64,000 bases of DNA from Terriglobia bacterium (GTDB taxonomy: Bacteria; Acidobacteriota; Terriglobia; Acidiferrales; UBA7541): positions 310,001-374,000 of the forward strand of contig JAIQFB010000001.1 of NCBI GenBank assembly GCA_020073485.1, in the 5' to 3' direction. Made by a program: the position numbers and the translations under genes. Shown piece after piece: positions 1 to 64,000 of this stretch (position 1 is the first letter of the stretch; each line of letters begins with the position of its first letter). Below the pieces are notes generated by a model. It was given only the letters and a program-made list of their open reading frames with translations, searched no databases and was not told where the DNA came from.

Positions 1-1305
1 GTGCACCGCGCGTTCCAGGAACACGCCCATGCGCGCCATGGTCTTCAGATTGCGCACCACCGAATGCGCGATGCCGTTACGCACGCCGTCGGCGTCCGCC
101 GCGAGGCTCTCCAGCACCACGAGCAGCTTCGCCTCCAGGTCCGGATCGTCCACGGTCAGCAGGAGATGTTCGTGGCCGCGTTCGCGCAGCAGATTCCGTA
201 TGCGCTCGTCCATCGTGATTCCGGCGGAAGGCACCAGCCCCGGCATGGACGTCACCATGGCGTGATAGCGCGAGGAAACCAGCAAGCTGCAGCAGCGCAG
301 GACGCTCACCAGTTCGTACATATCGTGCGCATCGGACGTGAATACCGGCGCGCCTCCGAGTTGCGGCGCAAGCGCTTCGCACGCGCGCGTATCCAGGCGT
401 TCCATGGCCACCAGGATCGGAAACACGTCGTGCTTCGCGCGAAACGCTTTTACAGCTCCAGCGATTGATCCGAGATATTTTTGATACGCGGCGTCCACCG
501 CCGGGCCGGAATTATGGAAGTAAACCGAACTGTAGTGGCTTTCCTTGTACGCGCCGAAGCATTTCCGTGCGATCAATTTCGCCACCGAAGGTTTTACAGG
601 CCACCAGAAGGGATTGATCGGGCACACCGCCAGCACCGGCGTCCGCCCATCCCAACCGGCGGCGGCCAGGGCCTTACGTCCGAATTCGGCCGGGTGTGGC
701 TCGAAGGTCCATGCGGTGTCCGTACCGAGTTCGGTGGGAACGCCAAGTTTGCTCAATATTCCCTGCGATTCCTCATTGCGCGTGATGACCAGCGAGCGGC
801 GGCAGTAATGTGCGCACATCTTTTCGAGCATCGGATCCATGGCGCCCGCTTCTCCGCCGTAGCCGATGGAAAGTTTATTTTCGGCGGCGGCGATGCCCAG
901 CGCGCCGATGGTCATGGTCGAAAGGGCGTTGGCGAATTTGCTCTTGAACATTGACCCTTCGCAGGCGATCACACCGTCGTACTTCCTCACTTCGCGAAAC
1001 AGGAACGGGGGAAAGATCATGGGGAGCTGCACCTGGCGGGTTCCGGAAAAATATCCGCGCGACCGTTCCGGATCGAAGGTCATCACGCTGAGGGCGACAT
1101 TTTTTTCGCCTAGCACACGCCGCACCTGCCGCAGCATTTCTTCCACGCGCACATCGGAGCCCGTATTGCGCGTGCCGTTGTAACCGGCAAACAGCAGCTT
1201 CAGCGGTTCGCCCTCCTGCCACGCCCGCCCCGCGCCGAACTTCCAGAGCGCGCGTGACATTTCGATCAGCGAGCTCGTCCAGGCTTCCAGGACGAAATCC
1301 ATCAT
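1..1305 (-). CDS. Polysaccharide pyruvyl transferase family protein (3' end outside window)
   Basis: The minus strand is open from 1305 to the window edge, at least 434 codons without a stop. The N-terminal part has a glycine-rich stretch ([15 protein letters not shown]) that matches the nucleotide-binding start of polysaccharide pyruvyl transferase/CsaB-type proteins. Later comes the family-typical [11 protein letters not shown] segment. Members transfer a pyruvyl group or act as GT-B-like enzymes on cell-surface polysaccharides. ATG codons at 1305 and 1302 are in frame; the 1305 start gives an ATGA overlap with the stop of the preceding SDR gene, so the two are translationally coupled. It is the third gene of an operon with two acyl-reductase-like genes. 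The family call is fairly firm; the substrate is unknown. Confidence 0.8.
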
Positions 1306-2480
1306 GGATGAAGCCCTCGCGCGTCTCCCACCGCTGCGGCCGCTGCATTTTCGCCAATCCGCGCGGCCTCGCCGGGCCAATCCAGGTACGGATACGTGAA
1401 CTTGTGATCGCGGCTGAACCGCAGCAGCGGATAACAATATTTCGAGAACGGCTCCGGCTTGCGGCCCATTTCCGCCACCACGCGCGAATTTTCAAACACC
1501 GTGTCCCACACCAGGTACGGCATGAACACTTTCAGCAGCGAAGCGCTTCGGCCGATGCCGTTTCGATAGTGGGCAAGCCAGTTTACCGCGCCGGAAAAGG
1601 GGCGCTCCAGCTCCGGCCAGTACAACGGCTGCATTTTTCCTGCGGCACCCGCCAGCGCTCGCGTCAACTGGCCAAAGGTTTCCGAGCCGGTGCCCGACGA
1701 GAGGTGATAAATCTCGTGCGCCGGATTCTCTTTCTGGTGCAGCAGGACCACCGATTCCGCCACGTAATCCACGGGAACGATATCGATCCGGTCGGTCGAG
1801 CGGAACGGCAGAAACGGCAATCCGGCGAGAAAAACAAACGCGCGCACCATGTCGAATTGCGTGGTTTCCGCGCGGCGGCTGTCTCCCAACACGATGCTCG
1901 GGCGAAACACCGTTCGCGAGACGTCGGGAAGCAGTTCGCGCACCATGTGCTCGGTGAATTTTTTCGTACGCGCGTAGGGATCGTAGTCCGAGCGGTTCCA
2001 GTCGATGGAGGCGTCCTCGGTGACCACTTCGTGGCTGCGGTGTCCGGCCACGGCCACGGTCGAAACCTGGCTGAAGCGGCGCAGTCCGTGGGCATCGTGG
2101 GCGCGGCGGCCGAGTTGCGCGACTTCCAGCGTGCCGCGCAGGTTCACGTTCAGGCAGGTCTTTTCCGATTTGCGATTGAGCGAGGCGGCGCAATGGATAA
2201 CGGACTCTGTAGTGCCGACCAGCCGCGCGTATTCGGCGGGGTCCAGTCCGAAGCGTGCGTCGGTGAGGTCGCCGCGATACACGGAAATGCGCGTCTCGAG
2301 GGCGTCGCGAAATTCCGGAAAATCCATGTGCAACTGCAGCGCGTGCCACAGCCGTTCGTTCGCCTCCTGCTCGGTCTTCGCGCGGACCAGCAGATTCAGC
2401 CGGTCGGCGTGGCGTTCCAGAAGGATGGCGGCGATGTGCGCGCCGATGTAGCCGGTGGAACCGGTCAGAAAGATGGCCAT
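1302..2480 (-). CDS. Extended SDR / thioester-reductase-like NAD(P)-dependent oxidoreductase
   Basis: A 392-residue protein that begins directly with a Rossmann motif ([14 protein letters not shown], residues 4-17) and has the SDR YxxxK pair in DPYARTKK. The overall pattern is that of the NAD_binding_4 / 'male sterility' family, which reduces acyl thioesters or epimerises sugars. It starts only 3 bp after the stop of the HAD/acyl-reductase fusion gene and ends overlapping the pyruvyl transferase, so the three genes form one transcript. With an acyl-CoA reductase next door, a role in making a fatty alcohol, ether lipid or lipid-linked glycan is plausible. A sugar epimerase role cannot be excluded. 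Confidence 0.82.
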
Positions 2481-2483
2481 GGA

Positions 2484-4910
2484 TTAAGCTTGAGTCCCCG
2501 TGCCCGACGCCGCTCCCGCATGCGGCAACTCCACGCGGTGCGGTGTTCCGTTCCCCGCGTGCTGCGGAGAAAAAACTCGCCGCGGCCGCGATTCCGGCGC
2601 GCGCCCCTCGATCAGCGGATACACCCACCGGCGCAGCGCGGGGATATGGATGTTAATCCAATATTCCCACCAGTCAATCGTCGAGGGATCATAGCTGAAG
2701 GCCGCGCGTTCGTCCTCGGGAATCGCAGCCGAAAGCAGCTGCACGTTTTCGGATTCAAACACCTGCTCATTGTGCAGGATAAACGGCTCGTAGAGTTCGA
2801 TGAGTTTTTCGACGCGGATCAGGTCGCGTTCCTGGCGCGCGAGCGGAGGTTTCCTTATCTGTAGGGCGGAGGCGGCGCGATTAATGCCGTGGACGACGGC
2901 TTTCTGCGCGGGCACCGAGAATTTTTCGTAGCGCGATTTGGAAACGGGAATGGTGTCGAACTGCATGCGCATCCAGTTTTCCAGGCTCTGCTGCGCGCGG
3001 AAGTGTTTGCGATGGGCCAGCCCGGTCAATTCGATCGAGCGGCCCATGTCGCACGGATTGCTCGAGGATGTCGCGAGTTGATAGATCGGCTGGTGGCGGC
3101 GCGCGATAATTGCGGCGGCAATCAGCGTCATCCCGCGGCAGACCATATCCACGGGAATCACGTCCAGGCATTTGCGCTCGTTGGTCGGCAACTGGCGGAA
3201 GTAGGTGCCAAGCAAATATGAAAGCGGCGCCGAAGTATTAATCCCTTCATTCCATCCCGGGAACGGCTGGTCGGTGGACGTCTCCACAATCGAAGGCCGC
3301 ACGATGGCCACGGGCAGGCCGGCCGCGTGGCGCACCAGCAGCGATTCGGCCAGCGATTTCGTCAGCGTGTACGTATTGGGCCAGCCCAGGTGGCGCGCCC
3401 GCCGCGTCCCCGCGCGCGTCAGCCGGTTTCGCAGCCAGCGCATGCGATTTTTTCGGATCAGGTTTTCCAGTTCCGGGCCGGAGGGGTCTTCGCTCCCTCG
3501 ATGCCTTCCCAGCGCCTGCCGGTGCAATGCGGCCGTTATCTCCGTACTTTCCGCGCGGGCTTCGGCGTGCGCAACCACTTCCAGCAGGGATTTATACTCG
3601 TGGTCGGCGTCGAAATCGGGCACGCCGAGCGGCGTGTAGTCCGGCTGCACTTGCTCGGTCACCCGGCCGTCTCTTGAACCCACCACGTAGCAGGTGGATA
3701 AGTGCAAAAGCCCCGCGTGGTTTGAGGCCTTCAAGAAATCGATCAGGTGAAACACCGGCGCGACGTTGCTGGCCAGGGCCTCGCGCAGATCCGGATTGAA
3801 ATCCGTGAGCCCGGAACTATTCACCACCAGGTCGAGCGTTCGCCCCAGACGTTCCTGGGTCTCAGGCAGCATTCCAAGCCCGGGCTGGCTGACGTCGCCC
3901 TCGACGACTTCCACTCGCTCGGCGACGAAGTCCGCGAAGCGCTCGCCCAGGCGTTCCTGCAACTGGTCGAAAACAGGCGATTCTTCAAAAATTTTCTCGA
4001 AGCGCCTCCGCGCGGTGGTCGTGCGCTGGCGGCGGATGAGCAAGTAGATCTTGCCGATCTGCGGCACCTCGCTCAAAAGCTGCGCGAGCCAGACCTTGCC
4101 GATGAACCCGGTCACGCCAATCAGCAGAATATTCTTGCCCGCCAGCGTCCCGCGCACCGAAAGCGGTCCGGATTGCGCATTCCCATCGAACACGACCAGC
4201 GCGCGGTGATTCGCAGCTTTGGGCCGCTCCGCCGGCAGAATTGCTTTCTCCAGGCGCTCGGGATGGCCGGTGAGGCCCAGGTTTCGCAGCAGCCGGTCCG
4301 CGGGCACGCTGCCATTGGCGCCGCGCTCGAATGCCCATGCCAGGGGGCTGCGCGGGCGAATCACGGGGGCGAGCAGCCGCCCCGTGGCGACGCCGTCGCG
4401 AAATTCCAGCCGGTTGGACACCAGGTGCGATACCCCAAGATATTGCGCCAGCGGGCGCATCACGTGGTCCAGCCCCTGGCTGACCAGCACCACATTTCCT
4501 GCGCCCTTCGAGGCGACGCACTGGCGCAGGCGCTCGACTCCCTCGGGCTTCAACTGTTTCTTTAAGATGTATTCGAAATATTCCTCACCCAGCAGATCCA
4601 GGCGGTCGCGTGTGACTCCGGAGAGAAGCGTGTGCAGCACGCGCGTAGCGAACACGCGATGGCTGGCATATAGAAATGGCCTGACTAGGGCTAACGCCAG
4701 CATGCCGCCGCGCCGCGCCCAACGTCCCGCGAAGGTATGCGAGTTCCAGGTGAAATAAGCCACCGGGCGGACTGCGCCGAGGTCCGCCAGGCTGCCTTCC
4801 ACGCGCCAGAAAGTCAGCGCCTGGAGATCCGCTCGCCAAGGGACGGATGGATTGTTGCTGGAAGAATGGCTGCCGTTGTTGGACCCGTTTTGGGCGGTTT
4901 GTTCACTCAA
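2484..4910 (-). CDS. HAD-IB-like domain fused to fatty acyl-CoA reductase (SDR type)
   Basis: An 808-residue two-domain protein. Residues about 28-185 follow the HAD-IB phosphatase fold (motif II Ser in VVLVSQG near residue 144; a dGxxTG-like RDGVATG at 171-177), but the motif I position reads FWRVEGS (34-40), so both catalytic aspartates of DxD appear replaced. From about 258 a fatty acyl reductase domain begins with [11 protein letters not shown], with YTLTK as the SDR Tyr/Lys pair and a C-terminal sterile-type helical tail. Acyl-CoA reductases of this type make fatty alcohols or aldehydes for waxes or ether lipids. It is the first gene of the 4910-1 operon. The N-terminus is Ser/Asn-rich and probably disordered. 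The enzyme family is well supported; the HAD alignment was made by eye. Confidence 0.85.
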
Positions 4911-5158
4911 TGGTGATTTCCAATCCAGAGACGTAGAGAAGAATCACCCTGTCTGGCCAGACTGAAGCTATCATTCCCGGCCCCTGAATCGCAAGGGCCG
5001 GAGAGGTTTGCTGAGTAGAACAGCGGTTGTACCCACCCGATCAGGTTTTACATTCCGTTCACACTCGCTTGAAGTTTCTTTCAACTCCCCGCCATTAGAG
5101 TACGCCGTCCCCGAGGTTCATTCATCCGGAACGTTATTAGATAAAGAGGAGGAATCTT

Positions 5159-6949
5159 ATGGCAAGTAAATGGAAAGCCGGCATGCTCGTTGGCGCACTG
5201 GCGCTATCGTGGTTGCCGAATGTCGTTGCTGGACCGAAAGACGGCCGCGACCGCGACCGCGATCGTGACAAGATTCGCCACGTTCTTCTTATCAGCATCG
5301 ATGGAATGCACGCCGTCGATTATGCGAACTGCGTGGCGTCAAATACCTGCCCGCATCTGGCCGAACTAGGCGAGACGGGCGTGAACTATACGCGCACCAC
5401 CACTTCCAGACCGTCCGATTCATTCCCCGGCCTGATGGCCCTGGTGACTGGCGGCACGCCGCGAACTGTGGGCGCGTACTACGATGTCGCCTATGATCGT
5501 GTCCTGGCCCCGCCGAAGGTTGCGACCGGCAACGGGCTGCCAGCCGGGAGCTGCATCGAAGGGGTTATCAACGGAACCCAAACCGAATATGAAGAAGGCG
5601 ACGAAATCGACCAGTCGAAACTGAACGGCGGCTTTTCCGGGTACTCCTTGATCGACGGAGGCATAAAATCGATCGATCCCGACAAGCTGATTCGCGATCC
5701 CTTCGACGGCTGCAAACCGGTTTATCCCTGGAATTTCGTGCGCACGAACACCATTTATGGCGTGATCCACGCGGCGGGCGGCTACACAGCTTGGTCTGAC
5801 AAGCACGCCGTCTACTCGGTAGTTTCCGGCCCCACGGGAACCAATCAGCCCAGCAACCTGGACGATTACTATTCTCCCGAGGTTAACTCCCTCCAGATTG
5901 TCCTGCCAGGGATTAAGGCAGCTGCGCCTGCCGGCGAAACCGGTTTTGACTGCGGTACGCTTGTTCCAAATGGCGATGACTGGACCACCGGTTTCGACTC
6001 CATCAAGTGCTATGACCAGTTGAAGGTCAATGCAGTGGTCAACTGGATTAATGGCAAGACGCACCTCGGCGGAAGCAATGCTCCGGTCCCGGCGATCTTC
6101 GGCATGAACTTCCAGGCGGTCAGCGTCGGACAGAAGCTGATTTCACCCAAATCCGCAACCAGAACCGACGCAAACTCAGGCGGCTATGAGGATGCCCAGG
6201 GTACTCCCAGACCCAAAATGCTGGGCGAGATCGAATTCGTGGATGCGGCGATCGGGCAAATGGTGGAAGCACTCAAAAATAATCGTCTGCTCGATTCGAC
6301 CGCCATTATCATCACTGCCAAACACGGGCAGTCGCCGATCGATCCGAACCGCTTCTTCCCCATTCCGGGGAATTCGGGCAACAACGGTACGCCGCCTTCC
6401 GGGATCGTCGGGTCCTTTCTCCCGGCGGTTTACAACGACCCCAGTAACGGGCTCGGAATTGCCGAGGACGACATTTCCCAGCTGTGGCTGACTGATTCAA
6501 GCCGTACCGGGGACGTGGTAACGGCCTTGGAGGCTGCCGGAACAGCCATTGGACTGGGCCAGATCTACTATGGTGCCTCACTCACAACTCTGTTTAACGC
6601 TCCAGGTGTACCAGAGCATCCGGGACCCTGCTGTAAGCTTCGCGAGGGCGGCGATCCGCGTACGCCAGACGTTGTCGTGATTCCAAACGTCGGCGTGGTC
6701 TACACCGGCAACCTAAAGAAACAATCCGAGCATGGCGGCTACGCTTGGGACGATACCAACGTGATGTTGTTGGTTTCGAACCCCGGCCTTGAACGCAAGA
6801 CCGTCCACAGCTTTGTGGAAACCACGCAGGTGGCTCCCACAATCCTCCAACTCCTGGGTCTGGACCCGGATGACCTCGATGCAGTCAAGAGAGAGGGAAC
6901 ACCGGTTCTGCCGGGCCTGGAATTTCACGATGACGACCGCCGGTGGTAA
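5159..6949 (+). CDS. Secreted alkaline-phosphatase-superfamily phosphodiesterase
   Basis: A 596-residue protein with an N-terminal signal peptide (cleavage near VVAGPKD, about residue 25) followed by an Asp/Arg-rich linker. The metal-site motif LLISIDGMHAVDY and the nucleophile region TTTSRPSDSFPG identify a type I phosphodiesterase/nucleotide pyrophosphatase fold. Distal metal ligands lie in AKHGQSP and SEHGGYAWDD. The enzyme should hydrolyse phosphate mono- or diesters outside the cytoplasm. A strong ribosome site (AGAGGAGG) sits 7-8 bases before the ATG. Upstream, an inverted repeat TTGAA-N6-TTCAA (5069-5084) may be regulatory. It is divergent from the acyl-reductase operon and stands alone. 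The substrate is unknown. Confidence 0.85.
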   Translation: MASKWKAGMLVGALALSWLPNVVAGPKDGRDRDRDRDKIRHVLLISIDGMHAVDYANCVASNTCPHLAELGETGVNYTRTTTSRPSDSFPGLMALVTGGTPRTVGAYYDVAYDRVLAPPKVATGNGLPAGSCIEGVINGTQTEYEEGDEIDQSKLNGGFSGYSLIDGGIKSIDPDKLIRDPFDGCKPVYPWNFVRTNTIYGVIHAAGGYTAWSDKHAVYSVVSGPTGTNQPSNLDDYYSPEVNSLQIVLPGIKAAAPAGETGFDCGTLVPNGDDWTTGFDSIKCYDQLKVNAVVNWINGKTHLGGSNAPVPAIFGMNFQAVSVGQKLISPKSATRTDANSGGYEDAQGTPRPKMLGEIEFVDAAIGQMVEALKNNRLLDSTAIIITAKHGQSPIDPNRFFPIPGNSGNNGTPPSGIVGSFLPAVYNDPSNGLGIAEDDISQLWLTDSSRTGDVVTALEAAGTAIGLGQIYYGASLTTLFNAPGVPEHPGPCCKLREGGDPRTPDVVVIPNVGVVYTGNLKKQSEHGGYAWDDTNVMLLVSNPGLERKTVHSFVETTQVAPTILQLLGLDPDDLDAVKREGTPVLPGLEFHDDDRRW

Positions 6950-7076
6950 GCAAGCACTGCTGAGAGTTCAGTAGATTCAACGAGGGTGCTTCCTCACAGG
7001 GGGCACCCTATCTTTATTTGGATTGGAGCCACATCCCGGAAGTTCGATGCAGCGATTCCTGGCGGGGAAATTCCGA

Positions 7077-8189
7077 TTAAGGACCGCTGCTCTGGTGACG
7101 TCCCGCTGCGCCGGCCATCTCGGCGAGCAGGCGCTGGCCAAATTCCTGGCAGCCGACGCGGGTGGTGCCAGGCTCAACGATGTCCGGAGTTCGAATGCCG
7201 TTCACGAAGAGGCGGTCCACTGCCGATTCAATCCATTCGGCTTCGCGCGCCAGGCCGAAACTCTCGCGCAGCATCATGGACGCCGACAGAATCGTACCCA
7301 CTGGGCAGGCCACGTCTTTTCCCGCCAGCGAGGGCGCCGAGCCGTGAATCGGCTCGTAGAGCGACGGTCCAGGCCCGCTGCTCATGGACGGGATCAGGCC
7401 GATCGATCCGACCAGGGCCGCGCCGAGATCGCTCAGGATGTCGCCGAACATGTTGGACGTCAGAATGACGTCAAACTGCGCGGGCGCGAGCACCAGTTGC
7501 ATGGCGGCGTTATCCACATACAGATGTTCAAGTTTTACTTTCGGATGAGCCGCGGCCATGCGCGTGACCGTCCGCCGCCAGAGCTGCGAGGTGGACATCA
7601 CGTTGGCCTTATCGACTGAAGCAAGGCGCCCCGTGCGGGCCTCGGCGCGCGCGAAGGCATATTTCGCGACGCGCTCGATCTCGCCGGTGGTGTACACGGC
7701 CTCGTCAACGGCGCGCTCCCCGCTCGGGTCGGCTTCGACGTGATGCCGGCCGAAATAAATATCTCCCGCGAGTTCACGCACGAAGTCGATGTGCACGTTT
7801 TTCGCGCGATCGGCGCGCAGCGGCGTGAGGCTCGCAAGCGATGCACGCAAATCGATGGGCCGAAGATTGATGTACAGGCCCAGGGCCTGGCGCAGCGCCA
7901 GCAGGCCGCTCTCAGGGCGTTTGCCGATGGGCTGCGCGTCCCATTTGGGGCCGCCGACCGCGCCCAGCAGGATGGCGTCGGCGGACTTGCATGCGGCCAG
8001 CGTCTCAGACGGGAGCGGCTCTCCCGCGGCGTCGATGGCGCAGCCGCCGAAAGGGAACTCGGCGAAATCGAACTGGTGGCCGAATTTGGCGGCGCAATCT
8101 TTCAGCACGCGAACTGCAACGCCCACGATTTCCGGGCCGATGCCATCGCCGGGCAGGAGGACGATTTTCTTTGCGTCTGGGTTGGTCAT
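7077..8189 (-). CDS. leuB: 3-isopropylmalate dehydrogenase
   Basis: A 370-residue protein of normal LeuB length. It has the NAD-dependent beta-decarboxylating dehydrogenase signature: LLPGDGIGPE at the N-terminus, the substrate Arg/Tyr region around YINLRPI and HVEADPSG, and the conserved TSNMFGDILSD and HGSAPSLAGK blocks. It oxidises and decarboxylates 3-isopropylmalate in leucine synthesis. The gene stands alone on the minus strand, and leuA lies 4.4 kb away on the same strand, so the leucine genes are scattered rather than in an operon. Isocitrate and tartrate dehydrogenases are relatives, but the motif set and the nearby leuA favour LeuB. Confidence 0.93.
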   Translation of the reverse strand: MTNPDAKKIVLLPGDGIGPEIVGVAVRVLKDCAAKFGHQFDFAEFPFGGCAIDAAGEPLPSETLAACKSADAILLGAVGGPKWDAQPIGKRPESGLLALRQALGLYINLRPIDLRASLASLTPLRADRAKNVHIDFVRELAGDIYFGRHHVEADPSGERAVDEAVYTTGEIERVAKYAFARAEARTGRLASVDKANVMSTSQLWRRTVTRMAAAHPKVKLEHLYVDNAAMQLVLAPAQFDVILTSNMFGDILSDLGAALVGSIGLIPSMSSGPGPSLYEPIHGSAPSLAGKDVACPVGTILSASMMLRESFGLAREAEWIESAVDRLFVNGIRTPDIVEPGTTRVGCQEFGQRLLAEMAGAAGRHQSSGP

Positions 8190-8268
8190 GTTTGTTTTCC
8201 GCGGCGGACAACGGCAAATTCCGCGCGTCGCGGCCCAACAGTATAGTCCGGATTGGCGGGAGTAGAAC

Positions 8269-8291
8269 AGCCGCTCTTGCCTGTCCTACAA
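8269..8291. repeat. Solo half of palindromic repeat family B
   Basis: The segment CTCTTGCCTGTCCTACAAA matches one arm of the long inverted repeat at 10771-10856. It sits just upstream of the ArsR promoter and may be a decayed copy. Confidence 0.5.
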
Positions 8292-8299
8292 AAATGGGC

Positions 8300-8342
8300 T
8301 TGACACGTTTGGCGCTTGCGTATATTAGTAAACCGTATGGTT
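8300..8342 (+). promoter_or_regulatory. Promoter and likely autoregulatory operator of the ArsR gene
   Basis: A consensus -35 (TTGACA, 8300-8305) is followed by an AT-rich -10 region (TATATTAG, 8321-8328). The predicted transcription start falls at or next to the ATG at 8337, so the mRNA is probably leaderless. The start codon lies inside the inverted repeat AACC-GTAT-GGTT (8331-8342), a form seen in ArsR/SdpR-type operators. Autorepression is inferred. Confidence 0.65.
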
Positions 8343-8666
8343 AACTATAATCGGAGGCTGGACGCCACGTTTGCGGCCCTGGCCGATCCCACGCGGCGCG
8401 CGATTTTGATGGCGCTGATGCGCGGCCAGTCCACGGTCAGCGAGCTGGCGCGGCCGCACCGCATGAGCCTGCCCGCGGTGATGAAACATCTCGGGGTTCT
8501 GCAGCGGGCGGGCCTGGTCTCGCAGAAAAAAATCGGCCGCTCACGGCGCTGCCGGCTGGTGGCCCGGCCGCTCAAGAACGCGGAGGCGTGGATCTCTCAA
8601 TACCGCGCTTTCTGGGAAAAACAGTTTGATTCGCTCGACCGATACCTTACGGAATCGGACAAATAG
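8337..8666 (+). CDS. ArsR-family helix-turn-helix regulator (SdpR-like)
   Basis: A 109-residue winged-helix protein. The motif ATFAALADPTRRAILMAL and the recognition helix around SLPAVMKHLGVL are typical of ArsR regulators that partner SRPBCC (AHSA1) proteins. No metal-binding Cys motif is seen, so it is unlikely to be a metal sensor. The ATG at 8337 was chosen over an upstream TTG (8316) because the promoter -10 lies inside that extension. An SRPBCC gene, a DinB gene and a DUF899 gene follow on the same strand, a common ArsR-SRPBCC arrangement. Confidence 0.85.
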   Translation: MVNYNRRLDATFAALADPTRRAILMALMRGQSTVSELARPHRMSLPAVMKHLGVLQRAGLVSQKKIGRSRRCRLVARPLKNAEAWISQYRAFWEKQFDSLDRYLTESDK

Positions 8667-8713
8667 GCAAGTGCGAGCTCTAGTTGGAGCGCACCTTCAA
8701 AGGAGATACCGGA

Positions 8714-9160
8714 ATGGCTAAAGAGCAAATGACGACTCTGCCCGCAGTTCAGATGAAGCGCACGTTTCAGGCGCCGCGGGAAAGAGTGTTTCGCGCTTGG
8801 ACCGATCCGAAGGAACTTGCGCGCTGGTTTCACGTTTCGGCGGATTATTCCACGCTGGTTCCTGAGCTGGACCTGCGCGTGGGCGGAAAATACCGTGTCG
8901 AAATGCATCACAAGGGCGGCAACGTGCACAGGCTGTTCGGAACGTACCGTGAAATCAGGCCGCCCGAGAAGGTCTCGTTTACCTGGAGCTGGGAAAGTGA
9001 CCCGAACAAGAGCGAGTCGCTGGTGACCGTGGAGTTCCGCGACCTGGGGGCGGCCACCGAAATTCTACTTTCGCACGAGCTGTTGCCGAACGCCGAGGAG
9101 CGCGGCAAACACGAGCATGGGTGGACCGGGTGCCTCGAGCAGTTGGCGCAATATCTGTAG
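8714..9160 (+). CDS. SRPBCC (AHSA1-type) domain protein
   Basis: A 148-residue single-domain START-like protein. The opening MKRTFQAPRERVFRAWTDP and the segment FTWSWESDPNKSES are typical of the Aha1 C-terminal-like SRPBCC family, which bind hydrophobic ligands in a deep cavity. The start at 8714 has an AAAGGAGA ribosome site at good spacing; an earlier in-frame ATG at 8684 has none. It lies 47 bp after the ArsR gene and is probably co-transcribed with and controlled by it. The ligand is unknown. Confidence 0.85.
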   Translation: MAKEQMTTLPAVQMKRTFQAPRERVFRAWTDPKELARWFHVSADYSTLVPELDLRVGGKYRVEMHHKGGNVHRLFGTYREIRPPEKVSFTWSWESDPNKSESLVTVEFRDLGAATEILLSHELLPNAEERGKHEHGWTGCLEQLAQYL

Positions 9161-9232
9161 TGAATTTAGAACCCACGATTTTTGTGTGAACAGGCTATGG
9201 ATTCAAATCGCAAGTCACTCAAAGGAGCAACC

Positions 9233-9730
9233 ATGGCAATCGTCGATTCGATTTTGATGGAGCTGGACCAGGAAGCGAAGACCACGCAGCGCGTTCTGGA
9301 GCGCGTTCCGGAAAATAAGCTGGGCTGGAAGCCGCACGCTAAATCCTTTTCGCTCGGACAACTCGCGCTGCATATCGCCCAGGGCCAGGGAGCGCTGGCC
9401 GATGCGGTCAGCAAGGATTCCTTTGAAATTCCGAATTTCGCCCAGCCGGAACCCAAGAGCCGAAAGGAAATCCTGGACGCGTTCGCGCAAAGCACGGCGC
9501 ACGCCAAGGAAACACTGGCAAAACTGGACGATGCGCGCATGATGTCCACGTGGAGCGCGACCGCCGGCGGGAAAACGATTTTTTCCACGCCGCGAATCGG
9601 CTTTATTCGCGCCATTCTCCTGAACCATATTTATCATCATCGCGGGCAGCTTTCCGTTTATCTGCGATTGCTGGACGTGCCGGTGCCGTCGATTTACGGC
9701 CCCAGCGCGGACGAGAATCCGTTTACGTGA
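9233..9730 (+). CDS. DinB-family four-helix protein
   Basis: A 165-residue protein with the DinB-fold pattern: an N-terminal helix with ETTxxxLxxVPExKLxWKPH-like spacing (RVPENKLGWKPHAKS), then LALHIAQGQ and C-terminal LNHIYHHRGQLSVYLRLL. The three histidines of HI, NHIYHHRGQ form the usual metal site. Many members are thiol transferases or stress proteins. The AAAGGAG ribosome site just before ATG 9233 selects this start. It follows the SRPBCC gene by 72 bp and probably belongs to the same ArsR-controlled group. The exact reaction is unknown. Confidence 0.83.
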   Translation: MAIVDSILMELDQEAKTTQRVLERVPENKLGWKPHAKSFSLGQLALHIAQGQGALADAVSKDSFEIPNFAQPEPKSRKEILDAFAQSTAHAKETLAKLDDARMMSTWSATAGGKTIFSTPRIGFIRAILLNHIYHHRGQLSVYLRLLDVPVPSIYGPSADENPFT

Positions 9731-9792
9731 TTTGGGCGTGAGCATGTGACGGCTCTGGCGGTAAGAAAGGTTGCGGAAAAGCACATCCTTTT

Positions 9793-9903
9793 CGTCATTC
9801 CGAGCCCCGGAAGGGACCGGGATAAACTCCGCGAGGAATCCCTCTGCGGTTTAAATTCAAGAAAGAAGGATTCCTCGGCGAGAAACGCGCCTCGAAATGA
9901 CGG
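9793..9903. repeat. Palindromic intergenic repeat, family A copy 1
   Basis: Starts with CGTCATTCCGAG and ends with CTCGAAATGACGGC, the imperfect inverse. Inner arms include GAGGAATCC and GGATTCCTCGG, so the transcript would fold into a long hairpin. Related copies are at 12523, 29301, 40928 and 60537. Confidence 0.8.
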
Positions 9904-10029
9904 CGGTCTGTTTTTATCCACGCCGTTCAGGCTGATTTCAGTTTGCAATTGTGATGGCACCGCGAAAGTCACGGGTCCGGAGAATATCCGGGCCGCGCCC
10001 TGCAAAGCGGAGGGCGGAAGGAGGACGCA

Positions 10030-10707
10030 ATGGACGTGAGGATTCAGGGTGAGACCGCCGAGTATCGAAAGCTTCGCGGCCAATTGCTGGAAGCGGAAAT
10101 CGCGCTCAAGGATCAGACCGAGCGCGTTGCGGCCCTGCGCAGGCAATTGCCGGAAGGGCCGGTGGTCGAGACCGATTATATTTTCCGGGAAGGACCCGCG
10201 GACCTGAGCGACAATTCGCCGGCAAATTTCCGGGATGTACGTCTCTCCGAACTGTTTGCTCCGGGCAAGGATAGCCTGATCGTGGATCACATGATGTGGG
10301 CGCCCGGCGACAAGCTTCCCTGCCGGATGTGCAACATGTGGGGCGACGGCTACTCGTCCATCGCCCCGCACTTGAACGACAAGGTGAATTTCGCGCTGGT
10401 CTCGAAAGTGGAACTCGTCCGGCTCCGGGAATGGGGACGGCCGCGCGGGTGGCACAAGATGCGCCTGCTGTCGAGTCACGACAATACATTCAACCGTGAT
10501 TTTTTCGCGGAGGATGAAAAAGGGCAGAGGCCAGCCGTCAGCGTATTCCGGCGCGGGGCCGATGGCAGGATCCGTTTCACGTACACAACGGAGATGTCGC
10601 GCGCGCCCGGGCACCATCGCGGCATCGATCCCTTTATCGGGGTTTGGAATCTGTTCGACTTGCTGCCGGAGGGGCGCGAGAACTGGATGCCGAAACATTT
10701 TTATTGA
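10030..10707 (+). CDS. DUF899 family (thioredoxin-fold-like) protein
   Basis: A 225-residue protein preceded by a GAAGGAGG ribosome site. An N-terminal coiled coil (about residues 10-40, ending LRRQLPEGP) leads into DYIFREGPADLSD, and a CxxC-like pair occurs in LPCRMCNMWGDGYSS. These match the DUF899 family, distant thioredoxin/AhpC-TSA-like proteins often next to ArsR/SRPBCC genes. A redox or stress role is likely but unproven. It lies downstream of dinB with a palindromic repeat between them, so it may have a separate transcript. Confidence 0.82.
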   Translation: MDVRIQGETAEYRKLRGQLLEAEIALKDQTERVAALRRQLPEGPVVETDYIFREGPADLSDNSPANFRDVRLSELFAPGKDSLIVDHMMWAPGDKLPCRMCNMWGDGYSSIAPHLNDKVNFALVSKVELVRLREWGRPRGWHKMRLLSSHDNTFNRDFFAEDEKGQRPAVSVFRRGADGRIRFTYTTEMSRAPGHHRGIDPFIGVWNLFDLLPEGRENWMPKHFY

Positions 10708-10770
10708 TGCGGACCTGGGAATGGGGGGATTTCACCGGGTAATGGAGCGCTTCGCGGGCGATCGTGCTTC

Positions 10771-10856
10771 TTGTAGGGAAGGCACTCTTGCCTGTCCGGT
10801 TTGTAGGTTCGACGCAGCGCGCAAAAAGCGGACAGGCAAGAGTGCCTGTCCTACAA
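10771..10856. repeat. Palindromic intergenic repeat, family B
   Basis: Long inverted repeat. The left arm (TTGTAGGGAAGGCACTCTTG, continuing CCTGTCC) pairs with GGACAGGCAAGAGTGCCTGT followed by CCTACAA, around a spacer of about 30 bases. A solo half-copy lies at 8269-8291. Confidence 0.8.
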
Positions 10857-10883
10857 AGAGCGAACCAGAAAGGCGAATCGAAA

Positions 10884-11317
10884 ATGGCCGACATCAAGCA
10901 CATGATCCAGGTGAACGCGGCGCCTCCAGCAGTTTTTCCGCTGGTGGCTACTGCCGCGGGTTTTTCGCAGTGGTGGGCGGCGGACGTGACCGAGGATAAA
11001 GCGACCGGAAACGTGGAACTCGGATTTTTCAACCGCGCGACGGTGTACGGGCTTCACCCCATTCAAATCGCCGCGCCGAAGCAGGCGCATTGGTCTTGCC
11101 ACACTGGGAAAGAGTGGAGCGGGACGCGGCTGCTCTTCGATCTGGAGGAGCAAAAGGGCAAACGCTGCTTCGATTCATTCACGCCGGCTGGCAGGCGGAG
11201 ACGGATTATTTCATTTCCTGCACGACGGCATGGGGTGAATTGATGTTCAGGATCAAGGCCACGGCGGAAGGGAAGAATCCCGGCCCGCTGTTTTCCAAAG
11301 AAGGCGCGGCCTATTGA
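10884..11317 (+). pseudogene. SRPBCC-domain gene with single-base frameshift
   Basis: The frame from ATG 10884 encodes an SRPBCC protein (MADIKHMIQVNAAPPAVFPL, then GFSQWWAADVTEDK) up to about 11160. The expected C-terminal half (TLLRFIHAGWQAETDYFISC to GPLFSKEGAAY) continues in another frame to the TGA at 11315-11317. The switch lies at GGGCAAACGCTG (about 11157-11168); one extra A there would restore a protein of about 144 residues. This is either a real mutation in an A run or a sequencing/assembly error. Its 3' end overlaps the convergent MBL gene by 7 bp. SRPBCC identity is good; functional status is unresolved. Confidence 0.75.
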
Positions 11318-12417
11318 GAGGGTTTCGCCGGGCGCGCCGAATAATTTTTCGTGAATCCGGTGCGCTCGTTGGTCATCGTGAAGCTGCCGTCGGCGCGCAC
11401 GGACATTTTCAGGTAATGGCCGTGGTCGGTTTCGTTCAGGTTGGCGAGAAACTGTTCCGGTGAATTGTGTTCGGCGCCGCCGGCCGCCGAGCGATGAATC
11501 TGCCAGAAATCCTCGAGGCCCGGCATTTCGTGAACGGTTTGCCAGTACTCGGGCGAGCCGCCTTTGCGCTCTCCGTTGTTCATCACCGCGACGCGCGCGT
11601 GGATGGCGTGCGCGAATTGCGGCGCGCCTGAATGTGGATCTCCGTGGCGCGTGGTGTGAAATACCGTCATTATGCCAAGCAAATTATTTGGGCAGGCGAG
11701 CGCGTGCTCCTGATTCCAGGTCAGGTCGCCTAAATCGACCAGGCGAAATCCGCCGTAGCGCACCACGATTCCCACCGACTCAAAATTTTCCGGCGTGGGG
11801 TCCTGCTCTTTTAATTTTGCGTCGCGGCACAACGAATTGGGCGCTCCCGCTCCGGGCGCTCCGGCCATCGGCTCCTTGAGTATATCGCCCGCCGAGGAAA
11901 CTACCTGCGCATCGAGGCCCTCGACCGGAATCTTGTCTCCCGGTTTTGCCGTGGTGACGTGGGCATGTTCACGAACGACAAGGTAGGAGAGGAACGCAGC
12001 GTCGCGTTCTTTCTGCAATTCGACCGTGTAGGGGCCATGGTCCACGAAATGGCGGATGGGAATGCGATTGGCGAGTTCCGCCGCGTTGCCGGCGTGGTCG
12101 CCGTGATAGTGGGTGATGACCACGTAATCGAGGACGTTTACATTCGCCACTTTGAGCACGGCCATGATGCGGTCGGCATCGCGTGTGATTCCGGGAGCGT
12201 TTGCCTCGGCGGAGGTCGCCGCGCCCAGATTGCCCGCGAAGCCCGTATCCACCAGCATGGATTGCCCCGAGGGGGAGACGAACAGCGTGGCCTGGCCGCC
12301 TTCGGTGTCCAGGAAATAAATGTCCAGCGGCTTTTGCGGCGACGATTGCTGCGCGCGGGCGAATGAAAACGGCGCGAGCATCGCGACCGCCACGAAAAGA
12401 AGCGCTCTTTTGCGCAC
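11311..12417 (-). CDS. Secreted MBL-fold metallo-hydrolase
   Basis: A 368-residue protein from a GTG start at 12417, with an AGGGAG ribosome site upstream. A signal peptide (RKRALLFVAVAMLAPF, cleaved near FARAQQ) precedes a metallo-beta-lactamase domain with the zinc motif THYHGDHAGN and later histidines (TTRHGDPHSG). The pattern resembles ComEC/Rec2-like 'competence' hydrolases acting outside the cytoplasm. A longer reading frame from 12528 is rejected because it would run through a palindromic repeat and lacks a ribosome site. It converges with the frameshifted SRPBCC gene. The substrate is unknown. Confidence 0.83.
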   Translation of the reverse strand: MRKRALLFVAVAMLAPFSFARAQQSSPQKPLDIYFLDTEGGQATLFVSPSGQSMLVDTGFAGNLGAATSAEANAPGITRDADRIMAVLKVANVNVLDYVVITHYHGDHAGNAAELANRIPIRHFVDHGPYTVELQKERDAAFLSYLVVREHAHVTTAKPGDKIPVEGLDAQVVSSAGDILKEPMAGAPGAGAPNSLCRDAKLKEQDPTPENFESVGIVVRYGGFRLVDLGDLTWNQEHALACPNNLLGIMTVFHTTRHGDPHSGAPQFAHAIHARVAVMNNGERKGGSPEYWQTVHEMPGLEDFWQIHRSAAGGAEHNSPEQFLANLNETDHGHYLKMSVRADGSFTMTNERTGFTKNYSARPAKPSQ

Positions 12418-12522
12418 GGAAAAACTCCCTTCGGAATTTGCGTTGGGAGCTATGGAAAGCGATTTGCGGAGAAATGTCCAGCGGATTTGTGGGAAACGGA
12501 TAAAGATCCGTTTAAAAAAAGC

Positions 12523-12564
12523 CGTCATTCCGAGTCCCGGAAGGGACCGGGACTCGGAATGACG
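12523..12564. repeat. Palindromic intergenic repeat, family A copy 2 (minimal, perfect)
   Basis: CGTCATTCCGAGTCCCGG and its exact reverse complement enclose a 6-base loop (AAGGGA). This 18-bp perfect stem looks like the core unit of family A. It sits between the leuA stop and the start region of the MBL gene. Confidence 0.85.
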
Positions 12565-12595
12565 GCGGGAGAGGTGGTGCTGTCCTCCAAATTAG

Positions 12596-13810
12596 TTATT
12601 CCGCGGTCACGGCGGTTTCACTGCTGTGCTTGCGCATCACCTGGTGCGCGATCGCCAGCAGATCGCGCGTGCTCACATTCTTGGATTCGTCGGCCAGCGC
12701 GGAGACGCGGCGGTAGCATTGATCAAGCTCCTCAGCAGTAGGAGCGTAGCCGATCTCGACCAGAGCAGCGCGCAACGCGTTGCGGCCGGAATGTTTTCCG
12801 AGAACCAGGGAACGCTTGGGGACGCCGACCGCTTCGGGGGAGATGATCTCGTAGGTGAGGGGATTCTTGAGGATGCCGTCCTGATGGATGCCGGCTTCGT
12901 GCGCGAACGCGTTCGCGCCTACTACGGCCTTGTTGGGCGCTACCGGCACGCCGGTAATTTCCGACAGCAGGCGGCTGGTCGCGTACAGTTGATCGAGATG
13001 GATGTTTGTAGTGATGCCGATCTTGGCCTGGCGCACGCGCAGCACGACGACGACTTCCTCGAGCGCGGCGTTTCCGGCGCGTTCGCCGATGCCGTTGATG
13101 GTTAGTTCGAGTTGCCGCGCGCCTCCGCGAATCGCGGCCAGCGAATTGGCCACGCCCAGGCCCAGATCGTTGTGGCAGTGGGCGCTCAGCGTGATGCCGT
13201 GCGCGCCGTCCAGATGCGCGATGACGCCGCGGAACATGGCTTCGTATTCCTCGGGTACGGCGTAGCCGACGGTGTCAGGCAGATTGATGATGGTGGCGCC
13301 CGCTTTGACGGCCGTTTTGACGGCTTTGCACAGAAAATCGAGGTCGGTGCGGCTGGCGTCCTCGGCGGAAAATTCCACTTCGGCGCAATGCTGGCGCGCG
13401 TAGCGCACGTTGGTGGCGATGGCTTCCAGGGCCTCTTCGCGCGTCAGGCGCAGCTTGTGGTGCAGGTGCAGATCGGAAGTGGCAAGGAAAGTGTGCAGGC
13501 GTGGATGCGCCGCTTGCGAAATACCGTCGAGCGCGGCGTCAATATCGTCACGCCGGGCGCGAGCCAGGGCCGCCACGGTGCAGCCGCGGATTTCGCGGGC
13601 CACCGCGCGCGTACCTTCGAGGTCTCCGGGAGAAGCGATGGGGAAGCCGGCCTCGATGATGTCCACGCCGAGCGATTCGAGTTGCCGGGCCATGCGGATT
13701 TTTTCCGGCATGGTCATGGAAAATCCCGGGGATTGTTCCCCGTCCCGCAGCGTCGTATCGAAGATTTTTACGTTTTCGGTGAGTACGTTCTCGCTGTGAA
13801 CATTGTCCAT
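12596..13810 (-). CDS. leuA: 2-isopropylmalate synthase, short form without regulatory domain
   Basis: A 404-residue DRE-TIM metallolyase. The N-terminus has FDTTLRDGEQSPGFSM, the active-site block follows in ADHCHNDLGLG-like form (LSAHCHNDLGLGVANS, metal His-x-His), and NGIGERAGNAALEEV and HEAGIHQDGI are conserved. It condenses acetyl-CoA with 2-oxoisovalerate at the start of leucine synthesis. Classic LeuA is about 510 residues with a C-terminal leucine-binding allosteric domain; here the protein ends soon after the catalytic and linker part, so feedback inhibition by leucine is doubtful. A divergent LysR regulator lies just upstream. A homocitrate or citramalate synthase is a less likely alternative. 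Confidence 0.85.
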   Translation of the reverse strand: MDNVHSENVLTENVKIFDTTLRDGEQSPGFSMTMPEKIRMARQLESLGVDIIEAGFPIASPGDLEGTRAVAREIRGCTVAALARARRDDIDAALDGISQAAHPRLHTFLATSDLHLHHKLRLTREEALEAIATNVRYARQHCAEVEFSAEDASRTDLDFLCKAVKTAVKAGATIINLPDTVGYAVPEEYEAMFRGVIAHLDGAHGITLSAHCHNDLGLGVANSLAAIRGGARQLELTINGIGERAGNAALEEVVVVLRVRQAKIGITTNIHLDQLYATSRLLSEITGVPVAPNKAVVGANAFAHEAGIHQDGILKNPLTYEIISPEAVGVPKRSLVLGKHSGRNALRAALVEIGYAPTAEELDQCYRRVSALADESKNVSTRDLLAIAHQVMRKHSSETAVTAE

Positions 13811-13860
13811 GGCACTCTCCTACAGTGGCTATTCCATACTGGATGTGCAAGGCAATCAAA

Positions 13861-13900
13861 TTTATAATAGTTTTGAGTGTTATAAAGTCTTATTATAGGG
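13861..13900. promoter_or_regulatory. AT-rich candidate LysR operator/promoter between leuA and lysR
   Basis: In GC-rich surroundings this 40-bp stretch is almost pure A/T, with TTATAATAG, a central TTATAA and TTATTATAG spaced about one or two helical turns apart. It lies in the divergent intergenic region, where a LysR regulator would bind and where the leuA promoter should be. The assignment is by position and composition only. Confidence 0.45.
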
Positions 13901-13916
13901 ATTCGAGCGAACCGTT

Positions 13917-13986
13917 GGTGGCACAGGCTTCAGACTGTGCTCTTTTCGGCCGCTCAAAAACCGCACAGGCTTGAGCCTGTGCCACC
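13917..13986. repeat. Palindromic intergenic repeat, family C
   Basis: GGTGGCACAGGCTTCAGACT and AGCCTGTGCCACC form the arms of an imperfect inverted repeat, with inner GCACAGGCTT copies. It is distinct from families A and B and lies immediately upstream of the lysR start, so it may be part of that mRNA leader. Confidence 0.75.
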
Positions 13987-13998
13987 GAAGGCTGGACC

Positions 13999-14889
13999 AT
14001 GGACCTGTCCCAACTGCACGTATTTCTGACTGTCGCGAAGGAGCAGAGCTTTTCGCGCGCGGCCGAGAAACTCTACCGCACGCAGCCGGCGGTGAGCATC
14101 GTCATCCGCAAGCTCGAGGAATCGGTGGGGCAGCCGCTGTTGGTGCGCGGCGCGCGGCAGGTGAAGCTGACCGATGCCGGGGAACTGCTGCGCGACTATG
14201 CCGAGCGCCTGCTGAACCTGCGCGACGAAATCCAGAAGGGAATGGAGGATTTAAAGAGCCTGGGGCGCGGCGAACTACGGCTGGGCGTGAACGAAAGCTC
14301 GATCCACGCGCTGCTGCCGGCCCTGGCGCGCTACCGGAAGCTCTATCCGGGCGTGAAATTGATCATGCACCGCACGCTCTCGCGCGACATTCCGCAGGAG
14401 GTTCTCAATTACCGGCTCGACTTGGGCACGGTCTCCTATGTGCCGCAGGACGCGAAGCTTGCGGCCGTGGAAATCCTGCGTGACGAGCTGACGTTTGTCG
14501 TGCCGCCCAAACACAAACTGGCGCGGCGCACTTCGGTGGACATCAAGGAACTGGGCGAGGAAACGTTCATCGCGCACAACGTCGATTCGCCCTATCGCTC
14601 GCGCGTCATTCAGCTTTTTGAGAAATACCGCACGCCGCTGCGGCGCGACGTCGAAATGCCCACGATCGAAAGCATCAAGCGGTTCGTGCAAATGGGCATG
14701 GGCGTGGCCATCGTGCCGCGGATGTGCGTGCAGTGGGAAGTCGAGAGAAAGCTGCTGGCCGAAGTGCGCATCCGGCAACTCAAGTTGCCGCGATCGTTGT
14801 ATCTGGTGTCGCGCCACGGGGCGCGCCTTTCGCACGCGGCCGTGGGATTAATGCGGCTGCTCCACGCGGAGACGAGTCAAGCTTCCTGA
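13999..14889 (+). CDS. LysR-family transcriptional regulator
   Basis: A 296-residue protein. The N-terminal winged helix (MDLSQLHVFLTVAKEQSFSR, then AAEKLYRTQPAVSIVIRKLE) is typical of LysR regulators, followed by a periplasmic-binding-like effector domain (about 92-290, starting GELRLGVNES). Divergence from leuA across a 188-bp gap suggests it could control leuA, but LysR regulators also control distant genes. The effector is not evident from the sequence. The start ATG is confirmed by the exact LysR N-terminal pattern. Confidence 0.88.
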   Translation: MDLSQLHVFLTVAKEQSFSRAAEKLYRTQPAVSIVIRKLEESVGQPLLVRGARQVKLTDAGELLRDYAERLLNLRDEIQKGMEDLKSLGRGELRLGVNESSIHALLPALARYRKLYPGVKLIMHRTLSRDIPQEVLNYRLDLGTVSYVPQDAKLAAVEILRDELTFVVPPKHKLARRTSVDIKELGEETFIAHNVDSPYRSRVIQLFEKYRTPLRRDVEMPTIESIKRFVQMGMGVAIVPRMCVQWEVERKLLAEVRIRQLKLPRSLYLVSRHGARLSHAAVGLMRLLHAETSQAS

Positions 14890-14901
14890 GAGGCGAGGGG
14901 A

Positions 14902-15756
14902 TTAAGGGCCGCTCGAAGCGGGGATTTCGTTTTGATCGCGGAACGGCAAGTGAAAGGTCCGGGAGAACTCGGGCCAAAATTCGCGGATTATGTCGTAGCC
15001 CGAATCGAGGGCAAAGTCAAAGCCCACATTGCGCGCGGTCGCGGAAAACCCGCGTTCGGTTCCCGGGTGGTAGAGGTTGCTCAACAACTCGCCGGTTGTG
15101 TTTCCAAGCAGTTCGGAAAAATTGAACATGCGGTGGCCGTTATCCCGGTACGCGATCACGGAGTGCGAAACCGCATGGAGCATGCGTCTTCCCACGCTGC
15201 CATGCGACATCCGGTAGTATCGCGGGTCCTCGGAAAACACCACCGGATACGCGAATTCCTTGAAAAACCGGAACTGTACCTGATCGACATAACTTGAGCC
15301 GAATCGCTTTACATACCCTCCCGCTCCCTGGCCGTAGGGAGCGTCGTCGTTGCTCGCCTGCGAGAGTCCCGCGTTGAAGCCCGCTTGCAGAAACGTGACC
15401 GGGTCCACCGATTCCCGGACAAACAGTTTGAATTTGTCTTTTATTTCAAGGGAGCAGAGTACCGTGTTTGGTTTGTAGCGCGGCGCATCGGGCGGGTGAA
15501 CGGACTCGCGATCGATCTTCTGCGCGAAAACGCCCAGGACCTTATGAAACGGCCCCATGTAATCCCGCCAGCTCACCGGTGGCGGCGGCTGAACGCACGG
15601 CTCGGCGGGGTTTTGCACGGTCTGCACTTCCTCGATCGCGGGCGGCTTGACGGGTTCGGCGGGTTGCGGCTGCTGCGCCCGCACGGCCGCGCTTGCCAAC
15701 AGAATTCCGGCAAGGGCCGAGCCGCGGAAGGACAAACGACATGGGTGGCGCCTCAT
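14902..15756 (-). CDS. Secreted protein of unknown function
   Basis: A 284-residue protein not recognised with confidence. It has a signal peptide (AGILLASAAVRA, cleavage near AQQPQP), a Pro-rich spacer (about 28-60) and a C-terminal domain with aromatic and charged stretches (RFFKEFAYPVVFSEDPRYYR). The pattern of conserved Tyr/Arg, with a possible helical hairpin, suggests an envelope protein. It converges with the lysR gene, 13 bp apart. The reading frame has normal GC-rich codon use and a good signal peptide, so it is probably real. No catalytic motif is visible. Confidence 0.65.
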   Translation of the reverse strand: MRRHPCRLSFRGSALAGILLASAAVRAQQPQPAEPVKPPAIEEVQTVQNPAEPCVQPPPPVSWRDYMGPFHKVLGVFAQKIDRESVHPPDAPRYKPNTVLCSLEIKDKFKLFVRESVDPVTFLQAGFNAGLSQASNDDAPYGQGAGGYVKRFGSSYVDQVQFRFFKEFAYPVVFSEDPRYYRMSHGSVGRRMLHAVSHSVIAYRDNGHRMFNFSELLGNTTGELLSNLYHPGTERGFSATARNVGFDFALDSGYDIIREFWPEFSRTFHLPFRDQNEIPASSGP

Positions 15757-15985
15757 TTGTTGATCGTACTCCCCGAAGGCCTTGAAAAATAGCGCTTGGC
15801 GGGGTTCCTTCTATTCTCTGAGATGCGCCGAACGCTATTGCGCCGCGATGCTCGTTTTTTGTATGCGGCTGTAGGCTTGATGCGATTGCTTCACGAGGCG
15901 GGGAAGAAAACTCCGTAAACAAATGTAATGCGGGTTCACGATGTATACTCCTGTGGCCACTACACGAAAACGAGGGGGTTCGCTC

Positions 15986-16957
15986 ATGCAAAATCGACCC
16001 GCCGGGCTTCGTTGGTCTCGCATTCTGATTATCGTGATGGCCTGCATCACGGCCGCAATCCCTTTTGGCGCGCTGGCGCAACAGCCAGTGGCGCCTTCCA
16101 AAGATGTTGAGATTGTTTTTCTGGGAACAGGGAACCCAATTCCCAATGCGGATCGCCAGGGGCCTTCGCTGGCAATCGTCGCGAACGGGAAGGCTTATCT
16201 GGTGGATGCCGGGTCGGGCGTGAGCCGACAGGCCAATTCAGCCTTCCAGCGCGGCATACTTGCGCTTCGGCCGGATCAGCTCGACATTGCGTTTCTGACG
16301 CACCTTCACAGCGACCACACGCTCGGATTGCCTGACCTGATTTTCACTCCCTGGATTGTCGGGCGGGCGAAACCGTTGCGTTTATACGGACCGGAAGGCA
16401 CGAAAGAAATGGCCGCGCACATTCTCGAGGCTTTTAAGGAAGATATTCAGGTGCGCACCACAGGACTCGAGAGCGGCGACACGACCGGTTACAAAGTCGA
16501 CGCACACGACGTGCAGCCGGGAAATATCTATCAGGACGGGAACGTCAGCGTGAGGGCAATTCTTGTAAAGCATGGATCCTGGAAGGAAGCTCTGGGATAC
16601 CGTTTCGATGCAGGCGGCAAGTCCGTCGTCGTTTCGGGAGACACGGCGCCGGCCGAGTCGGTGGTCGAGGCCTGCTCCGGCTGCGACGCCTTGATTCACG
16701 AAGTGTATTCCGGGAGGGCGGCAAATCCCCAAAAACCCGCGCTGTCTTTGGATCAGTGGATGAAGTACGAGAGTGCGTTCCACACCAGCGCACCAGAGCT
16801 GGGAGAAATCGCTGCACGCGCCAAGGCGAAGATGCTCATTTTGACGCACTGGGGTCTGCTGGGAAATGCGAAGGAAGACGACATAGTGCGCGAGATTCAC
16901 GAGAAATACAGCGGGCCGATTGTGATAGCGCGCGACTTGGACGTAATCGCCCCTTAA
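15986..16957 (+). CDS. Secreted MBL-fold hydrolase, RNase Z/arylsulfatase-like
   Basis: A 323-residue protein from ATG 15986 (GAGGGGG ribosome site); a longer start at 15941 is possible. A signal peptide (IVMACITAAIPFGALAQQ) leads into a metallo-beta-lactamase domain with FLGTGNPIPNADRQGPS at the start, the zinc motif FLTHLHSDHTLGLPD and a final TH in LILTHWG. This is the tRNase Z/arylsulfatase subgroup. Export makes a tRNA-processing role impossible; a secreted phosphodiesterase or sulfatase is likely. It stands alone, with a 150-bp gap to the PadR promoter. Confidence 0.85.
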   Translation: MQNRPAGLRWSRILIIVMACITAAIPFGALAQQPVAPSKDVEIVFLGTGNPIPNADRQGPSLAIVANGKAYLVDAGSGVSRQANSAFQRGILALRPDQLDIAFLTHLHSDHTLGLPDLIFTPWIVGRAKPLRLYGPEGTKEMAAHILEAFKEDIQVRTTGLESGDTTGYKVDAHDVQPGNIYQDGNVSVRAILVKHGSWKEALGYRFDAGGKSVVVSGDTAPAESVVEACSGCDALIHEVYSGRAANPQKPALSLDQWMKYESAFHTSAPELGEIAARAKAKMLILTHWGLLGNAKEDDIVREIHEKYSGPIVIARDLDVIAP

Positions 16958-17030
16958 CGGTAGGGCAACCCCCCACCCTCGCTCCGCGCGGATGGGGCAC
17001 CCGGCTGCGACTGAACGGCCATGCTCGCGG

Positions 17031-17090
17031 TTGACAAAAATGGGCTCCAGTCTTAGAATGATTAACAGTCGCTCATATAGTTGATATGAG
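17031..17090 (+). promoter_or_regulatory. Promoter and palindromic operator of the padR gene
   Basis: TTGACA (17031-17036), a 17-bp spacer and TAGAAT (17054-17059) form a strong sigma-70-type promoter. Just downstream, CTCATAT-AGTTG-ATATGAG (17072-17090) is a perfect 7-bp inverted repeat, well placed for autorepression by the PadR regulator it precedes. Confidence 0.75.
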
Positions 17091-17106
17091 TGATTGGAGG
17101 GATTCT

Positions 17107-17448
17107 ATGAAGGCAAGGTTCAATCGCAACGAGGGGGTACCCAACCTAACGCGGAGAGAGTTGTTGATTATGGAAATCCTTCTCGACAGACGTACCAGGG
17201 AATTGTACGGTCTGGAACTGGTACGCGAGTCAGGAAGCCGCCTGAAGCGTGGCACAGTGTATGTGACGTTAGGTCGATTAGAGGACAAGGGATTCATTGA
17301 ATCTCGTGAGGACAATCAGCCAAACGTCTCTGGACTTCCACGGAGACTCTACAAAGTCACAGGCTATGGTCAACGAGTGTTCGCGCTCTTGCAGCAGGTG
17401 CAGGAATTGAAGCGCCTCGCGCCAGTACGTTTGGACGGTGTTTCGTGA
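17107..17448 (+). CDS. PadR-family transcriptional regulator
   Basis: A 113-residue winged-helix protein: LTRRELLIMEILLDRRTREL, then YGLELVRES, KRGTVYVTLGRLEDKGFIES and RRLYKVTGYGQRVF are the hallmarks of PadR repressors. The ATG at 17107 follows GGAGGG at good spacing. Its stop overlaps the start of the sugar transferase (TGATG), so the two proteins are translationally coupled. PadR-sugar transferase pairs suggest local control of glycan initiation. Base composition is clearly richer in A/T than the flanking genes, which hints at acquisition by transfer. Confidence 0.85.
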   Translation: MKARFNRNEGVPNLTRRELLIMEILLDRRTRELYGLELVRESGSRLKRGTVYVTLGRLEDKGFIESREDNQPNVSGLPRRLYKVTGYGQRVFALLQQVQELKRLAPVRLDGVS

Positions 17449-18095
17449 TGAGCTGGGGCAGAGATTACGTCAATCGTGTCTTCGACATCATGTTGAGCGC
17501 AAGTGTCCTCCTGCTATTAGCACCCACAATTGCAGCGATAGCGGCCATCATCAAGATGACATCTGAAGGACCTGTGCTTTCTCGTCAGAAAGTTATCGGT
17601 CTCTCCGGCGCCCCCTTTTTTTATTTTAGATTCCGGACATTCAGTACTGACTCGGGCTCCAGTATTCTTGGAAATCGCACAAAGACCAAACTTACTACGT
17701 TCGGCATATTCCTTCATAACACGGCATTGGAGGAAGTGCCCGTACTTTGGAATGTCTTGCGCGGCGAGATGACAATTGTCGGGATAAGTAGGGAGCTCCC
17801 AGTAACAGAGCGACGCCAGGAAGCACGCAACTCCAGCCTTAAGAAAGTGTCCGGGCCGCCTGGACTACTTATTCAATCATTCGCCGAATTTCTATGTTCA
17901 AAAAAGACCTACGAACAAATCGTTAAACCAATGATTGCTGATCTTCAATTTGAATATTTTGAAGCGTTATCTCAGCGCCGAATACTGAAGGCTTCATGGA
18001 TTCGTATGCGCTATTTTTTCAGCCTCTGCAGCGCACTAGGTCTGTTCCGGGTTATTAGGGCAATTGCGGACTTCTGGCAGCAGGCTAATATGTGA
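17448..18095 (+). CDS. Divergent bacterial sugar-phosphate transferase (polyprenyl-phosphate type)
   Basis: A 215-residue protein. It has an N-terminal membrane helix (about residues 10-35, DIMLSASVLLLLAPTIAAIA), then the family block SEGPVLSRQKVIGLSGAPFF with FRFRT, and the catalytic region ALEEVPVLWNVLRGEMTIVG. These are the features of monotopic phosphoglycosyl transferases (PglC/WcaJ), which load a sugar-phosphate onto undecaprenyl phosphate at the inner membrane. The usual Asp-Glu dyad of LDELPQ is Glu-Glu here, and the GPRP motif is GISRE. It may be a changed or inactive enzyme. It is coupled to the padR gene in AT-richer DNA and ends just before a terminator. Confidence 0.78.
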   Translation: MSWGRDYVNRVFDIMLSASVLLLLAPTIAAIAAIIKMTSEGPVLSRQKVIGLSGAPFFYFRFRTFSTDSGSSILGNRTKTKLTTFGIFLHNTALEEVPVLWNVLRGEMTIVGISRELPVTERRQEARNSSLKKVSGPPGLLIQSFAEFLCSKKTYEQIVKPMIADLQFEYFEALSQRRILKASWIRMRYFFSLCSALGLFRVIRAIADFWQQANM

Positions 18096-18113
18096 CGATA
18101 TTCCAACAGCTGT

Positions 18114-18156
18114 GGCAAACAAAAAGCCCGCCCCGGTTAAGGGGCGGGCTTTTGTG
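18114..18156 (-). terminator. Bidirectional intrinsic terminator (16S transcript and sugar transferase)
   Basis: A perfect 10-bp stem AGCCCGCCCC-GGTTAA-GGGGCGGGCT (18125-18150) is flanked by A5 on the left and TTTGTG on the right. On the minus strand the stem is followed by TTTTTGTTTG, a good U tract, so it ends the 16S rRNA transcript. On the plus strand it can also end the sugar-transferase mRNA. Confidence 0.85.
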
Positions 18157-18232
18157 CGTTTGATTGCTCAATGAAAACTGGGCAGCGTAGATGAGTACGC
18201 ATTTGGGGCGCATATGGAATGCGCCTTAAGTA

Positions 18233-18267
18233 AAGATGAGATCTGACAGAACCCGCTCGAAGATTGA
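18233..18267 (-). other. 16S rRNA trailer arm of processing stem
   Basis: On the minus strand this segment contains TCAATC, CGGGTTCTG and ATCTCATCTT in order, complementary in the same order to the 16S leader at 20048-20079. The pairing would form the long helix that RNase III normally cuts to free 16S rRNA. Confidence 0.75.
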
Positions 18268-18363
18268 ATCGTTCGAGCGATGACCTCGGATCCCCGTGAG
18301 AGGTTCCGAAGCTTGGCCAACTTCTCCTGCACACCTGCACAGGGTCGGTTTGGCGCTATGTTT

Positions 18364-19896
<1,533 letters not shown>

Positions 19897-19908
19897 AATG
19901 GCTGCCTG

Positions 19909-19947
19909 AAAAACAAAAAGCCCGACTGTCATTGCTGAGAGTCGGAC
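19909..19947 (-). terminator. Terminator-like hairpin inside the 16S leader
   Basis: On the minus strand, GTCCGACT and AGTCGGGC pair across a 12-base loop (CTCAGCAATGAC) and are followed by TTTTTGTTTTT, 13 bases before the 16S 5' end. This has every mark of an intrinsic terminator, yet it lies between the rRNA promoter and the gene. Readthrough would need boxA-dependent antitermination. It could also act only as a processing helix. Confidence 0.6.
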
Positions 19948-20047
19948 CATTATCGGGATGGGCTGCAAGTACAGCCCAAACCCGCGTCTTTCAAGCGAAC
20001 TTTTTATCGCTCGATTCACTCAATCCCCTATCACTTACGTGATAAGG

Positions 20048-20079
20048 TCAATCGAACGGGTTCTGGCACATCTCATCTT
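20048..20079 (-). other. 16S rRNA leader arm of processing stem
   Basis: Reads AAGATGAGAT, AGAACCCG and GATTGA on the minus strand. The reverse complement of this segment reappears, with small gaps, in the trailer at 18233-18267, so both form the 16S precursor helix. Confidence 0.75.
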
Positions 20080-20086
20080 ACCCAGT

Positions 20087-20099
20087 TTGTCAAAGAGCA
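20087..20099 (-). promoter_or_regulatory. rRNA antitermination boxA
   Basis: TGCTCTTTGACAA on the minus strand matches the boxA consensus TGCTCTTTAACAA at 12 of 13 bases. It lies about 40 bases after the predicted transcription start, the usual position for Nus-factor loading. Confidence 0.8.
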
Positions 20100-20140
20100 T
20101 TTCCCCCTGTCCAGCAGGTGGGTTACCTTCAAGCCCAACG

Positions 20141-20168
20141 ATCATAGCATTGGTTTCTTAAATGTCAA
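20141..20168 (-). promoter_or_regulatory. 16S rRNA promoter
   Basis: On the minus strand TTGACA (20168-20163), a 16-bp spacer and TATGAT (20146-20141) form a near-consensus sigma-70 promoter. The start would be near 20134, giving a leader of about 240 bases. Confidence 0.85.
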
Positions 20169-20293
20169 GCATAAGTCTGGCGACTTATTGAGAGTCTTGT
20201 GGAAAAGCTGTGAGGGACGTTCCCGCTTTACGCAACTCGCAGGCAACAGATGAGGAATTCCCGTCTGTCCTCGTCGTTGCTTCAACCAGCTTA

Positions 20294-20390
20294 GCCGCGC
20301 TGAAGGCGCGGAGTTGATTAGCCCAGGGCAACGCCCTGGGGAACCGATCACCCAACAACGTTCGCCCTGAAGGGGCGGAGGGGTTGTTCT
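20294..20390. repeat. REP-like palindrome cluster downstream of the transposase
   Basis: Contains short hairpins: GCGCTGAAGGCGC, CCCAGGGCAACGCCCTGGG and CGCCCTGAAGGGGCG, spaced 15-30 bases apart. Similar hairpins flank the other side of the neighbouring tyrosine transposase, the arrangement of REP/BIME elements. Confidence 0.7.
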
Positions 20391-20409
20391 CCAACGAAAT
20401 TCAGAAACG

Positions 20410-20862
20410 TCAATCCCAGACGAAACGCTCGTCAAATTCAATTTGATACCGCTTCAAGAATGACCGGAATTCTTCTTCGAAGCTCTTGACCCGGTGATGC
20501 TCGGCTTGGTTGGCGATGTACGTTGTCACCTCATCCACACCGGATTGGCCGATGGAAAAGGCTCCATAGCCGCTTTGCCAATGAAATTTTGCAAATTGTT
20601 TTCCTTGAGTTTTGATCCATTTGGAGGTTGCGCGTTTAACCTCCATAACGACGCGAGCGAGAGGATGGTTTTTGCTCAGCACGAATAAAATGTGGACGTG
20701 GTCGTGCCATGCGTTGATTGCGACAACGTTCGAATCGAGGTCGCGCAAGACGGCTGAGCCGTATAGACATAACGGTTCGCGAACAGATTCGATCAGGATC
20801 GGTTCGCGGTTCTTGGTGCTAAACACAAGATGAATGAGATTTTTAGCAAGCGATTGCGGCAT
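20410..20862 (-). CDS. REP-associated tyrosine transposase (Y1/IS200-like)
   Basis: A 150-residue protein of the TnpA/Y1 HUH family: LIHLVFSTKNREP at the start, the HUH pair in NAWHDHVHILFVLSK, and the catalytic Tyr region ...VTTYIANQAEHHRVKSFEEE. The order HUH, then a Tyr in YIxNQxxHH is the RAYT/IS200 signature. These nick single-stranded DNA at palindromes and can spread REP elements. REP-like palindromes flank it on both sides (20294-20390 and 20873-20963), and no terminal inverted repeats or second IS605 gene are seen, so it is more likely a domesticated RAYT than a mobile IS200. It appears intact. Confidence 0.85.
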   Translation of the reverse strand: MPQSLAKNLIHLVFSTKNREPILIESVREPLCLYGSAVLRDLDSNVVAINAWHDHVHILFVLSKNHPLARVVMEVKRATSKWIKTQGKQFAKFHWQSGYGAFSIGQSGVDEVTTYIANQAEHHRVKSFEEEFRSFLKRYQIEFDERFVWD

Positions 20863-20872
20863 CGCAGTATCC

Positions 20873-20963
20873 CTGCGCCCTTTCAGGGCGCATATGAACT
20901 ATGCGGTGTAACCCGGGGTGTTACCCCGGGCTGTCCACCGCCGGCGCCTTCAGCGCCGGGACC
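20873..20963. repeat. REP-like palindrome cluster upstream of the transposase
   Basis: Contains GCGCCCTTTCAGGGCGC, ACCCGGGGTGTTACCCCGGG and CGGCGCCTTCAGCGCCG. Loop and stem forms match those at 20294-20390 on the other side of the transposase. Confidence 0.7.
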
Positions 20964-21015
20964 TCGTTTCATGCATCGGAGCGGCACACTGTTCTTTGTC
21001 ATGCGCCGTGGCGCG

Positions 21016-22095
21016 CTACTTCTTCGGACGCATCTGGAGCTTCTGCACGCGCCAGTTCAGCAGTTCGCCGACGTAGATCTCATTTTCCGAGGGGCAGGCG
21101 ATTTCATGGATCCAGCCGAATTGTTTCATCTCCCTGCCGGTCCCGCCGAGCATGCCCAGGACTTTTCCGTCCAGGCTGAGTTTGTAGACGCGGCCGGGGA
21201 AGGCGTCGGAGGCGTAGAGGACCTGATTGGGGCCGGGGGTGATGCACACGGTCCAGGGCGCGCCGGGGCCCATGGTGCCGACCAGATCCACCGGAGGCTT
21301 GTTGCCGATGATGGGGACCGTGTTTGCGTAATCAAACGGCTCGCTGATCTTGATGTTGCGCAAGTATTTTCCGTCGCCGTCGAACACCTCGATGCGGGCG
21401 TTGCCGCGGTTGGCTACGTAGACGTTTCCCTGATTGTCGGTGGCGATGCTGTGCGGGGTGTTGAGCTGGCCGGGGCCGCTGCCGGGTTCGCCGAAGGACT
21501 TGATCCATTTGCCGTTTTTGTCGTATTTGGCGACGCGCGAATTGATGTAGCCGTCGCTGATGAAGGTGTCTCCGGCGGCGTTCCAGGCCATGTCGGTCAC
21601 CTGGCGGAACATCCCGTCGACTGGAGGGAGCGGGGGTTTCGGATGCTTCAGGGGTTCGGTCCCTTCGTCCGAGGCTTCCTGCTTGCGGCCGAAGACCATG
21701 ATGACCTGGCCCTGCGGATTGAACTTGATGACCATGTCAGAGCCCTTGTCGGCGGCCCAGATGTTGTCGTCCTTATCGATGCGCACGGTGTGGGCGAACG
21801 ACCAGGCGTAGAGGTTGTGGCCGATCTCGCGAATGTATTTGCCGTCGCGGTCGAATTCCAGAAGTTGTGCCGCGCTGGCCCCATACGCCGGGCCGGTGGT
21901 ATTGCCGCGCGAGAAGATGAAAATGTGCCCTTTGGAATTGACCGCCACGCCGGAGACTTCGCCGAGGTACATGTTGTCGGGCATTTTCACGACGTTGGGC
22001 GCGGAATCGAACGGAATTTCAGGCGCGCCCTGCTGGGCGAGCAGTGCCAGCGGCACGCAGAGAAAAAAAGCCAGAGCAAGAACAATGCGTTTCAT
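21016..22095 (-). CDS. Secreted NHL-repeat beta-propeller protein
   Basis: A 359-residue protein from ATG 22095, preceded by TTGAGGAGG. It has a signal peptide (MKRIVLALAFFLCVPLALLA). Repeated NHL blades follow: GEVSGVAVNSKGHIFIFSRG, HTVRIDKDDNIWAADKG, NTPHSIATDNQGNVYVANRG and others, in the layout of peptidyl-alpha-hydroxyglycine lyase-like six-bladed propellers. The final blade ends YVGELLNWRVQKLQMRP. Such secreted propellers bind or process peptides or scaffold envelope complexes. It stands alone, with the RAYT/REP island on one side. The enzyme activity is not proven by motif. Confidence 0.82.
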   Translation of the reverse strand: MKRIVLALAFFLCVPLALLAQQGAPEIPFDSAPNVVKMPDNMYLGEVSGVAVNSKGHIFIFSRGNTTGPAYGASAAQLLEFDRDGKYIREIGHNLYAWSFAHTVRIDKDDNIWAADKGSDMVIKFNPQGQVIMVFGRKQEASDEGTEPLKHPKPPLPPVDGMFRQVTDMAWNAAGDTFISDGYINSRVAKYDKNGKWIKSFGEPGSGPGQLNTPHSIATDNQGNVYVANRGNARIEVFDGDGKYLRNIKISEPFDYANTVPIIGNKPPVDLVGTMGPGAPWTVCITPGPNQVLYASDAFPGRVYKLSLDGKVLGMLGGTGREMKQFGWIHEIACPSENEIYVGELLNWRVQKLQMRPKK

Positions 22096-22267
22096 CGTAA
22101 TCCTCCTCAAAATGGTGCTTGAATGCGGAAAAATGCAGTGGAGCGAACCTTCGGGAGAATATATTGTTTTCTCCGGAACGCCAATCAAAAAGCGTTGCAC
22201 CGGCGTTTTCTGAATTCAACGGAAGTCAGATAAACTACTGGCCGCTACGCACAGCGAGGTGAAATTC

Positions 22268-22654
22268 ATGTCCCAGGATTATCTGCTCAAGACGGAACCT
22301 TCGGAATATTCCTTCGCCGAACTTGTGCGGGATACCGCAACCGAGTGGGAAGGCGTGTCCAATCCCACAGCGGTGAAGCACCTGCGCGAAATGAGCCCCG
22401 GTGCCAGGCTGATCATCTACGAAACGGGAACGCGCCGGAGCGCGGTGGGGACCGCGACGGTCGTTTCCGTGGACGCTTCCGATCCCAAGAATCCCAAAGT
22501 CAAAATCAAGGCGGGAAAGGCAATCGCAAAACCGGTTTCGCTCGAAGAGATCAAGGCGAACAAGGTGTTTAAGGATTCGCCGTTGGTCCGCATGGGTCGG
22601 CTTTCCGTGGTTCCTCTCACGAAAGAACAATACGCTGCCTTGGCAGGCGGATGA
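22268..22654 (+). CDS. EVE domain (PUA-like) protein
   Basis: A 128-residue single-domain protein: YLLKTEPSEYSFAELVRD, EWEGVSNPTAVKHLREM, ARLIIYETGTRRSAVGTATV and the late PLVRMGRLSVVPLTKEQY match EVE domains, which read modified bases such as 5-methylcytosine or modified RNA. The start ATG 22268 has GAGGTG at good spacing. EVE proteins often occur near restriction or RNA modification genes, but no such gene is adjacent here. It lies between the NHL gene and mtnA, which are on the opposite strand. Confidence 0.85.
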   Translation: MSQDYLLKTEPSEYSFAELVRDTATEWEGVSNPTAVKHLREMSPGARLIIYETGTRRSAVGTATVVSVDASDPKNPKVKIKAGKAIAKPVSLEEIKANKVFKDSPLVRMGRLSVVPLTKEQYAALAGG

Positions 22655-22722
22655 TCGAAGGTTCGTCCGGCCGGATTCCCGGATTGACTGAAGCCAGACC
22701 AACTTATCCAGCAAGGTCTCTG

Positions 22723-23799
22723 CTATCGGCCTAATCCATGTGTTGCGGTGGACATGGACTCCGCCAACCGGCGCAACGATTCCGCATATGGCGCGCGGGC
22801 CACGCCGCGTTCGCAGACGATCGCAGTGATGAGGCGCGCCGGGGTGACGTCGAATCCCGGGTTCGCCACAGCCACGTCCGGGGCGATGCGCACGCCGCGC
22901 AGGTGCGTGACCTCTTCGGCGGATCGCTCTTCGATGGGGATCTGCTCGCCGGAAGCAATCGTGAGATCGAAGGTCGAAACCGGCGCTGCCACATAGAAGG
23001 GAACGCCGTGTTCGTGCGCGAGCACGGCGATCTGGTAGGTGCCAATTTTATTGGCAGTGTCGCCGTTGGCGGCGATGCGATCCGCGCCCACCACGACTGC
23101 GCTGACGGTTCCAGTTTTCATGAAATGGCCGACCATGTTGTCGGTGATCAGCGTGAGCGGCACGCCGCCTTCGTGGAGTTCCCAAGCGGTCAGGCGCGCG
23201 CCCTGCAGGTAGGGCCGCGTTTCCGGCACCAGCACGTGCAGCTTGCGGCCCTGTTCGACGGCCACGCGAATCACGCCCAGCGCCGTTCCGATTCCGGCGG
23301 TTGCGAGCGCACCCGCGTTGCACTGGGTCATGACTTTGCCCGCCCCGGGCATCAATTCCGCCCCGAAGCGGCCGATGGCTTCGTCCGTGGCGCGCTTTTC
23401 GGCATGCACCGCGCGAGCTTCTTCGACCATCGCGCGGCGAATGTTTTCCAGCGATGCGCCCGCCGAGACGAGTTGCTCGAAGCGGCGCTTCATGCGCTCG
23501 ATGGCCCAAAACAAATCCACGGCCGTCGGCCGCGTTTCGGCGATGGTCCGGCAGATTGATGGAAACTTGTCGCGAAGCTCGTCCACTGTAGCGATATTGG
23601 AACGCTCCACTCCCAGCGCGACGCCCATGGCGGCGGCCACGCCGATCGCCGGCGCACCGCGGATGACCATGTCCTTGATCGCCGCGGCCACGTCGCGATA
23701 ATCGGTGTAAATGTGATGAATCACTTCTCCCGGCAAACGGCGCTGGTCGAGCATCACCACGCCCTGGCTGGTCCATTCAATGGGTTGGGCAACATTCAT
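22723..23799 (-). CDS. mtnA: S-methyl-5-thioribose-1-phosphate isomerase
   Basis: A 358-residue protein of normal MtnA length. Conserved motifs include [51 protein letters not shown] and [20 protein letters not shown], with the catalytic Cys in CNAGAL and Asp in GADRI. It isomerises methylthioribose-1-phosphate to methylthioribulose-1-phosphate in methionine salvage. It is not next to other mtn genes in this window. Ribose-1,5-bisphosphate isomerase and eIF2B-alpha are relatives, but the motifs favour MtnA. Confidence 0.93.
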
Positions 23800-23874
23800 T
23801 GTCGTGCGAGATTCCTTCCGTTCAAATCTTTATTCCCGCTTACGGATTTGCAATCAATCGTCCGCGACGGACAC

Positions 23875-24930
23875 TCAGCGGTGCAACCCGCCGGCGAGGT
23901 AGATCAGATACCCCAGCAACTGCAGGCCATTGAATCCGAGGTGCACAAAATAGCTGGCCGCCACCGTGCCGGTCCGCGCGCGCACCCAGGTGAGCACAAT
24001 GCCCACCAACATGAGCAGGGCGATCTGTCCCCACCCTCCCCACAACTGCACTGCATGCAGCATCCCGAATAGTATTCCAGTGATGGCGATACCCGCGGCG
24101 ATGCCCGTGCGCCTGGCAATGATCGGGTAAAGGAAGCCGCGGAAAATCGTCTCCTCCACCAGCGGCGCGACTGCAACGCCCAGCACGGCGAAAATGAACA
24201 TACTGATCCGCGCTTTCAACAGCTCCTCGATCGGCAGGGTTTCCTTGGAATTCAGAAATGCGCCCGCGAACGAAACCATCAAGGCGAGCACCGCTCCGCC
24301 GCTCAGGAATTGCAGGGCGGTCGCGCGAAATGATCCGGCTCCGGAACTTAAGCCGCGCCAGCCGATCGTCCGCCAGAATGGCGCGGGAGTCCGGCCAAGC
24401 ACCATGAGGTAAAGATACAAAATCGCGCCGCCGTCCAGCACGGCCTGGCTCAGCAGGACCACGACCGACTTCGCCGTGCTCATCGTGGGCCCAAACATTT
24501 CGTCCGGATTCGCGCCCAATAAGCGGATCGCAGCCTCGGCCATCCCGCGCGTGACGACTACGCTGGCAATCACGCCTAGAACCACGAATAGCAGGACTTC
24601 ATGCCAGCCCCACGGCACTTGCAAATCGCTTAGAACTTCCCCACGGACTTGGGGCGAAACAGGGATGCCAGACAAATTCCGTGATTCGGGACCGGCGGCG
24701 TCCGCGTCGGGCGCAGGAAGCCCTTGAGATTCGGAAGCGCCGTCTGGAGGCTCCGTTGCGCGCACCCTTACCGGGGCGGCGCCGGACAGATTGTGGTCGT
24801 CGTAGGTCATTTCCCAGTGGAAAGGCGCTGCCAGGGACCGGCGCGCCAGAACACCTGATTCAATGTACTGGTAGTTATCGCCGGGCGCAAGTGCGGGCGG
24901 AAAGCTGCCTCCGGCCCAAAGCCGGCGCAC
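23875..24930 (-). CDS. CPBP-family intramembrane metalloprotease
   Basis: A 351-residue membrane protein with about seven hydrophobic segments from residue 115 on. The catalytic motifs are visible: EETIFRGF (EExxxR), GMLHA (FxxxH-like) and the terminal HLGFNG (HxxxN). This is the Abi/CAAX-protease (CPBP) family, which cleave membrane-bound substrates. The GTG start at 24930 lies 5 bp past the ArsR stop, so the two are co-transcribed; an internal ATG at 24810 is a plausible true start, since the first 40 residues have no ribosome site or clear family match. It may be under ArsR control. Confidence 0.82.
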   Translation of the reverse strand: MRRLWAGGSFPPALAPGDNYQYIESGVLARRSLAAPFHWEMTYDDHNLSGAAPVRVRATEPPDGASESQGLPAPDADAAGPESRNLSGIPVSPQVRGEVLSDLQVPWGWHEVLLFVVLGVIASVVVTRGMAEAAIRLLGANPDEMFGPTMSTAKSVVVLLSQAVLDGGAILYLYLMVLGRTPAPFWRTIGWRGLSSGAGSFRATALQFLSGGAVLALMVSFAGAFLNSKETLPIEELLKARISMFIFAVLGVAVAPLVEETIFRGFLYPIIARRTGIAAGIAITGILFGMLHAVQLWGGWGQIALLMLVGIVLTWVRARTGTVAASYFVHLGFNGLQLLGYLIYLAGGLHR

Positions 24931-24935
24931 GTGTA

Positions 24936-25232
24936 TCAGCGGCGGCGAGCTTTCTTTGGGCCGCGCGCGAGTTTTGCGAGAGCCTGGGAGTAGGCCGCGA
25001 CGGTTTCCGGAACGGCCCGGCTGAAGACGAATTGCCCTTCGCGGCGGCAGACAATCAACCCGGCTTCGCTCAGAATCTTGAGGTGGTGAGAAACGGTTGC
25101 GGGGGTCACGCCGCGCATGGAGACGATTTCGCCGCAGGTCATGTGCTCGCTGGCCGAGATGGCCTCGAAGATCCGCAAGCGCGTCTCATCGGCCAGGGCT
25201 TTCGATATTTTTTCGATCTCGGAATGGTCCAT
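24936..25232 (-). CDS. ArsR-family transcriptional regulator
   Basis: A 98-residue winged-helix protein: KISKALADETRLRIFEAI, then MTCGEIVSMRGVTPATVSHH with LKILSEAGLIVCRREGQFVF. It lacks a metal-binding ELCVCD motif. It is divergent from an SDR gene, and the inverted repeat TTAGA-N6-TCTAA (25325-25340) between them is a likely operator. ArsR-SDR divergent pairs are common, and the ArsR protein usually represses the SDR. A CPBP protease follows immediately downstream. Confidence 0.88.
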   Translation of the reverse strand: MDHSEIEKISKALADETRLRIFEAISASEHMTCGEIVSMRGVTPATVSHHLKILSEAGLIVCRREGQFVFSRAVPETVAAYSQALAKLARGPKKARRR

Positions 25233-25324
25233 GATCTGCCTGAAAGTGTAGCGGAGTCAGAGCCTTGCCGCCACCGGGAACCCCGCCATCCCGAAAAATC
25301 ACAAGAAATCCTGCAACCGAATAG

Positions 25325-25340
25325 TTAGACAGTCATCTAA
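25325..25340. promoter_or_regulatory. Candidate ArsR operator (TTAGA-N6-TCTAA)
   Basis: A perfect 5-bp inverted repeat with a 6-base spacer in the divergent gap between the ArsR and SDR genes. Inverted repeats of this TTAGA/TCTAA type are typical ArsR/SdpR sites. Binding is inferred. Confidence 0.6.
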
Positions 25341-25429
25341 ATATCGAAATCATAGGTGCCCGGGCGAGCGGCAATGCCGCATTCCCCGGGCGGGACCGAC
25401 AACAAATCGGAAAGCACAAGGAGACGGAC

Positions 25430-26179
25430 ATGAGCACACTCGAAGGAAAAGTGGCGGTAGTGACGGGCGGAAACAGCGGCATCGGACTGGCCGCGGCCAA
25501 GCGCCTGCAGGAAGACGGAGCGAAAGTGGCCATCGCGGGGCGCAGCAAGAAGACGCTTGGCGAAGCCGTGAAAACGATCGGAAACGGCGTTCTGGCCATC
25601 CAGGCGGACGTCGCGCAACTCGCGGATATCGACAAGCTATTCGCGGAAGTTTCCGCGAAGCTGGGCAAGATCGATGTGCTGTTCGTGAACGCGGGAGTGG
25701 CGAAATTCGCGCCGCTGGCCGACACCTCGGAGGGCGCCTACGACGAAATGTTCGACATCAACATCAAGGGCGCATACTTCACCATCCAGAAAGCCATTCC
25801 GTTCCTGAACGATGGCGCGTCGATCATTCTGAATACCAGCGTGGTGGACAGCAAAGGCACCGTCGGAGCCAGCGCGTATGCGGCCACCAAAGCCGCCCTG
25901 CGCTCCCTGGCCAGGACCGCCGCGGCGGAACTTGTGGGCCGCGGCATCCGCGTGAACACCGTTGCGCCGGGACCGATTGAGACGCCCATCTTCGGCAAGA
26001 CCGGGCTGCCAAAGGAAGCCCTCGATCAATTCGCGAAGGATATCGTTTCCAAGGTTCCAATGCAGCGATTTGGGAGCCCGGAAGAAGTGGCCGGCGCGGT
26101 TGCGTTCCTGGCCTCGCACGATGCGTCGTACATCACCGGCGTGGAGATCAACGTGGACGGCGGGATCGGGCAAGTATAA
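25430..26179 (+). CDS. SDR-family NAD(P)-dependent oxidoreductase
   Basis: A 249-residue classical short-chain dehydrogenase: TGGNSGIG near the N-terminus (glycine-rich nucleotide loop), the NAG motif (FVNAGVA), the catalytic Ser in NTSVVDSKG and the YAATK Tyr/Lys pair, then the C-terminal INVDGG. It resembles glucose-1-dehydrogenase/3-oxoacyl-ACP-reductase-like proteins. It is divergent from an ArsR regulator with an operator-like repeat between them. The substrate cannot be told from sequence. Confidence 0.88.
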   Translation: MSTLEGKVAVVTGGNSGIGLAAAKRLQEDGAKVAIAGRSKKTLGEAVKTIGNGVLAIQADVAQLADIDKLFAEVSAKLGKIDVLFVNAGVAKFAPLADTSEGAYDEMFDINIKGAYFTIQKAIPFLNDGASIILNTSVVDSKGTVGASAYAATKAALRSLARTAAAELVGRGIRVNTVAPGPIETPIFGKTGLPKEALDQFAKDIVSKVPMQRFGSPEEVAGAVAFLASHDASYITGVEINVDGGIGQV

Positions 26180-26269
26180 TTCACTCGAGTATTGGCGGGG
26201 CACAGGGGCGCGTGAACCCGCCGTCCCTGTGCCTTTGGCACTCCCCATCGACGACCTCCTCTTGAGACA

Positions 26270-26283
26270 ACCATAAATATGGT
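26270..26283 (+). promoter_or_regulatory. Candidate vapBC operator
   Basis: ACCATA-AA-TATGGT is a perfect 6-bp inverted repeat 11 bases before the antitoxin ATG. TTGAGA (26263-26268) could serve as a weak -35. Antitoxins of this kind usually autorepress through such palindromes. Confidence 0.55.
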
Positions 26284-26294
26284 AGGATAGATTC

Positions 26295-26525
26295 ATGCGA
26301 ACGACCGTGGATATCCCCGATCCCGTGTACCGCCGGCTCAAATCGCGCGCCGCGAGCGAAGGGAGTTCCGCGAAGGAATTGATTCTTCGCGGGGTGGAGC
26401 AGGTTCTGAAAGGGGGCCCCCGCAAGTCCCGGCGGAGGGTGAGGCTTCCGGTCGTGCGGTCCAAGCGGCCGGGGAAAGTCCGGCTTGATAATGCCAAAAT
26501 CTACGAAGTCATTTCTTTTCCCTGA
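26295..26525 (+). CDS. vapB: Ribbon-helix-helix-type antitoxin (VapB-like)
   Basis: A 76-residue protein. The N-terminal MRTTVDIPDPVYRRLKSRAA is the usual start of small VapB/CopG-like antitoxins. A basic linker (KSRRRVRLPVVRSKRPGK) leads to the toxin-binding tail. It overlaps the PIN-domain toxin gene by 35 bp, which fits a TA operon. A palindrome lies just upstream. Confidence 0.8.
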   Translation: MRTTVDIPDPVYRRLKSRAASEGSSAKELILRGVEQVLKGGPRKSRRRVRLPVVRSKRPGKVRLDNAKIYEVISFP

Positions 26526-26940
26526 TATCAACGTCTGGATCGCACTCACCTACGAAGGGCACGCGCATCACAACCGCGCGAGGAAATGGTTTGAGTCCAT
26601 CGGCGGTACGGGACGACTATTCTTCTGCCGCTTCACTCAACTCGGCCTGTTGCGCCTGCTGACCGCGGAAGCGGTGATGGGCCAGGACGAAGTCATGACC
26701 CAGAAGCAAGCCTGGAGCACGTACGATTATTTGCTCCAGGACGAGCGCATCGGATTCTTGAGTGAACCGGACGAAATCGAGACGCCATTTCGAGCCATGA
26801 CCCGTCTACGACAATCCGCTCCAAAGGATTGGGCGGATTCGTACCTTGCTGCGTTTGCTTTGGCCGCGCAGTTGACCCTCGTAACATTCGATCGTGGATT
26901 TTCGGGCGGGGCCGGACGAACTGTCGTCCTCAAACCATAG
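26491..26940 (+). CDS. vapC: PIN-domain toxin ribonuclease (VapC-like)
   Basis: A 149-residue PIN protein. The first acidic residue lies in LFPDINVWIAL, the Ser/Thr-Gln block in CRFTQLGLLRLLT, and the last acidic cluster in KDWADSYLAAFA and LVTFDRGF. These Asp/Glu positions form the metal site of VapC toxins, which cleave tRNA or rRNA. It overlaps and follows the antitoxin, so the pair is likely a functional TA module. The start ATG 26491 is the first codon that includes the PIN N-terminal strand. Confidence 0.85.
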   Translation: MPKSTKSFLFPDINVWIALTYEGHAHHNRARKWFESIGGTGRLFFCRFTQLGLLRLLTAEAVMGQDEVMTQKQAWSTYDYLLQDERIGFLSEPDEIETPFRAMTRLRQSAPKDWADSYLAAFALAAQLTLVTFDRGFSGGAGRTVVLKP

Positions 26941-27059
26941 TAAAAATCCCCGATGGGTCGACGAAAGTTTCTAAGTAAGTGGCGCGGGGATCTTAAACCG
27001 AGAAATGAGAGGCTCGGCGTGTGTCGAGCCTCTCCATGCCAATAGATTGTGCACCTGCT

Positions 27060-28706
27060 TTACCCCATCTGGCTTGTCGAGCGGCCGAAATAAAAAGTGG
27101 CCGCGGTTTGCGCGTCCCATCCGGCGTTGCACGGAGGCACAGTCCAGCGTGACACTTTCGTGGGCTCGGTTACCGGCTTGCCGAGCGCCGGGCACGAGAG
27201 GCAGTAGCTTCCTTCGTGCGTGCCGATCCAGATCAGGTTGCGATCCCACTCGACGAAGACGTCTTCGGTGGTGCCGCGCCACCAGGTCTCGTATTTTTCG
27301 ATGTCGCCGTCGCGCGGCGGCACGAACCAGGCAATTTCCTTCGGTTCGGTGGGATTGGAAATATCGAACACGCGCACGCCCGCGTTGAAATACGACATGA
27401 CCATGATGTGCGACTTGGACGCGCCCGGCGCCAGCCAGCACTGCGTATTGTGCGAGCCGAAACGCCCGCGCGCGAAACAGAAGTCGGTATAGGGTGCGTC
27501 GGGCGGAGCCGCGGGCCGCGGAAAGAAGCCGATAATTTTGGGATTGCGCGGGTCCTTCACGTCCACCACGTAGGGCGTGTGGTACGGGCTGCGGCAATCG
27601 GCTTCCAGAATTTCATGCGTGGCCACCACCAGATTGGAAAGCCGAGGGTGGGCGGGGTCGGGAATCACGGGATAGCAGGTGTGGAACGGAATATCGCCGA
27701 GGGGATTGAATTCGTACTGCACGTGGCCGTAAGGCTTCGGATTCTTGATGTCCGAAAGGTCCATCGCGTACATGCCAAAAGCGCCGAAGCCGCCATAGCC
27801 CACGGTGCCGCCATTTTCCACGCGCTTGGGAACGCTGAGCGCCCCATGATTTCCGGTCCAGGAGGCGTGGTCGTCGGCGAAAATGTATTTCTTGTACTCG
27901 GCTTCCTCGCCGAAGCGCTGTCCGGGAACCCACCACTTCGAGACTTCCTTGACGCTGGCGGGATCGGACATGTCCACGATCATGATGGCGTTGCTGGTGG
28001 GGCGCTGATGATTTTCCATGCGCAGCTGGTCGTCCCAGCCGCAATCGAGATAGGCGTATTGCCCGCCGTCATAAAAATTGTGGTGCGTGCCGTTGCCCGT
28101 CTTGCCGGTGCTGAACTCCTGCAGCAGATTCGGCTTGAGCGGATCGGTGACGTCAAACGTGCGGATGCCGCGCAGGCCGGTGAAGTTGATGGACCTGTCG
28201 CGCAAAGGCTTGTCGTACGCTCCGTGGGGAAATTCGGGTGTGGCGGACGTGAGCGGCGCGGCGGCCGTGCACATGGAGATCCACTTTTTGGTCTTCGCGT
28301 GGAATACGGTGGCGTTAAAGCCCAGGCCCCGCACTCCCTTGATCGCAACGGCCGGCTTTTTCGCGTCGCTGACGTCGATGAATCCTCCAAACGCCGGCAG
28401 CATGCGCTGCTTGCCCTTGGCCCACATGGCCATCAGCGGCTCGCCGCCGGCGATCGATCCACCGGGCAGGTGGGAGACGATGTCCATGTTGTGGATGTAC
28501 TGCTTGCGGTCGAGGAAATCGAGCGCGCCTAGCGGCATGCGCAACGGCGGGACGGCGCCTTCCGGTGTAAGTCCCGAAACCTGCGCGCGCGCGGCGAGAG
28601 CGCCGGTGAGGCTCGCGGCTGCCGCGCCGAGCGCTGCTCCGGCGGATTTTTTCAGAAGAGAGCGCCGGGTCAGCTTGCCCTGCTTTGCTGCGTCATCGGA
28701 CTTCAT
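27060..28706 (-). CDS. Tat-exported LVIVD-repeat beta-propeller protein (paralogue 1)
   Basis: A 548-residue protein. The N-terminus has a twin-arginine signal (LTRRSLLKKSAG, then an Ala-rich stretch ending ARAQ). Repeats of the type GIRTFDVTDPLKPNLLQEFS, AIMIVDMSDPASVKEVSKWW, YVVDVKDPRNPKIIGFF and VRVFDISNPTEPKEIAWF are LVIVD blades that build a secreted propeller. It is homologous to the 571-residue protein at 44773-46488, including the shared NPKxYGH and FCFARGRF blocks. No enzyme motif is visible; the Tat signal suggests folding or cofactor binding in the cytoplasm first. Confidence 0.85.
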   Translation of the reverse strand: MKSDDAAKQGKLTRRSLLKKSAGAALGAAAASLTGALAARAQVSGLTPEGAVPPLRMPLGALDFLDRKQYIHNMDIVSHLPGGSIAGGEPLMAMWAKGKQRMLPAFGGFIDVSDAKKPAVAIKGVRGLGFNATVFHAKTKKWISMCTAAAPLTSATPEFPHGAYDKPLRDRSINFTGLRGIRTFDVTDPLKPNLLQEFSTGKTGNGTHHNFYDGGQYAYLDCGWDDQLRMENHQRPTSNAIMIVDMSDPASVKEVSKWWVPGQRFGEEAEYKKYIFADDHASWTGNHGALSVPKRVENGGTVGYGGFGAFGMYAMDLSDIKNPKPYGHVQYEFNPLGDIPFHTCYPVIPDPAHPRLSNLVVATHEILEADCRSPYHTPYVVDVKDPRNPKIIGFFPRPAAPPDAPYTDFCFARGRFGSHNTQCWLAPGASKSHIMVMSYFNAGVRVFDISNPTEPKEIAWFVPPRDGDIEKYETWWRGTTEDVFVEWDRNLIWIGTHEGSYCLSCPALGKPVTEPTKVSRWTVPPCNAGWDAQTAATFYFGRSTSQMG

Positions 28707-28839
28707 CTGTGGTCACCTCGCTGGTTTAGGGTGCAGGGGCGGTTCGTCCCTCGATCCGGAAAGCATTTGAATTTCAGTTACAACTTCACTTCGGCTGGCG
28801 GATAACGTACACCCGCCCCCGTCCGTATGCAATGCTGCA

Positions 28840-28990
28840 ACCGGGGCCCCACGAGATCTTGCCCATCACGAATTATCATGTGGCCGGTTTTTCCGCCGAA
28901 CCGCTCATGAACCTTCTCACCGGTCTCGACCGGGAAGCGGAGTTCGTGATCCGGCACCGGCATAAAGCCCGGTGCAATTTGTCGCGAACA
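28840..28990 (+). pseudogene. Remnant of a HigA-like antitoxin C-terminus
   Basis: The frame here encodes EILPITNYHVAGFSAEPLMN followed by LLTGLDREAEFVIRHRHK, clearly related to KISALSNYQVDGFSVERLMN and LLTALDRDVDIVIRPK of the intact antitoxin at 29406-29801. No start or helix-turn-helix half remains. It is a decayed second copy lying upstream of the toxin remnant. Confidence 0.75.
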
Positions 28991-29047
28991 GTGACACGCT
29001 TGCGCATTCGGCCCATTGACCTTATATCCTAAAACTGGGATAATTGC

Positions 29048-29347
29048 ATGGCGAGGCGAAACCGGGTTCCGGGCGAGAAGCTGCTGTTCTGGGTCGGCTC
29101 CAGCAAGGACGATTTGCTGGCGTTCCCGGACGCGGTGATTGAGGAGATGGGAACCGCGCTGAGCGTGGCGCAGTTCGGCGGGAAGCATCCCAAGGCGAAG
29201 CCCTGGAAGGGCCAGGGGCCGGGAGTTTTTGAGATCGTTGAAGATCACCGCGGCGACACTTATCGGGCGGCTTATCAGATTGCGGAGAAACTCAAAACAC
29301 CGTCATTCCGAGGCACGCTGCGTGCCGAGGAATCCCTCTTTTCTTGA
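29048..29347 (+). pseudogene. HigB/Gp49-like toxin gene truncated by a palindromic repeat
   Basis: The N-terminal part (LLFWVGSSKDDLLAFPDAVI, then GPGVFEIVEDHRGDTYRAAY) is the phage Gp49/HigB toxin pattern. After QIAEKLKT the frame enters palindromic repeat copy 3 (29301-29389) and ends inside it with FRGTLRAEESLFS. The usual C-terminal strand and FxKKS block are missing. The antitoxin gene follows 58 bp later. The toxin is therefore probably dead. Confidence 0.75.
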
Positions 29348-29389
29348 ATTTAAGGCGAGGAGGGATTCCTCGCTCCGCTCGGAATGACG
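29301..29389. repeat. Palindromic repeat, family A copy 3 (inside toxin remnant)
   Basis: CGTCATTCCGAGGCACGCTG at the left and GCTCGGAATGACG at the right are inverse arms, with inner GAGGAATCCCTC / GAGGGATTCCTC. It occupies the 3' end of the higB-like reading frame. Confidence 0.85.
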
Positions 29390-29405
29390 ACGTAAGAGAC
29401 AGATT

Positions 29406-29801
29406 ATGAAACGCGATACGGCAAGGCGTGACGGGGCGCGGCGCGGACTGGAGTCGCGCGGCGCGGGAAAATCGCAAAGCAGGCCGCGCGTGATTCCCAG
29501 TTCCGGCAATGTCTTCGCTGACCTTGGGATCCCGCACGCGGAGGAAAAACAGACGAAGGTGCGGCTGGCGGAGGCAATCAATCAGATCATCGAGGGCCGG
29601 AAACTTTCGCAAACGGCCGCGGCGCGCCGCCTGCGCGTGAACCAGCCCAAAATTTCCGCCCTCTCGAACTACCAGGTGGACGGCTTTTCCGTCGAACGGC
29701 TCATGAACCTGCTCACCGCACTCGACCGGGACGTGGATATCGTGATTCGGCCGAAACCGAGATCGCGCAAGGCCGGGCGGATTGCGGTGCGGGCGGCGTA
29801 G
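29406..29801 (+). CDS. XRE/HigA-type antitoxin
   Basis: A 131-residue protein. After an N-terminal basic tail (residues 1-50) comes a helix-turn-helix domain: VRLAEAINQIIEGRKLSQTA, AARRLRVNQPKISALSNY, then the typical ending GFSVERLMNLLTALDRDVDIVI. This is the antitoxin of the HigBA/Gp49 group. The basic N-terminal extension is unusual, so a start further in is possible. Its toxin partner at 29048 is truncated, so the antitoxin may persist as an orphan regulator. Confidence 0.8.
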   Translation: MKRDTARRDGARRGLESRGAGKSQSRPRVIPSSGNVFADLGIPHAEEKQTKVRLAEAINQIIEGRKLSQTAAARRLRVNQPKISALSNYQVDGFSVERLMNLLTALDRDVDIVIRPKPRSRKAGRIAVRAA

Positions 29802-30042
29802 GGTTTCGGGCCGGTTGGCCGGCTTCCGCGATGGAATTTGAGGGTGGCCGTCCTTCGATTCGGGAAGGGCGGGGAATTTGTTTTCATTCTCTTCGCGCGA
29901 AGTTCAGATCAAAACCAACCCACCCTTCGAAAATCACGAAGAGTGGGCCACCCGGAAGTTCAAAGGCATCTCAAAGGCTAGGCCACCCGCCAAAATCATA
30001 TAGAGCTTTTCTCTTACGAGGGAAGGGTTTGTCAGTCTCGAA

Positions 30043-30978
30043 TTATCTCAGCGAATTATGGGCCTGCACGATCAAAACAATATTCGAGGCGGCCAGATGT
30101 AGCGCGTAGGCAGCAATATGTGGAGGGATGGTCACTAGATCAGGCCCCTGCCCGTGACGGCTAGTGCGATTGCTGATTGTCGGAAGTCCCGATTCCATCG
30201 CGGCTCGCAGCCCAGCAAAATGGCTTTCCAACTCCGGTGGAATAAGTCCGTTCGCGAATAGGGTATCCATCAAGGGTTTTGCGGTCGCGTTTGATGGATG
30301 AGGCCAATTCCGTGCCTTGCAGATTGCTTTCATAGTGCTCTCAAATGATTTCAGGGCCTCGGCAATGGCCTCCTTGTGTCGCCCATGACGATAATGCTCA
30401 AATGCCCGCATAAATTCATCGGCCGGGCCGTCAAAGCCCGCCTGATTGAGGAGAGATAGAGCCGGTTTAATTGCCTCGGCATGAATGAATTGGGAGTCCA
30501 CTCGGACGAGTTCACCTTCTACATATTGGAACCCGATTCCGTGCTCACGAAACCTTTGATTTAACTCTTCAATCGCGTCGTTGGCATCCTGGGTGATTTG
30601 CGCCGCATACTTTTCTTGCGTACCCACCTGACGTGAGAAGCGATCTATAAATCTAAAAGATAATTCAATAATGTCCAGCGCTCCGTCCGTCGCTGCAGTC
30701 AAGACGAATTGCCTGCACTGTTCACAATGGTTTTCGTCCTCATCGCCAAGACAAAAGACTCCACGCTCTCGGCACATTGTTGCGAACATAGCATCCCAAA
30801 ACTTGCTGGCCGGAGTTAAGTAGCCGGACGAGCTGTAATAGATTCCGATTGCAGTATCCAGAATGTGTACCACCTGCACGCGAAAGGGTCGCGGCAAGCT
30901 GTCGTACTGATATACGTCTTGCTGCCCGGCTCTTTCCAGTCGCTTTTGACGTTTCGAGAAAGTTTCAAATATTGCCAT
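30043..30978 (-). CDS. AbiJ-NTD4-like protein (candidate abortive-infection/HEPN-type)
   Basis: A 311-residue protein. The start MAIFETFSKRQKRLERAGQQ with DVYQYDSLPRPFRVQVVHIL is the hallmark of the STM4504/CBY_0614 family, whose N-terminus is called AbiJ_NTD4. The middle has a Cys set (CRERGVFCLGDEDENHCEQC) that may bind zinc. The C-terminal half (AFEHYRHGRHKEAIAEALKS, then TMKAICKARNWPH) looks like a HEPN-type helical domain. Members are suspected anti-phage effectors. It stands alone on the minus strand, next to decayed TA genes. Codon use is less GC-rich than uvrA, which fits acquisition. Confidence 0.72.
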   Translation of the reverse strand: MAIFETFSKRQKRLERAGQQDVYQYDSLPRPFRVQVVHILDTAIGIYYSSSGYLTPASKFWDAMFATMCRERGVFCLGDEDENHCEQCRQFVLTAATDGALDIIELSFRFIDRFSRQVGTQEKYAAQITQDANDAIEELNQRFREHGIGFQYVEGELVRVDSQFIHAEAIKPALSLLNQAGFDGPADEFMRAFEHYRHGRHKEAIAEALKSFESTMKAICKARNWPHPSNATAKPLMDTLFANGLIPPELESHFAGLRAAMESGLPTISNRTSRHGQGPDLVTIPPHIAAYALHLAASNIVLIVQAHNSLR

Positions 30979-31020
30979 ATCTTAAGTCCGCAACACTGAT
31001 CGAATCAATTTTACCAATTC

Positions 31021-33885
31021 TTAGTGATTTCCGTTAAATCCATTCAACACCCTCGCCAGCACCTGCCCCGTATACGATTTTTTCACCCGGGAAACCTGTT
31101 CTGGCGTTCCCTGGGCCACGATGCGGCCGCCGCCTTCGCCGCCTTCGGGGCCCAGGTCGATGATCCAGTCGGATTGTTTGATGACGTCGAGGTGGTGTTC
31201 GATGATCAGGACGGTGTTGCCGAGATCGGCGAGGCGGTTCAGGACGTCGAGGAGTTTTTTTACGTCGTCGAAGTGCAGGCCGGTGGTGGGCTCGTCGAGG
31301 ATGTAGAGGGTGCGGCCGGTCTGGCGGCGGGAAAGTTCCTTGGCGAGTTTGATGCGCTGGGCTTCGCCGCCGGAAAGCGTGGTTGAGGATTGGCCAAGCT
31401 GGATGTAGCCTAAGCCCACGTCCACCAGGGTTTCGAGCTTTACGCGGATCTGCGGGATGTTTTCCAGGATTTTCAGGGCGTCGGCGATCTGCATGTCGAG
31501 CAGGTCGGAAATTGAATGTCCTTTGTATCTCACAGCAAGTGTCTCGGCGTTGTATCTGCGGCCGCGGCAGACTTCGCAGGTGACGTAGACGTCGGGGAGA
31601 AAATTCATTTCGATGCGGCGCAGGCCGTCGCCCTGGCAGGCTTCGCAGCGGCCGCCTTTTACGTTGAAGCTGAAGCGGCCGGGGCGGTAGCCGCGCTCGC
31701 GCGATTCGGGGAGCTGGGCGAAGAGTTCGCGGATGGGAGCGAACACGCCGGTGTAGGTGGCGGGGTTCGATCTGGGCGTGCGCCCGATGGGGGCCTGATC
31801 GATTTCGATGACTTTGTCGATTTGCTCGGCGCCTGCGATTTCGCGGAACGCGCCGGGGCGCTCCATCGAGCGGTAGAGGGTCTGCGCGAGGGCGCGGTAG
31901 AGAATGTCGTTTACGAGCGTGGATTTTCCGGAGCCGGATACGCCGGTGATGACCGTCAGCAGGCCGAGCGGCAATTCCAGGTCGATATTCTTCAGATTGT
32001 TCGCTTCGCAGCCGAGGATGCGAAGCATTTTGCCGTTGGGCGAGCGGCGCTTGGGCGGCACGGCGATGGAGAGTTCGCCGCTGAGGTAACGGCCGGTCAG
32101 GGAATCGGCGTTGCGCTCGATTTCCTCGGGGTGACCTTTGGCGACCAGGTAGCCGCCGGCGTTTCCGGCGCCGGGGCCGAGGTCGACCACGTAGTCGGCG
32201 CGGCGGATGGTTTCTTCGTCGTGCTCGACGACCAGGACGGTGTTGCCCATGTCGCGCAGCTGCTCGAGCGAGGAGATCAGGCGGCCGTTGTCGCGCGCGT
32301 GCAGGCCGATGGACGGCTCGTCGAGGACATAAAGCACGCCGCGAAGCTGCGAGCCAATCTGCGTGGCCAGGCGGATGCGCTGCGCTTCGCCGCCGGAAAG
32401 CGTGGCCGAAGAGCGGTCCAAGCTGAGGTAGCTGAGGCCGACGGCGAGCAGAAAATCGAGGCGCGCGGAAATTTCCGCCAGGGCGCGGCCGGCGATGGCG
32501 GTCTGGCGCTCGGTGAGGCCTTTTCGGATTTCGTCTACTGCGGGGCGCGCGTCGGAAATCGCTAGGGCGGTGAATTCGGAGATCGAGCGGGCGCCCACTT
32601 TTACGGCGAGGCTTTCCGGGCGCAGGCGGCGCTCGCCGCACACGGCGCACGGTACCGGGGACATGTACTGCGTGATCCATTCGCGGTAGTTGTCCGAGCT
32701 TGATTCCTCGAAGCTCGTTTCCAGAAAACCGACCACGCCCTGGAAATGGAGGCCGGGCAGTCCTTTCGCGGCCTTGCTGCGTTTTTTCGCGCCGCCGCTT
32801 CCGCTGTGGTCTTTCGCGTTCGACGGGGGATTGCCGTAGAGAATCAGGTTTTGCGTTTCTCGCGGCATTTTCTCGAACGGAACGGAGAGGTCGAAGCCGT
32901 GCGCCATCGCGCCCAGTTCCAGGTTGCGCTTCAGAAACACCGAGCCCGCGCCGGGGCCCAGGCCGCCTTCAAAAAGCGGGCGCGTCCAGTCGACAATGAT
33001 TTTTGAGGGATCGAAATCGTATTTCGAGCCCAGGCCGTTGCACGCCGGGCACGCGCCGTACGGCGAATTGAAGCTGAACGAGCGCGGCTCGAGCTGCGGG
33101 ACGGAAATGCCGCAGTCGCTGCAGGCCATTTTTTCGGAATAGACTTGCTCGGTGCCGCCGACGACCACGACGGTGACCAGGCCCTTGGCCAGTTTCAGCG
33201 CCGTGGCGATCGATTGCTCCAGGCGCGTGGCGATGCCGGGGCGGACCAGCAGGCGGTCCACGACGATTTCGATGGTGTGGTTCTTGCGCTTGTCGAGGCG
33301 CGGGGGATCGTCGAGCGGGCAGAGGTCGCCATCGATGCGTGCGCGGACGAAGCCGTCGCGCGCGAATTTTTCCAGTTCCTGGCGGTACTCGCCTTTTCTG
33401 CCGCGCACGATGGGCGCGAGGATCATGATGCGGTCGTCGGTCTTGGCGAGCTCGCCCTGCAGGATGGAACGCACAATCTGATCGGTCGACTGGCGCGAGA
33501 TGGGCTGGCCGCAATTGGGGCAGTGCGGCGTGCCGATGGAACTGTAGACCACGCGCAGGTAGTCGTAGATCTCGGTGATGGTGCCGACGGTCGAGCGCGG
33601 CGAGCGCGTGGTTGTTTTTTGCTCGATGGCGATCGCCGGGGAAAGGCCCTCGATCGAGTCCACTTCGGGGCGTTCCATCTGGTCGAGGAACTGGCGCGCG
33701 TAGGCGGAGAGCGATTCGACGTAGCGGCGCTGGCCCTCGGCGTAAATGGTGTCAAAGGCGAGCGAGGATTTGCCGGAGCCGGAAAGCCCGGTGATGACGG
33801 TGAGGGTGTTGCGCGGGATTTCCAGGCTGATGTTCTTCAGATTGTGCTGGCGCGCTCCGCGAATGACGATTTTGGTCAGGCCCAT
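31021..33885 (-). CDS. uvrA: UvrABC excinuclease subunit A
   Basis: A 954-residue protein from ATG 33885, of standard UvrA length. It has two ABC ATPase cassettes ([20 protein letters not shown] near residue 35, and [17 protein letters not shown] in the second half), two signature motifs ([13 protein letters not shown] and [13 protein letters not shown]), and Cys pairs of zinc modules (CPNCG, CSDCG...[14 protein letters not shown]...CEVCRGRR). UvrA scans DNA for bulky lesions and loads UvrB. A longer frame to 33981 has 32 extra residues without family match, so ATG 33885 is preferred. It is not next to uvrB. Confidence 0.96.
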
Positions 33886-34103
33886 GGTCGAGAGGCCGCC
33901 CCCACTGCCGGCCCAGCACACTGCGCGTAAAATGCGCCCATCGTAACCTTGTAACGTAGCAGGCGGGGGCGAGGGCGTCAAGAATGGGCGGGGGATTTTC
34001 TAGCCGGTCGAGGGGAAAAGTTCGCGCGATTGCGGTTGCTGATGTTGCTCTCGTAGCAGCTGGCGGTGGAGTCCCAGTACTAAGGGAAATATTTGAATGT
34101 ACA

Positions 34104-34132
34104 TTGAACGGGATTTAGGCGCTACGTAAAAT
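34104..34132 (+). promoter_or_regulatory. Strong promoter upstream of the structured RNA
   Basis: TTGAAC (34104-34109), exactly 17 bp, then TAAAAT (34127-34132). The predicted start is near 34139, about 65 bp before the RNA helix at 34205. No protein gene follows on this strand, which supports a non-coding transcript. Confidence 0.6.
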
Positions 34133-34204
34133 GTGCCCGGAAAATTTTCCCGCAGCATGGCTTTTTTACCCGGGGTGCCCCAATGAAAACACTGTGTTTT
34201 CAGC

Positions 34205-34342
34205 GTGTTGGGTTTGGCCTACCGCGTGCGATAGGTAATAACCGAAGAGGGAAGACGCGCCGAGGATCCCTATAGGGGATTGAGGGCTGGGCCGGCACGA
34301 TCTTCCCTCTCACCTGCTTCCGCTGCCTACCCCAAACCACAC
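34205..34342 (+). ncRNA. Rod-shaped structured RNA candidate, 6S-like architecture
   Basis: Three nested helices are visible. The outer stem is GTGT-TG-GGTTTGG with CCAAACC-ACAC (34205-34217 and 34332-34342). The middle stem AGAGGGAAGA with TCTTCCCTCT is a perfect 10 bp (34246-34255, 34301-34310), continued by CGCGCCG with CGGCACG with one mismatch. The tip is a small hairpin ATCCC-TATA-GGGGAT. Between outer and middle stems lie unpaired strands of about 28 and 21 bases. A closing stem, a large central bubble and a long terminal hairpin are the shape of 6S RNA, which binds RNA polymerase. Strand and identity are inferred; the pairing is seen. Confidence 0.5.
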
Positions 34343-34390
34343 CCAATGGACCATACCCATCAGCGGAAGCACGCGCGGTGGGGGCCTCGA

Positions 34391-34482
34391 ACCCAAAACC
34401 TGAAACCCAAAACCTGAAACCCAAAACCTGAAACCCAAAACCTGAAACCCAAAACCTGAAACCCAAAAACTTAAAACCTAAA
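34391..34482. repeat. Tandem 14-bp repeat
   Basis: About six head-to-tail copies of AACCCAAAACCTGA, the last decaying into AACTTAAAACCTA. No spacer variation or conserved palindrome is present, so it is not a CRISPR. The region between uvrA and the tRNA (about 800 bp) holds only this, the structured RNA and the repeat at 34490. Confidence 0.85.
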
Positions 34483-34489
34483 GACTTTT

Positions 34490-34609
34490 AACACAGAGAA
34501 CACAGAGGGCACAGAGAACTGCAAGAGAAGAGGATTTCGTGAAATGCGGATCCGGAGATCAGATCCCTCTGCCTTTGAGTTTCTCTGCGGGCCTCTGTGA
34601 CCTCTATGT
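34490..34609. repeat. Imperfect inverted repeat with CACAGAG units
   Basis: The left arm AACACAGAGAACACAGAGG (continuing GCACAGAGA) is matched by the right arm TCTCTGCGGGCCTCTGTGAC with CTCTATGTT, about 60 bases apart. It resembles widespread CACAGAG intergenic repeats. Confidence 0.6.
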
Positions 34610-34680
34610 TGAGACTATTGAAGTCTTGTCGGATTTGGGGTGTTGCCAGGGGATCGCGATTCAGGCGCAAACGAAGGAAA

Positions 34681-34756
34681 TGGCTGGGGCGAGAGGACTC
34701 GAACCTCTACCATCCGCATTAACAGTGCGGTGTCCTACCGATTGGACCACGCCCCA
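34681..34756 (-). tRNA. tRNA-Asn (GTT)
   Basis: A full 76-base cloverleaf on the minus strand: acceptor TGGGGCG/CGCCCCA, D arm GTCC-GGAC, anticodon stem CCGCA/TGCGG with loop CTGTTAA (anticodon GTT, Asn), T arm AGAGG-TTCGAGT-CCTCT, discriminator G and an encoded CCA. Every stem pairs perfectly. Confidence 0.97.
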
Positions 34757-34834
34757 GTCGATGAAAACGCTGGATTGAATCCTTAAAAGATAAACGCTGT
34801 GCGCGAAACACGCAAGGGCGCGGCAAAAAAAGAT

Positions 34835-35209
34835 TTATTCGTCTTTTTCTGTGGGAAATCCCGCGCCGGTCCAGGCGCGCCAGCCGCCGTCCATGGAAAT
34901 GCAGTTGGTGTAGCCCATTTTCTGCAGATTATCGGCCACCAGGGCCGAGCGGAAGCCGCCTCCGCAGTACAGGACCAGCGGCGCGGACTTGTCGGGAACC
35001 GACGTCTCGATGTCGCGCTCGATGATGCCCTTGCCCAGGTGCACCGCTCCGGGCAAGTGGCCGCGCGCCCATTCGTTGTCCTCGCGAACGTCCACGAGCG
35101 TGAATTTCTCGCCTGCGTCGAGGCGCTGTTTTACCTCGCGGAAATCCAACTCCTTCACGCGCGCCTTTGCTTGGTTCACCAGGGCAAGGAATTCGGGGGA
35201 ATGTTTCAT
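34835..35209 (-). CDS. Rhodanese-like sulfurtransferase
   Basis: A 124-residue single rhodanese domain from ATG 35209, with an AAGGAGC ribosome site. FTLVDVREDNEWARGHLPGA is the N-terminal rhodanese block, and the active-site Cys lies in LVLYCGGGFRSALVAD; the domain ends MDGGWRAWTGAGFP. It should accept or transfer persulfide sulfur, probably in the cytoplasm (no signal peptide). A longer frame to 35296 lacks a ribosome site. It lies downstream of tRNA-Asn on the same strand order but reads as a separate gene. Confidence 0.88.
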   Translation of the reverse strand: MKHSPEFLALVNQAKARVKELDFREVKQRLDAGEKFTLVDVREDNEWARGHLPGAVHLGKGIIERDIETSVPDKSAPLVLYCGGGFRSALVADNLQKMGYTNCISMDGGWRAWTGAGFPTEKDE

Positions 35210-35502
35210 GGAAAAAGCTCCTTGAGCTGCCATCGAGTCACGAAGGGAAAGAGTAACACATGGAAAACCCGTGATCCTCCGGGAGCTGAAAGCCACAAGG
35301 AATCTGAGCGCGAATTTCTCGGGCCGCTGGGGCGTCCTAGTACTTCCTCTGGACGAAAACTTTCAAACCAACACAATCCCGGCTGGCGGCTAAATTTAAC
35401 CTCGGTTGTTCATTACTCTTGTAGTATACTTCCGCGCCGAAATAGCCAAATTATACGCCCTGGGATCGACGCTGATTTTCCGGGGCGCGATGGAGTTCTA
35501 CG

Positions 35503-37152
35503 ATGAACGCGAACGGGCGATACGGTGAACGCACGCCGAGATTTGTTGTCGTATTCCTATTCGGATTGGTAGCGTTGCTCGCCGTCGGCACCTGCGCGAC
35601 TCCTGCCGTGGCTTCGCCCGGCGATCCTGTGATCACGACCACCAGCGGGCGGCTGCAGGGAGTGGTCGGCGCGACGATGATCCAGTACCTGGGGATCCCG
35701 TATGCGCTGGCGCCGGTCGGGGCGTTGCGGTGGACGCCGCCTTCGCCCATTTCCCCGTGGACCGGAATTTTCCAGGCGACGACATTCGGCAACGTGTGCC
35801 CGCAGATGGACCTGAAGGGCAATGTGATCGGGAACGAAGATTGCCTGTTCCTCAACGTCTACGCACCGCTTGGAAAAACGCGTTTGAAGCCTACCGGGCG
35901 AGCGGTGATGGTGTGGATTCACGGCGGCGGACTGAACAAGGGCGCAGGGAGCGACTTCGATCCCACGCCGCTGGTCGAGGGCGGCGACGTGATCGTGGTG
36001 ACGATCAATTATCGCCTGGGGGTGCTGGGCTTTCTCGCGCAGCAGGCGCTCGACGCCGAAGGGCACGATGCCGGGAATTACGGCTTTATGGATCAGCAGC
36101 TCGCGCTGCACTGGGTGAACGATAACATCGCGGCGCTTGGCGGGGACCCGAGCCGCATCACGATATTCGGCGAATCCGCGGGCGGGCTCAGCATTTACAG
36201 CCAGCTCGCCTCGCTCCAGGCAGGCGGGTTGTTTGAGCGCGCCATCGCGCAGAGCGGAGCCTACGCGGACTTTTCGCCCGACTATCGCGACAACATTATT
36301 CCCATTGCGATGGCCGAGTCCTCCGGCAACGACTTCGTCCCTTCGGGCGCCGAAATGTCCACCGCGGCCGGATGCCCGGACCAGACCACCGCCACTTGCT
36401 TGCGCGGGCTGCTCGCCACGACGCTGGTCACGACCCAGGTCAAGAATAAATATCCGACTTTGCCCGTCATCGACGGAACGTTGCTGACCCAGACGCCGGG
36501 CGACGCGTTCAACAGCGGCAACTTCAACCGCGTGCCGGTGATCACCGGGAACAATCACGATGAGTACCGATATTTCGTGGCGACGGACTACCCGCAACCG
36601 GTGGGCAACGGGCAGTACGATACCCTTTTTACAAAGGTGTTCGGGTCGGCGCTGGAGTTGAGCGTTGAGGCGGAGTACCCGTTGTCGACTCCTACGCCGC
36701 CGATCAATCAGACCGAGCTGCAGCTCTCCGCCGCTGGGACGGACGGCATCTTCGTGTGCCCGGCGCGCCGCGCCGAGCGGGGCCTGGCGCAATTCGTGAA
36801 CGTGTGGGCCTATGAGTTCAACGACGAGTCCGCGCCTTTCCCAGCCACGCCCGTGCTGGACTTTCCGTGGGGCGCCTACCACAGCGCCGATGTGCAGTTC
36901 CTGCTCAACCGCATCGGGCCGCCGGCTCCTGCGTTTACCGCTGATGAGAAGACGCTTTCCGCGGCCATGATCAGTTACTGGACGCACTTCGCCAAGCGGG
37001 GCAATCCCAATTCGACGAGCACGCCACACTGGGCGCCGTACAATTCCAAGATCGACGAGCGGCAATCGTTCGTGCCGCCGACGCCGTTGGTAGAGTCGGG
37101 GTCGGACTTTGACACGGCGCATGTGTGTTCGTTGTACTGGGACAAACTCTGA
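35503..37152 (+). CDS. Secreted type B carboxylesterase
   Basis: A 549-residue protein with a signal peptide or N-terminal anchor (VVVFLFGLVALLAVGTCATPA). It follows the carboxylesterase/cholinesterase pattern: MIQYLGIPYALAPVGALRW, EDCLFLNVYAP, the oxyanion hole VWIHGGGLNKG and the catalytic Ser in TIFGESAGGLS. The His lies in FPWGAYHSADVQF and an acidic triad residue near NNHDEYRYF. It should hydrolyse esters outside the cytoplasm. The gene is flanked by the rhodanese gene (divergent) and an acetamidase-like gene. Confidence 0.9.
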   Translation: MNANGRYGERTPRFVVVFLFGLVALLAVGTCATPAVASPGDPVITTTSGRLQGVVGATMIQYLGIPYALAPVGALRWTPPSPISPWTGIFQATTFGNVCPQMDLKGNVIGNEDCLFLNVYAPLGKTRLKPTGRAVMVWIHGGGLNKGAGSDFDPTPLVEGGDVIVVTINYRLGVLGFLAQQALDAEGHDAGNYGFMDQQLALHWVNDNIAALGGDPSRITIFGESAGGLSIYSQLASLQAGGLFERAIAQSGAYADFSPDYRDNIIPIAMAESSGNDFVPSGAEMSTAAGCPDQTTATCLRGLLATTLVTTQVKNKYPTLPVIDGTLLTQTPGDAFNSGNFNRVPVITGNNHDEYRYFVATDYPQPVGNGQYDTLFTKVFGSALELSVEAEYPLSTPTPPINQTELQLSAAGTDGIFVCPARRAERGLAQFVNVWAYEFNDESAPFPATPVLDFPWGAYHSADVQFLLNRIGPPAPAFTADEKTLSAAMISYWTHFAKRGNPNSTSTPHWAPYNSKIDERQSFVPPTPLVESGSDFDTAHVCSLYWDKL

Positions 37153-37297
37153 GAAGATAGTGGAACCTGGACTACAGAACACTTACGGCCTACGCGCCAC
37201 CCGCCGGTTGCCTTAGAGGACTTGTTGCGGCAGCCGATATACAATGACCCCGGCTTCGGACATCCAAACGGAAACCCTCAAAATAAGGAGCCCAACC

Positions 37298-38320
37298 ATG
37301 AAACGGTGCGCGGCTGCAATTTTCGCAATCCTATTGAGCGTGAGCGCGCGGGCGGGCGCGCAGAGTGGCGGGAAAGTTTACGAATTAAAATCGTCGCCTA
37401 CCACCGTGCATCGCGGGTTTTATGATGCGACGCTGAAGCCGGTGCTGACGATCGATTCCGGGGATCGCGTGCGGGTGTGGACCACCACGGGGAATCCGAA
37501 ATATTTTGAAAATCTGGGTGTGCCGAAGGAAAAAATTCCCGCCGAGCTGTACGCCGCGTTTGAGGGCGTGCAGGACGCCGAGCGGGGCGATCACACGCTG
37601 ATCGGGCCGATGTACGTGAATGGTGCGGAGCCCGGCGACACCCTCGAAATTCGGATTCTGTCGGTGGATGTCTGGCTGCCGATCGCGGCGCAGAGTTTTC
37701 GGCCGCATCGCGGTGTGCTGCCGGAGGATTTTCCTTATGCAAAAGACAAGGTGCTGTGGATTGACCTGAACAAGAAGACCGTGGAACTGGATCCGGGCGT
37801 GGTCGTGCCGGTGAAACCGTTCTGGGGGGACATTGGAGTTGCGCCGCCGCGCGAAATGGGGCGGATCGTCGCCGGTCCGCCGAACGTCAACGGCGGGAAC
37901 ATGGATAATCACGACCTGGGGGCGGGCAGCACGCTGTATCTGCCGGTTCACGTGCCGGGAGCAATGCTGTCGTTGAGCGACGGGCACGCGCTGCAGGGCG
38001 ACGGTGAAGTTTGCCTTTCCGCGGTGGAAACCTCGCTGAAAGGCGAAATCCAGGTGATCGTGCACAAGGGGAAGCGCATCGGATGGCCGCGGGCGGAAAC
38101 GCCGACGCACTACATGACCATGGGCTTCGATGAAGATCTGAATCAGGCCGCCAAAATCGCCACGCGCGAGATGCTGAATTTTATTGTCGAGGAAAAAGGC
38201 CTTTCGCGCGAGGACGCCTACATGCTGCTCAGCGCCACGATGGACCTGGTGGTGACGCAGGCCGTCGACGACGTCAAGGGCATCCACGCGCTGGTGCCGA
38301 AATCGATCTTTCAGAAGTAG
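37298..38320 (+). CDS. Secreted acetamidase/formamidase family protein
   Basis: A 340-residue protein from ATG 37298, with an AAGGAG ribosome site. A signal peptide (AAAIFAILLSVSARAGAQ) precedes the FmdA/AmdA domain: PGDTLEIRILSVDVWLP, FWGDIGVAPPREMGRIV, PNVNGGNMDNHDLGAGSTL and LPVHVPGAMLSLSDGHALQG, then DGEVCLSAVETSL. Family members hydrolyse formamide or acetamide. Export is unusual for cytoplasmic formamidases, so a different small amide may be the target. It follows the carboxylesterase by 146 bp and may be co-transcribed. Confidence 0.87.
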   Translation: MKRCAAAIFAILLSVSARAGAQSGGKVYELKSSPTTVHRGFYDATLKPVLTIDSGDRVRVWTTTGNPKYFENLGVPKEKIPAELYAAFEGVQDAERGDHTLIGPMYVNGAEPGDTLEIRILSVDVWLPIAAQSFRPHRGVLPEDFPYAKDKVLWIDLNKKTVELDPGVVVPVKPFWGDIGVAPPREMGRIVAGPPNVNGGNMDNHDLGAGSTLYLPVHVPGAMLSLSDGHALQGDGEVCLSAVETSLKGEIQVIVHKGKRIGWPRAETPTHYMTMGFDEDLNQAAKIATREMLNFIVEEKGLSREDAYMLLSATMDLVVTQAVDDVKGIHALVPKSIFQK

Positions 38321-38433
38321 AGTTCAGAAATAGTGGGACACAACACCAGGCCTTCGCTGGGGAGCAAGTAGATCCGGCAAAGCGCCAGGCGCATGCTTCC
38401 GTTCATCATGCGCCCGCATCAAGAGTAAGTACG

Positions 38434-38907
38434 CTACTCCTGCTTATCCAGAATCTGAATGATCGTGCCGACTCTCTCGGGCGGATATAGCCGCTGCGTG
38501 GTGTAGGTGAGCGTCTTTCCGTCTTTGGAGACCTGCCAGCGAAACGTGGTCGCTGTTTTGTCGTCTTTCCTGCCGATGCCATCGACTCGGTACTGGTTCA
38601 CGCGCTTCAATGACAACCGGTCGACGTACGGGTCGCCGCTGATCGGATAATCCTTGCCGTCAAACTTGACGGTGAATTCTCCGGTGCTTGCTTTTCCCTC
38701 TGCGTCCACGCGATCCTGGACCACCTTCACGCCGCCGGGGATGGGAATGTGTTTGCGGATAATGCTCCGCGGAACAGGATTTCCCAGTTGCGACTTGGGG
38801 ATGTTCAGCTTCCAGGTCCCCATCATGGGATCGTCCGCAGCGAAAAGACCCAGTGGAATGCACAATACTGCCAGGGCGAGGATGATGGTTCTGATTTTTG
38901 CGGACAA
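38434..38907 (-). CDS. Small secreted protein of unknown function
   Basis: A 157-residue protein with a signal peptide (TIILALAVLCIPLGLFAADD). The rest (MMGTWKLNIPKSQLGNPVPR; YPISGDPYVDRLSLKRVNQY; KDGKTLTYTTQRLYPPE) resembles lipocalin-like beta-barrel proteins found secreted in Acidobacteria. No enzyme motif is visible. It lies convergent with the acetamidase gene. Family placement is tentative; the frame and signal peptide are convincing. Confidence 0.7.
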   Translation of the reverse strand: MSAKIRTIILALAVLCIPLGLFAADDPMMGTWKLNIPKSQLGNPVPRSIIRKHIPIPGGVKVVQDRVDAEGKASTGEFTVKFDGKDYPISGDPYVDRLSLKRVNQYRVDGIGRKDDKTATTFRWQVSKDGKTLTYTTQRLYPPERVGTIIQILDKQE

Positions 38908-39320
38908 TTTGTCCCCCTTCTTATGATTACGGATTTATTCCAGTTAGCCGGAGGTTCCGGTCCAGATTTCCAGCTGTGCATCGTACGCTTCTGCTGCCTT
39001 GGACACAACGAATTTGCCAACGGAGCAGGGGAGGAGTGCGATGTTCTGGCTGGCGAGTTACGAATCACTTTCTCATTGCAACGCGGGAATTTGGCTAAAC
39101 CTAGTCGCGGGAAACATACGGAGAAGAGGGAATATCAGCGCTCGGCTTCATCATTCTTTACGACACTCACTCAGGGCTGCCTGACGGCGCTATACTCCTC
39201 TGATTCAAAGTCGGCAGGTACCCGTGGCGAACCTTTTCCGTAGCGTCCACGGCCCTGCCAGACTCTCGCGCAATGGGTGCGGGCGGGGCGGACGTGCGAT
39301 GGATCGTCAGGAGAAAACTC
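38908..39320. other. Intergenic region, no gene seen
   Basis: A 413-bp gap between divergent genes. It contains a possible -10 (TATACT, 39191-39196) without a good -35 and no conserved reading frame or strong hairpin. Confidence 0.6.
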
Positions 39321-40403
39321 ATGAAAATGAAAACATGGGCGCTTGCTGTAGTTCTGGCTGTTTCGATCCCGGCATGGTTTTCGCCGGCGGCGCGGGCCCA
39401 GAGTCTGGGCGCGGGGTTCTCACAGGTGGGAACGCCGGCAGTTTCCGGCAAGGTTTATCAATTTTCTAAAATCGCGGACGGGGTGTATTACGCCACGTCC
39501 AATGGGCCGATGGCCACCGGGGGCAATCACCCGATTATCGTGAACGAAAATGACGTGATGCTGGTGGACGACGGCACGACCCCGGCCGCGGCGCGCGCGC
39601 TGCTGGAAGATTTGAAGCTGATCACGAACAAACCGGTCCGATGGGTGGTCAACACCCACTTTCATTACGATCATACCGACGGCAACTCGATCTTCGGGCC
39701 CGAAGTCCAGATCATCGGCCACGAATATGTGCGGAAAGCGATTCTCGATGATGTGCTGCACCATGAGCCCTTCAAGACATCGGTGGGAAACATCTCGATT
39801 CAAGCGGAAGCGCTGAAGAAGCAGATCGCCGATGAGAAGGACGCCGGCAAGCGCGCGACGCTAGAGACACAGATTGCAGTGGTACAAGCGGATCTGGAAG
39901 AGCTCAAGAACATCAAGCCCACTCCGCCGACGATGACCTATTCCTCGAAAATGACGCTCTATAGCGGCCAGCGGGAAATCCAGATTTTGTTTTTGGGACG
40001 CGGCCACACGCGGGGCGATACGGTCGTGTATCTGCCGAAAGAGCGAATCGTGTGCACCGGAGACCTGATGGAATCGCGCCTCGCGTACATGGGCAACGGA
40101 GTGTTTGACGAGTGGGTCACAACGCTCGATGCGCTCAAGGAGCTGGACTTCGACGCGGTGCTGCCGGGGCATGGCGTGCCGTTCCACGAGAAATCTCTCA
40201 TCACGGCGTTTCAGTACTACCTGAAAGATCTCATGAGCCAAGTCGGGGTCCTTCGCAAGCAAGGCCTCTCGGCAGAGCAGGCCGCGCAGAAAGTGGACCT
40301 GACATCGCACAAAGCGGATTTTCCGCAGATTCAAAGCCCCGGCGCCGACCTCCGTGGAGTTCGACGGATGTACGAATGGATGGATGAACGCGCTGGACGG
40401 TGA
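39321..40403 (+). CDS. Secreted MBL-fold metallo-hydrolase
   Basis: A 360-residue protein from ATG 39321 (AGGAG ribosome site). A signal peptide (AVVLAVSIPAWFSPAARAQ) leads to a metallo-beta-lactamase domain with the zinc motif NTHFHYDHTDGN, LFLGRGHTRGDTVVYLP and a final PGHGVPFH. Between them sits a helical insert with an alternating Lys/Glu pattern (about residues 160-200), likely a coiled coil. This is the QuiA-like/SoxH class of exported MBL hydrolases. The substrate is unknown. Confidence 0.87.
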   Translation: MKMKTWALAVVLAVSIPAWFSPAARAQSLGAGFSQVGTPAVSGKVYQFSKIADGVYYATSNGPMATGGNHPIIVNENDVMLVDDGTTPAAARALLEDLKLITNKPVRWVVNTHFHYDHTDGNSIFGPEVQIIGHEYVRKAILDDVLHHEPFKTSVGNISIQAEALKKQIADEKDAGKRATLETQIAVVQADLEELKNIKPTPPTMTYSSKMTLYSGQREIQILFLGRGHTRGDTVVYLPKERIVCTGDLMESRLAYMGNGVFDEWVTTLDALKELDFDAVLPGHGVPFHEKSLITAFQYYLKDLMSQVGVLRKQGLSAEQAAQKVDLTSHKADFPQIQSPGADLRGVRRMYEWMDERAGR

Positions 40404-40478
40404 TGAGCGATTATCGGGCTGGGATGTCCGAGTTTCGGGTACAGCCGCTGTGGGAATGCGGGCCGGAAGCAGCGCCGC

Positions 40479-40817
40479 TCATTTTTCCGGGGTTATCGAT
40501 TCCACCTGGATCGTCCTGCTTTTGGCGTCGAGCGTGCCCATTACCTTTATTTTTTTGGCCACAAATTTTTCGGCCGTGCGCTGGTCGCTCAGCGTGTAGA
40601 AGCTCTTGCCGTCGTACAGGCCGTATACGGCGCCATGGGCGTCGATGCAGGCTTTGGCGCACTCGGGGTCGGTCGGGCCCATTCGCATTCGCGAGTGATC
40701 TGCGTTGGGGCAATTGTCGTCCGTGACGATGCCGGTGAAGGTTTGCTTGGTGGGAGCGGCGGCCAGCGCTACGACGACTAGAAGATTGAAGATCAGATGC
40801 TTCATGATCTGGCGCAA
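40479..40817 (-). CDS. Small secreted protein of unknown function
   Basis: A 112-residue protein. The TTG at 40817 has GGGAGG seven bases upstream, while the ATG at 40805 has none, so a TTG start is favoured. A signal peptide (HLIFNLLVVVALAAAPT) precedes QTFTGIVTDDNCPNADHSRM and a CAKACIDAHGAVYGLYDG stretch; the two Cys regions could form a disulfide. Small secreted proteins of this DUF5818-like type occur in Acidobacteria. The function is unknown. Confidence 0.7.
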   Translation of the reverse strand: MRQIMKHLIFNLLVVVALAAAPTKQTFTGIVTDDNCPNADHSRMRMGPTDPECAKACIDAHGAVYGLYDGKSFYTLSDQRTAEKFVAKKIKVMGTLDAKSRTIQVESITPEK

Positions 40818-40927
40818 TTTCTAACCTCCCCGACATCCGCATGAAATGAAACGCGCAGGCGCAACCCGCGCGACAATCGTGCGATGCCTCGGACGGCATT
40901 GCAGATGGCGGAAAAGCTCTCTCTTCC

Positions 40928-41035
40928 CGTCATCCCAAGTCCCGGTGGGACCGGATAATCCTGCCGAGAAATCACTCTTCAATGCAAAGCCAGGCAAAGA
41001 GGGATTTCTCGGCAAAAACATGCCTTGGAATGACG
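40928..41035. repeat. Palindromic repeat, family A copy 4
   Basis: CGTCATCCCAAGTCCCGG at the left and CCTTGGAATGACGG at the right form the outer arms; inner GAGAAATCACTC-like and GAGGGATTTCTC arms pair as well. It is more diverged than the other copies. Confidence 0.75.
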
Positions 41036-41148
41036 GCGTTTTGAGTTATTCCGCAGCCTGCGGGGACGCCGCCTTCGGAGTCCGGGCGGCGCCGCGCCGC
41101 GTCGAGCCGAGCCGAGTGATTCCGGCCATTTATTTTGTTGGGCGCTCG

Positions 41149-41697
41149 TCACTCGCCCGGAGTCATCAGGTGCGCAGTGCTCGTACCCGCATTCATAATC
41201 CACACGGTGCCGGCCTTGTTGTTGTCCGGCAGTCCAAGTTGCTGAGCTGTGGCGCCGGGCACGGCGATGGTCACGTGGGTGCGCGCGTGATCCTTGTCGG
41301 CGCCGCCCATGTGGTACCACACCGATCCGTACTCGGGCTTCACGCGGGTTCCGTCTTTTTCGGCGGCGTCGAGCGCGGCCGCTGTCTTGACCTTGTCGCC
41401 GATCGATTCAAACTTCAGATTTTGAGCGACGCGGTCCAGGTTGGCGATGCTGGTGCACTCGACCGAGAACGGCTGCTGTTCGGGAAAGCCCGAGCGGTCG
41501 TAGCAGACCAGGCGGTTCGTACCCTTTTTCAGAGTGTCATAGGTGAAGTCGGGCTTCCACTTCACGACCGTCGCAGCCTCGCGCAGATTGGCCGGGGCCG
41601 CAAGCAGAGCCTTATCGACGGCGGGGTCCGTCTCCTGCGCCAGCGCGGCGGTCGAAAGTACCAAGACACCGAGAATAAACATGGCAATGCGTTTCAT
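41149..41697 (-). CDS. Secreted protein of unknown function
   Basis: A 182-residue protein with a signal peptide (IAMFILGVLVLSTAALAQET). The mature part has two Cys (LVCYDRSGFP and SVECTSIANL) and the segment YGSVWYHMGGADKDHARTHV with TIAVPG. A conserved family is likely, but the name is not known to me. It has normal GC-rich codon use and stands alone. Confidence 0.68.
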   Translation of the reverse strand: MKRIAMFILGVLVLSTAALAQETDPAVDKALLAAPANLREAATVVKWKPDFTYDTLKKGTNRLVCYDRSGFPEQQPFSVECTSIANLDRVAQNLKFESIGDKVKTAAALDAAEKDGTRVKPEYGSVWYHMGGADKDHARTHVTIAVPGATAQQLGLPDNNKAGTVWIMNAGTSTAHLMTPGE

Positions 41698-42010
41698 AGG
41701 CGACCTCCATTTGACGTGTGCTCAATTTTCACAGGTTAAGAGCTGCCACATGATACTTCAAGATTGCCTTTTCCGGCCGCAAGTAGATTTCCATGCAGGT
41801 AGGCGCGCAGTTTGGATCGAAGCACATGCTCTGTGCCCGAAGAATCCGGGCCAGGGAGGCCTCGACAAACCCGCAACACATTGCCGCACAGCGCGATTGG
41901 GACGAGCGACAGGACGCATCTGTAACCTCTTGTGCTTTATCAAGACCTCCGCTAGGCTTGCGTGTCCCCAATTTCCCCCGGGCAAGGGGCATTTGTTTTT
42001 CGAGGGCGCC
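41698..42010. other. Intergenic region, no gene seen
   Basis: A 313-bp gap between the divergent secreted-protein genes. Open frames here on either strand lack a signal, motif or ribosome site. Confidence 0.55.
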
Positions 42011-42313
42011 GTGAAGCTCAAGGTTGTCGCATGTCTGATATGTCTGCTGGTCATTGTCGCTGCCGTGGACAGCGTGCCCGATCCACCTGCGACCAATCCG
42101 CGCAACCGAGACACCAGGACAATTTCGGCCCTTCATCATGACGGATCTTCCACGCCGCGGGAAAAACAGCGGGGGGCCGCACCCTGGTTGCTTCAACATA
42201 TTTCGAACAACTGGCTTTCGTTCAAACTGGAATTCGACAACGGCCCCGTTCATTCTTGTTTCCCGCTTCTGATTCGACACGCGACAGACCCATCGCCGCC
42301 CATTTTTTCCTGA
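42011..42313 (+). CDS. Possible small secreted protein
   Basis: A 100-residue frame from GTG 42011. It has a clear signal-peptide pattern (KLKVVACLICLLVIVAAVDS) with VPDPPATNP after it; the rest has no known motif. GAGGGCG upstream is a weak ribosome site. It could be a real small exported protein or a chance frame; the signal peptide is the only strong support. Confidence 0.42.
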   Translation: MKLKVVACLICLLVIVAAVDSVPDPPATNPRNRDTRTISALHHDGSSTPREKQRGAAPWLLQHISNNWLSFKLEFDNGPVHSCFPLLIRHATDPSPPIFS

Positions 42314-42410
42314 AAATCCGCATCTGCAAGTGGCAAGGCACGAGGGCAATTCAGCGCCTCGTGACGTTTTGAAATTCGCACCTGATCAAAATCAAGTCGG
42401 AGGAGAAGCC

Positions 42411-42791
42411 ATGATTATCGGAGAGCGTTTGCGCGCATTGCGCGAGGAAAAGAAGTTTTCTCAGGGGGAAATCGAAAAAAGGACCGGGCTGCTGCGGTGC
42501 TACATCTCGCGTGTGGAAAACGGGCACACGGTCCCCGCCGTGGAAACGCTGGAGAAGTTTGCCCGGGCCCTGGAAGTTCCGATGTACCAGCTCTTTTACG
42601 ACGGGGAAGAGCCGCCCAAGCTGCACCATTTATCAAAACGCAAGACCGCGGAGGATATGGCCTGGGGCGGTTCAGGAAAGGATGCCCGGGCGCTGGCAAA
42701 GTTTCGCCGATTGATGGGCCAGGCGGATGAGACCGACAGGAAGCTGCTGCTTTTTATTGCTCAGAAGATGGCGAGATCAAGGGCCGTTTGA
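42411..42791 (+). CDS. XRE-family transcriptional regulator
   Basis: A 126-residue protein from ATG 42411 (GGAGGAG ribosome site). The helix-turn-helix is complete: IIGERLRALREEKKFSQGEI, then RCYISRVENGHTVPAVETLE. The C-terminal part (EDMAWGGSGKDARALAKFRR and KLLLFIAQKMA) is helical and may dimerise. Such small XRE proteins are widespread single-gene regulators in Acidobacteria. The targets are unknown. A 13-bp-stem hairpin follows downstream. Confidence 0.85.
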   Translation: MIIGERLRALREEKKFSQGEIEKRTGLLRCYISRVENGHTVPAVETLEKFARALEVPMYQLFYDGEEPPKLHHLSKRKTAEDMAWGGSGKDARALAKFRRLMGQADETDRKLLLFIAQKMARSRAV

Positions 42792-42888
42792 AAGTACGTT
42801 TTTTTACCGAAACAAAAAGCTGCCCGGCCAAACAACGGGTGGCCGCTACAAAGGCAATCCCCGCAATAGCGAAATGGATTTATAGAGG

Positions 42889-42921
42889 CCTCTCCGTCCC
42901 GTGATCGTCGGGACGGAGAGG
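42889..42921. terminator. Strong hairpin downstream of the XRE gene
   Basis: CCTCTCCGTCCCG and CGGGACGGAGAGG are a perfect 13-bp stem with a 7-base loop. No U tract follows on the plus strand, so it may block transcripts from both sides without being a classical terminator. A fragment of a family A repeat lies at 42956-42975. Confidence 0.5.
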
Positions 42922-42975
42922 GCACGTTTCGATTGAAATTGCCCCACAGCCCGATATTCCGAGGCACGCTTCGTT

Positions 42976-44355
42976 CTAGTTCCCGGACATTGTTATCGCG
43001 GAAACCGAAGGCACAATCTTGCCGGACTGCCAGACGGCGGCCAGCTTCTCGGTGTTGTGAATATCGTCGAGTGGATTGGCGTCCAGGACCAGGAAATCGG
43101 CGCGCCTGCCAGGTTGGAGAGTTCCGAACGTTTTTGCCCCGCCCAGAATTTCCGCGTTCGTTCCGGTGGCGGCGACGATTGCTTGCATGGGCGTGAGGCC
43201 CGCTTCGACCATCAGCTGCAATTCGCGATGCTCGAAGTAGCCGGGGAAACGCGTGGGGATTCCCGAGTCCGTGCCGAACGCGATTTTCACGCCGGCATCG
43301 GAGAGCGTCTTCAGATTTTTCTTGGCCATTTCCAGGCCCGCCCGGTACTTGGCGATATCCGGATCCTTGCGGCCCTTTTCCACGTTTTGCGGGCTACGGA
43401 CAAACGCGATCGCCGCCGGATCGTAGCCCGCCTGGAAGAATGGATCGTCCAGCCATTTCAAGTTGTCGGCATACGCAAACAGGACTTCGTCGCGGACCAG
43501 TGTGGGGATCAGGAACACGCCGCGCGCTTTCATCGTTTGCATCACGTCCTGGTCCACGGGCTGGTCGCGGATGCTGTGAGCGAACCCGTCGAGGCCCGTC
43601 GCGAGCAGGGCTTTTGCATCGTTCAAATAAAATTCATGGGCGAAAACGCGGATATGCTGTTTGTGCGCTTCATCGATGATGGCTTGATAGACCTCGGGCT
43701 TTATTTTCACGCCGTGGCCCAGGCCGTCGTCCACCCACATCTTCAGGAAGTCGGGATGATGCGGAGCAAGTTCGCGGACATCGGCGCGGGCTTCGTCGGG
43801 GGTTTGCGGGCGGTAGCGGTGGTCGTTGGGGTAAGTTTTCCCGGTATATTCCAGAAATCCGCGGCCCGCGGTGTAGAGGCGCGCGCCGCCCAGGGTTCCG
43901 GCGTGCTGCGCATCGCGTATTTTGTAAATCTCATCTTCATCCTGACCGAGGGACGTGACCGTCGCCACACCGTACGATAAATACTTGTTGAGCTGCTTGA
44001 GAACGTTTTCTTGCGTGTAGTTTCCGGCCACGTTATCGGCGCCGTTCGACGACAATCCGAGGTGGCCGTGGAGGTTGATGAGCGCGGGCATGATCGTCTT
44101 TCCGCTTACGTCCCGCACTTCGGCGTCCTTGGGAATCGAGACGGTCCCTGCTTTCCCGGCGGCGACGACGTGATCGCCCTCGAGGACAATCACGGAGCTC
44201 TCGATTGCTGGCCGGCCTGTGCCATCAATCAGGCGCGCGCCTTTCAGCACGATCTGCCGCGGCTTGGCCTGCGCGGCAGCGCGCGGGGAAATAGCATGCA
44301 CGGACAGAAAAAGTCCCAGGATCGACCAGGCGAACGATCGATTGATAGTTTTCAT
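42976..44355 (-). CDS. Secreted amidohydrolase
   Basis: A 459-residue protein with a signal peptide (AWSILGLFLSVHAISPRAAA). The amidohydrolase TIM-barrel follows: KGARLIDGTGRPAIESSVIV, the metal motif NLHGHLG (HxH), a later KxW/HEFYLND set (FAHEFYLND, DGFAHSIRDQ) and the final metal Asp in FGTDSGIPTRFPG. It ends with the composite-domain motif GTLQPGRRADFLVLDANPLD. This is the imidazolonepropionase/prolidase-like exported subgroup. The substrate could be a dipeptide or cyclic amide. It stands alone. Confidence 0.88.
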   Translation of the reverse strand: MKTINRSFAWSILGLFLSVHAISPRAAAQAKPRQIVLKGARLIDGTGRPAIESSVIVLEGDHVVAAGKAGTVSIPKDAEVRDVSGKTIMPALINLHGHLGLSSNGADNVAGNYTQENVLKQLNKYLSYGVATVTSLGQDEDEIYKIRDAQHAGTLGGARLYTAGRGFLEYTGKTYPNDHRYRPQTPDEARADVRELAPHHPDFLKMWVDDGLGHGVKIKPEVYQAIIDEAHKQHIRVFAHEFYLNDAKALLATGLDGFAHSIRDQPVDQDVMQTMKARGVFLIPTLVRDEVLFAYADNLKWLDDPFFQAGYDPAAIAFVRSPQNVEKGRKDPDIAKYRAGLEMAKKNLKTLSDAGVKIAFGTDSGIPTRFPGYFEHRELQLMVEAGLTPMQAIVAATGTNAEILGGAKTFGTLQPGRRADFLVLDANPLDDIHNTEKLAAVWQSGKIVPSVSAITMSGN

Positions 44356-44772
44356 TTTTTATATCCTCGCTGACTCGGGATACTAGTGCAGGAAGCCGCT
44401 CCGGTCAAACGCGCACGGAACAAGCGGCCTTCTCATCCCATCAGATATAGAGGATCATCCAAACAGGATCATCGGAATGTGGGAACCCTGAGGACTCGGC
44501 AGACCTCGTTTCCAGGTTCTGAAAATGTTCCCACGTACGGAGGACAGCGAGAGCGCCAGGGCATCCTCCCTGATTCTTGACGCGGACAGCGCACTGCTAT
44601 GCCCATATTCTTGTTGACACAAGTAATCCAGCTAATGTAACAGTCGGCATGCATAGCACCCTTCATGAATGGCCGGGCACGCCAATCTCCACATGGCGCG
44701 TGGCCGTCCAACCCCATGGTCTGCATTTCTAGAACGAGCGGTATAGAGATTTCACTTCGGGAGGGCTGAGAA
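44356..44772. other. Intergenic region with a weak promoter candidate
   Basis: A 417-bp gap upstream of the second LVIVD gene. TTGACA (44614-44619) is followed, 18 bp later, by TAACAG, a weak -10. No gene is seen. Confidence 0.5.
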
Positions 44773-46488
44773 ATGACATCGAATCACGAACCTTACAAAC
44801 GGTCGACGCGTAGAGACTTTCTCAAAATGGCCGGCGGAGTTGCGGGCGCAGCTGCCGGGGCCTCGATTGCCGCGCCTTATGCGTTCGCGCATCACCATCC
44901 TCGGCCATCTCCCCAGAGCCTGACCTACCTGGATCAGCGCATGTATTTAAATAACATGGAAATCATCGCGCATATCCCCGGCCCCGGGCGAGCGGGCGGC
45001 GCTCAGATCATGTCTGCGTCCGGCGGGCAGCGCCTTCTATTTCAGGGGAATACTGTATTCGACGTGACCGACCCCAAGAACCCCAAGGCGATCAATAAAG
45101 GCAATTCCGTCGGCGGCCAGCTTGCCTACAATAAGGATTTGAAGAAGTGGATTTTGATCCAAGCCTCCCAAGTACCGTACTTCGCGAACGGCCCGGGACT
45201 TGCGGCCGAGGGCAAGTACGGAGATCCGAAAATCCTCGAAATGTACAAAAAGTGGGATGGCCTCCGCGGCTTGCGCGTCTATGACGTCACCGATCCCGAG
45301 AAGCAGGTCAAGATTTCAGAGTTTACAACCGGCAAGACCGGCTCGGGTGTGCACGGCGATTCCTTCTTTTATGATGGGGGCAAATACGCGTACCTCGACA
45401 CTGCGCCCGACGAAACGTATACGGGGCTGCTGCACAACCTCACCCCGTATTCCAACTGCTTGATGATCGTGGACGTTTCCGATCCATCCAATGTAAAGGA
45501 AGTCTCGCGGTGGCATGTTCCCGGACAACGCGCGGGAGTGCCGGGCGAGACCCAGATACTCAAGAAGTGGAAAGTCCTCGAGGGACGCGGCGCCGAAAAA
45601 ATTCCGGATAAGCCCCTGACCATGGAGGATGCCCGCCAGTATTTCAAAGAGCTGAAATTTCCCGCGCTCGACCGGCTGCCTTACACCATGTCGCATTTAC
45701 CTCTCTACGTGCCGAAGAGGGTTGAGGACGGCGGCACGCTCGGTTACGGAACCTGGTCGGCGTTCGGCCTCATCATGCACGACCTTTCGGACATCAAGAA
45801 TCCGAAAGCGATCGGCCGGTTCGATCCCACGCCGACCTACGGACTGGATGGCATTCCGTTCCACTCGGTTTGGCTCGGCATGCTCGATCGCGGATTCGTG
45901 ATCACGAATCCCGAATCGATGAACCCGGACTGCAATGAATCCTATTTGCCCAGCTGGGTGATTGACGTACGCGATCCGAAGAACCCGGTCGCGATCTCGC
46001 AATTGCCGCGCCCGAAACCCCCAGCTGATGCGCCATTTGATGACTTTTGTTTTGCACGCGGCCGATTCAGCCCGCATATCTGCCCGGCGCTCACGGCGCC
46101 GGGACGGCCATCGCAAACTGCCCATGTGCTTTCCTGGTTCAATGCCGGGCTTCGCGTATTCGACCTGAGCAATCCGTTCAGCCCGAAAGAATCCGCATAC
46201 TTTGTGGCTCCTCACGGCGGCGAACTCAGTCCGGAATGCGTTGCCCCGACGTCCAACGAAGGCAGGCTGCTGGAAGGCGATCTTGCCAAGCGCTGTGACG
46301 ATCAAGCGAACAGCTACAGCCGACCCACCGATCAATGTTTCGTCGAATGGGACCGGAACCTCATCTACGCGGGCACAACCACAGGGTTGTACATCCTGTC
46401 GACTCCGGCGCTCGGCAAGCCCGTGTTGGGGGCGATGCCGGTGAGGGAATGGTCGCTGCCGCAGCTCAACGTTGGCGCGCAGACCTGA
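44773..46488 (+). CDS. Tat-exported LVIVD-repeat beta-propeller protein (paralogue 2)
   Basis: A 571-residue protein. The Tat signal is classical (STRRDFLKMAGG, then an Ala-rich stretch ending AYAFAH). LVIVD blades include VFDVTDPKNPKAINKG, LRVYDVTDPEKQVKISEF, LMIVDVSDPSNVKEVSRW, WVIDVRDPKNPVAISQ and LRVFDLSNPFSPKESAYF. It aligns over its whole length with the protein at 27060-28706, but has a longer insert around residues 255-300 and a His-rich start. Its stop overlaps the next ATG (TGATG), so the Cys-rich downstream protein is coupled to it. Confidence 0.86.
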   Translation: MTSNHEPYKRSTRRDFLKMAGGVAGAAAGASIAAPYAFAHHHPRPSPQSLTYLDQRMYLNNMEIIAHIPGPGRAGGAQIMSASGGQRLLFQGNTVFDVTDPKNPKAINKGNSVGGQLAYNKDLKKWILIQASQVPYFANGPGLAAEGKYGDPKILEMYKKWDGLRGLRVYDVTDPEKQVKISEFTTGKTGSGVHGDSFFYDGGKYAYLDTAPDETYTGLLHNLTPYSNCLMIVDVSDPSNVKEVSRWHVPGQRAGVPGETQILKKWKVLEGRGAEKIPDKPLTMEDARQYFKELKFPALDRLPYTMSHLPLYVPKRVEDGGTLGYGTWSAFGLIMHDLSDIKNPKAIGRFDPTPTYGLDGIPFHSVWLGMLDRGFVITNPESMNPDCNESYLPSWVIDVRDPKNPVAISQLPRPKPPADAPFDDFCFARGRFSPHICPALTAPGRPSQTAHVLSWFNAGLRVFDLSNPFSPKESAYFVAPHGGELSPECVAPTSNEGRLLEGDLAKRCDDQANSYSRPTDQCFVEWDRNLIYAGTTTGLYILSTPALGKPVLGAMPVREWSLPQLNVGAQT

Positions 46489-47156
46489 TGCAACAGCCGT
46501 ATCCGGACCCGATCGTCCGATTCTTGAAGGAATACCACGCCGGGGGTGTTACCGAGGCGGACTGCCGAGCGTGCTCTTCCCCGTGCTGCAGTCTCGGCGG
46601 ATTCGCCATTCTGGAAAATGTAGTTCAGATCTACGAACTCTACCGGCAGGGCGGACTGCGGAGGACCGACTACGAATATGAACCGGGCCTCAGTTTTGCG
46701 GACTTCGTTTTTAAATATTTCGACGTTTACAAGAAGAAAGTACCGCTGGAAGGGGGCGAAGCGACGCTCATGCTGTTTCACATGAGGTCGCTCTCGCAGG
46801 AAGGCAATCTAATCAGCATTCCGGCCGGCGGCGATTACTGGGAAATCCGGGCGGAGCTGTTTCAACAAAATCCGTGGCTCAATCGGGGTTGCGTGTTTCT
46901 AAGCCATAAAGTAGGGAACTGGCCCGAAGATGACCGCGATGCGAGCCGCCACTGCATTCTTCATACACCGTCCAGCGGTTCCCATGTTACCGCCAAGCCC
47001 ATCGACTGCGTGTTCTACACATGTACCAAGCCGATCGAAGGGCGCGTGCCAACCGAACAGCAGTCTGCAAATTGGTTTCGGCTGCTCAGTACGCACTTCC
47101 CGAATAGCATGGAACGATTTGAAGCATTGATTCGGGGCGATCTGGTGGACGAGTGA
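46488..47156 (+). CDS. Cys-cluster protein coupled to the LVIVD protein
   Basis: A 222-residue protein that starts by TGATG overlap with the LVIVD gene. Near the N-terminus is CRACSSPCCSLGGFAI, a CxxCxxxCC set like the zinc/iron-binding YkgJ-type motif; two more Cys lie in HCILHTPSSG and CVFYTCTKP. There is no signal peptide or membrane segment. The tight coupling with a Tat-exported partner suggests it helps assemble or regulate that protein, for example by loading a cofactor. No such function is established. It ends before a perfect terminator-like hairpin. Confidence 0.75.
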   Translation: MQQPYPDPIVRFLKEYHAGGVTEADCRACSSPCCSLGGFAILENVVQIYELYRQGGLRRTDYEYEPGLSFADFVFKYFDVYKKKVPLEGGEATLMLFHMRSLSQEGNLISIPAGGDYWEIRAELFQQNPWLNRGCVFLSHKVGNWPEDDRDASRHCILHTPSSGSHVTAKPIDCVFYTCTKPIEGRVPTEQQSANWFRLLSTHFPNSMERFEALIRGDLVDE

Positions 47157-47187
47157 GAAGGACAGCAACTCTCAAGTTAGGACAATG

Positions 47188-47225
47188 CCAAAGCGGGAGC
47201 AGTTCGTGCACTGCTCCCGCTTTGG
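47188..47225. terminator. Bidirectional terminator between LVIVD operon and hydrolase
   Basis: CCAAAGCGGGAGCAG and CTGCTCCCGCTTTGG are a perfect 15-bp stem with an 8-base loop, followed by ATTTTCC. It lies between two convergent genes and can serve both. Confidence 0.8.
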
Positions 47226-47243
47226 ATTTTCCCAGAGTCGCGT

Positions 47244-49271
47244 CTAGCGGCTCGCCTTATTCACCGTATTGTTAAACGTCCAGTCCCAGTGCTCTCCGGC
47301 AGCCTTAACGATGGTTGGAACATCTTCGGGCAGCAGGTAACGCTGCTGCGCCAGCGCGTTCGCAGCGTCCTCGACTCGCTTCACGTAATCGGCTCGGCTC
47401 TGGTAGCGTTCCTCGACGGAGAGGCGCGGATCGCCGGCCTTTTCCCGTTCGGCTTTGGTCTTCGCGAACGGAATATAGGATCCCGCCATGGAGACGAGCG
47501 TATCCATCTGGCCGTAGCTCTCGCTGCGGAATGCCCATCCGCCGTAGGTGCCCAGGGGCACGCTCTGCTCGGGCAGGCGGAGGCCGCTCGTCACGTTGCC
47601 GTCTTTATCCACTTGCGGGAGCAGGAAAGGCAGCACTGACGTGGGTGCGGCAGGCAGATCGTTGCGGAATCCGCCCGGCACGTGGGACGGCCACTGGACG
47701 CCGGGGACGTTGGGAAATCTGAGCTCGGTTTGCGGGACCGCGGTGTGATCTTCCACTGTCGGATGCAAGCTGGGCGGGGGCGCTACGCCTTTTTTCACCC
47801 AACTGTCGAGATCCGCCAGCAGGGCTCGCTGCGCGAACTTGTATTCCAGCGGATCGACGAGAAGCTGCTGGGACGGAGCCTGCGCCGGAGGCCATGAGCC
47901 GGAGCCGTGCCTTGCCCCGGCAAGAAGGAAAATGCGCATGTTCGGCGGATCGGGGAGATCGGTGCCGCCATCCATCGAAGTGTGCCGCAGGGAGTCGACA
48001 CGGCCGCGATCGTAGTATTCGGATTCGGTGTCCACCAGCATGATTTTGGGCTCGAGGCCTGCAGGAATGCGGGCGCCGAGGCCATCGCGCTTGCCGGTCA
48101 CGGGATCGGTCGTCATTTCATAGCGAATCGGGAACTTCGTCTGGGTGTAGGACCCAAGCTCGTCCGGCTGCGCCCAGCGCTCATTGAAACTGCCGAGGCC
48201 GGTGCCGCCGGTCTGGATGAAAAGGGCGTCGATCGCTTTGCGGCCCTGCTCATCGATCGTGAAGCCTTCGTAAATCATCTGGCGCTGCCAGCGGCCGACT
48301 TGCGAGGAGCCAAAGGTGTAGATGTAGTTGCCGTGGACGACGGCGTCCGCGTTGTATTTGATCGCGGAAGCCAGATCCCTGACGGCGGCAAAGCCCACGC
48401 CGGCCACCGGTGGATTGCTCGTTTCGTAGGCTAGTTGATAGACCTTGCCGGGCTTGAAGCCGCCCTTCATAGTTACCCAGTTGACGTCGGGCACCAGTTG
48501 GCCATTTTCCATCCGTCCAAACTGCCAGTCTTCCCGTGGAATCAGGCGCGGGAAAGAAACCAGTGCGGGGCGCTCGGTGAGACGGTACTCGGGATTCTTC
48601 GGATCGAGCGGCGGATACGACGGCGTGAATTCTCCAGAAGCATAGTTGTAGGAATCCGCCGGCTTATTGGGGATGAACCACGGCTCGGTGGGGAGCCAGC
48701 CCGTGATGGGTTTCCCGTTGTCGGTAGCGACCGGCGCGGTCAGCAGGACCAGGCCCGGCTTCTTGGGAATATCGAATTCCCATCCGATGGCCACCACCGT
48801 GTAGCCCTGGCGCATGAGCAGGCCGTCGCCGAATTCCTCTTCAGTGGTGGGATCAGCCGAACCTTTGGCGCGATTGAACGCGCTCAGCACGCCCTTATTA
48901 CCGCGGTTCGGAATATCGAAGATCAGGGCGCCGTTGCCCTTCGAGGGATCCTTCGGCCGAACGATGAAAATGTCCGCCGAGAATTCCACCTTGCCCTGCG
49001 CGTTCCGGGGCGCTTTGTCCAGGTCGACGATGATCTTGTTGTGCGGGTTATTGGGATCGACCGCGAAATAGACTTTGCCCGTGAGTTTCTCGTACGCGCC
49101 GGCCGCGCCGAACGATTTTCCGCCGAGAATGTCCTGCTTGCTGGTGATTTCCACGCGCGTGACTTCCGCGCGCATCGCCGCCGGCGCAAATGCCATGACC
49201 AGCGCCACCGCGAACACCCCAAGTACGACACGCCCCAAAATGCCGAGACTCTGTGCCTTCTTCATGGCCAT
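47244..49271 (-). CDS. Secreted alpha/beta-hydrolase-domain protein
   Basis: A 675-residue protein. The signal peptide (VVLGVFAVALVMAFAPAAMR) is followed by a large conserved domain: RVEITSKQDILGGKSFGAAG, YEKLTGKVYFAVDPNNPHN, the FGSSQVGRWQRQMIYEGF block with a GxSxxG-like nucleophile elbow, and the late HGSGSWPPAQAP. It matches the 'alpha/beta hydrolase domain' (Abhydrolase_10-like) family of exported proteins. The nucleophile is probably the second Ser of FGSSQ. It stands alone and is convergent with the LVIVD operon. The substrate is unknown. Confidence 0.82.
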   Translation of the reverse strand: MAMKKAQSLGILGRVVLGVFAVALVMAFAPAAMRAEVTRVEITSKQDILGGKSFGAAGAYEKLTGKVYFAVDPNNPHNKIIVDLDKAPRNAQGKVEFSADIFIVRPKDPSKGNGALIFDIPNRGNKGVLSAFNRAKGSADPTTEEEFGDGLLMRQGYTVVAIGWEFDIPKKPGLVLLTAPVATDNGKPITGWLPTEPWFIPNKPADSYNYASGEFTPSYPPLDPKNPEYRLTERPALVSFPRLIPREDWQFGRMENGQLVPDVNWVTMKGGFKPGKVYQLAYETSNPPVAGVGFAAVRDLASAIKYNADAVVHGNYIYTFGSSQVGRWQRQMIYEGFTIDEQGRKAIDALFIQTGGTGLGSFNERWAQPDELGSYTQTKFPIRYEMTTDPVTGKRDGLGARIPAGLEPKIMLVDTESEYYDRGRVDSLRHTSMDGGTDLPDPPNMRIFLLAGARHGSGSWPPAQAPSQQLLVDPLEYKFAQRALLADLDSWVKKGVAPPPSLHPTVEDHTAVPQTELRFPNVPGVQWPSHVPGGFRNDLPAAPTSVLPFLLPQVDKDGNVTSGLRLPEQSVPLGTYGGWAFRSESYGQMDTLVSMAGSYIPFAKTKAEREKAGDPRLSVEERYQSRADYVKRVEDAANALAQQRYLLPEDVPTIVKAAGEHWDWTFNNTVNKASR

Positions 49272-49428
49272 CCTCTCTTTCGTTCGCCAAGTTTTTTCGG
49301 ATCACTCGGGGGCAATGCCAGACTTTTCTTGAACAAGCAACCGCACAACCCATTTGAGGCGGATTCTATACCTTTACCTGTCCGGCTGCTAATTCTTTGA
49401 CGCGGGGAACTGCCGTATACTTCCTCTC

Positions 49429-49893
49429 ATGCGGTTCATGCTCAAGGCGCTGCTGGTGGCCGTTGTCATCAACGTTGTCGTCGGGATTCCAGCGGCCTCA
49501 GCGAAAGCCCTCCCCCAAGGAAATTGCGGCAGTCTGGATAAGCAGTCGCTTGCCCAACACGAGCCGAAGGACTGGGACAGTCTTTATCATTTATTCAGAA
49601 AATTCAGCGCGTGCGATGGCGGAGCGATTGGGGAGCAATTCAGCGAGGATGTGGCGCAGTTATTTTCAAAGCAGTGGGGTCATCTGGATAAGCTGAGCCG
49701 TCTTGCGGCCGCCGATAAAACATTTGAGCAATTTGTTCTGCGGCACATCGACACCACGCTGGACGAAAGCGAATTGCTGGTCATGGTCGACAATTCCAAG
49801 TTGCATTGCCGGGCAGGAGATCGGCGCATCTGCGGCTTGGTGCACGCAAAGGCGCAGGAAAGCCTGGACACGCTTCGCAATGTTTCCGAGTAG
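49429..49893 (+). CDS. Small secreted helical protein of unknown function
   Basis: A 154-residue protein with a signal peptide (MLKALLVAVVINVVVGIPAA, cleavage near ASAKAL). The mature part has four Cys (GNCGSLD, FSACDGG, KLHCRAGDRRICGLV) and is otherwise helical. ATG codons at 49429 and 49438 are both possible. No family is recognised. Confidence 0.65.
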   Translation: MRFMLKALLVAVVINVVVGIPAASAKALPQGNCGSLDKQSLAQHEPKDWDSLYHLFRKFSACDGGAIGEQFSEDVAQLFSKQWGHLDKLSRLAAADKTFEQFVLRHIDTTLDESELLVMVDNSKLHCRAGDRRICGLVHAKAQESLDTLRNVSE

Positions 49894-49991
49894 CCTCTTC
49901 AGATCCATGACCCCGCAAAGAGAATCTTGTATTACTTTCAAAGCTCCGATCGGTGCGAGTCAGAAACCGGCTTAGCAGCGGCTATCACCCT

Positions 49992-51719
49992 CTACGGAAA
50001 AGACGGCGGCGGGACGCGGCGTTTGGTGGCCTGCTCGAAGCTGTAGGCGAGTTCGATTAATCTTGGCTCGCTGCACGCGGTGCCTGTGAAGGAGACACCG
50101 AACGGGGCGGGTTTCGCGGTAAACCCCGGCGGAAAGGGAACCGCGGGGGCATTCGGGATTGTTTCGAATGGGACGATCACGGTCGGGTATCCCGGTTTGG
50201 CCGCAATGGAAGCAACGCTGGAGCCTGGAAACAAGAGCGCATCCAGATTGTATTTCTTGAGCGCGGCGTCGATTCCCTCCGCTCCGGCAAGGCGGACGTC
50301 TTTTGCGCGATCGGCTTCGTAACGGGCTCGGTCGGCATCGAGATCCATTTCGTCCGAGATGTCCAGCTGCGACTGGCCGTATTTGATGGCGCCGGCTTTC
50401 GCGTGGGCCGAGTTGAACTCGCGAAGCTCGGTGAGCGACTTTACTGGCGCTGCCGCGCCCAGCGAACCGAGCCACTTGTTGAAATCGCGCTTCATGCCGT
50501 ATTTGAAAACCACAGAGCAGTCCGCGTCCTTGCCCTTGGCGTTTTCGAGGCCGGAACAGGTGCTCCACTTCAGCAGATTATCCTGTGGATCGGGCGAAAC
50601 GATGCTGGGGATGTCCGCGGGATCGACAATCACCGCGCCTTGCTTTTTCAGCGCCGCGATCGCTTCGTCCATTACTTTATTCTGATCGGGATTCAGGCCC
50701 TCGCGCGGTTTTGTTTCGCCGGGAGCCGTGACGGAATCGTAGTAGAAGGCGCGGGGAATTCCGATGCGTGCTCCCTTGAGGCCGTCGCGCTTCAGAAATT
50801 TCCGGTAGTCACGGTCCGGCGGCGGAGCGCATTTTTGCGTCGCCGGATCGTTCGGATCGGGCGCGGCGCTCTCGAGAACGCCCAGCAGAATGGCCGCGTC
50901 GGTGACCGACTTGGCCATCGGGCCGGCTGTATCCTGGTCCGCCGTGATGGGAATAATGCCGTGGCGGCTGATGCGGCCGACCGTCGGCTTGATGCCTACA
51001 AGCATGGTCTGATTCGATGGGCTCAGAATCGAGCCGGACGTTTCGCTGCCCACGTTGGCGGCCCAGAAATTTGCGGCCGTGCCCACGCCGGAGCTCGATC
51101 CGGCGGTGGCCAGAACCGGGCGGCCGTCGAAAGTATCAGGGCGCGGGTCGCGCCGGGGGTCGTACGGATTCATGCTGTAACCGATGAGGCCGTTGTAGCC
51201 GCCCACCATGGGCGTCGGGCCGCCCGCAACCCAGTTCGCCAATTCCGTCATCGTGGTTTTGCTGATGATGATCGCGCCCGCATCCCGCAAATTTTTCGTG
51301 AGCGTCGCTTCGTAGGGCGGGATCAGCCCGTCAAAGGCGAGCGCGCCTCCGGTGGTGGGCATGTCCATCGTGAGCATATTGTCTTTGAGCGCGATGGGAA
51401 TGCCGTGCAGCGGTCCGCGCACCTTGCCCAGGGTGCGCTCGCGATCGCGCGCGTCGGCTTCCTTCAGCGCGTTGGGATTTATGGTGATGACGGCGTTCAG
51501 CCCGCGGTTGTAACGCGCGATGCGCAGCAGGTACTCAGTCACGATCTGCCGGGAGGTGACTCGCCCCTCGCGCATCGCTGCCTGCATTTCAGCGATTGTG
51601 GCTTCGACGACGCTGAATGGTTTCTTCTTTGTCTGGCTCTGAGGGGCGCGAGCGGGCGTCTGTCCGCATAATGTGGTGGCGGCGGAGAGCAGGAAGAGCA
51701 CGGAAAATGCCAGCTTCAT
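49992..51719 (-). CDS. Secreted amidase (amidase-signature family)
   Basis: A 575-residue protein with a signal peptide (AFSVLFLLSAATTLCGQ). The Ser-Ser-Lys triad is visible: Lys112 in PIALKDNMLT, the cis-Ser in AGSSSGVGTAANF and the nucleophile Ser in VGSETSGSILSPSN. The ending GFTAKPAPFGVSFTGTACSE with LIELAYSFEQ is typical of the glutamyl-tRNA-amidotransferase-A-like amidases. The exported form likely hydrolyses amides or peptides in the periplasm and is not GatA. It is divergent from the small secreted protein gene. Confidence 0.9.
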   Translation of the reverse strand: MKLAFSVLFLLSAATTLCGQTPARAPQSQTKKKPFSVVEATIAEMQAAMREGRVTSRQIVTEYLLRIARYNRGLNAVITINPNALKEADARDRERTLGKVRGPLHGIPIALKDNMLTMDMPTTGGALAFDGLIPPYEATLTKNLRDAGAIIISKTTMTELANWVAGGPTPMVGGYNGLIGYSMNPYDPRRDPRPDTFDGRPVLATAGSSSGVGTAANFWAANVGSETSGSILSPSNQTMLVGIKPTVGRISRHGIIPITADQDTAGPMAKSVTDAAILLGVLESAAPDPNDPATQKCAPPPDRDYRKFLKRDGLKGARIGIPRAFYYDSVTAPGETKPREGLNPDQNKVMDEAIAALKKQGAVIVDPADIPSIVSPDPQDNLLKWSTCSGLENAKGKDADCSVVFKYGMKRDFNKWLGSLGAAAPVKSLTELREFNSAHAKAGAIKYGQSQLDISDEMDLDADRARYEADRAKDVRLAGAEGIDAALKKYNLDALLFPGSSVASIAAKPGYPTVIVPFETIPNAPAVPFPPGFTAKPAPFGVSFTGTACSEPRLIELAYSFEQATKRRVPPPSFP

Positions 51720-51805
51720 AACGGGCCGATTCTATCCCATATTCAGAGTTAATCCCGCTGCGAGGCCGTTGCCAACACTCAAAAGCAAATAACGTCCTTA
51801 CCCAC

Positions 51806-52891
51806 TCACGCCTCATCCCCAAACGTAATCCCCACGGCTCGCGCGGTGCGCACCATGCTGCCGTTGGGATCGACCAGTCGCACGGTGCCCACGGCTTCCT
51901 CCAGCGGGACCGATTCAATTTCACCTGCGCGGAGGCAGACCATGCGCCCGAATTCTCCGCGCGCCACAAGTTCCACGGCTTCCACGCCGAAGCGCGTGGC
52001 CAGGATGCGGTCGAAGGGACTGGGCGATCCTCCGCGCTGGATGTGGCCCAGCACGGTGGTGCGCACATCCTGTTTCAGCGATTCGTGAATCGCGTCGCCG
52101 ACCAGGATGCCCACCTGGCCGGGACGCGGCTTGGGAAAGGGTTTGCCGAACGGATCGGCGGGAGGCAGCTTCACGCCTTCGGCCACGACCACGATGGAGA
52201 ATTTTCTTCCGGTCGCGGCGCGCTCGCGCAGGCGTGCGCAAATCGTTTCGATCGTGAACGGAATTTCCGGGATCAGGATGACGTCGGCGCCGCCGGCGAT
52301 TCCGGAATGCAGCGCGATCCAGCCAGCGTCGCGTCCCATGACTTCGATGACCATCACGCGGCCGTGCGATTCGGCCGTGGTGTGCAGGCGGTCGATGGCG
52401 TCGGTGGCCACGTGCAGCGCCGTGTCGAATCCGAAGGTCACTTCCGTGGCCGAGAGATCGTTGTCGATGGTCTTGGGCACTCCCACGACGGGGATGCCCA
52501 GCCGTCCCAGATCGCGCGCCAGGGTTTGCGTGCCGTCGCCGCCGATCACGATCAGCGCGTCGATCCCCAGTTTGTCCATACTCTGGCGGCAAGTCAGAAA
52601 ATCGTCGTGCGTGACCGCGCTGCCCTGATCGGTCGTATGGTGAAACGGATCTCCGCGACTCCTCGAACCCAGGATCGTGCCGCCGCGCGGCAGGATTCCG
52701 GCGATCCTCTCGACCGTTAGCGGAAGGGTTTTCTCCGGCCAGATCAGTCCGTCGAAACCGTCCAGGATGCCGACCACACCCCAGCCGTGTCCCAGGATAG
52801 CTCCCCGGACCGCGCCGCGAATGACGGCGTTCAGGCCCGGGCAGTCCCCACCCCCATTGGCAATGCCGATACCTTTTATGGTTGAGGTCAT
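51806..52891 (-). CDS. pfkA: 6-phosphofructokinase, phosphoryl donor uncertain
   Basis: A 361-residue protein from ATG 52891 (GAGGAC ribosome site). Conserved motifs: GGGDCPGLNAVIRG, VIGGDGTQT (117-122), PKTIDNDLSAT (139-149, catalytic Asp), EVMGRDAGWIAL and HIQRGGSPSPFDR. It phosphorylates fructose-6-phosphate in glycolysis. The residue after GGD is Gly120, as in ATP-dependent enzymes, but the residue before TIDND is Lys140, as in pyrophosphate-dependent ones. This mixed pattern occurs in the actinobacterial-like group where either donor is possible. It stands alone. Confidence 0.88.
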   Translation of the reverse strand: MTSTIKGIGIANGGGDCPGLNAVIRGAVRGAILGHGWGVVGILDGFDGLIWPEKTLPLTVERIAGILPRGGTILGSRSRGDPFHHTTDQGSAVTHDDFLTCRQSMDKLGIDALIVIGGDGTQTLARDLGRLGIPVVGVPKTIDNDLSATEVTFGFDTALHVATDAIDRLHTTAESHGRVMVIEVMGRDAGWIALHSGIAGGADVILIPEIPFTIETICARLRERAATGRKFSIVVVAEGVKLPPADPFGKPFPKPRPGQVGILVGDAIHESLKQDVRTTVLGHIQRGGSPSPFDRILATRFGVEAVELVARGEFGRMVCLRAGEIESVPLEEAVGTVRLVDPNGSMVRTARAVGITFGDEA

Positions 52892-53264
52892 GCGTCCTCG
52901 GTCATGCGGCAAGCGACGGGGCTTTCAACGCAAGGCCTGTATTCTACCCTGAAAGAGTGGATTCACCGGTCGCTATCTCTATCGGAAAATTGGAGAAAAA
53001 CTATATGGGAAATCTATGCGAGCGCGAGGGAGGATTCGTGCGCGATCCTCCCAACTCCTGATTGTCGGGATTGTCGAAACGAAAGAGGCCCCGAACGTTG
53101 TTCCCCGGTGTGCCCGGGCGCACATCAATGGGTGACCCGGGTCACTGGCAATCTCGAGGGAGGAGTTCATAAGTGGTACGAGGGATGAGCAGATTGCGAG
53201 CATGGGAAGCTCACCGCAAGCCACTTGGTTGTGAAGCAGGTTAAGTACAGAGGGAGATACGAAA
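52892..53264. other. Intergenic region, no gene seen
   Basis: A 373-bp gap between divergent genes. The ribosome site of the next gene (GGGAGATACG, about 53250) is present; no convincing reading frame or promoter was found. Confidence 0.55.
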
Positions 53265-53948
53265 ATGAAATTATTCAAAGTTTTGACAGCAATCGGCAGT
53301 CTTTTCCTGCTGGGTTTGATGTTGACGCCTGGACTGCAGGCTGGTAACGATAGCTGGAATAGGAAGACAAAACTGAAATTCAGCCAGCCATTTGAGATCC
53401 CAGGGGGGCAGATACTGGCAGCTGGCACGTACGTATTCAAACTCCTGGATTCTCCCAGGGACCGGCACATCGTTCAGATCTTTAACGAGGACGAAACAAA
53501 GGTCTATGCGACGATCCTGGCCATTCCGAATTACCGCGTGCATGCGCCGGAAAATACCATCATAAACTTCGAAGAACGAACCTCTGGTTCCCCACAAGCG
53601 ATTAAGGCCTGGTTTCATCCAGGGGATACGCTGGGGCATGAATTCGTTTACCCGAAGGCGCGGGCCGTGGAACTGGCAAAGCTGACGAACGAGCCAGTCC
53701 CGTCGATGCCCACTGAACTCACACCAGCCATCACTTCGCGAGCGCCAGTCGCTGAGTTGAGGAAGGCACCCATTAAGGCGGAAGAGCCGACTGGAGAAGA
53801 AGTCGCTATCAGCGAGGCTTTTGCTCCCGTACTCGAGGCGACAGTTTTGCCAAAAACGGCAAGCTCAATGCCACTGGTAGGGTTGATTGGATTAATGTCG
53901 CTGGTCGTTGCGTTCACGCTCCTGATTGTCACAAAGCGAATTAGCTAG
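53265..53948 (+). CDS. Secreted protein with LPKTA-type C-terminal sorting-like tail
   Basis: A 227-residue protein. A signal peptide (VLTAIGSLFLLGLMLTPGLQ) precedes a beta-rich domain (SQPFEIPGGQILAAGTYVFK, then RHIVQIFNEDETKVYATILA). A Pro/Glu-rich linker follows (about 140-190). The C-terminus is LPKTASSMPLVGLIGLMSLV followed by more hydrophobic residues and a basic end (TKRIS). LPxT plus hydrophobic helix plus positive tail is the layout of sortase-type or exosortase-like anchors. No sortase gene is in the window. It is followed by a VWA protein. Confidence 0.75.
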   Translation: MKLFKVLTAIGSLFLLGLMLTPGLQAGNDSWNRKTKLKFSQPFEIPGGQILAAGTYVFKLLDSPRDRHIVQIFNEDETKVYATILAIPNYRVHAPENTIINFEERTSGSPQAIKAWFHPGDTLGHEFVYPKARAVELAKLTNEPVPSMPTELTPAITSRAPVAELRKAPIKAEEPTGEEVAISEAFAPVLEATVLPKTASSMPLVGLIGLMSLVVAFTLLIVTKRIS

Positions 53949-54073
53949 TGACGATGTGAAGTTAATGCAAAGGGCCCGCTCATGAAGGCTGCTTCGGTTA
54001 CAAGGCTCATTGCCCAGGCAGCGTGGGTGGGCTCTTTTGCTTCAGATTCGGAATTCACGCGTGGGTAACAGCA

Positions 54074-55099
54074 ATGGGAGATCGACCTAAGCCGTCGCCT
54101 TCAATCCGCAGGGTTAAAGTTCTGGAATTTTGCGTGATTCTCGCCATCGGCCTGGCGATCTCCATTACTACTTCCTGGTCCAAGGGATCTTCCCAGACTC
54201 AATCAGATCAGCGAAACCAATTTGAAATCAAGTCGAGTGTGAACGTCGTCTTGATGCACGTGACCGTGCGGGACCGCGACGGCAACCTTGTCGGTTTGCT
54301 CAATCAGGATAACTTCCAGGTATATGAAGACGGGGCGCTCCAGCAGATCGAATCCTTCAGTCACGAAGATATCCCGGTCACGGTGGGGCTGGTCGTCGAC
54401 AATAGCGGAAGCATGAAGTCGAAGCGCCCTGAAGTTATCGCCGCCGCTCTGGCCTTTGTCCGATCCAGCAACTCGCAAGATGAAATGTTCGTGGTGAACT
54501 TTAACGATGGCGTTTCGTTTGGCCTGCCGCGGAATACGCCCTTCACCGATCAGCCAGACCAGTTGAGATTGGCCCTTTCCGATGTGGTGGCAATGGGCAG
54601 AACAGCGCTTTACGATGCGATTTCCGACGCGGTTGGACATCTCAAACAGGGAAATCATGACAAAAAAGCACTCATTGTCGTCAGTGATGGCGGGGATAAC
54701 GCGAGCAGACACGCTCTTTCTGAAACCATGGCCCGAGCGGTGAAATCCGACGCCATGATTTATACCATCGGTCTCTTCGACGAGGATGATCCCGATCGGA
54801 ATCCCGAGGTACTTAAGAAACTTTCCAAAGCTACCGGTGGCGACTCGTTCTTGCCTGAATCCATCAAGGATGTTCAGACAATTTGCGAGCGCATCGCTCT
54901 TGAAATTCGGAATCAGTATACCGTTACTTATATTTCGTCAAACAAGAAGGAAGACGGATCGTATCGAAACATCAAGGTGAAGGTAAACGCGCCGGATCAT
55001 GGACGCTTGATAGTTCGGGCGCGCTCTGGCTACTACGCCCCCTCAAACACCGAGTCCAAACGGGAGTCCAAGGCTCTCTCTTATGAGAGTTCAAATTAG
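54074..55099 (+). CDS. VWFA-domain secreted protein (Acidobacteria VWA family)
   Basis: A 341-residue protein from ATG 54074. After an N-terminal membrane/signal segment (VILAIGLAISITTSWSKG) comes a short beta domain (VNVVLMHVTVRDRDGNLVGL, then FQVYEDGALQQIESFSHED) and a VWA domain with the MIDAS motif VDNSGSMKS (DxSxS) and a final DGGDNASR loop. This order is that of the VWFA-related Acidobacteria-type proteins. The domain binds a metal and mediates protein contacts, here on the outer side. It lies 125 bp after the LPKTA-tail protein and could be co-transcribed. Confidence 0.85.
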   Translation: MGDRPKPSPSIRRVKVLEFCVILAIGLAISITTSWSKGSSQTQSDQRNQFEIKSSVNVVLMHVTVRDRDGNLVGLLNQDNFQVYEDGALQQIESFSHEDIPVTVGLVVDNSGSMKSKRPEVIAAALAFVRSSNSQDEMFVVNFNDGVSFGLPRNTPFTDQPDQLRLALSDVVAMGRTALYDAISDAVGHLKQGNHDKKALIVVSDGGDNASRHALSETMARAVKSDAMIYTIGLFDEDDPDRNPEVLKKLSKATGGDSFLPESIKDVQTICERIALEIRNQYTVTYISSNKKEDGSYRNIKVKVNAPDHGRLIVRARSGYYAPSNTESKRESKALSYESSN

Positions 55100-55153
55100 A
55101 ACGCGGCCAGAGCAGCGAACCTGAAACCTACCTCCTGCCTATCTCCCGCCAAT

Positions 55154-55921
55154 TCATCCCTGTCTTGAAATCCTCCGTGAATGGGATGATGATTTCCCGA
55201 CGCCACGCACCGCTGACGTAAACGCTTTCCAGATGCGCAGGTTCCCGGCAGCTTCTTCCAACATGCGTTCGGGGTGGAACTGCAGCCCGACGACAAATTT
55301 AGACTTCGGATCGTAGTAGCCTTCCACGAGGCCATCTTCCGCGTAGGCCATGGGCTTGAAACGGTGCGCCAGATCGCGGGTTCCCTGATGGTGGTAACTG
55401 TTTACCAGCAATTCTTTTCGCTGGTACCAGTTTTCGAGGGGGCTGCCGGTGACGATCGAAATCGGGTGCCGGTAAGTATCGTAATGTTCGTGATTGATAT
55501 GTTGGAGCGAGGAGTTTTTTTCTTTTTGCACGTCGCCGTACAGCGTGCCTCCGCAGACAACGTTAAGCAGTTGCGATCCGCGGCAGATGCCAAGGATGGG
55601 AAGTTTTTTCCGCAAGGCGTGGCGGATGAGATGGATTTCTATTTTGTCTTTCAGCGGATGAGTTTTCTCAAGGTACTCGAAATTTTCGGGCCGGGCCTTG
55701 TAACGCTTCGGTTCGATGTCCTCTCCCTCGACTAGCAGAAGGCCCTTCATGTCTGCAATGTAATTGGGAAGACAAGCAAACGATCCTTCGGCGACAGGGA
55801 CCATCACCGGCAAAATCCCAAGCCGCATCAGAAGCTCGAGGTGGTATTCCCCGACGTAATCGATGTACTTGTGCTTCCTGATCGTTCTGCGGGTGACGAC
55901 GAGAACAGAGGGGCGGTTCAT
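55154..55921 (-). CDS. Class I glutamine amidotransferase (peptidase C26-like)
   Basis: A 255-residue protein. GLLLVEGEDIEPKRY is the gamma-glutamyl-GABA hydrolase (PuuD)-type block, the nucleophile Cys lies in ILGICRGSQLLNVVCGG and the catalytic His in GLQFHPERM. It would hydrolyse a gamma-glutamyl bond. The start overlaps the stop of the aminotransferase gene by 4 bp (ATGA), so the two are coupled and probably act in one pathway. The exact substrate is unknown; a role in putrescine or GABA breakdown is only one option. Confidence 0.88.
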   Translation of the reverse strand: MNRPSVLVVTRRTIRKHKYIDYVGEYHLELLMRLGILPVMVPVAEGSFACLPNYIADMKGLLLVEGEDIEPKRYKARPENFEYLEKTHPLKDKIEIHLIRHALRKKLPILGICRGSQLLNVVCGGTLYGDVQKEKNSSLQHINHEHYDTYRHPISIVTGSPLENWYQRKELLVNSYHHQGTRDLAHRFKPMAYAEDGLVEGYYDPKSKFVVGLQFHPERMLEEAAGNLRIWKAFTSAVRGVGKSSSHSRRISRQG

Positions 55922-57045
55922 GGGAATAGGATGTGGAGCGCCTCGACCAGCTTAAAATCTTTTTCGGCGCCTTGCGAGGCCACGCGGATGTGAAAATCGT
56001 CCATGCCGATTTTATTCGAGCAGTCCCGCACGTACAGGCCATGTTCCTTCAATAGAAGCCCCTGCAGGTTGGCGGCGGTCATGCCGCGCTTGATCTTGAT
56101 GAGCATGAAGTTGGCCCCGGTGGGATACACATCGATGCCGGGAACCGCCCTCAAATCATTGTAGAGTTCGCGAACGTCGCCGATCAGCCGTCTTCGGGCT
56201 TCGTGATAGGCGGCGTCGGTGGACGGCAGCAAGGACAGAAAATACTGCGCCAGCGTATTCACATTCCAGGTGGGAATGAATTGGCGCATGCGGTTCAGGA
56301 CGAAAAGATTTCCGCTGTAAGCGTATCCGAGGCGCAAGCCCGGCACTCCGCAATGCTTGCTCATGCTGCGCACCAGCAGCAGATTGGAAAATTGGTCGGC
56401 GACCTGCAGCAGGCTGGGGACGGGATCGCCGGCGAAGTCGATAAACGATTCGTCGACGATCACCAGTTCCATGTCCTTGGCACGGTGCAGGAAATCGATC
56501 ATCTCATCGAGAGAAAAAAGCTGGCCGGTGGGGTTGCCGGGATTGATCACGAGCAGCGCCTTGAGCCCGCGCCCGCGCACCCAGGCCAGATAATCCGGCA
56601 GATGGAGCCGGTAGTTTACTTCCGGCCGCAGAATGTACAGCTCGGCGTCGCGCTGGTCCCTGAGCTTTTCGATGTACTCGCCGAAGGTGGGAACGGGGAC
56701 GGCGAAGCGGTCGATTAGCGTCGTGTTGATGAGCACGATGAGTTCGGTGGCCCCGTTTCCGATGATCAGGTTGTCGGGATTCACGTGCAGCACCGCCGCC
56801 AGATGTTTTTGGCTGGTGTCCGGGTTGCTGGAGGGATACGACTTGATGAGGTTCGGAAAGTTTTCCTTCAGGTCGTCGAGCATCTCGGGCGTGGGGTAGT
56901 ACGGGTTGGCGATGAAGCAGAAATCGATAATTTCCTTGGCCTTGTCGTAGCCTACCAGGTCCGCCAGGGACGGCGAATGCGAGGTTTCGTAGAAAAGATG
57001 CTTTCTATGTTCCTCCGGCGCGATCTTGGATCTCACAGGTTCCAT
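55918..57045 (-). CDS. PLP-dependent class I/II aminotransferase (HisC/CobD-like)
   Basis: A 375-residue protein. ANPYYPTPEMLDDLKENFPN and NLIIGNGATELIVLI form the usual N-terminal part; the PLP region contains VINPGNPTGQ and VDESFIDFAG, and the PLP-binding Lys lies in RSMSKHCGVPGLRLGY. The layout is that of histidinol-phosphate aminotransferase/threonine-phosphate decarboxylase relatives. It is coupled by a 4-bp overlap to the glutamine amidotransferase downstream, an unusual pairing. No cobalamin or histidine genes lie nearby, so those names are not assigned. Confidence 0.87.
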   Translation of the reverse strand: MEPVRSKIAPEEHRKHLFYETSHSPSLADLVGYDKAKEIIDFCFIANPYYPTPEMLDDLKENFPNLIKSYPSSNPDTSQKHLAAVLHVNPDNLIIGNGATELIVLINTTLIDRFAVPVPTFGEYIEKLRDQRDAELYILRPEVNYRLHLPDYLAWVRGRGLKALLVINPGNPTGQLFSLDEMIDFLHRAKDMELVIVDESFIDFAGDPVPSLLQVADQFSNLLLVRSMSKHCGVPGLRLGYAYSGNLFVLNRMRQFIPTWNVNTLAQYFLSLLPSTDAAYHEARRRLIGDVRELYNDLRAVPGIDVYPTGANFMLIKIKRGMTAANLQGLLLKEHGLYVRDCSNKIGMDDFHIRVASQGAEKDFKLVEALHILFP

Positions 57046-57209
57046 ATATTTGTTTCTAACACCCGCGGATTTTGCTTACAAGCTTTGTTTCCAACGTGTG
57101 GTTAGAGCGGATTTCGGGGGATGAGCCGTCTCAGTTAGAAAGTGGCACGCGGCGTATCGTTGGTGAGGTTTCTGGAAAATTCCCTGGCCCGCTCGCAAAA
57201 TCCTGGCCG

Positions 57210-59024
57210 CTACTCGGGCCCGAAGGCCAGCAGCACGTTCCCGGGGACGCCGCCGTTGCGGGGATAACCAGAACTAATAAAGACCATGCCGTTGACGACC
57301 ACGGCGCCCGGACCGTCGATCGAGCCGCCGTAGCCCTTCACGCCGTTCACCGTCTGGAAATCGCGCATGGTGTTGAAGTCCCACAGCAGCTTGCCGTCTT
57401 CGACCGAGTACGCGCGAATATGGCCATCGGTCGAGGTCGAAAATACCGCGCCGGGAATCTCGGTGACCGCGCCCGGTTGGGAGGGGCCGCAGCCTTCGGG
57501 GGCACCTGGCGGACAAGGCGTTGCGGCCACATGCCACTCCTGGCTGCCGTCGGCAACGCGCAGGGCGGTGAGGCCGCCTCCCTCGTTCGGGTCCACACGG
57601 TTGCGGCGCGGGTCGGTCGGATCGGTCTGCAGCATGCGTTTGACGTCGGATACCGTCGCAAACACGTTTTGCCCATCCGAGGCCATGCCCCATTGCACGC
57701 CGCCGTTGGTGCCGCCCTTGCCGACGCGCGTCTGCCACACCACCTCGCCTTTTTTCGCGGGATCGAGCGCCCAGACAATGCCCGATTTCTGTCCGGCGAG
57801 CAGAAGTTCACGGCCGTCCGGCGCATGGGTCAGAATCGGCGAGGAGCCGAAATCGAAATCCGGGCCGCAGGTGGAGGGGGCGCGCGAACAACTGCCGTTG
57901 AAGACATCCTCCGCGGTCAGTTGTTTGATCCAGACCATATGGCCGGTCGCCATGTCGAGCGCGATTACCGCGTCGCTGGTTTCCGTCGCGGGCGCGGAAT
58001 AATTATCTCCTGTGCCCACGTAGAGAAGGTTGCGCTTGGTGTCGAGCGTGGGCGTGGACCAGACACCGACGCCGGAGGGTCCATAATTGATTGTGCCGCG
58101 CGGAGTCCTGCCTCTTTCCACTGGCGCGTCGGTCATCCAAGTCTTCCACAGCTGCTTGCCGTCGCGGATGCGCAGCGCCACCACGCTGCCGCGGAAGGTG
58201 CAGCAGTTGTAATCCACATCGGCGGAGCGCGTTTCCTCCCACGACGCCACCGGCACATAGACGATTCCATCATGCGCGACAGGTCCGCCCGTGAGCCGCG
58301 TGGAATCGTGCGTTTCCACCTGCGCCTTCCAAAGCAGCTTGCCCGTTTCCGCCTTCACCGCGTAGAACCAGCCGGTCATGTCACCGAACAGCAGCGCGTG
58401 TTGGGTTCCGAGCGGCACTTCCAGAATCGAGGACCGCACCGGCCCGTTTGCCTGAAACACCCATTGCAGGCAGCCCGTTTCTGCGCGCATGGCGTGGACC
58501 AGCCCGCCGGCGCTTCCCACGAACACCTGGCCGTCGATCACCGTGGGAGGCGCAAACGCCGTGGCATCTCCGTCGAAGCCGAATGCCCATTTCAGTTTCA
58601 GCCCGCGCACCTGGTCGGTGCTCAACCCGGCCAAATCGCCCGGCTGAAACCGCGCGTTGTTCTGGCCGGGACTCCATCCATTCCAATATGTTTTTGGCTT
58701 GGCGGCGATTTTTACGGTGTGATCCGCGCAGAACGCCGAGGCGGGCGGCCCTGCCACCGGCGCGTTCGTCCCTAGATAGGAAGCAACGGCGATGCGGTCC
58801 TCCCGGCTGATGGTGAATGCGACGGCCATCATCGGCCCGGCATCGAGCGCGCGGAGGATTCGCGCCGCGGGCATTTTCTGCAACGCTTCGCGAGGAGGGA
58901 TGCGGTCATTCACCTGCTCGTGGCAGCGGGCGCAACGCTGCTGGTAGATTTCCTCGCCTGAAGTAGCCGCGAACAGCGGGCTTGCCAGCAATACGAAAGG
59001 AAGAAGGAATGCGGAACGTTTCAT
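57210..59024 (-). CDS. PQQ-type dehydrogenase with N-terminal cytochrome c domain
   Basis: A 604-residue protein from ATG 59024. After the signal peptide (AFLLPFVLLASPLFAA) comes a class I cytochrome c with the heme motif CARCH and a later Met. The rest is a beta-propeller with PQQ-type blades: FAPPTVIDGQVFVGSAGGLV, GSVVALRIRDGKQLWKTW, NLLYVGTGDNYSAPATETSD and GQKSGIVWALDPAKKGEVVW. The layout resembles polyvinyl-alcohol dehydrogenase-like quinohemoproteins that oxidise alcohols and pass electrons to heme. It needs PQQ, whose synthesis genes are not in the window. A longer frame reaches 59333 but lacks support. Confidence 0.88.
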   Translation of the reverse strand: MKRSAFLLPFVLLASPLFAATSGEEIYQQRCARCHEQVNDRIPPREALQKMPAARILRALDAGPMMAVAFTISREDRIAVASYLGTNAPVAGPPASAFCADHTVKIAAKPKTYWNGWSPGQNNARFQPGDLAGLSTDQVRGLKLKWAFGFDGDATAFAPPTVIDGQVFVGSAGGLVHAMRAETGCLQWVFQANGPVRSSILEVPLGTQHALLFGDMTGWFYAVKAETGKLLWKAQVETHDSTRLTGGPVAHDGIVYVPVASWEETRSADVDYNCCTFRGSVVALRIRDGKQLWKTWMTDAPVERGRTPRGTINYGPSGVGVWSTPTLDTKRNLLYVGTGDNYSAPATETSDAVIALDMATGHMVWIKQLTAEDVFNGSCSRAPSTCGPDFDFGSSPILTHAPDGRELLLAGQKSGIVWALDPAKKGEVVWQTRVGKGGTNGGVQWGMASDGQNVFATVSDVKRMLQTDPTDPRRNRVDPNEGGGLTALRVADGSQEWHVAATPCPPGAPEGCGPSQPGAVTEIPGAVFSTSTDGHIRAYSVEDGKLLWDFNTMRDFQTVNGVKGYGGSIDGPGAVVVNGMVFISSGYPRNGGVPGNVLLAFGPE

Positions 59025-59130
59025 GCGGCAGACCATATCACGGCGGCGGAATTCGAGTCTAGGAAGGCGCTTCACTTCAGGTCGGCATGTTCGTGCGGCG
59101 CCTTTTCCAGGCATTGCCCGCAATCCAGTT

Positions 59131-59198
59131 GTTTCGATGGAATGGGTAGATCGCGATTTCCGATGGAATGGGTAGATCGCGATTTCCGATGGAATGGT
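59131..59198. repeat. Tandem 26-bp direct repeat
   Basis: About 2.5 copies of CGATGGAATGGGTAGATCGC followed by GATTTC, upstream of the PQQ dehydrogenase (minus) and the TPR protein (plus). It overlaps the probable promoter area of both and could be regulatory or slippage-prone. Confidence 0.8.
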
Positions 59199-59232
59199 GG
59201 TAAAGTGGGTTATCGGATGTTGTTGGCTGAAT

Positions 59233-60450
59233 ATGAAAATATTCAAGCAGCAAAATAGCGCTTCCCCGAAATTGGCAGCCGCAGTGCTGGGATTGGCTCT
59301 GGCGGCTTCCTCTGTTCCGGCGCGATCGCGCACGAACGCTGGAAATCAAAGCTTGATTACCGAAGATCTTTCGAATGGTGCAAGTTTTACCTTTAAGATT
59401 GCTCCGAACCTCCCCGACTTCACATTTAAAGTGATTCCTGAAGTGAGGAACGACGATGAGCATGGCAATGCTATGTCCACGGTGCGGGACATCGAGGTAT
59501 TTCGGGGCAATTCGAAGCAGTCATTACAACACCTGGAAGGTTGTGGATGGACTGATATGCAGCCTCCACGGGATTCCGATTGGTTTACCGCCAACGATTT
59601 CAATTTCGATGGCTATCAGGATGTCTATGCCATGACGATTTGGGGCGCTACTGGAAACGAATCAGGATGCATTTGGCTTTTTGATCCCAAGACCGAGCGA
59701 TTCACATACAGCCGGGAATTCAGCGAGCTTAGCGTGCGTAAGCTCGATCCCGATTCGAAAACGATTCTTTCCTTTTGGAATGGCGGGGGAGGAACGTTCA
59801 GCGCGCAAAAATATAAAGTCGAAAATAATCTGCCGATATTGTTTTGGACTGAGAAGAAGGACTGGGATTGGGATAGGAAGCAATTTCACTGCGTCGAGCA
59901 AGAAGTTAACCGGACGGGAAAGGCGAAGGTAGTACGCGACGTGTGGGGAAAATCGTCGTTTGAGGGAGGCCCGTGCGATCCGGGCGATCTGTTTGCATCC
60001 AAGAAGCCAATCAATTCACCTGACCGAAATAACCACCCCATTCCGAATATGGGCGCGGGCAATTCCGCCACGACGGCTCCGAATGTCGGCCCAGTGGAAC
60101 TCAACGAGCAAGGAATGGCCCTTATGAAAGACGGCGACTACGAAGAGGCTGCCAGCAGATTCATGATGGCCGTGCTGCTGAGCCCAACGAATGCCCTGTA
60201 CGCTAATAATGTGGGATTTGCTTTCTACAAAATGAAAGAGTACGAGAGTGCTGTTAAATGGTTCAAGAAGGCCGTCGAGGTCGATCCAATGCGTGCGGTT
60301 GCCTATCTTAATCTCGGCGATGCATACTCCCAGCTCAGCAGGGCCATTGACGCTCGCGATGCGTACTCGAAGTATCTCGAACTCGCGCCAAATTCCAAAT
60401 CCGCCCCTGAAGTAAGAAAGAAAATCGAATCTCTTTCGCACTCGCGCTGA
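59233..60450 (+). CDS. Secreted protein with FG-GAP-like domain and TPR repeats
   Basis: A 405-residue protein from ATG 59233. A signal peptide (AAAVLGLALAASSVPARS) is followed by an XAC2610-like beta domain with the loop NDFNFDGYQDVYAM, a Ca-binding-type DxNxDGYxD pattern. From about residue 290 come TPR units (LNEQGMALMKDGDYEEAASR, YANNVGFAFYKMKEYESAVK, AYLNLGDAYSQLSRAIDARD), ending with AYSKYLELAPNSKSAPEVRK. It should mediate protein contacts in the envelope. It is less GC-rich than its neighbours. The exact partner is unknown. Confidence 0.78.
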   Translation: MKIFKQQNSASPKLAAAVLGLALAASSVPARSRTNAGNQSLITEDLSNGASFTFKIAPNLPDFTFKVIPEVRNDDEHGNAMSTVRDIEVFRGNSKQSLQHLEGCGWTDMQPPRDSDWFTANDFNFDGYQDVYAMTIWGATGNESGCIWLFDPKTERFTYSREFSELSVRKLDPDSKTILSFWNGGGGTFSAQKYKVENNLPILFWTEKKDWDWDRKQFHCVEQEVNRTGKAKVVRDVWGKSSFEGGPCDPGDLFASKKPINSPDRNNHPIPNMGAGNSATTAPNVGPVELNEQGMALMKDGDYEEAASRFMMAVLLSPTNALYANNVGFAFYKMKEYESAVKWFKKAVEVDPMRAVAYLNLGDAYSQLSRAIDARDAYSKYLELAPNSKSAPEVRKKIESLSHSR

Positions 60451-60536
60451 TGAAATACGTGGCCAGGGATGCACTGAACGAAAGGGCTGGCAGCCTATAC
60501 AGGCTGCTGAAAAAGCCCTTGCTGGAAAATCTTTTT

Positions 60537-60632
60537 TGTCGTCATTCCGAGTGAAGCGAGGAATCTCTCCGGGATCTCAATTAAAGCGAATGAGAGATTC
60601 CTCGGCGGAAGGCGTGCCTCGGAATGACGACA
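60537..60632. repeat. Palindromic repeat, family A copy 5
   Basis: GTCGTCATTCCGAG at the left and CTCGGAATGACGAC at the right form a perfect 14-bp outer stem. Inner GAGGAATCTCTC and GAGAGATTCCTC also pair. It lies between the convergent TPR and polA genes. Confidence 0.9.
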
Positions 60633-60698
60633 TTGTGGTTTATTTCGCAGCCTCCACAGCCTGTAAAGCCTGCAATCCACAACCTTACAACCCAACCC

Positions 60699-63305
60699 CT
60701 ACTTCATATCCCGCCAATTCGGCCCAGCCTTCAAATCGGCGACCAGCGGCACGGCCAGGTCGTGCACATTTTCCATTTCCTTGCGGACCAGTTTCTTTAA
60801 ACGATCAAGTTCGTCGTGCGGGGCTTCGAAGAGCAGTTCGTCGTGGACCTGAAGAATCATTTTTGCTTTGAATTTCTGCTCGGGAAGTTCGCGGGCGATC
60901 GCGATCATGGCGAGTTTTATCAAGTCGGCGGCGGTTCCTTGCAGGGGAGTGTTGAGCGCGGTGCGCTCGGCAAAATTTCGCAGGTTCACTTGTTCCGAAG
61001 TGATTTCGGGGACGGGGCGGATGCGGCCGAACAGCGTGCGCGTCACTCCGGTCTTGCGCGCTTCGGCGAGAGATCTTTCCAGATATTCTTTTACGCCGCG
61101 ATAGCGCGCGAAATAGGCGGCGATGAATTTCGCGGCTTCTTTTGTGTCGATGCCGAGCTGTGCGGCCAGGCCGAAGGGCGTTTGTCCGTAGATGATGCCG
61201 AAGTTGATGGCCTTGGCGGCGCGGCGGTGCTCGGCGTTTTGCGCCATGGGGCCGACGCCGAAAACTTCCTGCGCGGTGCGCGCGTGGATGTCCTGTCCGG
61301 TTTGAAACGCTTCGATCAAGACCGGGTCCTCGGAAAAATGCGCCAGGATGCGCAGTTCGATTTGCGAATAGTCGGCGGAGAGCAGCGTATTGCCCGGGCC
61401 GGCGGCGAACGCGGCTCGAATCTGGCGGCCAAGTTCGGAGCGCACGGGAATATTCTGCAGGTTCGGGTCCGAGGAACTCAGGCGGCCCGTCGCCGTGCCG
61501 GTCTGGCTGAAGCTGGTGTGCAGGCGGCCGGTTTCGGCGTGGATCAGCTTCGGCAATGCGTCCACGTACGTGGATTTGAGTTTGCTGATTTCGCGGTATT
61601 CCAGGACTTTTTTTGGCAATTCGTGCGTGAGTGCCAGCTCCTCGAGCACGTCCGCGGCGGTTGAGCGCGGCTTGGAGCGGCGGCGGCCGCCGAGCGTGAG
61701 CCCCATTTTGTCGAACAGGATTTCGGCGAGCTGCAGCGGCGAATTGATGTTGAATTCCGAGCCGGCCATTTCCCAGATGGTTTTTTCCAGGCTGCGGATT
61801 TCCTTCTCCATCGTCTTGGACATGGCGTCGAGCGCTTTGGGATCGACGCGCACGCCGTCGCGCTCCATGGCGGCCAGCACCGGGGCGAGCGGCAGGTCAA
61901 TCGTTTCATACAGTTCCGCGAGTCCCTGTGCTTCGACTTCCTTGCGCAGCAAAGGCGCGAGCTGCTGCAAGTGATCGGCGTGCTCGCCGGGGGCGCCGGA
62001 GAGCGTGACGCTTTGCTGGCGGAGCACGACGTCAGCCAGCGCGTGCTTTGAGGTGGTGGGGCGCAGCAGATACGAGTACAGCATGGTCGCGTGGCGGATT
62101 CCGGCCACCGGTCCCGTGAGCAGCTCGAACAGCTTGGGATCGTGCACGATTTTCGGCCGCGCCGGGTCGCGCAGAAAATCCTTTAGAGCGGCGAGCATGT
62201 CGCCCTTCGGGTCGATCCACGCGGTGCGCGAGACGCCTGCCTGGGGCGAAATTTCCAGCGCGGCGATAGCTGTGCCGAAGCCTTCGGTCTCGCGTTCGCC
62301 ATCGGCCAGCGTCAACCACACGGCGATTTCGGCATTTTTCGGAAGCGCGGCCAGATATTTCCTTAGCGCGGCGGGAGAATCGAGCGCTGCGGAATCGCTG
62401 GCCGCAACCGCCGCGGTGGTCGCCGCCGGAAGATCGCGCAGCAGCGACGTAAATCCAAGTTCCGCGTAGAGCGAGCGCAGGGCTTCGATGTCCGGCGCGC
62501 GCTGCGTCAGATCGTCGAGCACCAACTTTACGGGCGCCTTCGTGTCGATGATGGCGAGCTGCTTGGACATCAGAACGGCTTCGCGGCTGTTTTCCAGCGC
62601 CTCACGGTAACGCTTGCCTTCGACTTCCTTGGCGTGTTCCAGCGCCGATTCCGCGGAACCAAAGCGGCGGATCAACTCCTTCGCGCCCTTTTCACCAATG
62701 CCTTTCGCGCCGGGAATGTTGTCGATCGAATCGCCCATCAGGGCCATCACGTCGGCGACTTGCTTGGGCGGCACGCCCATGATTTCTTCGACTTTCGCTT
62801 CGTCCACGATCAGATCAGTCTTGTCCGGTCCGGCGCCGGGCCGCAGCACGTGCACGTTTCCGCCGACCAGTTGCATCATGTCCTTGTCGCTGGTGATAAT
62901 GGACACCGCGAGATTTTTTTTCTCGGCTTGCCGGGACAGCGTGCCGATCACGTCGTCGGCCTCGAACCCATGAAATTCCAGGATCGGCAGCCGCATGGCC
63001 TCGCACATCCGCCGGACGTAGGGTAGTTGCACGGCAAGGTCCTCGGGCATCGGAGGACGCTTGGCCTTGTATTTGGCGAACAGTTTGTCGCGGAACGTCG
63101 GCTCTTTCGTATCGAACACCACGGCTAGATAGTCGGGCGCGTGCTCCTTGGCCAGCTTGCGCAACATGTTCGAGAAAAGATAGGGAACCTTGGTCGGAAT
63201 CCCCGCGGGACTGTTCAGCCGCGCCATGGGAGCAAAATAGGCGCGGAAGATGAATCCCATCGCGTCGACCAGGAAGAGCTTTTTCGCGGCTGCGGTCTTT
63301 GCCAT
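60699..63305 (-). CDS. polA: DNA polymerase I
   Basis: An 868-residue protein. The N-terminal 5'-3' exonuclease is intact (FLVDAMGFIFRAYFAP, FEADDVIGTLSRQA, MGDSIDNIPGAKGIGEKGAK). The polymerase domain has motif A (DYSQIELRILAHF), motif B (RRAAKAINFGIIYGQTPFGL) and motif C (QVHDELLFE). The middle 3'-5' exonuclease domain is kept in length, but the DxE of motif I and the Asp of motif II are missing (AVWLTLADGERE, KIVHDPKLFELL), so it probably cannot proofread. It is divergent from a DinG-like helicase gene. It replaces RNA primers and fills repair gaps. Confidence 0.96.
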   Translation of the reverse strand: MAKTAAAKKLFLVDAMGFIFRAYFAPMARLNSPAGIPTKVPYLFSNMLRKLAKEHAPDYLAVVFDTKEPTFRDKLFAKYKAKRPPMPEDLAVQLPYVRRMCEAMRLPILEFHGFEADDVIGTLSRQAEKKNLAVSIITSDKDMMQLVGGNVHVLRPGAGPDKTDLIVDEAKVEEIMGVPPKQVADVMALMGDSIDNIPGAKGIGEKGAKELIRRFGSAESALEHAKEVEGKRYREALENSREAVLMSKQLAIIDTKAPVKLVLDDLTQRAPDIEALRSLYAELGFTSLLRDLPAATTAAVAASDSAALDSPAALRKYLAALPKNAEIAVWLTLADGERETEGFGTAIAALEISPQAGVSRTAWIDPKGDMLAALKDFLRDPARPKIVHDPKLFELLTGPVAGIRHATMLYSYLLRPTTSKHALADVVLRQQSVTLSGAPGEHADHLQQLAPLLRKEVEAQGLAELYETIDLPLAPVLAAMERDGVRVDPKALDAMSKTMEKEIRSLEKTIWEMAGSEFNINSPLQLAEILFDKMGLTLGGRRRSKPRSTAADVLEELALTHELPKKVLEYREISKLKSTYVDALPKLIHAETGRLHTSFSQTGTATGRLSSSDPNLQNIPVRSELGRQIRAAFAAGPGNTLLSADYSQIELRILAHFSEDPVLIEAFQTGQDIHARTAQEVFGVGPMAQNAEHRRAAKAINFGIIYGQTPFGLAAQLGIDTKEAAKFIAAYFARYRGVKEYLERSLAEARKTGVTRTLFGRIRPVPEITSEQVNLRNFAERTALNTPLQGTAADLIKLAMIAIARELPEQKFKAKMILQVHDELLFEAPHDELDRLKKLVRKEMENVHDLAVPLVADLKAGPNWRDMK

Positions 63306-63395
63306 CCGCGCGAGTATAGCAAAGCGGCGCGTGCTCCTGGTGTGTGCTATTTTATTGGTTCGCGGTTTTTCGGAAGACCCCCGCGTATCCCTTCA

Positions 63396-64000
63396 ATGCC
63401 TAAACGGAACAAGAAAAACGCTCAGGAATCGCCCGCCGCGCCGGTCGAGCCCGTGTATGCCCGGTACGCAATGACGCAGGGCGATTCCGAGCAGCCGGAA
63501 ATTGCGCCGCCGGCTTCCGTCGCGCGATCCTCCAGGACGTCGCCTGGCGCGGATGCGCAGGAAGAAAAACCCACCATCGCTGAAATTTTTGGCCCCGGCG
63601 GCGCGGTCGAAAAATGCATGCCGGAGGGGTACGAGCACCGGCCGTCGCAACTGGAAATGGCGGAACTGGTCGAGGCGGCGTTCACGCAAAAGCGGCACCT
63701 GATCGTCGAGGCCGGGACCGGGACGGGGAAGACGCTGGCGTACTTAATTCCGGCGATCCGCAGCGGGCGCACCGTGGTGATTTCCACGGCCACAAAATCG
63801 CTGCAGGAGCAGCTGTACGAAAAGGATATTCCGTTTCTGCAAAAACATTTCGCGCCGGGGCTGAAAGTGGCGGTGATGAAGGGGCGCGGAAATTTTCTGT
63901 GCCGGGAAAAAGTTTACCGCATGGCCGACCAGCCGGTGCTGAAGGGCCTCGACGAACTCGACTGGTTCCACCAGATTCGTGATTGGGAAAAAGTCACCGA
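63396..64000 (+). CDS. ATP-dependent DNA helicase, DinG/XPD-like (3' end outside window)
   Basis: Open from ATG 63396 to the window edge (201 codons). After a Pro/Glu-rich tail (about residues 1-60) comes the Q-motif-like HRPSQLEMAELVEAAF, Walker A (EAGTGTGKTLAYLIPAI), motif Ia (TVVISTATKSLQEQLYEKDI) and GRGNFLCREK, probably the first Cys of an Fe-S cluster as in DinG. It unwinds DNA using ATP in repair or replication. It is divergent from polA by 90 bp. The C-terminal half is not visible. Confidence 0.85.
   Translation, partial: MPKRNKKNAQESPAAPVEPVYARYAMTQGDSEQPEIAPPASVARSSRTSPGADAQEEKPTIAEIFGPGGAVEKCMPEGYEHRPSQLEMAELVEAAFTQKRHLIVEAGTGTGKTLAYLIPAIRSGRTVVISTATKSLQEQLYEKDIPFLQKHFAPGLKVAVMKGRGNFLCREKVYRMADQPVLKGLDELDWFHQIRDWEKVT

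Follow-up and report, generated by a model that had tools for sequence, protein, structure and literature searches.

A candidate family of sigma-54-dependent small regulatory RNAs with a near-invariant core in the Acidiferrales

The window, i.e. the whole stretch of 64,000 nucleotides that was analysed, was searched with Rfam (release 15). Matches were found to 16S rRNA, one tRNA, Acido-Lenti-1 and nothing else, with Acido-Lenti-1 (RF01687) being located approximately 400 bp upstream of the 16S rRNA gene (20296-20340, minus strand, 39.9 bits). No family exceeded the gathering threshold at the locus described here. As an earlier note on this DNA had stated, no protein gene is evident at this locus, and comparison with relatives indicates that it is almost certainly a stand-alone, small non-coding RNA gene of approximately 130 nt on the plus strand (approximately 34241-34371). 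The predicted start is taken from the promoter; the 3′ end, at which no U-run terminator was seen, was placed at the base of hairpin P4 and is uncertain. With its extent thus redefined by comparison, the segment 34241-34371 folds far better than its shuffled counterparts (z = -3.87, 0 of 200 shuffles as good). Nothing unusual was seen when 34195-34352 was folded as one segment (z = -0.84, 46 of 200 shuffles as good). Just past the RNA gene are a perfect 14-bp tandem repeat (AACCCAAAACCTGA, 5.6 copies, 34390-34468) and, at approximately 34465-34610, a AACACAGAGAACACAGAG-like dispersed repeat with many matches elsewhere in its own genome and in relatives.

Comparison and covariation define a three-helix core within the predicted RNA (P1-P3, 34247-34309, plus strand). 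P1 is formed by 34247-34261 with 34294-34309, P2 by 34265-34271 with 34275-34281 and P3 by 34285-34287 with 34291-34293. The near-invariant strand GGGGAUUGAGGGCUGGGCC (34275-34293, plus strand) does not vary within the set of 26 sequences from which covariance model R1 was built; a broader covariance model is referred to as R2. Across 52 aligned sequences, standard pairs occupy 99.5% of cells and both sides have changed in 9 of the 16 pairs, values reached by none of 500 shuffles. Sliding the partner by one column in this alignment brings pairing down to 59-68%. Moreover, P2 is swapped for other complementary pairs in diverged copies (AUCCC/GGGAU, GCCUU/AAGGC and CGGUC/GACCG), and P1 shows a C-G to G-C change among relatives.

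A further hairpin, P4, lies 3′ of the core (34315-34371, plus strand), with 34315-34325 pairing with 34361-34371 around a loop at 34326-34360. It recurs in relatives, where the consensus CUUYCGCCG...CGGCGRAAG is present at 28 loci using a strict pattern and at approximately 40 using a looser search; it is absent or diverged in approximately half of loci. The P4 loops are C-rich and G-poor (40% C, 15% G). All pairs of the arms are standard in 16 chosen examples, with several positions changed on both sides, although these examples were picked by looking for pairing and are weaker evidence.

Upstream of the RNA is a predicted promoter of the sigma-54 type, with -24 and -12 elements (TGGCCTACCGCGTGC, 34215-34229, plus strand), which fits the consensus TGGCACG-N4-TTGCW (PMC2245857). 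TGG-N9-TGC is a short signal and its weight rests on recurrence at one position. It was found directly upstream of the RNA at 75 of 76 distinct loci against 1.3 expected from shuffles, and the reverse-strand and downstream controls gave 2 and 0 occurrences, respectively; the 76 loci are kin and these counts are not independent. With +1 set 12 nt beyond the C of the -12 element, the start of P1 falls between +2 and +7 at 69 of 75 loci. It is very probable that this small RNA candidate is driven by sigma-54, and rpoN was found in its own genome. Two sigma-54 domain families were looked for in one genome from genus g11 (G015) that contains the RNA and the -24/-12 site, and both went undetected, which reflects either an assembly gap or real loss.

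An alignment of 75 promoters revealed two upstream sites of activator type, both on the plus strand. Site 2 (TTTTTAC, 34163-34169) holds a fixed position, 49-52 bp before the TGG of the -24 element in 73 of the 75 promoters. Sigma-54 activators can act from variable distance, hence this fixed spacing is notable. Site 1 (AAATTTTCCC, 34141-34150) is the second copy of the repeat, approximately 20 bp above site 2 and approximately 95 bp before the predicted start, and is TTTTTAC-like in many relatives. Both sites are predicted to bind an activator. Between them and the promoter the sequence contains an inverted repeat, GAAAACA-CTG-TGTTTTC (34185-34201), possibly a protein site, in a region that is A+T-rich in relatives and only partly conserved in the alignment. 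Family members were also searched for other genes with TTTTTAC and a sigma-54 site arranged in this way; none was recurrent, and the remaining matches were at approximately control level.

Nucleotide searches showed that the region is conserved in all five other sampled members of the genus, and the core across much of the family. Using model R2, the RNA was found in 80 of the 89 sampled genomes from one Acidiferrales (Gp2) family (45 of the 50 good-quality ones), mostly as one copy per genome. Carriers of the 19-base signature go by the names Acidobacteria "gp2", Candidatus Acidiferrales, Ca. Acidiferrum typicum and similar, and nearly all are metagenome-assembled. Model R2 also found an ortholog (53.7 bits) in G037, which belongs to a sister family within the order; it occupies the same locus beside rhodanese and polA genes and keeps the sigma-54 site. 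Upstream of that site, a perfect 20-bp palindrome (AAGAAGTTAGCTAACTTCTT; L081/L215) takes the place of the TTTTTAC repeats and therefore the activator of the sister-family copy may differ from that of the family. The remaining class and phylum samples gave weak isolated matches only. Those in G075, at which no promoter was found, G534 and G441 were set aside as weak, and 19-mer matches from beyond the family (L099, L103, L113, L156), having neither promoter nor model match, were attributed to chance. Searches of plasmids and phages gave no match to the RNA. A contig labelled Betaproteobacteria (L149) contains both RNA and promoter (78.7 bits); this assembly is probably mislabelled or mixed.

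The good-quality genomes without the RNA are five genomes of one genus, g12. Loss of rpoN was rejected as the cause of this absence, as rpoN is present in all five. At the same locus, the uvrA-polA interval near tRNA-Asn, g12 (L199-L202) has another conserved hairpin element, consisting of GGAGGAGG, a G/C-rich hairpin and then TGTGAGGGGCCTGAGGGG, for which no match was found in Rfam. A TTGAC-17-TA-like promoter on the opposite strand may drive a C-rich RNA here.

Eleven diverged copies from three genera are without the sigma-54 site. The core is preserved in these paralogs, including the AGGGCUGGG part of the core strand in most, and P4 is not evident. Searching the diverged homologs against Rfam 15 gave nothing but a miRNA model below threshold. 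Most diverged paralogs have TACAG approximately 36 bp before GTATTG or GTATGG. Five follow a NarL-type gene at a distance of approximately 120-180 bp (the combination of Response_reg and GerE was shown for two of the proteins, the others being assigned by sequence likeness), and two further paralogs have a response regulator gene within approximately 1.2 kb. Four are near trehalose synthesis genes (treZ, treY, otsA/otsB-like). A tentative and rather unlikely reading is that the core serves as a portable RNA module that has a protein or pairing partner of its own, and that it would be under sigma-54 and an enhancer-binding activator in the main copy and under NarL-type regulators in the paralogs, including the four near trehalose genes. 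If true, the Acidiferrales would possess a lineage-specific layer of stress regulation.

The window sequence allows a rod resembling 6S RNA to be drawn, and the earlier note had suggested an Acidobacteria-type 6S RNA that binds RNA polymerase through a central bubble. The stems are present where they had been placed: a closing stem of 7 bp (GGTTTGG, 34211-34217, with CCAAACC, 34332-34338), a middle stem of 10 bp (AGAGGGAAGA, 34246-34255, with TCTTCCCTCT, 34301-34310) and an inner hairpin (GATCCCT/GGGGATT). The middle and inner stems have strong support from covariation, but the closing stem can form in 7 of 74 relatives, no more than chance allows (7.1 by shuffling). On its 5′ side it uses the -24 element of the sigma-54 promoter, which precedes the predicted start, and on its 3′ side a downstream loop. 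The supposed 28/21-nt bubble is an artefact, because the closing stem joins promoter DNA to RNA. Nor could the sigma-70-like sequence TTGAAC-17-TAAAAT (34104-34132) be upheld as the promoter, its hexamers being neither conserved nor aligned in relatives. The 6S model (RF00013), which had been proposed as a check, gave no match in the window at gathering score, nor in 33900-34690 at E up to 10, and a permissive Rfam scan of the latter interval gave chance-level matches only, none of them 6S. Against its own genome the model has exactly one match, on another contig (G000:C6:35644-35841, 68.5 bits, E = 3.8e-13). Given no model match at the locus, a 6S RNA on another contig and a closing stem and bubble that are not conserved, 6S identity was rejected and has a negligible probability. 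The note had also allowed for an unknown structured RNA, and this suggestion is borne out by compensatory changes among relatives in the stem core, the lack of which it had named as grounds for refutation.

An RNA on the minus strand, or an element acting at the DNA level (for instance a repeat or a site of recombination), is highly improbable. The minus strand of 34195-34352 folds well too (z = -2.47), but the alignment has 143 G-U against 2 A-C cells in favour of the plus strand, a count that leans to the plus strand as the structure was derived on it and alignment A4 was fitted to the plus-strand model. Inner P1 pairs alternating between G-C and G-U, and between C-G and U-G, are a direct sign of the plus strand, along which the promoter is also oriented. 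Moreover, a mobile element is disfavoured by the RNA being mostly single-copy within genomes. The chance of a cis-acting leader or riboswitch of the downstream gene, or of a short coding RNA, is scarcely greater. At some loci a same-strand gene is found downstream and some diverged paralogs stand directly before an ORF. However, whilst uvrA is divergent upstream in many genomes, the downstream genes and their strands vary among relatives, and a cis-leader was rejected on the basis of these differing neighbours. A short ORF was rejected as absent, with no ORFs of at least 15 codons (ATG/GTG) in 73 of 75 predicted transcripts.

Taken together, the comparison supports the predicted RNA structure, strand, promoter class, upstream sites, non-coding nature and independence from neighbours. 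The best reading of the whole is a candidate new family of sigma-54-dependent regulatory sRNAs, to which we assign a probability of roughly 0.8, with expression and regulation inferred from the sequence. The gene would be transcribed along the plus strand by RNA polymerase with sigma-54, and switched on by an enhancer-binding activator at the two TTTTTAC-type sites approximately 75 and 95 bp upstream. Its transcript would fold into the three-helix core, in which the G-rich joining strand is near-invariant, and a hairpin after the core would expose the C-rich, G-poor loop. Stability or a protein platform would be provided by the core, and the loop would pair in trans with G-rich ribosome-binding regions of target mRNAs. 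Such base pairing is considered the most likely mode because the loop is C-rich; with the role of the loop deduced in this way, its chances come close to even. Ranked below it, and somewhat doubtful, is an RNA that binds a protein or ligand, in which the near-invariant core would be active and not the P4 loop, titrating a partner at a dose set by sigma-54. CrcZ, for example, titrates a regulatory protein. In its favour, no other part comes near the core in conservation, the core is kept in the diverged copies without P4, and P4 itself is so often missing. Against it, where P4 does occur, a C-rich, G-poor loop is seen repeatedly in several genera.

Small RNAs of Acidobacteria have hardly been studied. 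No description of this RNA, nor of sRNAs in Acidiferrales, turned up in searches of the open-access literature, and for Acidobacteria with sigma-54 and small RNA there was one incidental match only. Here, sequence alone suffices to define an RNA gene throughout a soil-bacterial family, with its likely start, promoter class and putative activator sites. The near-invariant core raises the question of its binding partner, and the predicted promoter opens the regulatory input to testing.

Among known systems, Acido-1 (RF01686) and Acido-Lenti-1 are likewise structured acidobacterial RNAs, discovered through comparative genomics (PMC2864571), but neither model matches at the RNA locus. The likeness to 6S RNA ends with the rod-like fold, from which the RNA differs in the model match, the bubble and the location of the genome's 6S discussed above. 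A parallel is found in Qrr1-5 (LuxO), GlmY/GlmZ (GlrR), NrsZ (NtrC) and CrcZ (CbrB), which are sigma-54-dependent. These represent proteobacterial stand-alone sRNA genes under two-component regulators (PMC7602753, the reference list of which names the sigma-54 dependence of GlmY). They belong to another phylum and the RNA described here is without a match to any Rfam sequence or structure family, but the likeness lies in stand-alone sRNA genes controlled by an activator. As activator-controlled sRNAs, this kind of RNA is already known, and the family appears to be new.
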